DNA of 36,486 nt from an uncultured Opitutaceae bacterium. Its GTDB lineage: Bacteria; Verrucomicrobiota; Verrucomicrobiia; Opitutales; Opitutaceae. The stretch is from contig CALFNN010000023.1 of the NCBI GenBank assembly GCA_937902925.1, forward strand, positions 1 to 36,486, given 5' to 3'. Shown here in pieces: positions 1-36,486 of the stretch; position 1 is the first letter of the stretch, and each line of letters starts with the position of its first letter. The translations under genes were made by a program, and so were the position numbers. Below the pieces are notes generated by a model, which was not told the DNA's origin, searched no databases, and saw only the letters and a program-made list of their open reading frames with translations.

Positions 1-25
1 GTTGAAAATTAGCGCCTTCGTAAGT

Positions 26-102
26 TGGCGTCCCCACGGGGATTCGAACCCCGGTTCTCACCGTGAAAGGGTGGTGTCCTAACCGGGCTAGACGATGGGG
101 AC
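26..102 (-). tRNA. tRNA-Glu (anticodon TTC)
   Basis: Read on the minus strand, a full cloverleaf is visible. The acceptor stem is GTCCCCA (102-96) paired with TGGGGAC (36-30), followed by discriminator G and an encoded CCA (28-26). The T arm has the usual GTTCGAATC core. The anticodon loop reads CTTTCAC, so the anticodon is TTC, which decodes GAA/GAG. It lies just upstream of purC and on the opposite strand. Confidence 0.96.
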
Positions 103-241
103 TAACCGCGGAGCCCGGCACGCTACGGCGCGGCCCTACCCGCGCAAGGCTATTTTCCCACCCGGAAAATCCCGATATTGCCCGCCTGCTGACAAACTTT
201 CGGCGCGACCTTTGGCTGCTTCGCGTTCAAGAAATCCTCGC

Positions 242-1153
242 ATGACCTTCTCTGACATCGCGGCCATCCTACCCCAAAACGCCGTCACGCAAATCGACGA
301 TTTGCCTTTTCCCCGGGTCACCTCGGGCAAGGTTCGCGAGATCTTCGATCTCGGCGACGCCCTCCTCCTCTCCGCCACCGACCGCCTGTCCGCCTTCGAC
401 GTCGTCCTGCCCGACGGCATCCCAGGCAAGGGCGCGATCCTGACCCAGATGAGCAACTGGTGGTTCGCGCAAACGAGCGGTGTCATCCGCAACCACCTGC
501 TGCCCGACCAGCCCGGCGAATTCGCGCGCCGCGGCATCGCGAGTCGCGACCTCCAGCTTCGCAGCATGGTCGTCCGGAAGCTCAAGCCCCTCACCATCGA
601 GTGCGTCGTGCGCGGCTACCTCGTCGGCAGCGGCTGGAGTTCCTACCAGAAAACCGGCGAAGTCTGCGGCATCAAACTCCCCGCCGGTCTGCGGCAGGCC
701 GACCGGTTGCCCGAGGCGATTTTCACGCCGACCACGAAGGCGCCGAAGGGCCAGCACGACGAACCGATCAACGACGCGCAGGGCGCCGCCACGATCGGCG
801 CCGCACTCTACGAAAAAGTAAAGGCGACCAGCCTCGCCCTTTATCGCTTCGGCCACGATCGCGCCAAACAAGCCGGCATGATCCTCGCCGACACGAAGTT
901 CGAATTCGGCACCGATGCCGGCGGAAACCTCTTCCTGATCGACGAAGTCCTCACGCCCGACTCCTCGCGCTACTGGCCGGCGGAAAGCTACGCGCCGAAC
1001 CAGTCGCCCCCGAGCTATGACAAGCAGTTCGTGCGCGACCATCTGCTCGCGATCAAGTGGGACCAGAAACCGCCCGCCCCCCGCCTGCCGGCCGAGGTCA
1101 TCGCGCGCACGCGGGAGAAATATCTCGCCGCGTTGAAGAACCTGCTGGGATAA
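242..1153 (+). CDS. purC: Phosphoribosylaminoimidazole-succinocarboxamide synthase (SAICAR synthetase)
   Basis: This 303-residue enzyme joins CAIR and aspartate, using ATP, in purine biosynthesis in the cytoplasm. The N-terminus carries the family's SGKVREIFDLGD stretch (residues 28-39), then ATDRLSAFD and a PGKGAILTQ segment. The middle has the VRGYLVGSGW motif and the C-terminal part has LIDEVLTPDSSRYW, both typical of PurC. The length fits the roughly 300-residue form of the family. An in-frame upstream ATG at 95 would add 49 residues that do not look like PurC and would run over the opposite-strand tRNA, so the ATG at 242 was chosen. There is no Shine-Dalgarno sequence, only an A-rich AAGAAAT stretch. 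It converges with the CinA gene, with 22 bp between stops. Confidence 0.95.
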   Translation: MTFSDIAAILPQNAVTQIDDLPFPRVTSGKVREIFDLGDALLLSATDRLSAFDVVLPDGIPGKGAILTQMSNWWFAQTSGVIRNHLLPDQPGEFARRGIASRDLQLRSMVVRKLKPLTIECVVRGYLVGSGWSSYQKTGEVCGIKLPAGLRQADRLPEAIFTPTTKAPKGQHDEPINDAQGAATIGAALYEKVKATSLALYRFGHDRAKQAGMILADTKFEFGTDAGGNLFLIDEVLTPDSSRYWPAESYAPNQSPPSYDKQFVRDHLLAIKWDQKPPAPRLPAEVIARTREKYLAALKNLLG

Positions 1154-1175
1154 CCCGACCTCGCGGCCGTCCGGC

Positions 1176-2531
1176 TCACCGCATCACGTTCGATCGCCGC
1201 ACCGTCGTCGTCGCACCGCTTTCGAGCCGCAGCAGTTCGCGTCGCAACCAGTCCAGCGCCGCGTTCACCGCGCGCACCTTCACGGTCGCGCGCGGACCCG
1301 GATAACTGAGCTTCTTCGCCCACACGCCGCCCGGTGAAAACAGCCCGATGAAAATCGTGCCGACCGGGTTGCCGCCCACGCCCTTCGCAGCCCCCGCGAA
1401 ACCCGTCACCGCCAGCGCAAAATCCGCCCCCAGTGTCTCGGCCGCGCCCGTCGCCATCGCCACGGCGCATTCCTCGCTCGCGGCACCGTGTTGTTCGAGG
1501 AGGCATTCGGGACAGTCGAGCAGAGCCATCTTCGCATCGTTCGAATAGCACACCACCCCGCCGGCGAAAAACTTGCACGCCCCGCCCGCCTCGGTGAAGG
1601 CGTTGGCCAGCAGCCCGCCCGTCGCGGTCTCGGCCACGGCGAGTTTGCGTTCCTGCCGGCGCAGCAGATCGCCGCACACGCGTGCGAGCGAATCGTGCCC
1701 GTAACAAACGAAGTCCTCGCCGAGCAGCGCGGCGCACTCCCCGGCGATCGCCTCCAGCTGTGCGTGGTCGAGCCGGCCGTCGGGCGAACTCACGCGGCAA
1801 TCGACGGCGCCGGTGTGCGCGCAAAACGCCACGCTCAACGCCTCGCCGAACCGGTCGAAGATCGGCTGGAGCCGCGTCTCGAGCATCGATTCGCCGACGC
1901 CCGCCGTGCGGAGCTGCACATAGGACTCCCCCGCATGCAGCAGTCCGCGCGCGGCGAGCCGGGGAATCACCTGGTCGGTGAACATCGGCTGGAGCTCGTT
2001 CGGCGGCCCCGGCAGCATCACCAGCACCTTGCCATCCTGCTCGACCCAGAGGCCGGGCGCGGTGCCGTTGGCGTTCGGCAGCACCTCGCCGCGTTCGAAC
2101 ACGTAGGCCTGCTTGAGATTGTTCTGCGTCATCTTCCGCCCGAACGCCGCGAAGCGTTCGCTGATCGCCTTCTCGATCGTGGGCTCGAATACCAGCTTCT
2201 GGCCGAGCACCGCCGCCACCGCCTCCCGCGTGCGGTCATCGCATGTCGGCCCGAGCCCGCCGGTCGTGATCACCACGTCCGCGCGCGCCCAGCTCTCGCG
2301 AAACTGCTCCGCGATCGCCACCGCCTCGTCCGTGATCGTCACGTTGCGCTGGAGCAGCGCGCCGTGGCGGCCGAGTTGCGCGCCGATGAACGTCAGGTGG
2401 CCGTTCGGCGTCAGCCCGAGCAGCAGCTCGTCGCCGAGCGTGAGGAGCTCGTAACGAATCGGCGGGGTTGGCTGGGACGGCGCGGCGCCGTTGGCTTGGT
2501 GGTCAGAAACCATTCTTGCGAGGCCGGACAT
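1176..2531 (-). CDS. cinA: CinA-family protein (competence/damage-inducible; NMN amidohydrolase-like)
   Basis: The protein has 451 residues and two domains. The first (about 27-195) is the MoaB/MogA-like CinA domain, with TTGGLGPTCDDRTREA (89-104) and MLPGPPNEL (172-180). The second (about 283-440) is the PncC-type nicotinamide-nucleotide amidohydrolase domain, with VVCYSNDAK (326-334) and LAVTGFAG (373-380). The family recycles NMN to nicotinate mononucleotide. The PncC motif normally read as AESCTGG is AETATGG here (300-306), so the presumed nucleophilic Ser is Thr302; Tyr329 and Lys334 remain. The start is uncertain: ATG at 2531 leaves only 18 bp to the divergent uvrC start, and ATG at 2513 is an alternative. 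The family assignment is firm; deamidase activity is not. Confidence 0.9.
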   Translation of the reverse strand: MSGLARMVSDHQANGAAPSQPTPPIRYELLTLGDELLLGLTPNGHLTFIGAQLGRHGALLQRNVTITDEAVAIAEQFRESWARADVVITTGGLGPTCDDRTREAVAAVLGQKLVFEPTIEKAISERFAAFGRKMTQNNLKQAYVFERGEVLPNANGTAPGLWVEQDGKVLVMLPGPPNELQPMFTDQVIPRLAARGLLHAGESYVQLRTAGVGESMLETRLQPIFDRFGEALSVAFCAHTGAVDCRVSSPDGRLDHAQLEAIAGECAALLGEDFVCYGHDSLARVCGDLLRRQERKLAVAETATGGLLANAFTEAGGACKFFAGGVVCYSNDAKMALLDCPECLLEQHGAASEECAVAMATGAAETLGADFALAVTGFAGAAKGVGGNPVGTIFIGLFSPGGVWAKKLSYPGPRATVKVRAVNAALDWLRRELLRLESGATTTVRRSNVMR

Positions 2532-2549
2532 TAGGCGGATTCTTTCGGA

Positions 2550-4055
2550 ATGCCAGCGTCAGAACCGGTAAATCTCAAGGAGAAGGTGCGCCGCCTCCCC
2601 GACAAACCGGGCGTCTACCTGATGAAGGACCGGCTCGGGCGGATCATCTACGTCGGCAAGGCCAAGAGCCTGAAAAAGCGCGTCTCCTCCTACTTTCAAC
2701 GCGGCCGGGCCCGCACCGTCTCGCAACCGAAAATCCGCGCCCTCATCGAGATGATCGCCGACCTCGACACCATCGAGGTCAAGTCCGAGCCCGAGGCGCT
2801 GCTCCTCGAGGGCAAGCTCATCAAGCAGTGGCGGCCGCGCTACAACACCGACTTCACGGACGACAAACGCTTCCTCCTCGTGCGCGTCGACCTCGGTGAG
2901 GAGCTGCCGCGTTTCCGGCTCACGCGGCTCAAGAAGGAGGACCGCTCGCGCTACTTCGGACCGTTCGCGCACTCCGGGCTCCTGCGCAAGACGCTCGCCC
3001 AGATGCGCCGGCAGTTCGGCATCCTCCTCGCCGACGGCACCCCGCAGAAACTGCCCGACGGCACGTGGCGGCTCTACGACGACGTCCGCACGGAGCTCTA
3101 CGGCGCCGGCACGATCGTCTCCCCCGCGGACTATCGGCGTCGCGTCGAGGACGCGTGCACGTTTCTCGAGGGCAAATCCCGCGAATGGCTCGAAACGCTG
3201 CGCCACGAAATGGCCGCCGCCGCCGCGAAGCAGGAGTTCGAAAAGGCGGCCGAATTGCGCGATGTCGTTTTCGCGCTGGAGAAAACGCTCGCCAAAACCC
3301 GTCACTTCGAGCGCACCGATCCCACGCGCCCCGCACGCGACGAGGAAGCGTTGCGCGCCCTCGAGGTCGCCCTCCACCTGGCCGCGCCGCCGCGCACGAT
3401 GGAGTGCTTCGACATCTCGCACATCTCGGGCACGTTCGTCGTGGCCTCGATGGTCCACTTCGCCGACGGCCGGCCGGATAAGAACAACTACCGCCGTTTC
3501 CAGATCAAGAGCTTCATCGGCAACGACGATTTTCGTGCCATGGAGGAGGTCGTCGGCCGCCGTTACCGCCGCCTCGCGACCGAGGGCAAACCGTTTCCCG
3601 ACCTCGTGGTGATCGACGGTGGCCGCGGCCAGGTCGGTGCGGCATTGAAGGCGTTCGTCGCGCTCGGCTGCATGCCCCCGCCACTCATCGGCCTCGCGAA
3701 GGAACACGAGACGATCATCTTCCCCGACGAACGCGCACCGCTGAATCTTCCCCTCAACCATCCGGGCCTGAACGTCCTCCAGCGGCTCCGCGACGAGGCC
3801 CACCGCTTCGCCAACACCTATAACGCCGATCTCCGCTCGAAAAAGATCCGCGAGAGCGTCCTCGACGATTTTCCCGGCCTCGGCCCCGTCCGCCGCGCCG
3901 CCCTCCTCGCCCACTTCGGCGGCATCGACAAGCTGCGCGCCGCGACCGCGGCCGAAATCGCCGAAGTCGCCGGTTTCGGCGGCAAACTGGCCGCGGAGTT
4001 GCACGAATTCCTTCGGCGCCCGGCGTCGTTCGCCCGGCCGGTCAACGACGACTAG
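2550..4055 (+). CDS. uvrC: Excinuclease ABC subunit C, short form lacking the Cys cluster
   Basis: UvrC makes both incisions around a DNA lesion during nucleotide excision repair with UvrA and UvrB. The order of domains is GIY-YIG nuclease (about 20-98, GVYLMKDRLG and IIYVGKAKSLKKR), UVR motif (about 227-240, KQEFEKAAELRD), RNase H-like endonuclease (about 282-430, with CFDISHISGT, VIDGGRGQVG and RDEAHRFANTYN carrying the catalytic acids and His) and a helix-hairpin-helix pair (442-488). At 501 residues it is about 100 shorter than the common 600-residue form. The segment between GIY-YIG and UVR, where family members have four cysteines binding a 4Fe-4S cluster, here has only Cys203. Its TAG stop overlaps that of the convergent CE15 gene in a shared CTAG. 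Confidence 0.95.
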   Translation: MPASEPVNLKEKVRRLPDKPGVYLMKDRLGRIIYVGKAKSLKKRVSSYFQRGRARTVSQPKIRALIEMIADLDTIEVKSEPEALLLEGKLIKQWRPRYNTDFTDDKRFLLVRVDLGEELPRFRLTRLKKEDRSRYFGPFAHSGLLRKTLAQMRRQFGILLADGTPQKLPDGTWRLYDDVRTELYGAGTIVSPADYRRRVEDACTFLEGKSREWLETLRHEMAAAAAKQEFEKAAELRDVVFALEKTLAKTRHFERTDPTRPARDEEALRALEVALHLAAPPRTMECFDISHISGTFVVASMVHFADGRPDKNNYRRFQIKSFIGNDDFRAMEEVVGRRYRRLATEGKPFPDLVVIDGGRGQVGAALKAFVALGCMPPPLIGLAKEHETIIFPDERAPLNLPLNHPGLNVLQRLRDEAHRFANTYNADLRSKKIRESVLDDFPGLGPVRRAALLAHFGGIDKLRAATAAEIAEVAGFGGKLAAELHEFLRRPASFARPVNDD

Positions 4056-5359
4056 CTTTTTTTCTCCCGCTTCAATTGCCGGCCGGCGAAGTCGAGCACG
4101 CATGCCCAGTCGTAATCGGTGACATCGTGTTTTCCCGTGCGGTCGTGGTAGCCGATCGTGTCGCCCACGGGCGTGTTCAAGCCGGGCATTTCCTCCACAC
4201 CGAGACCGGCCTCGCCGAACAGCCGGTAAACGGGTTCCGCGCCCTTCGCCCCGAGAAACTCCCCGCGCGGATCGCTCCACTGGTCGCCGTCGGCGCTCGA
4301 CACATAGAGCGGGCGCGGCGCGATCAGCGCCATCAGCTCGTGCTGGTCGATGGGGAGCGCGGCCTCGTTGTCGTTGTAACGGCGGAAATTCTTCGCGAAC
4401 CAGTAGAAAAACTTCCCGTTGATGATCGCCACCGTCTCGCCGTAAAAACGTTTGCTCAGCGCCGCCCCGCCCTGGCCGGACTCGAAGGAGACGAGCATCG
4501 CGAAGCGTTCGTCCTGCGCCGCCGCCCAGTCCGCGGCCTTGCCGAGCCGCGAGAAACCATGCACGGCCACGCGCTTTGCATCGAGCTCCGGATCGCTCTC
4601 GATGTAGTCAAGCGCGCGGCTGAGCCCCCACGCCCACGCGCCCAGCGCACCCCACGCGTCGTCCTTGCGGTCCTCCGAGGAACCGGTCGCAAACAGCGCG
4701 GGCACGGCTCCGAGCAGGCTGTCGCCGCGGTCGGGGCAGAGGTCGTTGCACCACGCGGTCGCCGTCGCGTAGCCGCGGGCGATCACTGTCTCGATCTGCC
4801 ACTTCGCGGCATGGACGCCGCGCTGCTCGGAAGTCACCGGCGTGTCCGCCGGCGCCGGGCGGTAGTGTTCGACATCGTAGAACACGAACGGCTGCGCGAG
4901 CGCGATGCCCGGGTCGGCGTTCACCGTGTGGTTGCCGAAGAAATTCAGCCCGAGAAAAACCGGCGGCGGCGCACGGAGGCCGTTGGGCTGGTAGATCAAC
5001 AGGTGCATCTGCGGGCCGTCGGACTTCGCCGTGAACCAGATCGTCACCTCCTTGCGCGTCGCCTTCCCGCCGAGCGCCGCCCGGTCGAGCGACGTGACGG
5101 CCCAATGCATCGCCGCCGGCCGGCCGGCGGGCGTGCGTCCGTATTCGTGCTCCGCGAATAGCTCCAGCAACTCGGGGCGGCGCTTCGCCCGCCACGTGGC
5201 CGCATCGCGCACCGGCGTGCCGTCGGCGCAGACCAGCGGATCGGGCAGCGTGTAAGGAGGCACCTGGCTCTCGACCGTGATCGCGGGCGCCGGCGCCGCC
5301 CGTCCGGTGCCGACGGCGAGCAACGCGGCGACGCAAATCAAACAGGGGCGCGGGGTCAT
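4052..5359 (-). CDS. Glucuronoyl methylesterase-like carbohydrate esterase (CE15 family), secreted
   Basis: The 435-residue protein starts with a signal peptide (about 1-21, ending GRA-AP). The alpha/beta-hydrolase nucleophile elbow is GFSRLGKAA (268-276), so Ser270 is the likely nucleophile. SFESGQGGAAL (291-301), DGDQWSDPRGEF (357-368) and GKHDVTDYDW (409-418, likely catalytic His411) follow in the order seen in bacterial CE15 enzymes. CE15 enzymes cut ester bonds between glucuronoxylan and lignin alcohols. The open frame continues far upstream to 7486, but that part is antisense to the next gene; the ATG at 5359 places the signal peptide correctly. It is divergent from another secreted esterase 84 bp away, suggesting joint action on acetylated or lignin-linked xylan. 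Substrate is inferred. Confidence 0.85.
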   Translation of the reverse strand: MTPRPCLICVAALLAVGTGRAAPAPAITVESQVPPYTLPDPLVCADGTPVRDAATWRAKRRPELLELFAEHEYGRTPAGRPAAMHWAVTSLDRAALGGKATRKEVTIWFTAKSDGPQMHLLIYQPNGLRAPPPVFLGLNFFGNHTVNADPGIALAQPFVFYDVEHYRPAPADTPVTSEQRGVHAAKWQIETVIARGYATATAWCNDLCPDRGDSLLGAVPALFATGSSEDRKDDAWGALGAWAWGLSRALDYIESDPELDAKRVAVHGFSRLGKAADWAAAQDERFAMLVSFESGQGGAALSKRFYGETVAIINGKFFYWFAKNFRRYNDNEAALPIDQHELMALIAPRPLYVSSADGDQWSDPRGEFLGAKGAEPVYRLFGEAGLGVEEMPGLNTPVGDTIGYHDRTGKHDVTDYDWACVLDFAGRQLKREKKS

Positions 5360-5443
5360 GGCGCGGGACTGTGACGGTTGCCACCGTGCCTGGCAAATCC
5401 GCGTTGCCGCTCGCGCGGACGCGTGCACGTTGTTCCCGGTCCG

Positions 5444-6988
5444 ATGGCTCTTTCGCTCCGCTTTCTCCGCCTTGCCCTGCTTCCCGTCGTCCTCGCCACC
5501 GACGGCATCCGCGCGGACGTCATCCTCGCGCCGCTTTTCACCGACCACGCCGTGCTCCAACGTGACAAGCCCGTGCCCGTCTGGGGGTGGGCCGACGCCG
5601 GCGAAAAAATCCAGGTGACCTTTCACGAACAGGTGCGCAACGCGGTGGCCGCGGCCGACGGCCGCTGGATCGTGTTGCTCGACCCGCAGCCCGCCGACGC
5701 GCAGGGCGCGGATCTCGTGGCCACGGGCAAGAACACCGTCGCCGTGCACGATGTCGTCGTCGGCGAAGTGTGGCTCTGCTCCGGCCAGTCGAACATGGAG
5801 TTCGCCGTCAGCCAGGCCGCGAACGCCGCCCGCGAAATCGCGGGCGCCAGTTTTCCGCTCATCCGCCAGGTGAAGATCGACCGCACCGTCGCCACGGCGC
5901 CCGCCGACACCGTCAAGACTTCCGGCTGGCAGCCGGCGTCGCCGCAAACGGCCGGTTCGTTCACCGCGGTCGGCTATTTTTTCGCCCGCGACATTTTCCA
6001 AAAACTCGGTGTGCCGGTCGGCCTCGTGCACAGCTCGTGGGGCGGCACGCCGATCGAGTCCTGGCTGAGCCCCGCCGCGCTCGCGGGCGACCCGGCCTTC
6101 GCCGTCGTCGCCACGCGCTGGGAGCGGGACCTGGCCGACTATCCCGCGAAGAAGACCACCTACGACGCGCAGTTCGGCGACTGGCGCGAGGCCGACGCCG
6201 CAGCGAAGAAGAAAGGGCCCGCGGCGGAGGCCGCGTTCCTCAAGGGGCGCCCGTGGAAGCGTGCGCCGCGCGGACCCGGCGACTCGTGGACGCCCTCCGG
6301 CCTGTTCAACGGCATGATCAACCCGCTCCTGCCCTATGCCCTGCGCGGCGCACTCTGGTATCAGGGCGAGAGCAACGCCGATCGCGCCGCCGAATATCAC
6401 GCGCTCTTCGCCGCGATGATCACCGCGTGGCGCCGGCATTTCGGTCAGGGCGATTTTCCCTTCTATTGGGTCAGCCTCGCCAACTACCGCGTGCCCGACG
6501 ATCCGTCCGACACGACCTACGCATTTCTCCGCGAGGCACAGACCCAGACACTCACGCTGCCCAACACCGGCCAGGCGCTCGCGATCGATGTCGGCAATCC
6601 CGACGACATCCACCCCACGGACAAACAGGACGTCGGCCGCCGCCTCGCGCTGCTCGCGAAGAACCGCGTCTACAGCATCGTCGGCGACGACACCGGCCCG
6701 ACGTTTTCGTCGGTGTCGCGCGAGGGCACTGCCCTGCGCGTGAAACTGACGCACACCGACGGCGGACTCGTCGCGCACGACAGGCCCGTGCAATCCCTCG
6801 AGGTCGCCGGCGCGGACCGGATGTTTCGCCCGGCCACGGCCCGCATCGAGCGCGACACGCTGCTCGTCTCGGCGCCCGGCGTCCGCGAACCGGTGGCCGT
6901 GCGCTACGCGTGGAAGAACTGCCCCGACGCAAATCTCTACGACGGCGCCGGATTGCCCGCCGTGCCGTTTCGCTCGGATAACTGGTAG
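5444..6988 (+). CDS. Sialate O-acetylesterase-type SGNH carbohydrate esterase, secreted
   Basis: This 514-residue protein has a hydrophobic N-terminus (about 1-24) compatible with a signal peptide. A beta domain (LFTDHAVLQRDKPVPVWG, 31-48) is typical for this family. The SGNH block I appears as CSGQSNMEF (112-120), with Ser116 the likely nucleophile. Further blocks are HSSWGGTPIESW, LWYQGESNA and, near the C-terminus, DVGNPDDIHPTDKQDVG with the DxxH catalytic pair. Family members remove O-acetyl groups from sialic acid or, in plant-polymer degraders, from xylan; the CE15 neighbour favours the latter. The start at 5444 was chosen over 5378 because the longer version puts 22 residues in front of the signal peptide. 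No ribosome-binding site is visible. Confidence 0.85.
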   Translation: MALSLRFLRLALLPVVLATDGIRADVILAPLFTDHAVLQRDKPVPVWGWADAGEKIQVTFHEQVRNAVAAADGRWIVLLDPQPADAQGADLVATGKNTVAVHDVVVGEVWLCSGQSNMEFAVSQAANAAREIAGASFPLIRQVKIDRTVATAPADTVKTSGWQPASPQTAGSFTAVGYFFARDIFQKLGVPVGLVHSSWGGTPIESWLSPAALAGDPAFAVVATRWERDLADYPAKKTTYDAQFGDWREADAAAKKKGPAAEAAFLKGRPWKRAPRGPGDSWTPSGLFNGMINPLLPYALRGALWYQGESNADRAAEYHALFAAMITAWRRHFGQGDFPFYWVSLANYRVPDDPSDTTYAFLREAQTQTLTLPNTGQALAIDVGNPDDIHPTDKQDVGRRLALLAKNRVYSIVGDDTGPTFSSVSREGTALRVKLTHTDGGLVAHDRPVQSLEVAGADRMFRPATARIERDTLLVSAPGVREPVAVRYAWKNCPDANLYDGAGLPAVPFRSDNW

Positions 6989-7147
6989 CGATCTTTTCCC
7001 GCGGTTGCTTTTCGCTCGGCAATCGCGCTCATCCCGGCGAAAACCCAGTCGGATGAGTTCCCTTCCCCCCGCGGCCAATCCGTCCGCCTCCGCCCGACGC
7101 CGGCCAGCGGTTGACCCCGCGGACGTCACCGGCGTCCCGCCCGGCCC

Positions 7148-9754
7148 ATGCGCCTGAGTTCGGAATCCAGCCGCAGCCGGTGGCGGATTCTCGGCGCCAC
7201 CTGGGTCGCGGCCGCCGCGCTGCTCATCCTGCACGCCGTGGTCGTGCACGACTATCTGGACGTCGCCAACAAAGCGGGGCTGCGCGGCGCGGCGCACCCG
7301 GCGACGCCGCTGCAGCAGTGTTTTCTCAGTTTCGAATCGGACGCCCAAACGTGGATCGAGCACGCGATCGCGCTGACCGAGGGGCACGACGTCCAACTGC
7401 GCTACACCACGATCGACAACGCGCCCGACGGCCGCGAGGTTCATTGGAATTCCGGCTGGGCCTGGGCGATCGCCGGCGCCGGCCACGTGCGGCGCTGGTT
7501 CACGGGCGAGCCGTTGCCCACCGCGATCGAGCGGGCCGCCTTCTGGCTGAACGCCGTCGTGCTGTTCGGGTTGATTGTCCTCTTTTCATCGCTGACGGCC
7601 CGGCGGGCCGGCGCCGCCGCCGGGGTGCTGCTCGTCCTCGGCATGGTCGGGCACAGCCAGTTCTACGAGGGATTTTTTCCGGGCTACGCCGACCATCACG
7701 GTTTGCTGACCGCCGCGGTGATGGGCCTGGTGCTGGGCGTGCTGGCGATGGGCGCCGGCTGGTGGCGCGCCCCGGAAATCGACCCCGCGGCGGCCCTGCC
7801 CGCGTCGGCTCGCACGGTTCGCATCGGAGCGATTTTCTCCGCGGTCTGCGGCGCATTTGGCATGTGGGTCAGCGCGGCGTCCCTCATCCCGCCGATCGCC
7901 ATCGTCGGGTTGGTCGCGCTCGCCGTCGTCATGTGGCGGGGGCGGCGGTTTCAGGCGAACGGCGCGACGTTCGATCCCGGCGCGTGGCGCTGGTGGGGCC
8001 GGATCGGCGCCGGCCTGAGCCTGTGCTTCTATCTGCTCGAATACGCGCCGCGCCACGTCGGGATGCGTCTCGAGGCCAACCACCCATTCTACGCGCTCGC
8101 CTGGCTCGGCGGGGGCGAACTGGTCGCGCAGCTCGCCGAACGCTGGCTGGCCGCGCCGGAAAAGCGCTGGGCCCGCCCGCGGCAGCTTGTGCTTCCCCTG
8201 CTCGCCGTGCTCATCGTCCCGCTGACCATCGTGATTGGCGGCACGAGCGTTTTCATCCTGCGCGACCCGTTTCAAGCCCAGCTGCCGCACTTCGTGCTCG
8301 AGGGGCTCAATCTTTTCGAGCGCATCCAGCGGTCGGGCTGGACGGAGGTGCTGCTGTTTCTCCAGCTGAGCAACCTGCCGCTCGCGCTCGCGTTGCTGCT
8401 GCTCTGGCTGCGCCGCTCGCGCGACAACGTGCTGCTCTGGCTGACGTTCCTGGTCACATTCCTGCTGACCGCAATGGGCTGGTGGCAGACGCGCTGGCTG
8501 CTGAACGCCAGCGGTGCGCAGATCTGCCTCGCGCTGGTCGTGCTCGCCACCACGCCGGCAGGCTGGCGGCCCGCGGTGCGCTGGCTGGCGACGCTCGGGT
8601 TCGCCGGCCTGCTTTATCTGCCGCCCATCATCACCCAGATTTCGGGCACGCGGACGTTCGCGCGTTCCCACACCCTCTCCCCGACGGACGCCCTGCAGCC
8701 GCTGTTCCGCGACGTGGCCGCCGCCCTCCGCGCGTCGCAGCCCGCGGGCGACATCGTGCTGCTCTCCAGTCCCAACAGTTCGGCTGCCATCGGTTACTAC
8801 GGTCGTTTCCGGACGATCGGCACGCTCTACTGGGAGAACCTCGCCGGACTCAAGACCGCCGCCGCCATCTTCTCCGCCACCACCGACCGCGAGGCGGCCG
8901 TGTTGATCCGCGCCCACGGCATCACGCATCTGGCGATGATTTCGGAGGAAAACTTCCTGGAGCAGTATTTCCAACTGCTCCACCCCACGGCCAAGCCCGA
9001 GGACGCCAGGAAAACCTTCGGCTACCGGCTGCTGGTGGAGCGGAAGATTCCGACTTGGCTGCAGATCATCCCCTATCAACTCCCGCCCGACCTGCAGTCC
9101 CTCAAGGTGAGCATCATGCTGTTCAAAGTGACGTTCGGCCAGACGGACGCCGAGGCGCTCTACCATGTCGCGGAAGCCAAGATCGTGCTCGGGGACAAGG
9201 CCGGGGCGGAAAAGGATTTCGAGACCGTCACGCGGCTCGCGCCCACCGCCCCCGAGCCCTGGTTGCGCCGCGGCGAGTTGCTGATCGACCGCAAGGCCTG
9301 GGATCTCGCGGTCGACTCGTTCCTCAACGGCATCAAGCGCGCGCCGCGCACCGAGTGGCCGCGCCTCTGCAACACCGCCGCCTCGGCGTTCTACACGCAC
9401 GGCGCCATTGGCGCCGCCCTCCGCATGTTTCAAGAGAGCCTGGCGCTGGGCTTCGATCCGGCGATCGCGAGCAACGTCGCCTGGCTCCGCGCCACCGCGG
9501 CGGATGCCTCGCTCCGCAACGGCGACGAGGCCGTCGCACTCGCCCAGCGCGCGGTGCAGGCGAATCCGGGCTCCCCTGTCTTCCTCAACGCGCTCGCCGC
9601 GGCGCTGGCGGAAAAAGGCCGCTTCCCCGAAGCGGTCGACGCGGCCACCCGCGCGCTGGACGCCACTCGCAGCGGCGGCAGCGACGCGGCCACCGTGACC
9701 AAATTCGAACAGCATCTCGCCGCCTATCGCGCCAGCCGGCCGTGGCGCGAGTGA
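7148..9754 (+). CDS. Large integral membrane protein: GT-C/STT3-like glycosyltransferase with C-terminal TPR domain
   Basis: The protein has 868 residues. Residues about 13-35 and many further stretches up to about 500 are hydrophobic membrane segments. The first large loop contains FESDAQTWIEHAI (62-74), where Asp65 sits as the first catalytic acid does in GT-C enzymes, and HWNSGWAW (99-106). A later loop has FFPGYADHHGLLTAA (176-190), whose DHH resembles the motif of archaeal and bacterial oligosaccharyltransferase STT3/AglB proteins. From about 670 to 860 the sequence is soluble and helical with TPR-like units (AEALYHVAEAKIVLGDKAG, AWDLAVDSFLNGIK, VFLNALAAALAEKGRF). It probably transfers sugar from a lipid carrier outside the membrane, with the TPRs binding a partner; this is inferred. 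Polyprenol-linked sugar ligases of other types are alternatives. Confidence 0.6.
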   Translation: MRLSSESSRSRWRILGATWVAAAALLILHAVVVHDYLDVANKAGLRGAAHPATPLQQCFLSFESDAQTWIEHAIALTEGHDVQLRYTTIDNAPDGREVHWNSGWAWAIAGAGHVRRWFTGEPLPTAIERAAFWLNAVVLFGLIVLFSSLTARRAGAAAGVLLVLGMVGHSQFYEGFFPGYADHHGLLTAAVMGLVLGVLAMGAGWWRAPEIDPAAALPASARTVRIGAIFSAVCGAFGMWVSAASLIPPIAIVGLVALAVVMWRGRRFQANGATFDPGAWRWWGRIGAGLSLCFYLLEYAPRHVGMRLEANHPFYALAWLGGGELVAQLAERWLAAPEKRWARPRQLVLPLLAVLIVPLTIVIGGTSVFILRDPFQAQLPHFVLEGLNLFERIQRSGWTEVLLFLQLSNLPLALALLLLWLRRSRDNVLLWLTFLVTFLLTAMGWWQTRWLLNASGAQICLALVVLATTPAGWRPAVRWLATLGFAGLLYLPPIITQISGTRTFARSHTLSPTDALQPLFRDVAAALRASQPAGDIVLLSSPNSSAAIGYYGRFRTIGTLYWENLAGLKTAAAIFSATTDREAAVLIRAHGITHLAMISEENFLEQYFQLLHPTAKPEDARKTFGYRLLVERKIPTWLQIIPYQLPPDLQSLKVSIMLFKVTFGQTDAEALYHVAEAKIVLGDKAGAEKDFETVTRLAPTAPEPWLRRGELLIDRKAWDLAVDSFLNGIKRAPRTEWPRLCNTAASAFYTHGAIGAALRMFQESLALGFDPAIASNVAWLRATAADASLRNGDEAVALAQRAVQANPGSPVFLNALAAALAEKGRFPEAVDAATRALDATRSGGSDAATVTKFEQHLAAYRASRPWRE

Positions 9755-9826
9755 GCCGGCGATCCGGCTGGTTCCGGGCGCTCCAGCCACCGGCCGCGAA
9801 GGAAACGATGGCTCGGGCCAACCCGG

Positions 9827-12800
9827 CTACTTGTTCGGATTCACCACCACCTGCGCGGTGACATCGGCGCCGTTCTGCTGGAGGGTCGAGCGGTCGGTCT
9901 GCGCGGGGAGCACGGCGCCCTGGGAGGTCGTGCCATCCACGAATTTCAGCTGGCTGATGCCGCTGACCTGGACCGCCTTGCTGTTGGCCTGCCACAAATC
10001 GCCGCCGGTGATTTCCGTGTCGGTCGCCGAACCGAGCAGCAGCATCGGGCTGGCGGCGTCGTAGGCCGTGACGTCGCCGACATACACCGGGCCCGTGAAC
10101 TGCACACCGGGCGCACAGATGCCCGTGATGCCGCTGGTCGCAAAATAGGAAGCGTTGGCCGTGCGCACGCCGCCAAACTTTCCGTCCGTGGTCATGATGG
10201 CGAGGTAGGCGATGTCGGCCATGCCGTCGTAGGTCACGTCGCTGCGGAACAAACCCTGGTTGACCGCCGTGATCTTGCCGACGCTGAAGACGGAGACATT
10301 CGTCGTCTCGTCGGCGCCGGTGATGACGAGGCCGGCGTGTCCCTTCATGTAGGTGACGCCCGGCTGGTTGTAATTCGCCGCGGTCGCCGGCCCGGAGGGA
10401 TTGTCGAGGTAGATCGACAGCGCGCCTGCGCCCGAGAATTCGACCTGCACGATATCCTGCGTCAGGTCGACGAACGAGATGCGCGTGACCTGGCCGGGAT
10501 CGGCGGTGATCGTCGCCGACGTGCCCTGGAGCAGAACCTGATCGTAAATATTGCCGTTCGGATGGGCGATGTCGGAACCGACTTCCGTCCCGGCCCCGGT
10601 GACCTTGGCCGCCGGCGTGCTGCTCGCATACGACGCGCCGTTGGGACCGCCAAGGGTGCCGGTGGAGAGGGCCACCGCAAGGCTTTCGCCGTCGAGCGCC
10701 CCGGAGCCGCCCTGGGTGCCGATGCCGGCGAGGGCCGAGAAATTAAACTGCCGCACGTTCTCGATGACGCCGGACGAACTGCCCGAGGCCATCGGCACGA
10801 TGCCCCGCGCGCGGATGTAGAAAGGTCCGCTGGCCGGGAGCGAAAGGCCGCTCAACTGCCACATGGTCGTGCCGCTGGCACGAGTCGCGGAGCCGAGCGG
10901 AATCCACGTTTCGGTGTCGGTCGACTGCTCGAACGTCACCCCGGAAAGCGTCGGACCGCCCCCGGTTCGCGTCCATTGCACGGTCGTCGGGGTGGCCGCG
11001 AGGGTTTGGGCGACGGGAGTCGAGATCGCGAGGCGGGCGAGCCCGCCGCGCTGGAGGCCGCCGATCGAGGAGAAGGAACCGGCGATGATCAAGCGCCCGT
11101 CCGGCTGCAGGGCGAGCGCGGTGACGGCGCCGTTGGTTCCCGGGTTGAATGACGGGTCGGTCGTGCCGTTCGAGTTGCAGCGCGCGAGCGAGACCGAGCC
11201 GGCGGGGTTGGTCACGCTGGCGACCACGATGCGTCCGTCGGTCTGCAGCAACACCGCGTTGACGACTTCGGATACGCCGCCGCCGGTCGAGGCGAAGACC
11301 GCATCCTTGTTGAACGTGGTGTCGGTCGAGCCGTCGGCGTTGAGGCGGAGGAGCCGGCCGGGAGCGCCGCCGGCGGTGCCAACCACGAGGAGGCGGCCGT
11401 CGGGCTGAAGCACGAGTCCCGTGACGCCCGTGAAAGTCGCGGAGCTGAACGAGGCGTCGAGCGTGCCGTCGGCATTGAGCCGCGCGAGGGCGGTGCGGGC
11501 CTGCCCGCCGACGGTGGTGAACGTGCCGCCGACCACGATCCGTCCATCGGGCTGGAGCGCGAGCGCGGCCACGGGGCCGTTGGCATTCGGGTCGAACGCC
11601 GGGTCGAGGGTGCGGTCGAGCTTGAGGCGCGCGAGGCGGTTGCGCGTCACGCCGGCAAAGCTGGTGAACGCGCCGGCGACGACCGTGCGGCCGTCGGGCT
11701 GCGCCAGAAGCGCGTTGACGGCGCCGTTCGGGTTGGGATGGAACGCGCCACCGACCGTGCCGTCGTCGTTGAGCACCGCGAGGTTTGGCAGGGCGACCCC
11801 GCCGACGTTGTTGAACGCACCGCCGATGAGCAGGGCGACGTTCGGCTGGAGCGTCGTGAAGAAACCGCCCGCGACGATCGAGCCATCGGACTGAACCGCG
11901 ATCACATTCACGGTGTCGTTGGCATCGGGATTGAACGTGAGGTCGACGGAACCATCGGCGCCCAGCCGCGCGATGCGGTTGCGCGTGGTCGCGATCGTGG
12001 CGCCGTTGGGCTTCACGGCGGTGAAGGCGCCGCCGATCAGAATCCGGCCGTCCGACTGCACCGCGATGGCCGACGGCGGCAGGTTGGGATTCGGATCGAA
12101 GGCGGCGTCGAGCGTGCCGTCGGTGTTCAACCGGGCCAGGTAAGTCCGGCTGGTCGAGGCCGCCGCGCCGTTGGGCTGCACGGTCGTGAAGCTGCCGCCC
12201 ACGAGCACCCGGCCGGAGGCATCGAGCGCGAGCGCGGTGACAATGTCGCTGAGATTCGGATCGTAGCCGGTGTCGACCGTGCCATCGGTGTTGAGCCGGG
12301 CGATGTGATTGCGCACCGTGCCCGTGGTCGCGCCGTTGGGCGCCAGTTGCGCGAACGCCCCGCCGATCACGATCTTTCCGTCGGCCTGCATCACCATCGA
12401 GGAAACGGTGCCGCCGAGGTTGGGATCATACTTGGTATCGAGCGTGCCGTCCGAATTGAGTCGCGCCACGTAGTTGCGGGGCGTCGGGGCGGCACTGATG
12501 CTGACGACCGTCGTGGTTGTCACGCCGCCGACGGTGCTGATGGTGGTCGTGGTCGTGCCGCCGTTGGCGTTGGTCGTGGTCGTCGTGCTGTCCGCGGGCG
12601 CGGGCGTCGCCGTCGAAGTGGTCGTCGTGGTCGTGGTGCTGGAATTGGGATTCAGCGAGGTGAACGCGCCCGCGACCACGATTTTGCCGTCCGACTGGAG
12701 GATGATCGAGTTGATCCGCGCGTTGGCGTTGGGGTCGAACGCCATGTCGAGCGAGCCATCGGCATTGAGCCGCGCGACATAGTCGCGGGTCACGCTGCCG

Positions 12801-15778
12801 ACAGCGGTGAAGGCGCCGGCAATGAGGATCTTGCCGTCGGGCTGCACCACGATGGCGTTGACGGCCCCGTTCGGGCCGGGCGCAAAACTCGGGTCGAGCA
12901 CCCCGGCGGGCGTGTAGCGAACCAGATCGATCCCGAGGCTCGTCGTCGGCGTGGTGAACGTGCCGCCGACCAAAACGTTTCCGTCCGGCTGCCGGGCGAT
13001 CGCGTCGACGACGCCGCTGACACGCGCGGCGAGGGCGGGGCTGAAGCCGGACTGGACCGAGCCATCGGCGTTGAGCCACGCGAAGCCGTGACCCTGGGGC
13101 ACGGTGGTGGCGGCGTCGGGCCGCAAGAGCACCGCGTTGATCGGACCATCGACCGTCAGGGTCGGCGTGAACGTGGTGTCGGGCGCTCCCGTGGGATAGA
13201 ACCGCGCGACGTTGCTCGTCGTCGCGCCGCCCAGATCCGTGAACGAACCGGCCGCGACAATCTTGCCGTCGGTCTGCACCGCGAGCGCCTTGACCTGCCC
13301 GCCGGACGATCCGCCCACCCCGGGCTGGAAGCCGGTGTCGAGGCCTCCCGCCGCGGTCAGTCGCGCGAAGTGATTGCGCGCCACCCGGGTGGCGGATCCG
13401 ACCGGCTGCAGCGAGGTAAACGTGCCGGCGATCAGGATTTTTCCGTCCGCTTGCAGCGCGAAGGAGTCCACGCGGTTGCCGAGTTGCTCGTTGAGATCGA
13501 GATTGAAGGCGGGGTCGACCGTGCCATCGGCGTTGATTCGCGCCGCGTATTTCCGCAGCGTGTAGTCGGCGGCGCCGTTCGGAGTCAGCGTCGTGAACGG
13601 ACCGCCGAGGAGAATCTTGCCGTCCGGCTGGAGCACCATGGAGGCAACGGGCGCGTTGGCCTTGGGATCGAACGAGTCATCCAGCGAACCGTCCGCATTG
13701 AGCCGGGCGACCCGATAGCGGGTGGCCAGGGCGTTGCTCCCGTTGGTCCGCAGCTGGGAGAAGAGGCCGGCGATCAAAACCTTGTTGTCCGGCTGGATGA
13801 TGATGGAACCAATCTGGTCGTCCGCCGAGACATTGTAGGTCGTGTCGAGCGTGCCATCGGCGTTCAGGCGGGCAAACCGGCTGACGCTCACGGAGTGATC
13901 GCTCGTGAAGGTCACCACCCCGGTGGCGGGATCGGTCGTGAACGTGTTGTTGGGATTGAGCGTCGTGAACGTGCCGCCAATGAGAATCTTGCCATCCTTC
14001 TGGACGGCGATCGCCGCTACGGTGTTGTCCGCATCGGGATCGAAGCCGTTGTCGAGCGTGCCGTCGGCGTTGAGCCGGGCGATATAGAACCGGTTGATCG
14101 AGGGCGGTGTCGTCAGGTTGAGCGGATGCAGCGAGGTAAACGTGCCGCCGATGAGAATCTTGCCATCGGGCTGCAGCGCGATGCAGCCCACGGGACCGCT
14201 GGCATTCGGATTGAATTCGGAGTCGATCGTGCCGGACGGGTTCAGCCGGGCGAAATGGTTGCGCGATTCGCCGCCGATGGTGGTGAATTGGCCCCCGACC
14301 AGGATTTTTCCGTCGGGTTGCAGCAGAATCGTGAAGACGCTGTCGTCGAAATCCGGATTGAACGTCGTGTCGACCGAACCGTCGGCGTTGAGCCGCGCCA
14401 TGCGATTGTGCGTGACCCCGCCGATACTCGTGAACGAGCCGCCGATGAGAATCTTGCCGTCGGGCTGGACGGCCGAGGCCAAGGGCCGGCCGCCCGTGCT
14501 GTCGAGGTTCAGCGTCGCGTCGAGCTGGCCGTCGAGATTGATCCGCGCGAGGCGGTTGCGCACGATCGACGTCGCCGATCCCCGGGGTGTCACACCGGTA
14601 AAGTAACCGCCGATAATCACCTGGCCGTCCGCCTGCACCGCCAGGGCGTCCACCACGTTGTTCACGCCGGAATCGAAGCTCAAATCGACCGCGCCGTCGG
14701 AAGTGAAGCAGGCCAGATACCGCTTGGCCGCCAGCGAGCTGCCCGGTGACCATGCGGTGCTGAAGCTACCGCCAACCAGCAGCCGGCCGTCGGGCAGGAC
14801 GCTCAACGCCGAGACGCTGCCGGACGTGTTGCCCTTGAAGTCGGTGTCGAGCGTGCCGTCGACATTCAAGCGGGCGAGATGATTGCACTGGATCGTCGAA
14901 TCCGAACCGAGGGGTTGCAACGTGACAAAATCACCGCCCATGAGAATCTTGCCGTCGCGCTGCACGAGGAGCGTCAGGACGCGATTGTCGGCGTTGGGAT
15001 TGAACTGGGAATCCGGCGTGCCGTCGACGTTGAGCCGGGCGATGTGATTGCGCGTGGTGCCATCGGTCTGGAAGGTCGTGAAGCCGCCCGCGACGAGGAT
15101 TTTCCCGTCGATGTGCTGGGCGAGCGCGAACACGACATTGTTGAGGTTCGGGTTGAACGCGGGGTCGAGCGTGCCGTTGGCGTTGAGCCGGGCGATGCGG
15201 TTGCGGGTCGTCGGAGTCGCCGCCCCATTCGGCTGGACACTGGTGAAGCCGCCGCCGACCACGATATGTCCGTCGGCCTGCAGCAGGATCGCATTGACCT
15301 GCGGGGTGAATCCGCCGCCGACGTTCGGATCGAAGGCGGTGTCGAGGGTGCCGTTGGCGTTGAGCCGGGCCAGGTGGTTGCGGGTCGTGGCGGCGGGGGC
15401 GCCACCGGGCTGCAGGGCAGTGAAATCGCCTCCGATGAGAATCCTGCCGTCGGGCTGGAGCACGAGGGCGCGAATGGCGCCATTGACGTTGGGATCGAAC
15501 GTCGGGTCGACCGTGCCATCCGGGTTCACCCGCGCCAGGTTGTTCCGCGGCACCGTATCGCCGATGCCCGGCCGGAACAGGCTGAATTGCCCGGCGACGA
15601 GGAGTTTGCCGTCCGGCTGGAGCGCGACCGCATAGACGTTGCCGTCGACATTCGGGTCGAACCCGTCTGCCGCGGAAGGCGTGTTACCCTGGGCAAAGGC
15701 CGCCACCGCAGCGCTCAGCAAACCACAAACCACGGACCAAGTGCGCGCAACTGACTGAAAACGCGAGGCATTCGACAT
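9827..15778 (-). CDS. Giant secreted delta-60 repeat (DUF5122 beta-propeller-type) protein
   Basis: From the ATG at 15778 the product has about 1,983 residues. It begins with a signal peptide (SVVCGLLSAAVAAFA, then QG). About 28 units follow, each about 50-60 residues, with the consensus V.A...QPDGKILIGG.FT......R..IARLN.DGTLD..F.P, the delta-60 repeat. After the repeats (to about 11,020) come a beta-rich segment of about 95 residues and a C-terminal domain of about 290 residues (9,827-10,740) that I cannot name. One repeat carries a Thr-rich insertion; two units are degenerate. The frame is open to 15910, but upstream residues are not signal-like; ATG at 15793 is also possible. No Shine-Dalgarno sequence. 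The role is unknown; surface adhesion or ligand binding is a guess. No kinase, protease or sortase motif is evident. Confidence 0.85.
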   Translation of the reverse strand: MSNASRFQSVARTWSVVCGLLSAAVAAFAQGNTPSAADGFDPNVDGNVYAVALQPDGKLLVAGQFSLFRPGIGDTVPRNNLARVNPDGTVDPTFDPNVNGAIRALVLQPDGRILIGGDFTALQPGGAPAATTRNHLARLNANGTLDTAFDPNVGGGFTPQVNAILLQADGHIVVGGGFTSVQPNGAATPTTRNRIARLNANGTLDPAFNPNLNNVVFALAQHIDGKILVAGGFTTFQTDGTTRNHIARLNVDGTPDSQFNPNADNRVLTLLVQRDGKILMGGDFVTLQPLGSDSTIQCNHLARLNVDGTLDTDFKGNTSGSVSALSVLPDGRLLVGGSFSTAWSPGSSLAAKRYLACFTSDGAVDLSFDSGVNNVVDALAVQADGQVIIGGYFTGVTPRGSATSIVRNRLARINLDGQLDATLNLDSTGGRPLASAVQPDGKILIGGSFTSIGGVTHNRMARLNADGSVDTTFNPDFDDSVFTILLQPDGKILVGGQFTTIGGESRNHFARLNPSGTIDSEFNPNASGPVGCIALQPDGKILIGGTFTSLHPLNLTTPPSINRFYIARLNADGTLDNGFDPDADNTVAAIAVQKDGKILIGGTFTTLNPNNTFTTDPATGVVTFTSDHSVSVSRFARLNADGTLDTTYNVSADDQIGSIIIQPDNKVLIAGLFSQLRTNGSNALATRYRVARLNADGSLDDSFDPKANAPVASMVLQPDGKILLGGPFTTLTPNGAADYTLRKYAARINADGTVDPAFNLDLNEQLGNRVDSFALQADGKILIAGTFTSLQPVGSATRVARNHFARLTAAGGLDTGFQPGVGGSSGGQVKALAVQTDGKIVAAGSFTDLGGATTSNVARFYPTGAPDTTFTPTLTVDGPINAVLLRPDAATTVPQGHGFAWLNADGSVQSGFSPALAARVSGVVDAIARQPDGNVLVGGTFTTPTTSLGIDLVRYTPAGVLDPSFAPGPNGAVNAIVVQPDGKILIAGAFTAVGSVTRDYVARLNADGSLDMAFDPNANARINSIILQSDGKIVVAGAFTSLNPNSSTTTTTTTSTATPAPADSTTTTTNANGGTTTTTISTVGGVTTTTVVSISAAPTPRNYVARLNSDGTLDTKYDPNLGGTVSSMVMQADGKIVIGGAFAQLAPNGATTGTVRNHIARLNTDGTVDTGYDPNLSDIVTALALDASGRVLVGGSFTTVQPNGAAASTSRTYLARLNTDGTLDAAFDPNPNLPPSAIAVQSDGRILIGGAFTAVKPNGATIATTRNRIARLGADGSVDLTFNPDANDTVNVIAVQSDGSIVAGGFFTTLQPNVALLIGGAFNNVGGVALPNLAVLNDDGTVGGAFHPNPNGAVNALLAQPDGRTVVAGAFTSFAGVTRNRLARLKLDRTLDPAFDPNANGPVAALALQPDGRIVVGGTFTTVGGQARTALARLNADGTLDASFSSATFTGVTGLVLQPDGRLLVVGTAGGAPGRLLRLNADGSTDTTFNKDAVFASTGGGVSEVVNAVLLQTDGRIVVASVTNPAGSVSLARCNSNGTTDPSFNPGTNGAVTALALQPDGRLIIAGSFSSIGGLQRGGLARLAISTPVAQTLAATPTTVQWTRTGGGPTLSGVTFEQSTDTETWIPLGSATRASGTTMWQLSGLSLPASGPFYIRARGIVPMASGSSSGVIENVRQFNFSALAGIGTQGGSGALDGESLAVALSTGTLGGPNGASYASSTPAAKVTGAGTEVGSDIAHPNGNIYDQVLLQGTSATITADPGQVTRISFVDLTQDIVQVEFSGAGALSIYLDNPSGPATAANYNQPGVTYMKGHAGLVITGADETTNVSVFSVGKITAVNQGLFRSDVTYDGMADIAYLAIMTTDGKFGGVRTANASYFATSGITGICAPGVQFTGPVYVGDVTAYDAASPMLLLGSATDTEITGGDLWQANSKAVQVSGISQLKFVDGTTSQGAVLPAQTDRSTLQQNGADVTAQVVVNPNK
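11018..15690 (-). repeat. Tandem array of about 28 delta-60 coding repeats (about 150-200 bp each)
   Basis: The DNA repeats with the protein. Plus-strand landmarks such as ttgccgtcgggctg (coding QPDGK) and gtgccgtcggcgttgagccg (coding RLNADGT) recur about every 150-200 bp. The units are diverged and always in frame. Two units are irregular: one near 11,790-11,900 fuses parts of two repeats, and one near 13,030-13,150 lacks the GKILIGG strand. Such arrays are prone to recombination and to assembly collapse. Confidence 0.85.
12485..12655 (-). repeat. Thr-rich low-complexity insertion within one delta-60 repeat
   Basis: Between the FTSLNPNS strand and the NYVARLNSDGTLD strand of one repeat lies about 57 residues made mostly of Thr, with Ser, Ala, Val, Asn and Gly, including two runs of five or more Thr. 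The DNA is a run of ACC/ACG/ACA/ACT codons and reads on the plus strand as repeated gtggtcgt units. It preserves the frame. It could be an exposed loop or a site of O-glycosylation, but that is inference. Confidence 0.75.
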
Positions 15779-16170
15779 AAACGGAGGCAGCATGAAGGAA
15801 ATTCGGAGGCGGGTGGGCTGAGGAAAGGCGGGGAGGTTGGGCATTATCGCTGCCCATGGCAAGCGATGCCGCGCGGAATTTACTGACAGGGAAATCCGCC
15901 TCTGAAACACGGGGTGTGCAGGCGGCGCGGCTCGGCATGGCAGACGGACATTGAAGGTGGTCCTTGAGAGCCCGGCGGCCGGGTTGGGTTCCCCGAAATC
16001 GCGCCCGTCAATGAAGCATCCGGGGAACGCCCGGCCAAGCGGTCGCGACCCCGCGTCTTTCCGGAAAGCGACCCGGCCGCCGCGACGACGCTGCTCCCGC
16101 CGGGCCGCCCGAGTCCGTGCCGGCGGTTTTTCGCTTTGCGCTTCCCGCCCGGTTTTGCGCCGATGGCGGG
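15779..16170. other. Intergenic region between delta-60 gene and PqiA-like gene
   Basis: These 392 bp lie between two divergent starts and should hold both promoters. Open frames here are short or antisense extensions of the neighbours. I see no RNA gene, no clear terminator and no convincing -35/-10 pair. The part next to the delta-60 gene is purine-rich on the plus strand. Confidence 0.5.
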
Positions 16171-16665
16171 ATGCCTGCCGCCGCGCCGGACCAATCGTCC
16201 CTTCCGAATCGCGCCGGGGTGCCCCTGCTGCTCGCCGCCGCGTTCGTGCTCTTTGGCCTCGGGGTTTTCTTTCCGTTTTTTCATGTCACGAAGTTCTGGG
16301 TGTTCCACGACGGCATCTCGGTCGTGAGCGGCATCGTCACGCTCTTCCGCGAGGGCGAGTATTTCCTCTTTGCCGTGCTGTCGCTGTTCACGCTCGTGTT
16401 TCCCGTCGTGAAACTCGGGTTGCTCGCCATCATCTGGCTGGAACGCGAGCACGACCTCGCCCGCGTGCGCCGGCTCCATCATTGGATCGAACATGCCGGC
16501 CGCTGGTCGATGCTCGACGTGTTCGTCGTCGCCATCCTCGTCGTGGCGATGAAGTCCGCGGCCGTGGCCGAGATTCACATCGGCAGCGGCCTCTACCTGT
16601 TCACGTTCTCCGTGATCGCCACCCAGCTGGCTTCGATCTGGCTCCATCGCCTGCTCGCACGCTGA
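16171..16665 (+). CDS. PqiA-domain membrane protein (paraquat-inducible protein A family)
   Basis: The 164-residue protein contains one PqiA domain with about four membrane segments. It has the family's FFPFFHVTKFWVFHD stretch after the first helix, followed by SVVSGIVTLFREGEYFLFAV and VFPVVKLGLLAIIW. E. coli PqiA has two such domains and works with MCE proteins PqiB/PqiC in lipid transport across the envelope. Here there is a single domain and no MCE gene in view, so the partner is unknown. The start at 16171 follows a GGCGGG stretch; the in-frame ATG at 16117 would add 18 residues that do not look natural. It converges with an outer-membrane protein gene, with a strong hairpin between them. 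Confidence 0.75.
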   Translation: MPAAAPDQSSLPNRAGVPLLLAAAFVLFGLGVFFPFFHVTKFWVFHDGISVVSGIVTLFREGEYFLFAVLSLFTLVFPVVKLGLLAIIWLEREHDLARVRRLHHWIEHAGRWSMLDVFVVAILVVAMKSAAVAEIHIGSGLYLFTFSVIATQLASIWLHRLLAR

Positions 16666-16697
16666 GCGGCCCCAGGGCGGCACCGCCGGGCAAAAGG

Positions 16698-16727
16698 AAG
16701 CCACGGCGCCAGTCCGCGCCGTGGCTT
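16698..16727 (-). terminator. Perfect 12-bp hairpin between convergent genes
   Basis: AAGCCACGGCGC (16698-16709), a six-base loop, then GCGCCGTGGCTT (16716-16727) form a perfect stem. On the minus strand it is followed by CC and TTTT, so it best fits as the terminator of the outer-membrane protein gene ending at 16768. It may also stop the PqiA-like transcript. A related hairpin follows the paralogous gene at 17614-17641. Confidence 0.7.
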
Positions 16728-16767
16728 GGATGCCACGCTCCGGGCCGGGCGGCCCGGGCGCTGGTTC

Positions 16768-17430
16768 CTAGAAGTGATAATTCACCCCGAGGGAATACTC
16801 GGTCTGGTTCGTCGCTTGCCGGATGTCGTCGTATTGGACCTTCAGGGTCGTGCTCCATTGCGGATTGAACCGGTAGGTCGCCTTCGCCCCATAATCGAAC
16901 TCGTTCTGGTTGTATCCCGTCTCGCGCACGAAGTTCACATACGGCGTCACGGCGACGGCCGGGGCCACCTGAAACTCGACGCCGGTGCCCGCCAGCAGGC
17001 CAAAGCCGTTGCGACTCGCGACGGAATCGCCGTTGATCCAGTCCCAATTCACGCCGGCGGTGACAAAGGGCTTGCCCCAGTCCCGCTTGAGAAAGCCGGT
17101 CAGGGCGGTGTCGACCCGCTGTTCCGTGATCTTCAGGCCAAAGGCATGCGCCCGCATCCAGTTGTAGTCGACGGTCAGGTCGAGCTGGTCGACCAGCGGC
17201 TGGTTGTAATACACGTTCCAACCGCGCGCGACACTGGGCGCATTGCTGCCCAGATCGGCATAGTTGCCCGCGATGCCGGCGTAGGGTGAACCCAGCAGTC
17301 CCTGCGCCGTGGCGGCGCCCGGTTTTGGCACCGCGACATTGGCGCTCTGTGCGTGCGCCGCCACCGCAAGGCCCAAAGCGGCCGCCGCGGCGAGGAGGAA
17401 AAATTTCAACGAGTGATTATGTGTGGTCAT
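16768..17430 (-). CDS. Outer-membrane beta-barrel protein, paralog 1
   Basis: The 220-residue protein has a clear signal peptide (FFLLAAAAALGLAVAAHA, cleaved near residue 27). The mature part alternates polar and hydrophobic residues with many aromatic residues (GWNVYYNQPL, LTVDYNWMRAHAFGLK, PFVTAGVNWDWINGD), as in small beta-barrels. It ends in NYHF with a terminal Phe, the usual outer-membrane assembly signal. The next gene codes for a protein of the same length and pattern. The ATG at 17430 fits the signal peptide; the frame is open to 17601 but that part is not protein-like. The function is unknown. It is probably transcribed from its own promoter, since an AT-rich stretch with repeats lies 70-100 bp upstream. 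Confidence 0.75.
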   Translation of the reverse strand: MTTHNHSLKFFLLAAAAALGLAVAAHAQSANVAVPKPGAATAQGLLGSPYAGIAGNYADLGSNAPSVARGWNVYYNQPLVDQLDLTVDYNWMRAHAFGLKITEQRVDTALTGFLKRDWGKPFVTAGVNWDWINGDSVASRNGFGLLAGTGVEFQVAPAVAVTPYVNFVRETGYNQNEFDYGAKATYRFNPQWSTTLKVQYDDIRQATNQTEYSLGVNYHF

Positions 17431-17498
17431 GTTTTTCGATGTTCTGTCGCGCCGACACGAAGTCGCCGCAACGGTCGGCTCTGACTGCGCCCGCCACC

Positions 17499-17530
17499 GA
17501 AATTTCCCTGAAAAATTTCCGAAATTTTCG
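17499..17530 (-). promoter_or_regulatory. AT-rich direct repeats upstream of outer-membrane protein gene
   Basis: In otherwise GC-rich DNA, plus-strand gaaatttcc (17499-17507), aaaatttcc (17512-17520) and gaaatttt (17521-17528) occur about 70-100 bp before the start at 17430. They could be a regulator's binding site or an UP-element-like promoter part. No match to a known operator is claimed. Confidence 0.35.
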
Positions 17531-17613
17531 CCGGCCGCGGAACAACTCGTGAAATTATTTTTCGCCCGCGCTGCGGAGCGGCACGGCTCACGCCGCCCCA
17601 CGCCCCGGAAGAA

Positions 17614-17641
17614 GGGCCACGGCGTCGCGGCACCGTGGCCC
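17614..17641 (-). terminator. Hairpin after outer-membrane protein paralog 2
   Basis: GGGCCACGG (17614-17622) pairs with CCGTGGCCC (17633-17641) around a ten-base loop. On the minus strand it begins 23 bp past the stop at 17665 and is followed by TTCTTCC. The stem shares the core GCCACGG with the hairpin after the paralogous gene. Confidence 0.55.
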
Positions 17642-17664
17642 GGGCAACCCGGCGGAATCGACCT

Positions 17665-18336
17665 CTAGAAGTGCCGGTTCATCCCCAGCGTGTAGCCGAG
17701 GTTGTGGTGTTCATCGAGCTCCGCCCCGAGCAAGCCGCTCCAGTCGCGCGCGAAACGGTAGGTGCCGTTGGCGCCGTAGGTCCAGGCGTGCTCGTTGAAA
17801 TGCGGCACTTCCTGGTAGTCCACGTAGGGCGCGACCGCCAGTTGCCGGGCCAGGCGGATTTCCGCCCCGGTGCCCGCGGTGTAGGCGAAGCCGTTGGATC
17901 GCACGCCGCCGAGGTTGCGCCACTGCCAGCCCGCGTTGCCCGCGAGAAACGGTTTCACCTCGCCCAGCGACGCGAGGTAGCCCGCAACCGTGATGCCCGT
18001 GTCGTGCCACCAGTAGTCGTTCCCGTTGGCCCCGCCCGTCCGGTAGTCGTAGTTGAACGCCGTATCGAGGCCGGGCGCGAGCGGCCGGTTGGAGACAAAG
18101 CCGTAGCGGTGCAAGGCGCGCGGCGGCGCGGCGGTGTGATGGACGTAGCCGAACCGCACGCCCGTGTAGTCTTCACCCAGCAAGCCGTAGCGGTCGTCCT
18201 GCATGGTGGATGCCCCGGCCGCCGTCAGGCTCGGGCTGATCGGCGTGGCCGGCTCCGGCGCTTGTTGGGCGGAGGCGGGCCCGATCAAGCCGAGCGCCGC
18301 CGTCGCAACGAGGAGATGTTTCAGGGAGGTTTTCAT
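17665..18336 (-). CDS. Outer-membrane beta-barrel protein, paralog 2
   Basis: The 223-residue protein has a signal peptide (LLVATAALGLIGPASA, cleaved before QQAPEP near residue 23). The mature part has the same layout as the protein at 16768-17430: a short linker, YGLLGEDYTGVRFGY in the place of SPYAGIAGNYADLGS, a repeated amphipathic strand pattern (LDTAFNYDYRTG, VKPFLAGNAGWQWRN, AYTAGTGAEIRLARQLAVAPYVDY) and a C-terminal MNRHF ending in Phe. Both were probably made by gene duplication. The function is unknown. The ATG at 18336 was chosen for the signal peptide. It is divergent from the peroxiredoxin gene across about 150 bp. Confidence 0.75.
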   Translation of the reverse strand: MKTSLKHLLVATAALGLIGPASAQQAPEPATPISPSLTAAGASTMQDDRYGLLGEDYTGVRFGYVHHTAAPPRALHRYGFVSNRPLAPGLDTAFNYDYRTGGANGNDYWWHDTGITVAGYLASLGEVKPFLAGNAGWQWRNLGGVRSNGFAYTAGTGAEIRLARQLAVAPYVDYQEVPHFNEHAWTYGANGTYRFARDWSGLLGAELDEHHNLGYTLGMNRHF

Positions 18337-18488
18337 GGTGATGATGAGTTGTTCTTTGGTTTCGGATCGCCGGGAAGGTTGCGGCCCGCCCGGTGCGCCA
18401 ACCGACCCCACCGCGTAAAAGTGTTCCCCGGAAAAACCGCCCCGCATGGCTTGCGAAATGCACGTCCTGCCCCATCGTGTCCCGCGCC

Positions 18489-19004
18489 ATGAAACTACGC
18501 CCCACCCTCGCCCTGATGTCCCTCTTCTCGCTCCTGTTCGCGTTCGCCAAGGGCGAATCGCTCAACGTCGGTGACGCCGCACCGGCGGTCGCCGGTGTCA
18601 CCGACGAAGGCAAGACCCTCAACCTCGGCGATGTCTACAAGGACAACAAATACACGGTCGTCTGGTTTTATCCGGCGGCGCTCACCGGCGGATGCACCAA
18701 GCAGGGCTGCTCGCTTCGCGACGGCGCGGCCGACCTCAGTGCGAAGGGTGCCACCATCGTCGGCGTCAGCGTCGACCCGATCGCGAAGCAGAAGGAGTTC
18801 AAGGAGCTCAATCACTTTCCCTACCCGCTGATCGCCGACACCGACAAGGTCATCGTGAAGGCCTTCGGTCAGGCCGGCACGGGCCGGGCCTCCCGCGAGT
18901 GCTACGTGATCAACCGCGACGGGAAAATCGTCTACAAGGACAAGGGCGTCACCGACAAGCAGGCCGAAAACGTCCTCGCGTTTCTCACCAGCCAGAAGAG
19001 CTGA
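18489..19004 (+). CDS. Exported thioredoxin-dependent peroxiredoxin (BCP/PrxQ type)
   Basis: The 171-residue protein carries the PrxQ active-site stretch FYPAALTGGCTKQGCSLRDG (60-79). Cys69 is the peroxidatic cysteine and Cys74, five residues later, the resolving one. The usual BCP sequence has TPGCT; here it is TGGCT. The rest (VGVSVDPIAKQKEF, FPYPLIADTDKVIVKAFG, RECYVINRDGKIVY) fits the family. Residues 1-22 are hydrophobic and signal-like (LALMSLFSLLFAFAKG), so it probably reduces peroxides in the periplasm, unlike cytoplasmic BCP. The start at 18489 gives this signal; the upstream ATG at 18393 does not look coding. A terminator follows. Confidence 0.9.
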   Translation: MKLRPTLALMSLFSLLFAFAKGESLNVGDAAPAVAGVTDEGKTLNLGDVYKDNKYTVVWFYPAALTGGCTKQGCSLRDGAADLSAKGATIVGVSVDPIAKQKEFKELNHFPYPLIADTDKVIVKAFGQAGTGRASRECYVINRDGKIVYKDKGVTDKQAENVLAFLTSQKS

Positions 19005-19025
19005 GCCGCCTGCCGGCGTGTTTAG

Positions 19026-19053
19026 GGGCGCACGATCGGTGCGCCCTTTTTTT
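19026..19053 (+). terminator. Rho-independent terminator of the peroxiredoxin gene
   Basis: GGGCGCAC (19026-19033), a five-base loop and GTGCGCCC (19039-19046) form a perfect 8-bp stem followed by seven T. It lies 22 bp after the stop codon. Confidence 0.9.
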
Positions 19054-19089
19054 CCGGCCGATTTATCGCGGAGGGAACCCGTCCGCTGC

Positions 19090-20022
19090 TCACAATTCCT
19101 CGTCACGCGCCCCCGGCAGGGCCGACGCCGTGGGATTTTTCCGGACGCGCATCAGCCACTCGTCAATGAGCGCGGTCCGGACGCGCGCCGCCTCCGGCCA
19201 CGGCGCGGCCACCAGGTCGATGACGTGCAACCCGCCGTCGGCGCCGCGCACGAAATTCCGTGCGTGCAGGTCCGCCACGAGAAATGCCCGTCCGCCGAGG
19301 AAAAACAGCCGCGGGTGATCGCGGTTCGCGCGGATGAAGCGCGAGGGAATCTCGATCAACCCCCGCGGCAGCGCGCCCGACATGTCGTCGCCCTGCGGCA
19401 GCGGCTCCCCGAGCGCCTGCTTTGCCACCACGATCCCCTCGGGCGTCACCGCCACGACTTCCGTCGCCATCCCGCCAAGCGCGTGGATGAGCAACAATTT
19501 CTCGAGCAGCGCGCGATAATCCCCGAGCCCGGCCTCGGCGAGCAGCGCCGTCTCCTCGCCGCGGCGAAACTCAAACGCGCTCCCGATCCGCTTCTCCTCG
19601 CGCGGCAGGTAAAATTTGTAGACCGAGCCGTCCGTCTCCGCCGCGAACGCCCACGCCTCGACGCCGCCGCCGATCCGCCGCAGTTTCCCATTCGCCTCCT
19701 CCAACGGATTTTCCGCCGCCTCGAGAAATCCGAAATCGCCCAGCGTCCGCAACGGCAGCAGGGCGCGCCAGGCCCGGATCGCCTCGCCCAGCGCCGCCCA
19801 CTCGCCGCCCGCGCCCTCGAGCAGCGCTACTTCGTCCTCGGCGAGCGTGACGAGATCGCGGTCCGAATCTGCGCGGAGACCGCATTCGGCTGCCGCCGCG
19901 CCGAGGCGAGCGAGCGTCGCCAGTCGTCGCTCGTGATCGTCTTGAAGAGCGGCTCGGTCCCCCGCTCCCGGGAGGAGCCGCCCGCGGAGGCGCGTGGGTT
20001 GGCCGGTGAAGGGGTCTTGCAT
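19090..20022 (-). CDS. Putative kinase-fold protein (resembling polyvalent-protein Ser/Thr/Tyr kinases)
   Basis: I do not recognise this 310-residue protein by name. The C-terminal two thirds has kinase-like marks in the right order. VEAWAFAAETDGSVYKFYLP (121-140) resembles a nucleotide-binding loop and beta-3 strand with Lys136. A helix with Glu residues follows (147-165). VADLHARNFV (249-258) looks like a catalytic loop with Asp251 and Asn256, and GGLHVIDLV (263-271) places Asp269 where the DFG Asp would be. This matches what I know of the small kinase domain found in polyvalent proteins and in stand-alone bacterial ORFs. The substrate is unknown. Residues 1-110 are helical and unassigned. 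It could instead be an aminoglycoside-phosphotransferase-like protein. Confidence 0.55.
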   Translation of the reverse strand: MQDPFTGQPTRLRGRLLPGAGDRAALQDDHERRLATLARLGAAAAECGLRADSDRDLVTLAEDEVALLEGAGGEWAALGEAIRAWRALLPLRTLGDFGFLEAAENPLEEANGKLRRIGGGVEAWAFAAETDGSVYKFYLPREEKRIGSAFEFRRGEETALLAEAGLGDYRALLEKLLLIHALGGMATEVVAVTPEGIVVAKQALGEPLPQGDDMSGALPRGLIEIPSRFIRANRDHPRLFFLGGRAFLVADLHARNFVRGADGGLHVIDLVAAPWPEAARVRTALIDEWLMRVRKNPTASALPGARDEEL

Positions 20023-20124
20023 GACGGGTCCGCTGACATGCGCGAACCGTCAGTGGCGTCGCGCGCGAACGCAAAGAGTTTTTCCCGACAACTTATTCGC
20101 CGGCGGAAACCGGGGTGAAAAGAA

Positions 20125-20181
20125 GGAAGCCGGAAACCCCGGAATCAAGTCATCGAACGGCGACGCCTTTTCCCGGCTTCC
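20125..20181. repeat. Imperfect inverted repeat in intergenic DNA
   Basis: GGAAGCCGGAAA (20125-20136) is answered by TTTCCCGGCTTCC (20169-20181), giving a stem with one bulge around a 32-base spacer. The right arm is followed by a second, partial copy (tggcttcc). It lies just after the stop of the CNNM-type gene on the minus strand and may act as its terminator, though no T run follows. Confidence 0.4.
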
Positions 20182-20193
20182 TGGCTTCCCGCT

Positions 20194-21522
20194 TCAACTT
20201 GCCTTCTGCGCGGCGGACGCTGGCGTTTTCCCCACCAGCACCTTGTCCACGCGCCGGCGGTCCATGTCGACGACCTCGAACCGCCAGCCGCTCCAGTCGA
20301 AAAAATCCCCCGCGGCCGGAATCCGGCCGAAGTGCGTGACGACGAAGCCGCCGAGCGTCTGAAAATCCGCCTCGCCCTCGTGCGGCAGCGGCTTGTCGAG
20401 CGCCAGCAGCGTTTTCAACTCGCCCGTCGGCAGCGTCGCATCGACCAGCCACGAGCCGTCCTCGCGCCGCTTCGCCTCCGGCTGCTCGTTCTTTCCGCGA
20501 TCCGGCAGATCGCCGACGATCGCCTCGAGCACGTCGATCAGCGTCACCAATCCCTGCACGGCGCCAAACTCGTCCGTCACGACTGCGATGTGCTTGCCGG
20601 TCTTCTTGAACTGCTCGAGCAACTGGATCGCCTTCATTTTTTCCGTCACGAACAGCGGCAGCAGCAGCAGGTTCTTGAGCGTCGTCGGCAGCCCGATCGC
20701 CGAGTGCGCCCACAACGCCTTCACCGCCACCATGCCGACCACCTGGTCGCGGTGACTCTGGTAGACGGGAAAATACGAATGCCCGCTCGTGACGATCTTC
20801 CGCCAGTTTGTGTCCTCCGGATCGTCGAGATTGAGGAAAACGATCTTCGGCCGCGGCGTCATGATCGTCGTCACCGGCCGCTTGTCCAACGCGAGCACGC
20901 GGTCGATCATCTCCTTCTCGGCGCGCTCGAACACGCCGGCGTGCAGCCCCTGCTCGATCAGCGCCCGCACTTCGTCGTCGCCCACCGCCTCGGCCGCCGG
21001 TCGCGTGCGCAACCCGATGAGCTTGACCAGGCCGTCCGTGCCCAGCTCAAAAATCCGCAACAGCGGCGCCGCCAGCCAGGCGAGCGACCGCATCGTGCCG
21101 CCGAGCAGCGCGGCGACTTTCTCCGGATGGGCGAGACCGATCCGTTTCGGCAGCAGTTCGCCGAACAGCAGCATGAACGACGTGAGTCCGAACGTCACCG
21201 CCACCAGCGAGAGCCAGCCGGCGTGCGGCGCCAGCGCCGGCCACTGCGCGAGGTGCCGGGCCACCTGACCCGCCAGTTTCGCGCCCGCGAGCACGCCCGC
21301 AATCATGCCGCTGAGCGTCAGCCAGAATTCCACCAGCGCGAGGAACCGCGCCGGCTGCTCGGTCAGGTGGAGCGCGTCCGCCGCGCCCTTGTCGCCAGCC
21401 GCCGCGAGCTTGCGCAGCCTCGTTTTCCGCGCCGAGACCACCGCCGTCTCCGCCATCGCCAGGATTCCGTTGGCCAGCACGAGCAGGGCGAGGATCAGCA
21501 GCTCGGTGGGAAGACTCAGCAT
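20194..21522 (-). CDS. CNNM/CorC (HlyC/CorC) family transporter: DUF21, two CBS, CorC domain
   Basis: The 442-residue membrane protein begins with a DUF21 domain (about 1-190) with about four membrane helices and family marks MAETAVVSARKTRL (23-36) and LLFGELLPKRIGLAHPEK. Two CBS domains follow (about 215-345), with VTTIMTPRPKIVFLNLDD, SYFPVYQSHRDQVVGMV and VVTDEFGAVQGLVTLIDVLE. The last 85 residues form the CorC/HlyC domain (DGSWLVDATLPTGEL, GFVVTHFGRIPAAGD). The family exports or controls Mg2+ or Co2+ and is sometimes labelled hemolysin, for which nothing here argues. It stands alone, 55 bp downstream of the SDR gene's stop on the same strand. Confidence 0.9.
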   Translation of the reverse strand: MLSLPTELLILALLVLANGILAMAETAVVSARKTRLRKLAAAGDKGAADALHLTEQPARFLALVEFWLTLSGMIAGVLAGAKLAGQVARHLAQWPALAPHAGWLSLVAVTFGLTSFMLLFGELLPKRIGLAHPEKVAALLGGTMRSLAWLAAPLLRIFELGTDGLVKLIGLRTRPAAEAVGDDEVRALIEQGLHAGVFERAEKEMIDRVLALDKRPVTTIMTPRPKIVFLNLDDPEDTNWRKIVTSGHSYFPVYQSHRDQVVGMVAVKALWAHSAIGLPTTLKNLLLLPLFVTEKMKAIQLLEQFKKTGKHIAVVTDEFGAVQGLVTLIDVLEAIVGDLPDRGKNEQPEAKRREDGSWLVDATLPTGELKTLLALDKPLPHEGEADFQTLGGFVVTHFGRIPAAGDFFDWSGWRFEVVDMDRRRVDKVLVGKTPASAAQKAS

Positions 21523-21577
21523 GGCGGCGAACCCACCCTAGCCGCTCCGCCCGGCGAGGCAACCCCTTTGCCAGCCC

Positions 21578-22351
21578 TCACAGCGCCGCCAGCAACCCGC
21601 CGTCGACGTAAATCACCTGGCCGTTGACGAAATCGGACGCCCGCGACGCGAGGAACACCGCCGCGCCCACCAACTCCTCGGGCTTGCCCCATCGTCCCGC
21701 CGGCGTCCGCCCGCAGATCCATCGGTTGAACTCCGCATTTTCCATCAGCGAACGGTTCAGCTCCGTCTCCATGTAGCCCGGCGCGATCGCGTTCGCCTGC
21801 ACGCCGTGCCTCGCCCACTCCACGGCCATCGCCCGCGTGAGCTGCTTCAACCCGCCCTTGGCCGCCGCATAGTTGCCGATCGTCGGGCGCGCGACATCGC
21901 TCATCACCGAGCAGATGTTGATGATTTTTCCCGCGCCGCGGGCGATCATCCGCGGTGCGACGGCGCGCGCGACGAGAAACGCGCTGGTGAGATTCGTGTC
22001 GAGCACCTCGCGCCACTGCGCCTCCGTCATCTCGGCGAGCGGCGCGCGGCGCTGGATGCCGGCGTTGTTCACGAGGATGTCGATCGGCGCGAACTCCGCC
22101 TCGATCTCCTCGACCTCGCGCATCGCCGCCTCGCCATCGGTCACGTCGAACGCCGCCATTGCCACGCGCGCGTCCTCCGCGTCCAGCGCCTTCGCTGTCG
22201 CGGAAAGTTTTTTCGCATCGCGGCCATTGAGCACAACCGCCGCGCCCGCCTGCGCGAGCCCGCGCGCGATGGCGAGCCCCAGGCCCTGACTCGAGCCGGT
22301 GACGAGTGCGGTGCGACCGGTCAGATCGAAAAGCGGATTCGTTTCAGCCAT
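21578..22351 (-). CDS. SDR-family oxidoreductase, gluconate 5-dehydrogenase-like
   Basis: The 257-residue enzyme is a classical short-chain dehydrogenase. TGSSQGLGLAIA (18-29) binds the nucleotide, NNAG is at 95-98 and N120, S148, Y161 and K165 (YAAAK) form the catalytic set. The N-terminus LFDLTGRTALVTGSSQGLG and the C-terminus CGRTPAGRWGKPEEL followed by FVNGQVIYVDGGLLAAL closely resemble gluconate 5-dehydrogenase / 5-keto-gluconate reductase; KduD-type 2-deoxy-3-keto-gluconate dehydrogenases are the alternative. It starts 6 bp after the stop of the MFS permease and is probably the last gene of an iolB-MFS-SDR operon, reducing or oxidising the sugar acid that the permease brings in. Confidence 0.8.
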   Translation of the reverse strand: MAETNPLFDLTGRTALVTGSSQGLGLAIARGLAQAGAAVVLNGRDAKKLSATAKALDAEDARVAMAAFDVTDGEAAMREVEEIEAEFAPIDILVNNAGIQRRAPLAEMTEAQWREVLDTNLTSAFLVARAVAPRMIARGAGKIINICSVMSDVARPTIGNYAAAKGGLKQLTRAMAVEWARHGVQANAIAPGYMETELNRSLMENAEFNRWICGRTPAGRWGKPEELVGAAVFLASRASDFVNGQVIYVDGGLLAAL

Positions 22352-22357
22352 CGCGCG

Positions 22358-23626
22358 TCACACTGCAAGCGGCCGCACGCGCCCGGCGAGCAGAAACAGC
22401 GACACCGTCGCCAGCGGTGCGAGCAACCCCGCGGTCACGAGCACCGGCGTGTAGGAAAAATTGTCCACGATCCAACCCGTGGAGAAATTGAAGATCATCG
22501 CCCCGAGCGCCGCCGAGCAGCCGGACAGCCCCGACACCGCGCCAACCACCCCGACCGGCAGGTAATCGCTCGGCAGCACCTGCACGTTGCTCACCCAGAA
22601 TTGAAACCCGAACAGCGTCACGCTGATGAACGCCAGCGCGACATACGGCGACTGCGCATAGGCCGCCGCGATCCCCGCCGGCATGCAGAGCGTGCCGATC
22701 GCGATCGCGGTCTTGCGCGCGCGGTTCACGCTCCAGCCGTGCTCGATCAGCCGGCCCGACAGCCAGCCGCCGATGAAGCAGCCGCAGCCCGCCGCGACAT
22801 ACGGCACCCACGCGGAGAGCCCGATCTCCTTCAGGCTGAACCCACGCGCCTTGCTCAGGTAGAGCGGCAGCCAGTTCAGATAAAGCCACCAGATCGGGTC
22901 GCCAAAAAATCGCGCGAGCACGATGCCCCAGACCTCGCGGCTGCGGAGCAGCACGCTCCACGGCACCGGCGGTTTCTCCGGCTCGTGCGGCGCGGCGGAG
23001 ACGGCGGCCGCGTTTTTGGCCACCGCGTTTTTCGGATAGAGCGTCAGCCAGGCGGTGAGCCACGCCACGCCCATCAGCCCCGTCGTGAGAAACACCATCT
23101 TCCAGCCGTAGCGCAGTTGCATCCACACGATGAGCGGCGGCGAAATCGCCGAGCCAAGCGCCGCACCGACGTTCGCGATCCCGATCGCCCACGCGCGCTG
23201 CCGCTCGGCGAACCACATCGCGAGCGTCCGCAGCGCCCCCGGCCAGTGCCCCGACTCGCCCAGCCCGAGCGCCGCCCGCGCCACGCTCAGGCTGGCGACT
23301 CCGCGGGCCAGCGCGTGCGCCATCTCCGCGATCGACCACCACCCGACGACCAGTGCCATCCCGCGCCGGTTGCCGATGCGGTCGACCACCGCGCCCCACA
23401 GCCACATCACCGAGGTGTAGCTCAGGAGAAACCAGGTCGTGAGCTTCGCGTATTGGAAATTCGAAAGGTGCAGATCCGCCTGCAACTGCGGCGCGAGCAC
23501 CGACACCGTCTGCCGGTCGACGTAGTTGATGACCGTGCCGGCAAGGATGAGTCCGAGGATCACCCAACGCCACGGCCGCTCGCCCTCGCGCGCCAACTGC
23601 GGGTCAGACTGGGGTAAAGCCGTCAC
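22358..23626 (-). CDS. MFS permease of the anion:cation symporter type (hexuronate/ExuT-like)
   Basis: The 422-residue protein has the 12-helix MFS plan. The first helix ends GTVINYVDRQTVSVLAPQLQ, a signature of the ACS family that includes ExuT (galacturonate/glucuronate) and sugar-acid carriers. The loop between helices 2 and 3 has GAVVDRIGNRRGM and helix 4-5 has LGLGESGHWPGALRTLAMWF, both typical of that family. A central loop (about 195-215, Ala-rich, then HEPEKPPVPW) separates the halves. It lies 93 bp after iolB and 6 bp before the SDR gene, so it likely takes up a uronate or aldonate. The exact substrate cannot be read from sequence. Confidence 0.85.
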   Translation of the reverse strand: MTALPQSDPQLAREGERPWRWVILGLILAGTVINYVDRQTVSVLAPQLQADLHLSNFQYAKLTTWFLLSYTSVMWLWGAVVDRIGNRRGMALVVGWWSIAEMAHALARGVASLSVARAALGLGESGHWPGALRTLAMWFAERQRAWAIGIANVGAALGSAISPPLIVWMQLRYGWKMVFLTTGLMGVAWLTAWLTLYPKNAVAKNAAAVSAAPHEPEKPPVPWSVLLRSREVWGIVLARFFGDPIWWLYLNWLPLYLSKARGFSLKEIGLSAWVPYVAAGCGCFIGGWLSGRLIEHGWSVNRARKTAIAIGTLCMPAGIAAAYAQSPYVALAFISVTLFGFQFWVSNVQVLPSDYLPVGVVGAVSGLSGCSAALGAMIFNFSTGWIVDNFSYTPVLVTAGLLAPLATVSLFLLAGRVRPLAV

Positions 23627-23719
23627 GCGCCGTCCAGCGAGCGGTGTCGCGCCGCCGCGGTCAACGCGCTTCTCGGTGGTATCGTTGAGCAGCGGCCACC
23701 CGGCGCGCCGCTGGCCGCG

Positions 23720-24568
23720 TCACTTGAACTTGTCCCGCATCGCCTGGATTCCGGGAATCCTGGCCATCAGGTGCGTGTGCGCCGGCTCGAAGAATTGCAC
23801 GAGCGAACGCTGATGCCGCCCGACGAGGATCGTGAGGACATAGCCTTCGTAGCCCGGCGCGCGCAGCGTCGGATGATAGCCGCGGTCGATGCAAAACGTG
23901 TCGCCGTGCCGCGTCATCACCACGCCCGGCTCCACGCCGCCGCCGTTCTCCTGATAGCAAAACTGTGCGCCGAAACCCGACTCGGGCCGGTAGCGGTAGT
24001 GATAGATTTCCTCGAAGTCCGTCTCCTCCGGCGGACGCTCCGTATCGTGCTTGTGCGGTGGGTAGCCCGACCAGCAACCCTCGTCGCCGAGCAGCTCGCT
24101 CACGAGCAGGTTGCCCGCGCGACCCGCGGCGTTTTGCCCGAGGATGTGAAAAATTCGCCGCCGCGAATGCGTCTCCTTCGAGCCGACCTCGACCATCGTC
24201 ACGTCCTCCGGCGCGATCCGAAACGGCGCAAACGGCGTCGCGCACACGCCGCCCGCGACCGCGACTTCCGTGCCGTCGCGCACCGCGCGCACCGTCACGC
24301 GCGGACAGGTCCCGCAGTAAACCGAGTCCGCCGGCCCGTCCCAAATGTTCGCGCGCCGCCCGACGTTCTTGAACTCCTGCGCGCACGCCGCGATGTCCGC
24401 GCGCCCCGCGAGCACGACGCACAGCAACTCGCAGCTCGGCACATCGAGCGTCACCGACTGCCCCGCGCGCAGCCGCAGCAGATTGAAATAACTCAACGCG
24501 AGCGCCCCCTTGCCCGGCTCGACGAGCGGCGCGTTGCGATTGTCGGAGGCGCGGAGGAGTTGGGACAT
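23720..24568 (-). CDS. iolB: 5-deoxy-glucuronate isomerase family protein (IolB; KduI/IolB cupin)
   Basis: The 282-residue cupin has the IolB metal-binding arrangement: YPPHKHD (169-175, His172 and His174), EEIYHYRY (186-193, Glu187) and DRGYHPTLRAPGY (228-240, His232). GFGAQFCYQENGG follows the IolB pattern. IolB isomerises 5-deoxy-glucuronate to 2-deoxy-5-keto-gluconate in inositol breakdown. No other inositol gene is present, and the neighbours are an ExuT-like permease and a gluconate-dehydrogenase-like SDR, so the true substrate may be another uronate. The ATG at 24568 (MSQLL) was preferred; 24589 and 24613 are in-frame alternatives. Its first 27 codons are duplicated at 25036-25116. Confidence 0.8.
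   Translation of the reverse strand: MSQLLRASDNRNAPLVEPGKGALALSYFNLLRLRAGQSVTLDVPSCELLCVVLAGRADIAACAQEFKNVGRRANIWDGPADSVYCGTCPRVTVRAVRDGTEVAVAGGVCATPFAPFRIAPEDVTMVEVGSKETHSRRRIFHILGQNAAGRAGNLLVSELLGDEGCWSGYPPHKHDTERPPEETDFEEIYHYRYRPESGFGAQFCYQENGGGVEPGVVMTRHGDTFCIDRGYHPTLRAPGYEGYVLTILVGRHQRSLVQFFEPAHTHLMARIPGIQAMRDKFK
24488..24568 (-). repeat. 81-bp direct repeat, copy A (5' end of iolB)
   Basis: This stretch and 25036-25116 match at 75 of 81 positions without gaps, in the same orientation. This copy is inside the intact iolB gene and covers its first 27 codons. Confidence 0.9.
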
Positions 24569-24714
24569 GGGCGTAACGTGAAGTCGCATCGCGCAGAACG
24601 TCGCACGCCGCAACGGGCGTCGAACTTGTGCCGCGTTTCATCGTTAAGCAACCGAATGCTCGCCCGCGCAGCCGCGCGCTTGACGCCACGAAACCGTCGC
24701 GGCATTTTTTCCTC

Positions 24715-24909
24715 ATGAGTGTGAAAGACGCTGCGCATGCCGCGATTGACGCGCTGCCCGACACGGCGACGCTGCAGGATGCCGCGGAACGCATCGCGCT
24801 TCTCGCCGCGCTCGAAAAAGGCCGGCAGGCTGTGCGCGAAGGTCGCTGGAAGAGCCAGGAGGACGTTGAAAAACTCCTCCCGTCATGGCTCGGGCACCGA
24901 CGGAATTGA
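24715..24909 (+). CDS. Small antitoxin-like protein, no partner toxin visible
   Basis: The ORF codes for 64 residues, beginning MSVKDAAHAAIDALPDTATL and including ALEKGRQAVREGRWKSQEDV. The pattern of a helix with IDxLPD-x-AT, a central helix with ER(I)ALLAALEKG and a tail with an EG..S.EDV element resembles small antitoxins that pair with RelE/ParE toxins. No RelE-like ORF follows: the next 245 bp hold only repeats and an iolB fragment. It is divergent from iolB across 146 bp. It may be an orphan remnant of a toxin-antitoxin pair, or an unrelated small regulator. No Shine-Dalgarno sequence; a T-rich run precedes the ATG. Confidence 0.55.
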   Translation: MSVKDAAHAAIDALPDTATLQDAAERIALLAALEKGRQAVREGRWKSQEDVEKLLPSWLGHRRN

Positions 24910-24920
24910 AACGTGGAGAT

Positions 24921-24965
24921 CGCGGAGGGCGCGGAGAAAAATCATTCCCCTTCGCGTGCTCTGCG
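24921..24965. repeat. Imperfect inverted repeat of CGCGGAG-type units
   Basis: The left arm CGCGGAGGGCGCGGAG (24921-24936) and the reverse complement of the right arm (24950-24965), CGCAGAGCACGCGAAG, agree at 12 of 16 positions, with a 13-base spacer. Each arm is itself two copies of a nine-base unit. Confidence 0.5.
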
Positions 24966-24985
24966 GTTCGGATTGGGCGATTGTT

Positions 24986-25012
24986 GTAGAACCGGCTAAC
25001 GGCCGGGCCTAC
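24986..25012. repeat. REP-like palindrome
   Basis: GTAGAACCGGC and GGCCGGGCCTAC pair around a short loop, with two mismatches inside the stem (GTAG/CTAC, then AA opposite GC, then CCGGC/GGCCGG). The size, GC-rich stem and internal mismatch resemble REP elements moved by RAYT transposases. No transposase is in the window and no second copy was found here. Confidence 0.4.
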
Positions 25013-25116
25013 AGCTGGGCGCCAACGCCGAAACTATAACTCAACACGAGAGCACCCTTGCCCGGCTCGACGAGCGGAGCGTTGCGATTGTCGAAGGCGC
25101 GGAGGAGTTGGGGCAT
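25009..25116 (-). pseudogene. Truncated duplicate of the iolB 5' end
   Basis: From ATG at 25116 the minus strand reads MPQLLRAFDNRNAPLVEPGK and continues GALVLSY, against MSQLLRASDNRNAPLVEPGK and GALALSY in iolB. After codon 27 the similarity ends and the frame closes at a TAG (25011-25009), giving 35 residues. Three of the six base differences are silent, consistent with a copy that was once under selection. The break lies next to the REP-like palindrome. It follows the PD-(D/E)XK-like gene by 38 bp on the same strand. Confidence 0.85.
25036..25116 (-). repeat. 81-bp direct repeat, copy B (iolB fragment)
   Basis: This is the partner of 24488-24568, with 75 of 81 bases identical. The two copies enclose the antitoxin-like ORF and both palindromes. 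Confidence 0.9.
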
Positions 25117-25154
25117 GATCAATTAAATTTGTGTCAGCAGTCCACGAAAGCTTT

Positions 25155-25928
25155 TCAACCTTCCAAAGACTTAACGCCCAGCGCCGCGAAGTTTTCTTTG
25201 TAGCTGTCGCACCCGATATGCTCGCCGACCGTTTCGACACCAACCGTTTTCGTTTGGCCTTGAGGCTTGAAGTCTAAGGAAAGGTGGAAGCTCGAGCTGT
25301 TGGGGTAGCGACCACTGAAAAAATAGCGGATACCTTTGGCGACGATCTCACAGGGGAAAACGTAAATGTCCGGTTCTCTTCCTCGTATCGCAAGATCAAC
25401 GCAACAAACGAACCGTCGCGCTGGATCGATTTTATCCTCCCTGGGAAACGCATATTTCTTTTGGAGAATCCATCGACGAGATTCTTGAGCACCAGACTTC
25501 ACTTCAACAAATGCCACACTTCCCTCCTTGTCGAAGACAAGGAGATCGTAACCGATCGTCGTGCCCCACTGAAGAGAGACCATAAAACCGCGTTGCGCTA
25601 AACGCGACGCGACCAAGAATTCTCCAGCTAGTCGGTTTAGATTTTTCCGTTCGTTACTAACTCGTCCCTTCTTCTCTTTCTTCATTCGCGCAACGGTCGA
25701 GGTTTCGATGCCCTGACTTCCGACGAGACTTTCGGCGGCTGGTTGGGTGACAAGAACGCGATCGGGAAACTGCTTAATGACCCAACCAAGCCGCTTCATG
25801 TGACCGCGCATTTGGTGCGTCGTCATTCGCGAAGCGCCCGAAAGGCTCTGGGTTTTGATAAACCATTTTCTAAATGGGGTAATCTCCAATGATCCATTTT
25901 CCACCGTCGCTGTGAAATAGTGCTTCAT
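25155..25928 (-). CDS. Uncharacterised protein with PD-(D/E)XK nuclease-like core
   Basis: I do not recognise this 257-residue protein as a named family. Its middle has the order of conserved residues seen in PD-(D/E)XK nucleases: a helix with GEFLVASRLAQRGF (Glu), then TIGYDLLVFDKEGSVAFVEV with the Asp of GYD, and EVKSG with the ExK pair. Residues 1-68 (about MKHYFTATVENGSLEITPFR onward) may be a small DNA- or ligand-binding domain; 78-100 is very basic (MKKEKKGRVSNERKNLNR). The tail has three Cys and no motif I know. The gene is clearly poorer in GC than its neighbours and its codons differ, suggesting recent transfer. It begins 3 bp after the PIG-L stop, so it may be translated from that transcript. 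A restriction, resolvase or defence role is possible but unproven. Confidence 0.6.
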   Translation of the reverse strand: MKHYFTATVENGSLEITPFRKWFIKTQSLSGASRMTTHQMRGHMKRLGWVIKQFPDRVLVTQPAAESLVGSQGIETSTVARMKKEKKGRVSNERKNLNRLAGEFLVASRLAQRGFMVSLQWGTTIGYDLLVFDKEGSVAFVEVKSGAQESRRWILQKKYAFPREDKIDPARRFVCCVDLAIRGREPDIYVFPCEIVAKGIRYFFSGRYPNSSSFHLSLDFKPQGQTKTVGVETVGEHIGCDSYKENFAALGVKSLEG

Positions 25929-25931
25929 ATT

Positions 25932-26780
25932 TCACCCGAATTTTTTAATCCGCGCCGCGACATCCGCGCGCAGACGCTCGACGTGCGCGACGGTGAAATC
26001 CACGACCGAGAGCGTTTCATCGTGCACCAGCGGCGTGAGGTCCATCGCGAAGGAGAGTGCGCCCGCCGCGTCGGTCGCGTGCGAGGCGAAGAAGGTGGCG
26101 TTGGCGAGGCGACGGCCCAGCGCGGCGAGATCGTAGCGTTTGCCGCCAGCAATCTGCGAGGCGAAGACGGCGACAAGCTTTTCCGCCAACCCGGGATGCG
26201 CGCTGGCGTCGAGCGGCACCTTCGCGTCGTCGGCCAGCCAGTCGAGATCGCGCCAGCCCTCGACGCCGAGCACGCGGGCCGGGCGTTGGGCGCGCGGGAG
26301 CGCGCGCAGCGCCTCGAGGCACCGGAGCAGGCAGGCGACGTGCGTGTCGTGCTTGTCGGCGGGTTGGTGCAGATAGACGACCGACGGGCGGCAGCCGCCG
26401 AAAATCACCGCGAGGTCGGCGGTAACGCTCGCGTTACCTGGCGTCTTCACGTCGGCGCTCGGGTGCGCGAGCTGGAGCTGCAAATTGTATTTCCCGAGCG
26501 TGGCGGCGGCGCGCTGCTCCTCGCGGCGGATCCGCTGCATTGCCGCGTCGGTGACGTTCGCATATTTTCCCGCGCGGGCGGAGCCGGCGCCGTTGGTCAT
26601 CACGACGCCCGTGAAAAACCGGTCGGTGCGGCCATGGCACTCGGCGACAGCCGGGTAGGCGTTGATCTCGATGTCGTCCTGGTGCGCGATCACGCAGAGG
26701 TGCGTCGTGCGGGCGAGCGCCGCTTCCGGCGGCGAACCGTCGGGGACGAAAATGTCGGCATCGGTGCGGGACAAATTCAC
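25932..26780 (-). CDS. PIG-L (LmbE-like) family N-deacetylase
   Basis: The 282-residue protein has the family's zinc motif in the form VIAHQDDIEINAYPA (30-44); the usual AHPDD is AHQDD, keeping His33, Asp35 and Asp36. A second motif DKHDTHVACLL (142-152) supplies the third ligand, probably His147. GVVMTNGAGSARAGKY lies where family members place TNGE. PIG-L enzymes remove acetyl groups from GlcNAc-type substrates, as in bacillithiol, mycothiol and glycan synthesis. No BshA or MshA is nearby. The gene upstream is a nucleotidyltransferase of the sugar-1-phosphate type, which suggests, weakly, a shared sugar substrate. It is separated from that gene by a palindromic repeat. Confidence 0.8.
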   Translation of the reverse strand: MNLSRTDADIFVPDGSPPEAALARTTHLCVIAHQDDIEINAYPAVAECHGRTDRFFTGVVMTNGAGSARAGKYANVTDAAMQRIRREEQRAAATLGKYNLQLQLAHPSADVKTPGNASVTADLAVIFGGCRPSVVYLHQPADKHDTHVACLLRCLEALRALPRAQRPARVLGVEGWRDLDWLADDAKVPLDASAHPGLAEKLVAVFASQIAGGKRYDLAALGRRLANATFFASHATDAAGALSFAMDLTPLVHDETLSVVDFTVAHVERLRADVAARIKKFG

Positions 26781-26792
26781 GAGAGGTAATCA

Positions 26793-26877
26793 ACCATGGA
26801 TTGCGCAGATGGGCACGGATAAACCCCAAACCAATCCGCATTCTGCTTTATCCGTGTTCATCCGTGTGATCCGCGGT
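26793..26877. repeat. 85-bp imperfect inverted repeat of CACGGAT-type units
   Basis: The left arm (26793-26822) and the right arm (26848-26877) are each 30 bases, with a 25-base spacer. The reverse complement of the right arm matches the left at 22 of 30 positions. Both arms contain about three tandem units near CxCGGATxxx with a ten-base period. Of the eight differences, six would be G-U pairs in plus-strand RNA and only two mismatches, so the structure is stronger on the strand antisense to the flanking genes. It fills almost the whole gap between the two minus-strand genes and ends on the stop codon of the upstream one. Confidence 0.7.
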
Positions 26878-27749
26878 CAAAAAAGTTTCTCCGGATATTT
26901 CCCGGCGGCGACCAGTTCCGCGATGGCCGCCTGCACCCGCGGCCGGTCCTCGCGATACGTGACGCCGAACCACGCACTTTCCGTCGGCAGCACCCGCACG
27001 GTCGCGCCGCCCTCCCCAATCATGGTCGACACCGCCGCGGGCAGATAAAACTCCGCCTTCGGATCGCCGCCTCGCGTGCCGAGGAACCCGCGCAGTTGCG
27101 TGTCGAGCGCCGGGAAGAGCGCCGGCGTAAACCCCCAACAATTCATCGAAACCGTTTCCCCGCCGGAGAATCTTTTTTCTTTTCCGACTTCCGCCACGGC
27201 AATCCCGGTCTGCTCGACGATCGAGCGCAGCATCCCGTCGCCGCCGGTGGCGCACACGCCGCGCGATACCGCGCCGTGTTCCGACAGCGTGTTGGCCAGC
27301 TTGAACCCCACCATCCCGAACTGCGGCCCGCGCGCTTCCGTCAAAAACGCGGCCAGCCGCGCGAACGAATCGACCCCATAAAAATCGTCCGCGTTGATCG
27401 CGGCAAAGTTCTCCGTCACCGCCTCGCGGGCGCACCATACGGCGTGACCCGTGCCCCACGGTTTCTCTCGGCCCGGCGGCGGCAGAAAGTCGTCCGGCAA
27501 CGCGTCCAGCGCCTGGAAAACGTAGTCGACCGTGATGCGTCCCGCGTAGCGCACGCCGATCTTCGCCCGAAAGATTTCCTCGAAGTCGCGCCGGATCACG
27601 AACACGACGCGCCGGAATCCGGCGCGCCACGCATCGAACACCGCGTAGTCGAGCACCGTCTCGCCCGAGGGGCCGACCGGATCGATTTGCTTCAACCCGC
27701 CGTAGCGCGAACCCATGCCGGCGGCGAGAACGAGGAGCGTGGGGGCCAT
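26877..27749 (-). CDS. Sugar nucleotidyltransferase-like protein (NTP_transferase fold)
   Basis: The 290-residue protein starts with the nucleotidyltransferase signature LAAGMGSRYGGLKQ (8-21), then PVGPSGETVLDYAV, KPWGTGHAVW (96-105) and the acidic NADDFYG (119-125) with Asp121 and Asp122 for metal binding. This is the pattern of enzymes that make nucleotide sugars from sugar-1-phosphates, but the GlcNAc-, glucose- or mannose-specific marks are not clear. In related phyla such proteins often sit near sugar or choline kinases; none is in view. The ATG at 27749 matches the family start; the frame is open for 12 more codons. It is followed by a palindromic repeat and the PIG-L gene. Confidence 0.8.
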   Translation of the reverse strand: MAPTLLVLAAGMGSRYGGLKQIDPVGPSGETVLDYAVFDAWRAGFRRVVFVIRRDFEEIFRAKIGVRYAGRITVDYVFQALDALPDDFLPPPGREKPWGTGHAVWCAREAVTENFAAINADDFYGVDSFARLAAFLTEARGPQFGMVGFKLANTLSEHGAVSRGVCATGGDGMLRSIVEQTGIAVAEVGKEKRFSGGETVSMNCWGFTPALFPALDTQLRGFLGTRGGDPKAEFYLPAAVSTMIGEGGATVRVLPTESAWFGVTYREDRPRVQAAIAELVAAGKYPEKLF

Positions 27750-27837
27750 CGGCGTTGAGCACACGCGATTGCCCGCGCCGGTCAATTCGCGAACGCAGCC
27801 GGAAGCGCCCGCGTTCGGCGACGGCCGAAGACCGGCG

Positions 27838-29193
27838 TTACTTCATCGCCGCCACCGCCGCCTGATAGGCGGGCTCTTTCCGCAGCGGCGCGAAGACCTG
27901 GTCCGCCTCGACCCGCGCCGCATCCTTGAATCCGGCGGCCGCCGCCTGCTGCAGTGCCTCCAGCGTTCCCTTCTTGTCGCGCAGGTGGGCCCGCGCCCGT
28001 GCGAGGTCAAAATAGGTCTGCGGCCGGTCGGGCCGGAGAATCGCCGCCATCGCGAGCAGCGGTTCCGCGGCCTCGTAGTTTTCTGCGCGCAGCAACTCGC
28101 GCGTGGTTTCCATGCAGTAGATCTGGATGCCCTGCAGCACGCGTGTCGCCATCTGGCGGTCGGGCGAATCCTCCGGGGCGTTCGCCTTCGCGCGCAACTC
28201 GTCCGCCTGTTTCCGCACCGAACCGGCCATGCCTTCCTGCACGGCGGATGCGAGCCGGTCGTTCAGCTCACGCTCGCAGTTTTCGCGCGACCGTTCGGCC
28301 TTGGTCCAGTCGCGAATCTCGCGCGAGGCGGCGAGCGCGGCGACCCGTTGTTCGAGCGCCGCGGTGTCGGCGAGGTCCTTGAAATCGCCAGCGAGCGACT
28401 TCAACGCGAGGTAGTTTTCGCCCGGCGGCTGCGCCGGGACCGCGGCGTGGCGCGCTTCGAACTGCGCCGCGATCCACGCCTCGTCCCTCGGCCGCAGGCC
28501 ACTGCGCATCGCCTGCAGCTCGAGCCAGCCGACCGCCTCGACGGCAAGTTCCGGCGGCAGCCATTCATGTCCGCCGGGAAAAATCACCACGCGATGCGGC
28601 GCGTGCCGGACGTCGAGGTCGCGATCGGTGCGGCGAAGTTCGAGGTAGTTGAAATCGTTCAGCCCCGCCGTCCCAAAAAACACGAACGGCACCTTCGCCG
28701 GCGTCTCGCTGTTGGCGAACGCCGCGCTGCAGGCAATCACGCCCTGCGCGAGCCCGGTCAGCGCCACCTGGCAGGCCACGCGCGCGCCGCCCGAGAGTCC
28801 CGCCACGTAGATCCGGCGCGAGTCGATCGCGAGGCGCCGGTTGACGTCGTTGATCATCGCGTTGATCGCCGTGGCGTTCCCCGCCCACTCGCCATTGCGG
28901 GAGTTGTCCGAACCCGCGACGACGTAGCCGAATTTTTCCGCCGCCGCTTGAAACCGCTCGACCGGCACGCGCCCCCGGGCGGCGGGATCGAAACAAAAAA
29001 GCACCGGCCACCGCCGCGCCCGGTCGTAGCTCGCCGGCACGTAAAGCGCATAGGTCTGCGTCGCGTCGGCGGCGCAGGCAACCGGCTCGAGAATCCGACC
29101 GGGCGGCAATTCCGCGGCACGGCCCGTGAATCCAGCCAGCATCAGCAGGCCGATGCTGCCAAACCGACGCACAGGGTGACCGCAAAATCGCAT
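27838..29193 (-). CDS. Exported alpha/beta-hydrolase with helical (TPR-like) C-terminal region
   Basis: The 451-residue protein has an N-terminal signal (FGSIGLLMLAGFTGRAAE, about 11-28). An alpha/beta-hydrolase domain follows with PVLFCFDPAA (63-72) and nucleophile elbow AGLSGGARVA (131-140, Ser134), GLNDFNY (178-184, candidate Asp180) and FPGGHEW (205-211, His209). This resembles PHB-depolymerase/feruloyl-esterase-type enzymes. From about 290 to the end the protein is alpha-helical, Ala-rich and repetitive (AAEPLLAMAAILRPDRPQTY, LARARAHLRDKKGTLEALQQ), like TPR units. Substrate unknown. The frame extends upstream to 29808 but that part is antisense to the amidohydrolase gene. It follows the amidohydrolase by 64 bp on the same strand. 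Confidence 0.75.
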   Translation of the reverse strand: MRFCGHPVRRFGSIGLLMLAGFTGRAAELPPGRILEPVACAADATQTYALYVPASYDRARRWPVLFCFDPAARGRVPVERFQAAAEKFGYVVAGSDNSRNGEWAGNATAINAMINDVNRRLAIDSRRIYVAGLSGGARVACQVALTGLAQGVIACSAAFANSETPAKVPFVFFGTAGLNDFNYLELRRTDRDLDVRHAPHRVVIFPGGHEWLPPELAVEAVGWLELQAMRSGLRPRDEAWIAAQFEARHAAVPAQPPGENYLALKSLAGDFKDLADTAALEQRVAALAASREIRDWTKAERSRENCERELNDRLASAVQEGMAGSVRKQADELRAKANAPEDSPDRQMATRVLQGIQIYCMETTRELLRAENYEAAEPLLAMAAILRPDRPQTYFDLARARAHLRDKKGTLEALQQAAAAGFKDAARVEADQVFAPLRKEPAYQAAVAAMK

Positions 29194-29257
29194 TACCGCG
29201 CAGCATGCCCGAAGCGGTTCGCCGAACAAGCCTGCGCCAGTCAGCCCGGCCCGCCGG

Positions 29258-30688
29258 TCAACCGGCCGCCCACAACCGGCGCTGCAGTTCCACAAACTTG
29301 CTGACGATGACGCCCTGATGCGCGTGCCGGCCGTTGACCACGAGCTCGCGCGCCCCGACCCACACGTCGCGAATCGCCGGGCGGCCGGGCGAAAACAGAA
29401 TGTTGCCGAGCAACCCGCCCGGCTCCGCTCCCGCAAGCGAAGGATCGAAAAGACTAACGGTGAAAAAATCCGCCGGCCGCCCGACTTCCAGCGCTCCACC
29501 CGTCGCACCGAGGCTGCGCGCCCCCGCGACGGTTGCCGCGTTGAACAGCGCCGTGGCCACTTCTGGCGCCAACGCGCTGCGCGGCGCCGATCCCACCCGC
29601 AGCGCCGGCTCGAGCAGCCGCGCCTCTTCGAGCAGGTCGATCTGCACCTGCGTGTCCGAACCGAGCGCGACGGCGGCGCCGGCTGCGAGGAGTTTCTCTC
29701 CCGGCACCGCGCCGAGCCCGAGGCTGCGCGCCGAGGTCGGACACGCGCACACCGCCGCCCGCGCCGCGCCAAGAATCCGGGCGTCGTCGTCGGTGAGATG
29801 GATGGCACCCACCGCCGTGAACCGCTTGTCGATCAATCCGCGCTCCGCGAGCAGGGCGACCGGCGTGCGTCCGTGTTCGGCGACGCAGGCATCGTTCTCC
29901 GCGGTCGTTTCGGAAACCTGCACGTGCAGCCGCAATCGCTGGGTGTGCACGTAGCTTGCGAGCGCCTTGAAATAATCCGGCGGCACCGCGTTCCACGCCG
30001 GCACCGCCACGCCGGACCACGCGTCGTCGGCCGGATGGTTTTTCCCGATATAGGTGCGTAACGCCTCCGCCTCGCGGATGAACTGGTCCGCGCCCGGCGT
30101 GAGCGAGCGGACGATTCCCGCCGGCGCACACGCCACCTTGAGCAGCGCCACGCGAATGCCGATGTCGTGCGCCGCGCGTAAAATCTCGTGGCTCAGGAAA
30201 TTCGCGTCCGGCCACGGCGCGCCGTCCGGCTGATGGTGGAGATAGTGAAACTCGCCGACGCAGGTGATGCCCGACAACAGCATCTCGACGAATGCCAGCC
30301 GCACCGCGTCGTAGACGTCGTCGCCCGAAAGCCGGCCGGCGATCCGCTCCGCCGCCTCACGCCACGTCCCGGCCGCATCCGCCGCCGCCCGCGGGCGCGC
30401 CTCGCCGCGACCCCGGAGCACGCGATGGAACGCGTGTGAGTGGGCGTTGACGAGCCCCGGCAGGGCCGCCTGCCCGGCGAGCCGCCGCGCCATGGCGAGA
30501 TCCGCGGGCTCGCGCGAAAAGCGCGTGATCCGGCCGACCGCATCGGCGAAAAACGCCAGGCCCGCCTCGAATTTCTCCCCGGTGTAAACACAATCGGGCA
30601 GCCAGCCGGTTTCGCGCGGCGGGGTCGGGCCGGCCGACCGGACCGGAAGAGGTGGCGCACTGCCGGCGTTTTTTTCGCGGGAATTCAT
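29258..30688 (-). CDS. HutF-like amidohydrolase (formimidoylglutamate deiminase family), altered active site
   Basis: The 476-residue protein aligns by eye with formimidoylglutamate deiminase (HutF). It has GWLPDCVYTG (28-37), LPGLVNAHSHAFHRVLRGR (76-94, metal ligands His83 and His85), FVEMLLSGITCVGEFHYLHH (133-152), AIHLTDDD (295-302, His297) and GSDTQVQIDLLEEARLLE (343-360, Asp345). HutF hydrolyses N-formimino-glutamate in histidine degradation. Two features differ: the usual GVAPHSLRAV substrate-binding segment reads GVAVPAWNAV (226-235), and the third metal ligand, normally His in HIAEQ, appears to be Gln257 in HVQVSET. No other hut gene is present. A related deaminase or an inactive protein is possible, so no symbol is given. 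Confidence 0.7.
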   Translation of the reverse strand: MNSREKNAGSAPPLPVRSAGPTPPRETGWLPDCVYTGEKFEAGLAFFADAVGRITRFSREPADLAMARRLAGQAALPGLVNAHSHAFHRVLRGRGEARPRAAADAAGTWREAAERIAGRLSGDDVYDAVRLAFVEMLLSGITCVGEFHYLHHQPDGAPWPDANFLSHEILRAAHDIGIRVALLKVACAPAGIVRSLTPGADQFIREAEALRTYIGKNHPADDAWSGVAVPAWNAVPPDYFKALASYVHTQRLRLHVQVSETTAENDACVAEHGRTPVALLAERGLIDKRFTAVGAIHLTDDDARILGAARAAVCACPTSARSLGLGAVPGEKLLAAGAAVALGSDTQVQIDLLEEARLLEPALRVGSAPRSALAPEVATALFNAATVAGARSLGATGGALEVGRPADFFTVSLFDPSLAGAEPGGLLGNILFSPGRPAIRDVWVGARELVVNGRHAHQGVIVSKFVELQRRLWAAG

Positions 30689-30829
30689 GGTGACTCGGGA
30701 GGTCGATGAAGACAGTCCATGCGGCCCGCGTCCAGACGTTGCATTGCGGCCGCCGGCGAAACCGCAGCAACTCTTCGACGAAAATCCCCTGGCGCTCGCT
30801 CCGGCCGGCCGGGGGAGCCGCGGCCCGAT

Positions 30830-31639
30830 TCAGACCGGCGATTTGCCGTCCGGCGTTCGCGCGTGCCGGGCCGCTTGTCGTTGCTCGAAGCCGGGGCGGA
30901 CCACACGGCCGTCGGCGTCGACCCGCACCACGCCGAGTCGCACCGCCGCGAGCACGAGCTTCGCGCTCGTCGGCACGTCGAGTTTGCGCATGAGATTCGC
31001 GCGGTGCATCTGGATCGTCGCCTCGCTCAACCCCAACCGCGCCGCGGCCTCCTGGTTGTCACTCCCGTCGCCGACGACGGACAGGACCTGCAGTTCGCCC
31101 GGCGTGAGTCGTCGCGCCAGCATGCCGTCGATGCGCTGATTCACCATCCGCCGCGCCAGCGTCGGGCTGACGTAGCCGCGCCCGTCCGCCACCTGTCGCA
31201 GGGCGCCGACCAGAGCCTCCGCTCCTTCCTCGAACGGATCGAAAAATCCGTCGAACCGTGCCGCGCGCAGGGCACCCAGCGAATGCTCGTCCTTGCGCCC
31301 CGAGACGACGAAGACCCGCGCGGCGAGCCGTTCGCGCACGATCGCTTCCAGCACGTCGACGCCGTCCATGTCCGCAAACGTCAACCCGAGGAGCGCGAAA
31401 TCCGCCGGCAGGCGCCGCAGGGTCGCAAGCACCTCGCCACCCGTCCGGCAACCCTCGACGGCGATTCCAGGAAAGGCGCGCTGACAGGCGCGCTGCAGCG
31501 CCTCGGCATAGAGGCCGTCCCATTTCGCCACCACGATCCGGCTCAGCTCGGTCAGCGGCAGCGGCTCGCCCACCATGGCGACGAACGTTTCGTCCTGGGC
31601 GTAGACAAGCGACGGGGCGTCCGGCGGCAACGGGGACAT
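30830..31639 (-). CDS. LuxR-type transcription factor with degenerate receiver domain
   Basis: The 269-residue protein has a C-terminal LuxR/NarL helix-turn-helix (about 178-240: LTPGELQVLSVVGDG, QEAAARLGLSEATIQMHRAN). The part before it has the length and strand pattern of a receiver domain, but the phosphorylation site in LLGLTFADMDGVDVL (83-97) is Gly85 where Asp is expected. The acidic pair at the domain start is replaced (AKWDG, 38-42) and the conserved Lys is Asp134 (FFDPFEE). It therefore probably does not respond to a histidine kinase and may sense another signal or be always active. ATG at 31639 was chosen. It is divergent from the GH28 lipoprotein gene (174 bp), a possible target. 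Confidence 0.85.
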   Translation of the reverse strand: MSPLPPDAPSLVYAQDETFVAMVGEPLPLTELSRIVVAKWDGLYAEALQRACQRAFPGIAVEGCRTGGEVLATLRRLPADFALLGLTFADMDGVDVLEAIVRERLAARVFVVSGRKDEHSLGALRAARFDGFFDPFEEGAEALVGALRQVADGRGYVSPTLARRMVNQRIDGMLARRLTPGELQVLSVVGDGSDNQEAAARLGLSEATIQMHRANLMRKLDVPTSAKLVLAAVRLGVVRVDADGRVVRPGFEQRQAARHARTPDGKSPV

Positions 31640-31812
31640 GCTGGAAACCCGAAGCAGGCCGTTGCCACGGGCCGGTGGCAACGGTCGAAACCCCCCAGCG
31701 GACCGGCGTCGCGACCGCGACCGTCAATCCGCGGCCACGGCGCCCGGTTTAAGAAGTTAACCAAATTCGCGGTTTACACCCGCACCGCAGGCGGGAACGC
31801 TATTTCCATCCC

Positions 31813-33546
31813 ATGAAGAAAAACCCCCTCGTTCCCGCTGGCGCCGTGGCGTGCGCAGCCCTGCTGTGTTTCGGCGGCTGCGCCATGACCGCCGCGGTCT
31901 CGGTGCCACCCGCCACCGCCCCGTCGACCTTCGACGTGAAGGCCTACGGCGCCACCGGTGACGGCAAGACGCTCGACACGGCCGCGATCAACAAGGCGAT
32001 CGACGCGGCGGCGGCGGCCGGCGGGGGCACGGTGGAATTTCCGGCGGGAGATTACTTGAGTTACTCGATCCATCTAAAGAGCCACGTGGCGCTCCACCTG
32101 GGCATCGGAGCGACGATCGTCGCGGCCGAACCGACCGCCGATCTCGCGGTGGGATTCGACGCACCGGAACCGAACCCGGTCACCGAGCAATACGAGGACT
32201 TCGGCCACTCCCACTGGCACAACAGCCTCATCTGGGGCGAGAACCTCGAGGATATCGCGATCTACGGTCCCGGAAAAATTTTCGGCCGCGGCCTCTCCCG
32301 CGGCTCGAACCGTCGCGATGTGCTGCCCGAGGAACGCACGCTGCCGGGCGACGGCCGGCCCGAGCTCGCCGCCCCCGAGCGCGCGCGCCTGAATCTCGCG
32401 CTGCCGGAAAGCGCCCGCGCCGCGATCGCCGCGGTGAAGTCCGGGCCGTTCGGTTATCCCGGCCGCGACACCCTCCCCGCCGGCGTCGGCAACAAGTCCA
32501 TCGCGTTGAAAAACTGCCACAACGTCATCTTCCGCGACTTCACCATCTATCACGGCGGGCACTTCGCGATCCTCGCGACCGGCGTCGACAACTGGCTGTG
32601 CGACGGCCTCAAGATCGACACCAATCGCGACGGCATCGACTTCGACTGCTGCCAGAATGTCCGCGTCGCCAACTGCACCGTGAACTCGCCCTACGACGAC
32701 GGCATCTGCCCGAAGGCGTCGTTCGGACTCGGCTACGTGCGCCCGACGGAAAACGTCACAATCACCAACTGCCAGGTGAGCGGCTACGACGAGGGCACGC
32801 TGCTGGACGGCACGCGCCAGCGCAAGGTGATGGGCGAAGGCGGCACCGGTCGCATCAAGTGTGGCACCGAGGCCAACGGCGGCTTCCGCAATATCACGAT
32901 CTCGAACTGCGTCTTCGAGTATTGCCGCGGCCTGGCCTTCGAGGAGGTCGATGGCGGCTCGATGGAGGATATCACCGTCTCGAACATCACGATGCGCGAC
33001 ATCACCAATGCGCCGATCTACATCCGTCTCGGCACGCGGCTGCGCGGGCCCGAGCCGATCGCGATCGGCACCGCGCGCCGGATCAAGATCAGCAACGTTG
33101 TGGCGCACAATGTCGCCGCCCAAAGCGGCGTGCTCATCGTCGGCGAACCCGGTCACCCGATCGAGGATCTCACGCTCGCGAACATCTTCATCGACTATGC
33201 CGGCGGCGGCACCGCCGAACAGGCGGCGCGCGAAGTGCCCGCGGAAGAACCCCAGCGCTATCCCGAACCTTCGCGCCTCGGCACGATGCCGTCGTGGGGC
33301 ATGTTTGCGCGGCACGTGAAGAACTTCGACGTGAGCCGCGTCGAGTTCCGGGCCACGAAGGACGACCTCCGCCCGACCGTGCAGCTCGACAACGTGGCGG
33401 GCGCGGCCTTTGACGCCGTGAAATTTCCCCACGCCGCCGGCGCCCCCGTCTTCGTGCTGAAAAACGTGGAGGGTTTCGCCGTCCACAACAGCCCGGGACT
33501 GCCTGAGACGAACCGCGCGGAAAAGATCGCGGCCGAGCGCCTCTGA
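31813..33546 (+). CDS. GH28-family (polygalacturonase-like) lipoprotein
   Basis: The 577-residue protein starts with MKKNPLVPAGAVACAALLCF and Cys23 (FGGC), a lipobox-like site that may anchor it in a membrane. It then has the parallel beta-helix pattern FDVKAYGATGDGKTLDTAAI (40-59), with GGGTVEFPAGDY and GATIVAA. GH28 active-site motifs are partly kept: TNRDGIDFDCC (270-280, catalytic-type Asp273/Asp276), SPYDDGICPKAS (292-303, Asp295 and Asp296) and GRIKCGTE (346-353, RIK). The GHG motif with the conserved His is not visible; the expected place reads SGYDEGTLLDG (323-333). GH28 enzymes hydrolyse galacturonan in pectin. It may act on another substituted uronan. Its stop lies 13 bp from the stop of the convergent pil-like gene. 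Confidence 0.85.
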   Translation: MKKNPLVPAGAVACAALLCFGGCAMTAAVSVPPATAPSTFDVKAYGATGDGKTLDTAAINKAIDAAAAAGGGTVEFPAGDYLSYSIHLKSHVALHLGIGATIVAAEPTADLAVGFDAPEPNPVTEQYEDFGHSHWHNSLIWGENLEDIAIYGPGKIFGRGLSRGSNRRDVLPEERTLPGDGRPELAAPERARLNLALPESARAAIAAVKSGPFGYPGRDTLPAGVGNKSIALKNCHNVIFRDFTIYHGGHFAILATGVDNWLCDGLKIDTNRDGIDFDCCQNVRVANCTVNSPYDDGICPKASFGLGYVRPTENVTITNCQVSGYDEGTLLDGTRQRKVMGEGGTGRIKCGTEANGGFRNITISNCVFEYCRGLAFEEVDGGSMEDITVSNITMRDITNAPIYIRLGTRLRGPEPIAIGTARRIKISNVVAHNVAAQSGVLIVGEPGHPIEDLTLANIFIDYAGGGTAEQAAREVPAEEPQRYPEPSRLGTMPSWGMFARHVKNFDVSRVEFRATKDDLRPTVQLDNVAGAAFDAVKFPHAAGAPVFVLKNVEGFAVHNSPGLPETNRAEKIAAERL

Positions 33547-33559
33547 CGTCCGCCGCCGA

Positions 33560-34171
33560 TCAGAACTTCAGCGTATACTCCGCGTCGTTGAGCGAGAACA
33601 TCACGCTATAGCGGGTGATCTGGCGGACCCGCAAGTGGTAGGGCTGCTCCTGCACGATGACGGTGATCACGTCGCCTTCCTTGTAGGTGCCGTCCCGGTT
33701 CGGGCCCGCGTTGATCGCCACCTGCAGCTGCTGCGAGCGACCACCGCGCTCGATGGTGCCCCGCACTTTCAGGGTGGCGACCGCCTGTTGCAGGACCACC
33801 TGATCGGAGCCCGCCGACGCGGGCGAGGGCGTTTCACCGCCGGCCGCGACGCCCCGGATGGGAGCCAACGGCGCCGCCCCGGTCGGTCGGAAAGGATTGT
33901 AGCGCGGATCGGGCGGTGGCGGCGTCTCCAACCGGCCGCTGAACAATGCTTGAATGCGATCCCGGACCTGTTGGAAGCGCGGCGAAAGCGGGACCGCGAC
34001 ACCCGGAGCCTTCGCCGCGGCAAACGCTTTCGCGGCTCCCGTCTCCTTGGGCGCGGGCGCCGCGGGCGGCACGACGGGCGCCCCGGTTGGCGCCGGAGCG
34101 GATTCGGCCGCGGACAGCCACGCGCCACAGGCGAGGCAAAGCAGCGCGGTGATGGGCTTGCGGGCCTTCAT
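33560..34171 (-). CDS. PilP-like periplasmic protein (type IV pilus/type II secretion operon)
   Basis: The 203-residue protein has a signal peptide (ITALLCLACGAWLSA, about 7-21), a Pro/Ala-rich linker (22-90), and a small C-terminal beta domain (about 120-203, ATLKVRGTIERGGRSQQLQV and GDVITVIVQEQPYHLRVRQI) as in PilP/GspC-type proteins that link the inner-membrane PilNO pair to the secretin. The start overlaps the stop of the PilO-like gene by 4 bp. Identity with PilP is by position and domain plan, not by strong sequence match. No secretin gene follows; the next gene is convergent. Confidence 0.6.
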   Translation of the reverse strand: MKARKPITALLCLACGAWLSAAESAPAPTGAPVVPPAAPAPKETGAAKAFAAAKAPGVAVPLSPRFQQVRDRIQALFSGRLETPPPPDPRYNPFRPTGAAPLAPIRGVAAGGETPSPASAGSDQVVLQQAVATLKVRGTIERGGRSQQLQVAINAGPNRDGTYKEGDVITVIVQEQPYHLRVRQITRYSVMFSLNDAEYTLKF

Positions 34172-34716
34172 TTCTTGCCGAGCAGGTCGAGCGCGAGCTC
34201 GAGGGTGATGGCGTCCGGGCCGCGCCGGTTAAATGTGAAGGAATTGATCTTCGCGAGGCGGGGGCCGGATTCGACCGCGAGCAGGAAGGACGCAACCTGC
34301 TCGTAGGTGCCGGAAATCCGCAGCGTATAGGGCACGCGACAGTAGAGCGGCGACGGGTCGGTGGTCGGCGAGTTGAGCTGGTGCAGCTCCGGGAGCCGCG
34401 ATTTCGTCTGTTCCTCGAACTTGTAGAAATACCAGAGGTTCTCCGCGAGGTTCGTCTCGATGACGAGGTTGTCCTCGATCCGGTGGGTCGCCTCGCGGAC
34501 GGCGGCCAGTTCCTGCCGCTGGGTCGAACCAGTGATCAGGAGCGCGAGCATGTCCTCTCCCTCCTTGGCGCGATCCTGGCGGGCCAGCTCGAGATCGCCA
34601 ATTTGCTGCCACAGAAACCACGAGGCCACGCCGAGACCAACGATCAGGATCGCGCAGATCGCACTGAAGGGGTTGCGCCGCAGGAAGGCGACGAAACTGG
34701 AGGCTTGGGGACTCAT
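34168..34716 (-). CDS. PilO-like inner-membrane protein
   Basis: The 182-residue protein has one membrane helix (about 18-38, FSAICAILIVGLGVASWFLW), a long coiled-coil-prone stretch (QQIGDLELARQDRAKEGED and AAVREATHRIEDN) and a C-terminal alpha/beta domain with YRISG-like RVPYTLRISGTYEQVASFL (127-145). This is the PilO/GspM plan. Its start overlaps the previous stop by 4 bp, as does its stop with the next start, so it is surely translated in an operon. It would pair with the PilN-like protein to form the inner-membrane alignment platform. Confidence 0.7.
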   Translation of the reverse strand: MSPQASSFVAFLRRNPFSAICAILIVGLGVASWFLWQQIGDLELARQDRAKEGEDMLALLITGSTQRQELAAVREATHRIEDNLVIETNLAENLWYFYKFEEQTKSRLPELHQLNSPTTDPSPLYCRVPYTLRISGTYEQVASFLLAVESGPRLAKINSFTFNRRGPDAITLELALDLLGKK

Positions 34717-35315
34717 GGCTTCGCCGGCTTCAAATAGAAGGCGATTTCAAACTTGAAGACATCGCCGCTGGTCCCGCGGTCCACGGAGTTGAGCACGATC
34801 TCGCGGAACAGCGGCCCGATCTTGTCGTCGTGCGAGAGGGTCTTCACGTAGTTTCCGAGCATCATGCTGGCCCGCTCGGCGGACTCGTTGAGACTGCCGC
34901 GCATGGCGATGCCCGCCTCGCTCCAGTCGATGATGTCGATCGACATCTGATCGGGGCGCGTGCGACCGATGTTGGCCAGGAACGCGGAGACGTTGAACAC
35001 CGGCCGGACGAGTGCGTAAGCCTGGTCGATTTTCGCCGCCTCCGCCGAATACTCGCGCTGCATGCGCTGAATGTCGCGGACCTCGGCGCGGTTGTCGTTG
35101 ATGCGCTGTTCCCAGTCGCGGATCTGGTAGCGCAAGCTGAGGCTGAGGTAGAGCAACCACCCGGCAAAGATGATCGCCGCCACCGCGCCGGCGCCGAAGA
35201 GGACGTTGATGAGGAAGCGGGTGCCGACGACATTGTCGTCCGGCAATTCCTCCACCAGCCGGCAGTCGACGTGCCAGTGCGGGCTCAGCTCCAGCGGATC
35301 ACGATTTGGCTTCAT
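34713..35315 (-). CDS. PilN-like inner-membrane protein
   Basis: From ATG at 35315 the product has 200 residues. It has a cytoplasmic N-terminus of about 36 residues, one membrane helix (FLINVLFGAGAVAAIIFAGW) and a coiled-coil followed by a small domain (DQMSIDIIDWSEAGIAMRGS). That is the arrangement of PilN. In PilN the N-terminal tail binds PilM. The start lies 17 bp inside the end of the PilM-like gene. The frame is open to 35636 but the upstream part is antisense-like filler inside pilM. Confidence 0.7.
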   Translation of the reverse strand: MKPNRDPLELSPHWHVDCRLVEELPDDNVVGTRFLINVLFGAGAVAAIIFAGWLLYLSLSLRYQIRDWEQRINDNRAEVRDIQRMQREYSAEAAKIDQAYALVRPVFNVSAFLANIGRTRPDQMSIDIIDWSEAGIAMRGSLNESAERASMMLGNYVKTLSHDDKIGPLFREIVLNSVDRGTSGDVFKFEIAFYLKPAKP

Positions 35316-36345
35316 GCGTGGGCGCCAGCTGGCCGACGAGGCCGAGGGCTTGGAACCAGGAGCGGGTGGGCGGAGTGGTATCCGGGGCAAGTTGCAGGCC
35401 GACGGAAGGCATCCAGGCGGCAAGGTCCGGCGAAAGAAACTCGAGATCGACCGCGGCGCACAGCGCCTCCTCGAGCCACGCCAGGCCGGCGGGCAGGTGA
35501 CCCGCAAAAAGCGCCCCGATGGGCTGGCCGGTCTGCATCTCAAAATAATCGATGGCCGGCTTGAGGTGCCGGGTGAGGATGCGCACGAGGCGACGACTGT
35601 GAGCGCGCAACTCCTCGGTCGGCGAGTAGAGGGCATCGCGCGCGACCCCGATACCCGGCGCGCCCAGCTCCTTCATTGTCGCCTCCATGATCGAGACGAG
35701 ACCGTGCGGCAGCGTGGCGGGCGTGTGCACCCCGTCCTTGCCGAGGAAATAGACCCGCGTGTGACCCAGCCCAATCTCACAGATAACCGTGGCGTGAGGA
35801 TAGGCGGTCTCCCGCACGTGACGGGTGATGGCACCGAGCAAGGCAACCGTGCCCACCTCGAGCCGGCGAGGACGAATGCTGAGCTTTCGCAGCCGCTGCT
35901 GGGTGTCGCGCACCGAGGCCAGGGGCAATCCCAGCATCAGGCCCGGGCGGGCCGGGGTCGCCGGCGTGAACAACTCGCCGTCGACCGGACTCATGGCGCA
36001 AACGTGCCAGTCTTTCAGGGCCGGCAGCTTGGCATGCTCCGCCAGCAGGGCCGGAAGAAACTCCGGCTCGGCCAGCCGCCGGGTGTTGACGTTCTCGCGA
36101 AGCAACACGCGCTCGACGGGATGAAAACCGCAATAACCCGCGAGATAGCCCGGACCACGCTCCGTATACGCGCTCTCCAGCCAGCGGGCGATGCCATCGT
36201 CGTCGGCCGCGGGCAATTCAGTGAACGCGTCGACGACAAGTGGTTTCTCGTCGAGACGACCGAGCCGGGCCAACTGCACGCAATGCTCCGTGAGATTCAG
36301 CAGCACACCGCTGCGTTTGTTTCGCGTGAAAACCGTAAGAGCCAT
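35299..36345 (-). CDS. PilM-like actin-fold cytoplasmic protein
   Basis: The 348-residue protein has the place and general plan of PilM. The N-terminus (GVLLNLTEHCVQLARLGR, 13-30) stands where PilM has the phosphate-binding IGIDIGSSSIK-type loop, but the glycine/serine loop is lost. Later segments such as ATVICEIGLGHTRVYFLGKD and LFAGHLPAGLAWLEEAL resemble the second actin-type subdomain. It is the first gene of the PilM/N/O/P-like run visible here. ATP binding cannot be assumed. Confidence 0.65.
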   Translation of the reverse strand: MALTVFTRNKRSGVLLNLTEHCVQLARLGRLDEKPLVVDAFTELPAADDDGIARWLESAYTERGPGYLAGYCGFHPVERVLLRENVNTRRLAEPEFLPALLAEHAKLPALKDWHVCAMSPVDGELFTPATPARPGLMLGLPLASVRDTQQRLRKLSIRPRRLEVGTVALLGAITRHVRETAYPHATVICEIGLGHTRVYFLGKDGVHTPATLPHGLVSIMEATMKELGAPGIGVARDALYSPTEELRAHSRRLVRILTRHLKPAIDYFEMQTGQPIGALFAGHLPAGLAWLEEALCAAVDLEFLSPDLAAWMPSVGLQLAPDTTPPTRSWFQALGLVGQLAPTHEAKS

Positions 36346-36433
36346 GAGACAGAAACCTACACGCTCTACTACCCCGCAATTACGCCGTCACTGTCAATCC
36401 GTCGGGCCGGCAGGGCAGTCGGGGCGATGCAGC

Positions 36434-36486
36434 TCAGGGGGAGGAGGATTCGTTCCAGTTGGACACGGCGAAGGGGGTGTCGAGGC
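36434..36486 (-). CDS. 3' end of an upstream gene in the pil-like operon (partial)
   Basis: Reading the minus strand from 36484, a frame runs LDTPFAVSNWNESSSP to a TGA at 36434, 88 bp before the PilM-like start. It could be the C-terminus of a GspK- or pilin-type protein. Too little is present to name it, and it may be a chance frame. Confidence 0.35.
   Translation of the reverse strand, partial: LDTPFAVSNWNESSSP

What the first reader, a model, noticed from the sequence alone, without database searches (positions are those of the whole stretch)
24488..25116. A 5' fragment of iolB is duplicated and encloses an antitoxin-like ORF
The first 27 codons of iolB occur twice in the same orientation, 75 of 81 bases identical, 467 bp apart. 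Half the differences are silent and almost all are C/G to A/T, so the second copy may once have been functional or come from a relative. It ends abruptly next to a REP-like palindrome. This looks like the scar of an insertion, or a tandem duplication followed by deletion, that separated a foreign gene from iolB.
Basis: seen in the sequence. Interest (0 to 1): 0.6.

Follow-up and report, generated by a model that had tools for sequence, protein, structure and literature searches.

The report
Recombination scar upstream of iolB
A bacterial sugar-breakdown operon carries the stump of a second copy of one of its genes, most likely left behind when foreign single genes were stacked in front of that gene and then partly deleted; it is a clear footprint of a known kind of genome change rather than a new system.

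Summary
The repeat is real: 24488-24569 and 25036-25117, 82 nt, 93%, E 4e-31. In the relative G024, PIG-L and iolB are adjacent with a 28-bp spacer: the empty site. In the window the junction holds, reading towards iolB: a 50%-GC PD-(D/E)XK gene with 59-69% identical relatives in prophage contigs and distant phyla; the iolB stump (27 codons, where iolB should start); about 140 bp of palindromic repeats; an antitoxin gene; intact iolB. The antitoxin belongs to a ParE-type pair whose toxin follows it in relatives; here the toxin stops after codon 3. So a truncated gene lies at each end of one short repeat stretch: probably one deletion joint.

Best reading: a second iolB allele arrived with its own toxin-antitoxin neighbour, then a deletion removed most of the older iolB and the toxin. 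Whether that copy came from a relative or by local duplication is not settled. Three relatives carry three other single genes at the same junction, and iolB is a mosaic across genera, fitting an integrase-free hotspot driven by recombination in flanking genes. No new system; modest interest.

The parts
23720..24568 (-). iolB, intact, 282 aa (copy 1 of the 5' end = 24488-24568)
   Evidence: Pfam PF04962 KduI/IolB E 3.6e-66; TIGR04378 E 4e-47 but below its curated cut-off, 160.8 of 205 bits; 55-85% identical matches in 45 other family genomes
24570..24714 (.). 145-bp spacer between the antitoxin start and iolB; no likeness to relatives' spacers seen by eye
   Evidence: no sigma-70-type promoter-like site found here
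24715..24909 (+). antitoxin ORF (64 aa), last codons replaced; orphan
   Evidence: 75-92% identical to antitoxins in 9 other family genomes; DNA match to relatives ends at 24892-24893
24885..24898 (+). stump of the ParE-type toxin gene (3 codons, then 5 nt), overlapping the antitoxin end
   Evidence: in relatives an ORF starting MARK(V/I/A)IWSDEA begins at the same place; PF05016 E 2.5e-22
24899..24969 (.). multi-copy interspersed palindromic repeat
   Evidence: four further places in own contigs C12 and C70; matches in 24 other family genomes by my count of the listing
24985..25013 (.). palindrome TGTAG...CTACA, single copy in own genome
   Evidence: the surrounding 24960-25035 folds better than shuffles, z -2.65; not called a terminator
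25036..25116 (-). iolB 5' stump (copy 2), 27 codons, in the position of the iolB start in relatives
25155..25928 (-). PD-(D/E)XK nuclease-like gene, 257 aa, 50% GC; residues 86-255 = phrog_26985
   Evidence: phrog_26985 E 3.2e-86; 59-69% identical ORFs in prophage contigs and other phyla; sub-threshold PDDEXK_5 and NOV_C hits
25932..26780 (-). PIG-L family deacetylase gene, the upstream flank of the junction
   Evidence: PF02585 E 2.1e-12; adjacent to iolB in G024

Best explanation
It is the footprint of stacked acquisitions in front of iolB followed by a deletion. SHOWN: in relatives PIG-L stands next to iolB; here a 50%-GC PD-(D/E)XK gene sits in that spacer, and directly after it lie the first 27 codons of iolB, where iolB should start. 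Next come about 140 bp of repeats, then an antitoxin gene on the opposite strand whose ParE toxin is cut after codon 3, then an intact iolB. INFERRED: the chromosome once held two iolB genes in tandem, each with its own upstream cargo: PD-(D/E)XK before the older one, a ParDE-type pair before the newer one. One deletion, with palindromic repeats at the joint, removed the older iolB from codon 28 and the toxin from codon 4. The second iolB most likely entered as an allele from a relative, through homology in iolB on one side and illegitimate joining on the other (homology-facilitated illegitimate recombination, or a transient merodiploid). The stump probably has no function; the operon is now split into PIG-L/nuclease and iolB/MFS/SDR parts, so iolB would need its own promoter (inference, not tested; the consensus scan found none there).
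For: Empty site in G024 and short PIG-L/iolB spacers in G124, G114, G103. Stump stands where iolB starts in relatives. Toxin and iolB stumps lie at the two ends of one repeat stretch. ParDE-type pairs in relatives, full-length toxin in 4 of 11 loci read. The copies differ at 6 of 81 sites, against 5 (copy 1) and 6 (copy 2) between them and G024 of another genus; polarised by G024 and G065 the changes fall on both copies: copy 1 at positions 4 and 63, copy 2 at 23, 66 and 71, both at 39, which suits two alleles that diverged apart. iolB is exchanged between genera: the window's iolB is closer to G108 than to G024 at nt 121-296 (to G115 at 128-465), and G115/G108 are closer to the window than to their near relative G107 at nt 118-348; 0 of 20,000 shuffles as extreme in each of six triplets, which were picked after seeing the window identities.
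Against: No genome with a toxin-antitoxin pair directly before iolB was found: no antitoxin match in the upstream 0.7-3 kb read from 44 of the 45 other iolB-bearing genomes. 81 bases cannot tell a relative's allele from a local duplicate; site 48 even joins the two copies against G024 and G065 (G175 has the same base), and at site 63 G175 shares copy 1's base, so that polarity is not firm. The mosaic tract may be an import by G115/G108, not by the window's genome. One draft assembly (105 contigs), no second genome of its genus met in the searches; a mis-join at the stump cannot be excluded.
Confidence: 0.6

Rival explanations
1. Local tandem duplication of iolB within this genome, with a toxin-antitoxin pair inserted between the copies later, then the same deletion.
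For: Site 48 joins the copies against G024 and G065; duplication plus deletion needs no donor; such antitoxins are common in the family (32 of 252 genomes, own included, at E <= 1e-4).
Against: The copies are as far apart as the window and G024 are in these 81 bases, and the intact copy carries two or three of the changes, including codon 2, where 21 of 27 relatives have proline (one has serine, as copy 1 has). It needs an additional independent insertion.
Confidence: 0.27
2. A one-step insertion after codon 27 of a block that carried its own iolB 5' end (homology-facilitated illegitimate recombination), without a full second iolB ever being present; the toxin was lost separately. It shares the import step with the best explanation, so the odds given here overlap with it.
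For: Same final order with fewer intermediates; precedent model in Vibrio T6SS clusters (PMC5361080, passages seen).
Against: Leaves the coincidence that toxin and iolB stumps flank the same repeat stretch unexplained.
Confidence: 0.3
3. The 81-bp repeat is a functional element: an attachment site or a replacement 5' end carried by a mobile element that integrates at the iolB start.
For: The homology starts exactly at the start codon and the gene is kept intact, as with elements that regenerate a gene end (recalled).
Against: No integrase or recombinase among the 17 window proteins scanned with Pfam around it (9, 8; not every ORF); the three relatives with cargo at the same junction show no second iolB fragment.
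Confidence: 0.05
4. Assembly chimera of two strains.
For: Draft genome with 105 contigs; two iolB-start alleles in one contig.
Against: Mis-joins usually fall in shared sequence; the stump joins unrelated sequence, and both stumps lie at repeats.
Confidence: 0.06

Closest known systems
Orphan immunity-gene arrays of Vibrio T6SS clusters, explained by homology-facilitated illegitimate recombination (PMC5361080, passages seen; they also mention strings of orphaned Rhs 3' regions)
   Same: A module anchored by a conserved stretch is added, older parts are displaced and survive as orphans or fragments; the passages describe a shifted-back 3' end of an effector.
   Different: Here the anchor is a metabolic gene and the fragment is its 5' end; cargo is a nuclease-like gene and a toxin-antitoxin pair; no array, one scar.
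Gene-acquisition hotspots without mobile elements, with homologous recombination in flanking core genes (PMC5635113, abstract and passages seen)
   Same: Different cargo at one junction in relatives, no integrase seen, and a recombined flanking gene.
   Different: That study is clade-wide and statistical; here the comparison is between genera with 8 junctions, and cargo is one gene each.
Transformation-made merodiploids (PMC3784515, abstract and passages seen)
   Same: Gives two copies of a gene in tandem as an intermediate.
   Different: There long duplications between IS remnants in pneumococcus; here a single-gene scale is inferred.
ParDE-type toxin-antitoxin pairs
   Same: Antitoxin 75-92% identical to the first genes of such pairs; toxin start at the same overlapping ATG.
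   Different: Toxin gone: orphan antitoxin.

Membership tests
ParDE-type toxin-antitoxin pair | small antitoxin gene | tested here: met
   75-92% identity to antitoxins in 9 other family genomes; no Pfam family for the antitoxin itself
ParDE-type toxin-antitoxin pair | adjacent ParE toxin gene | tested here: not met
   only the first 3 codons remain at 24885; relatives have it (PF05016)
Homology-facilitated illegitimate recombination product | homologous anchor on one side | tested here: met
   82-nt iolB homology with intact iolB downstream
Homology-facilitated illegitimate recombination product | non-homologous joint on the other side | tested here: met
   stump joins 22 nt of unplaced sequence and palindromic repeats; a later deletion would give the same joint
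Homology-facilitated illegitimate recombination product | added segment from another lineage | tested here: inconclusive
   copy 1, copy 2 and G024 about equidistant over 81 nt; iolB mosaic
Insertion hotspot by flanking-gene recombination | different cargo at one junction in relatives | tested here: met
   4 different single genes in 4 of 8 genomes with PIG-L next to iolB; 4 further genomes of genus g19 have about 1.37 kb between the two
Insertion hotspot by flanking-gene recombination | more recombination in flanking genes than in other core genes | tested here: inconclusive
   iolB mosaic in G000 and in G115/G108; no comparison with other core genes
Integron cassette | attC sites | tested here: inconclusive
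   none seen by eye at the cargo junctions; no dedicated attC search
Integron cassette | integron integrase nearby | tested here: not met
   none among 17 window proteins scanned with Pfam (not every ORF)
REP element family | many copies in the genome | tested here: not met
   palindrome 24985-25013 single copy
PD-(D/E)XK nucleases | D-x(n)-E-x-K core | tested here: met
   D128, E142, K144 invariant in 12 aligned sequences, the window's included
PD-(D/E)XK nucleases | profile match above the curated cut-off | tested here: not met
   PDDEXK_5 18.5 bits against 26.1, NOV_C 19.4 against 22.1
PD-(D/E)XK nucleases | fold | tested here: inconclusive
   structure model unusable, mean pLDDT 43; no fold search made

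The most novel reading that the evidence does not exclude
The PIG-L/iolB junction is an integrase-free hotspot at which single foreign genes are put between the stop codon of one operon gene and the start codon of the next, with iolB serving as the homologous anchor; the window catches two such acquisitions stacked on each other, with the displaced iolB start left as a marker of the order of events. The stump end (nt 81) and the 5' edge of the iolB exchange tract (between about nt 80 and 120) lie close together, which may mark a preferred break or crossover point.
Probability: 0.3. Interest if true: 0.55.

Novelty: new member of a known kind. Interest (0 to 1): 0.33.

Why it matters
Gene-acquisition hotspots without mobile elements usually show only their results. 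If the reading is right, a displaced 5' stump with two truncated genes at one joint records the order: nuclease-like gene first, second iolB with a toxin-antitoxin pair next, deletion last. It also gives a simple signature (a 5' stump of the downstream gene after a cargo gene) that can be searched for in other operons to ask how often single genes enter operons by recombination in the flanking gene.

Tried and rejected
REP family: rejected for the palindrome. Integron cassette: no attC-like ends seen by eye at the cargo junctions, no integrase in the proteins scanned. Attachment site or element-borne 5' end: same, and no second fragment in the other cargo-bearing relatives. Homing endonuclease cutting iolB near nt 81: considered because PDDEXK_5 has, as I recall, an intron-encoded endonuclease among its members; not supported, since the profile hit is below cut-off, G115/G108 share the tract edge but are not among the genomes with a match to the gene, and its relatives sit in unrelated places. 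PADLOC: only weak hits for the nuclease-like protein (best E 0.00096, 16.9 bits, PDC-S36). No phage record matches it. Structure model unusable. A viral hit to the antitoxin lies in frame inside a helicase-like ORF and was dropped. The N-terminal 79 residues of the nuclease-like ORF: no relative in viral contigs. Cargo of G115: none in viral contigs. blastp between the window antitoxin and the G115 antitoxin (seen) found nothing, although one search lists that place at 32%. The family search for the fragment scored only 3 candidates a genome, so short second fragments could be missed. Papers: searches listed none whose title or abstract start describes this locus; the library holds open-licence papers only. 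For some searches I saw listings only.

Full report
OBSERVATION. The window carries two copies of the iolB 5' end, 24488-24569 and 25036-25117, 82 nt at 93%, E 4.3e-31 in the window. Copy 1 belongs to an intact 282-aa iolB. Copy 2 has 27 iolB codons, then 8 unrelated ones and a stop.

EMPTY SITE. Of 252 family genomes searched, 46 (own included) have an iolB match at E <= 1e-60. In G024 the PIG-L gene ends and iolB starts after 28 bp. Spacers are also short in G124, G114 and G103. I could read 0.7-3 kb upstream of iolB in 44 of the 45 others (29 by the loci); G136 begins at a contig edge. PIG-L lies within about 1.5 kb upstream in 12 genomes, own included: 4 empty (G024, G124, G114, G103); 4 with a single gene between, each a different one (own, G115, G108, G107), own with further parts; and 4 of genus g19 (G255, G257, G256, G248) with about 1.37 kb between, whose content no call identified.

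WHAT IS IN THE JUNCTION HERE. Reading on the minus strand: PIG-L; 3 bp after its stop the ATG of a 257-aa ORF, 50% GC against 67% for the window; its residues 86-255 match phrog_26985 (E 3.2e-86). Relatives at 62-69% identity lie in six viral contigs, where the ORF sits near a long tape-measure-like ORF and small toxin-antitoxin-like ORFs (names from reading the translations, not from a family search), and at 59-67% in seven genome contigs labelled Thermoanaerobaculia, Caldimonas, Roseomonas, Azospirillum, Thermomonas, Kuenenia and Deltaproteobacteria. D128, E142 and K144 of the PD-(D/E)XK core are invariant in the 12 sequences aligned. At 1e-20 only the own genome of 387 in a phylum sample has it; at 1e-5 three of the other 251 family genomes have weak matches of 30-36% identity. 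So it is a sporadic, probably mobile, foreign gene. After its stop and 38 bp comes the iolB stump, in the position where iolB starts in relatives.

THE JOINT. After the stump come 22 nt of unplaced sequence, a palindrome at 24985-25013 that is single-copy in the genome, and a repeat at 24899-24969 with four further places in own contigs C12 and C70 and matches in 24 other family genomes by my count of the listing (2 candidates scored a genome). Then, on the opposite strand, the antitoxin ORF 24715-24909. Close relatives (75-92%) exist in 9 other genomes. A toxin ORF starting MARK was found at the overlapping ATG in 7 of 11 loci read, full length (98 aa) in 4 and shorter in 3; a further locus, L132, showed a partial toxin; none was seen in L130, L133 and L134. 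The toxin of G135 is PF05016 ParE (E 2.5e-22). In the window the toxin keeps its first three codons, then 5 nt, then the multi-copy repeat begins. Hence the toxin and iolB stumps lie at the two ends of the same stretch of about 140 bp. The simplest history is a single deletion joint between a once longer iolB copy 2 and a once complete toxin.

WHERE THE SECOND iolB CAME FROM. Copy 1 and copy 2 differ at 6 of 81 sites; copy 1 and G024 at 5; copy 2 and G024 at 6. Polarised by G024 and G065 the changes fall on both copies: copy 1 at 4 and 63, copy 2 at 23, 66 and 71, both at 39; site 48 is shared by both copies against G024 and G065. G175 has copy 1's base at 63 and the copies' base at 48, so these two are not firm. 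This suits two alleles that diverged for about as long as the genera, but does not prove it. iolB is exchanged between lineages: in G000 a tract (nt 128-465 with G115, 121-296 with G108 as comparison) is closer to G115/G108 than to G024, and in G115/G108 nt 118-348 is closer to G000 than to their near relative G107; 0 of 20,000 shuffles reached the observed score in each of six triplets. The triplets were chosen after seeing the identities, and with G065 in place of G024 the best tract is much longer (81-726). Trees of gene parts agree: nt 100-340 joins G000 to G115/G108 (support 0.97), nt 341 to the end joins it to G024/G065 (0.91), nt 1-84 likewise but weakly (0.72). The direction of the exchange is open. 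iolB of G115 and G108 is 95.8% identical while their PIG-L genes are 90.9%.

THE HOTSPOT READING. G115, G108 and G107 carry 631, 467 and 454 bp between PIG-L and iolB, 51-52% GC, with ORFs of 197, 130 and 145 aa that look unrelated to each other; one is a WapI-like immunity protein (PF24716, E 1.4e-25), the other two have no Pfam match. The junctions lie within a few bases of the PIG-L stop and at the iolB start, by eye. None of the three shows a second iolB fragment. Comparing 69 kb of G115 with G108, I saw further differences of single-gene size, such as a ParE toxin (PF05016, E 8.2e-17) plus antitoxin where G108 has 2 bp; so this junction may be one of several, and I measured no genome-wide rate. 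[quoted passage not shown] process measured in PMC3240628, abstract and outline only).

AGAINST. One draft genome, and no other member of its genus appeared in the searches; no donor found in the 44 readable other iolB genomes; 81 bases are too few; the relatives are other genera. No promoter-like site was found before the intact iolB (sigma-70 consensus only). A mis-join is unlikely because the stump joins unrelated sequence, but it cannot be excluded.

VERDICT. A real and well-preserved recombination scar, explained by known processes. It is ordinary as a kind, informative as a specimen.

Noticed in passing
25155-25928; L047-L059: A PD-(D/E)XK protein family (phrog_26985, no known function) is 59-69% identical between this genome, prophage contigs and scattered phyla; in the viral contigs it lies next to small toxin-antitoxin-like ORFs. 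The window copy has an extra N-terminus of about 85 residues without found relatives.
   Followed up: partly
L018, L019, L037 (G115, G108, G107), PIG-L/iolB junction: Three unrelated-looking single genes (197, 130, 145 aa; one WapI-like immunity protein) sit at the same junction in three related genomes.
   Followed up: partly
L018, L019: iolB nt about 118-348: iolB of G115/G108 is a mosaic: inner tract like the window's iolB, ends like G107.
   Followed up: partly
L077 (G115 contig C100 about 67670-68179): A ParE toxin with an antitoxin-like ORF stands where G108 has 2 bp.
   Followed up: partly
26793-26877: Inverted repeat, 31-nt arms, 74% complementary, in the spacer between PIG-L and the nucleotidyltransferase-like gene; looks like another interspersed repeat.
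   Followed up: no
L058 about 2937-4507: In a contig labelled Kuenenia the same nuclease-like gene follows, 38 bp on, a gene that reads like a sugar isomerase (by eye): again a single gene behind a sugar-metabolism gene.
   Followed up: no
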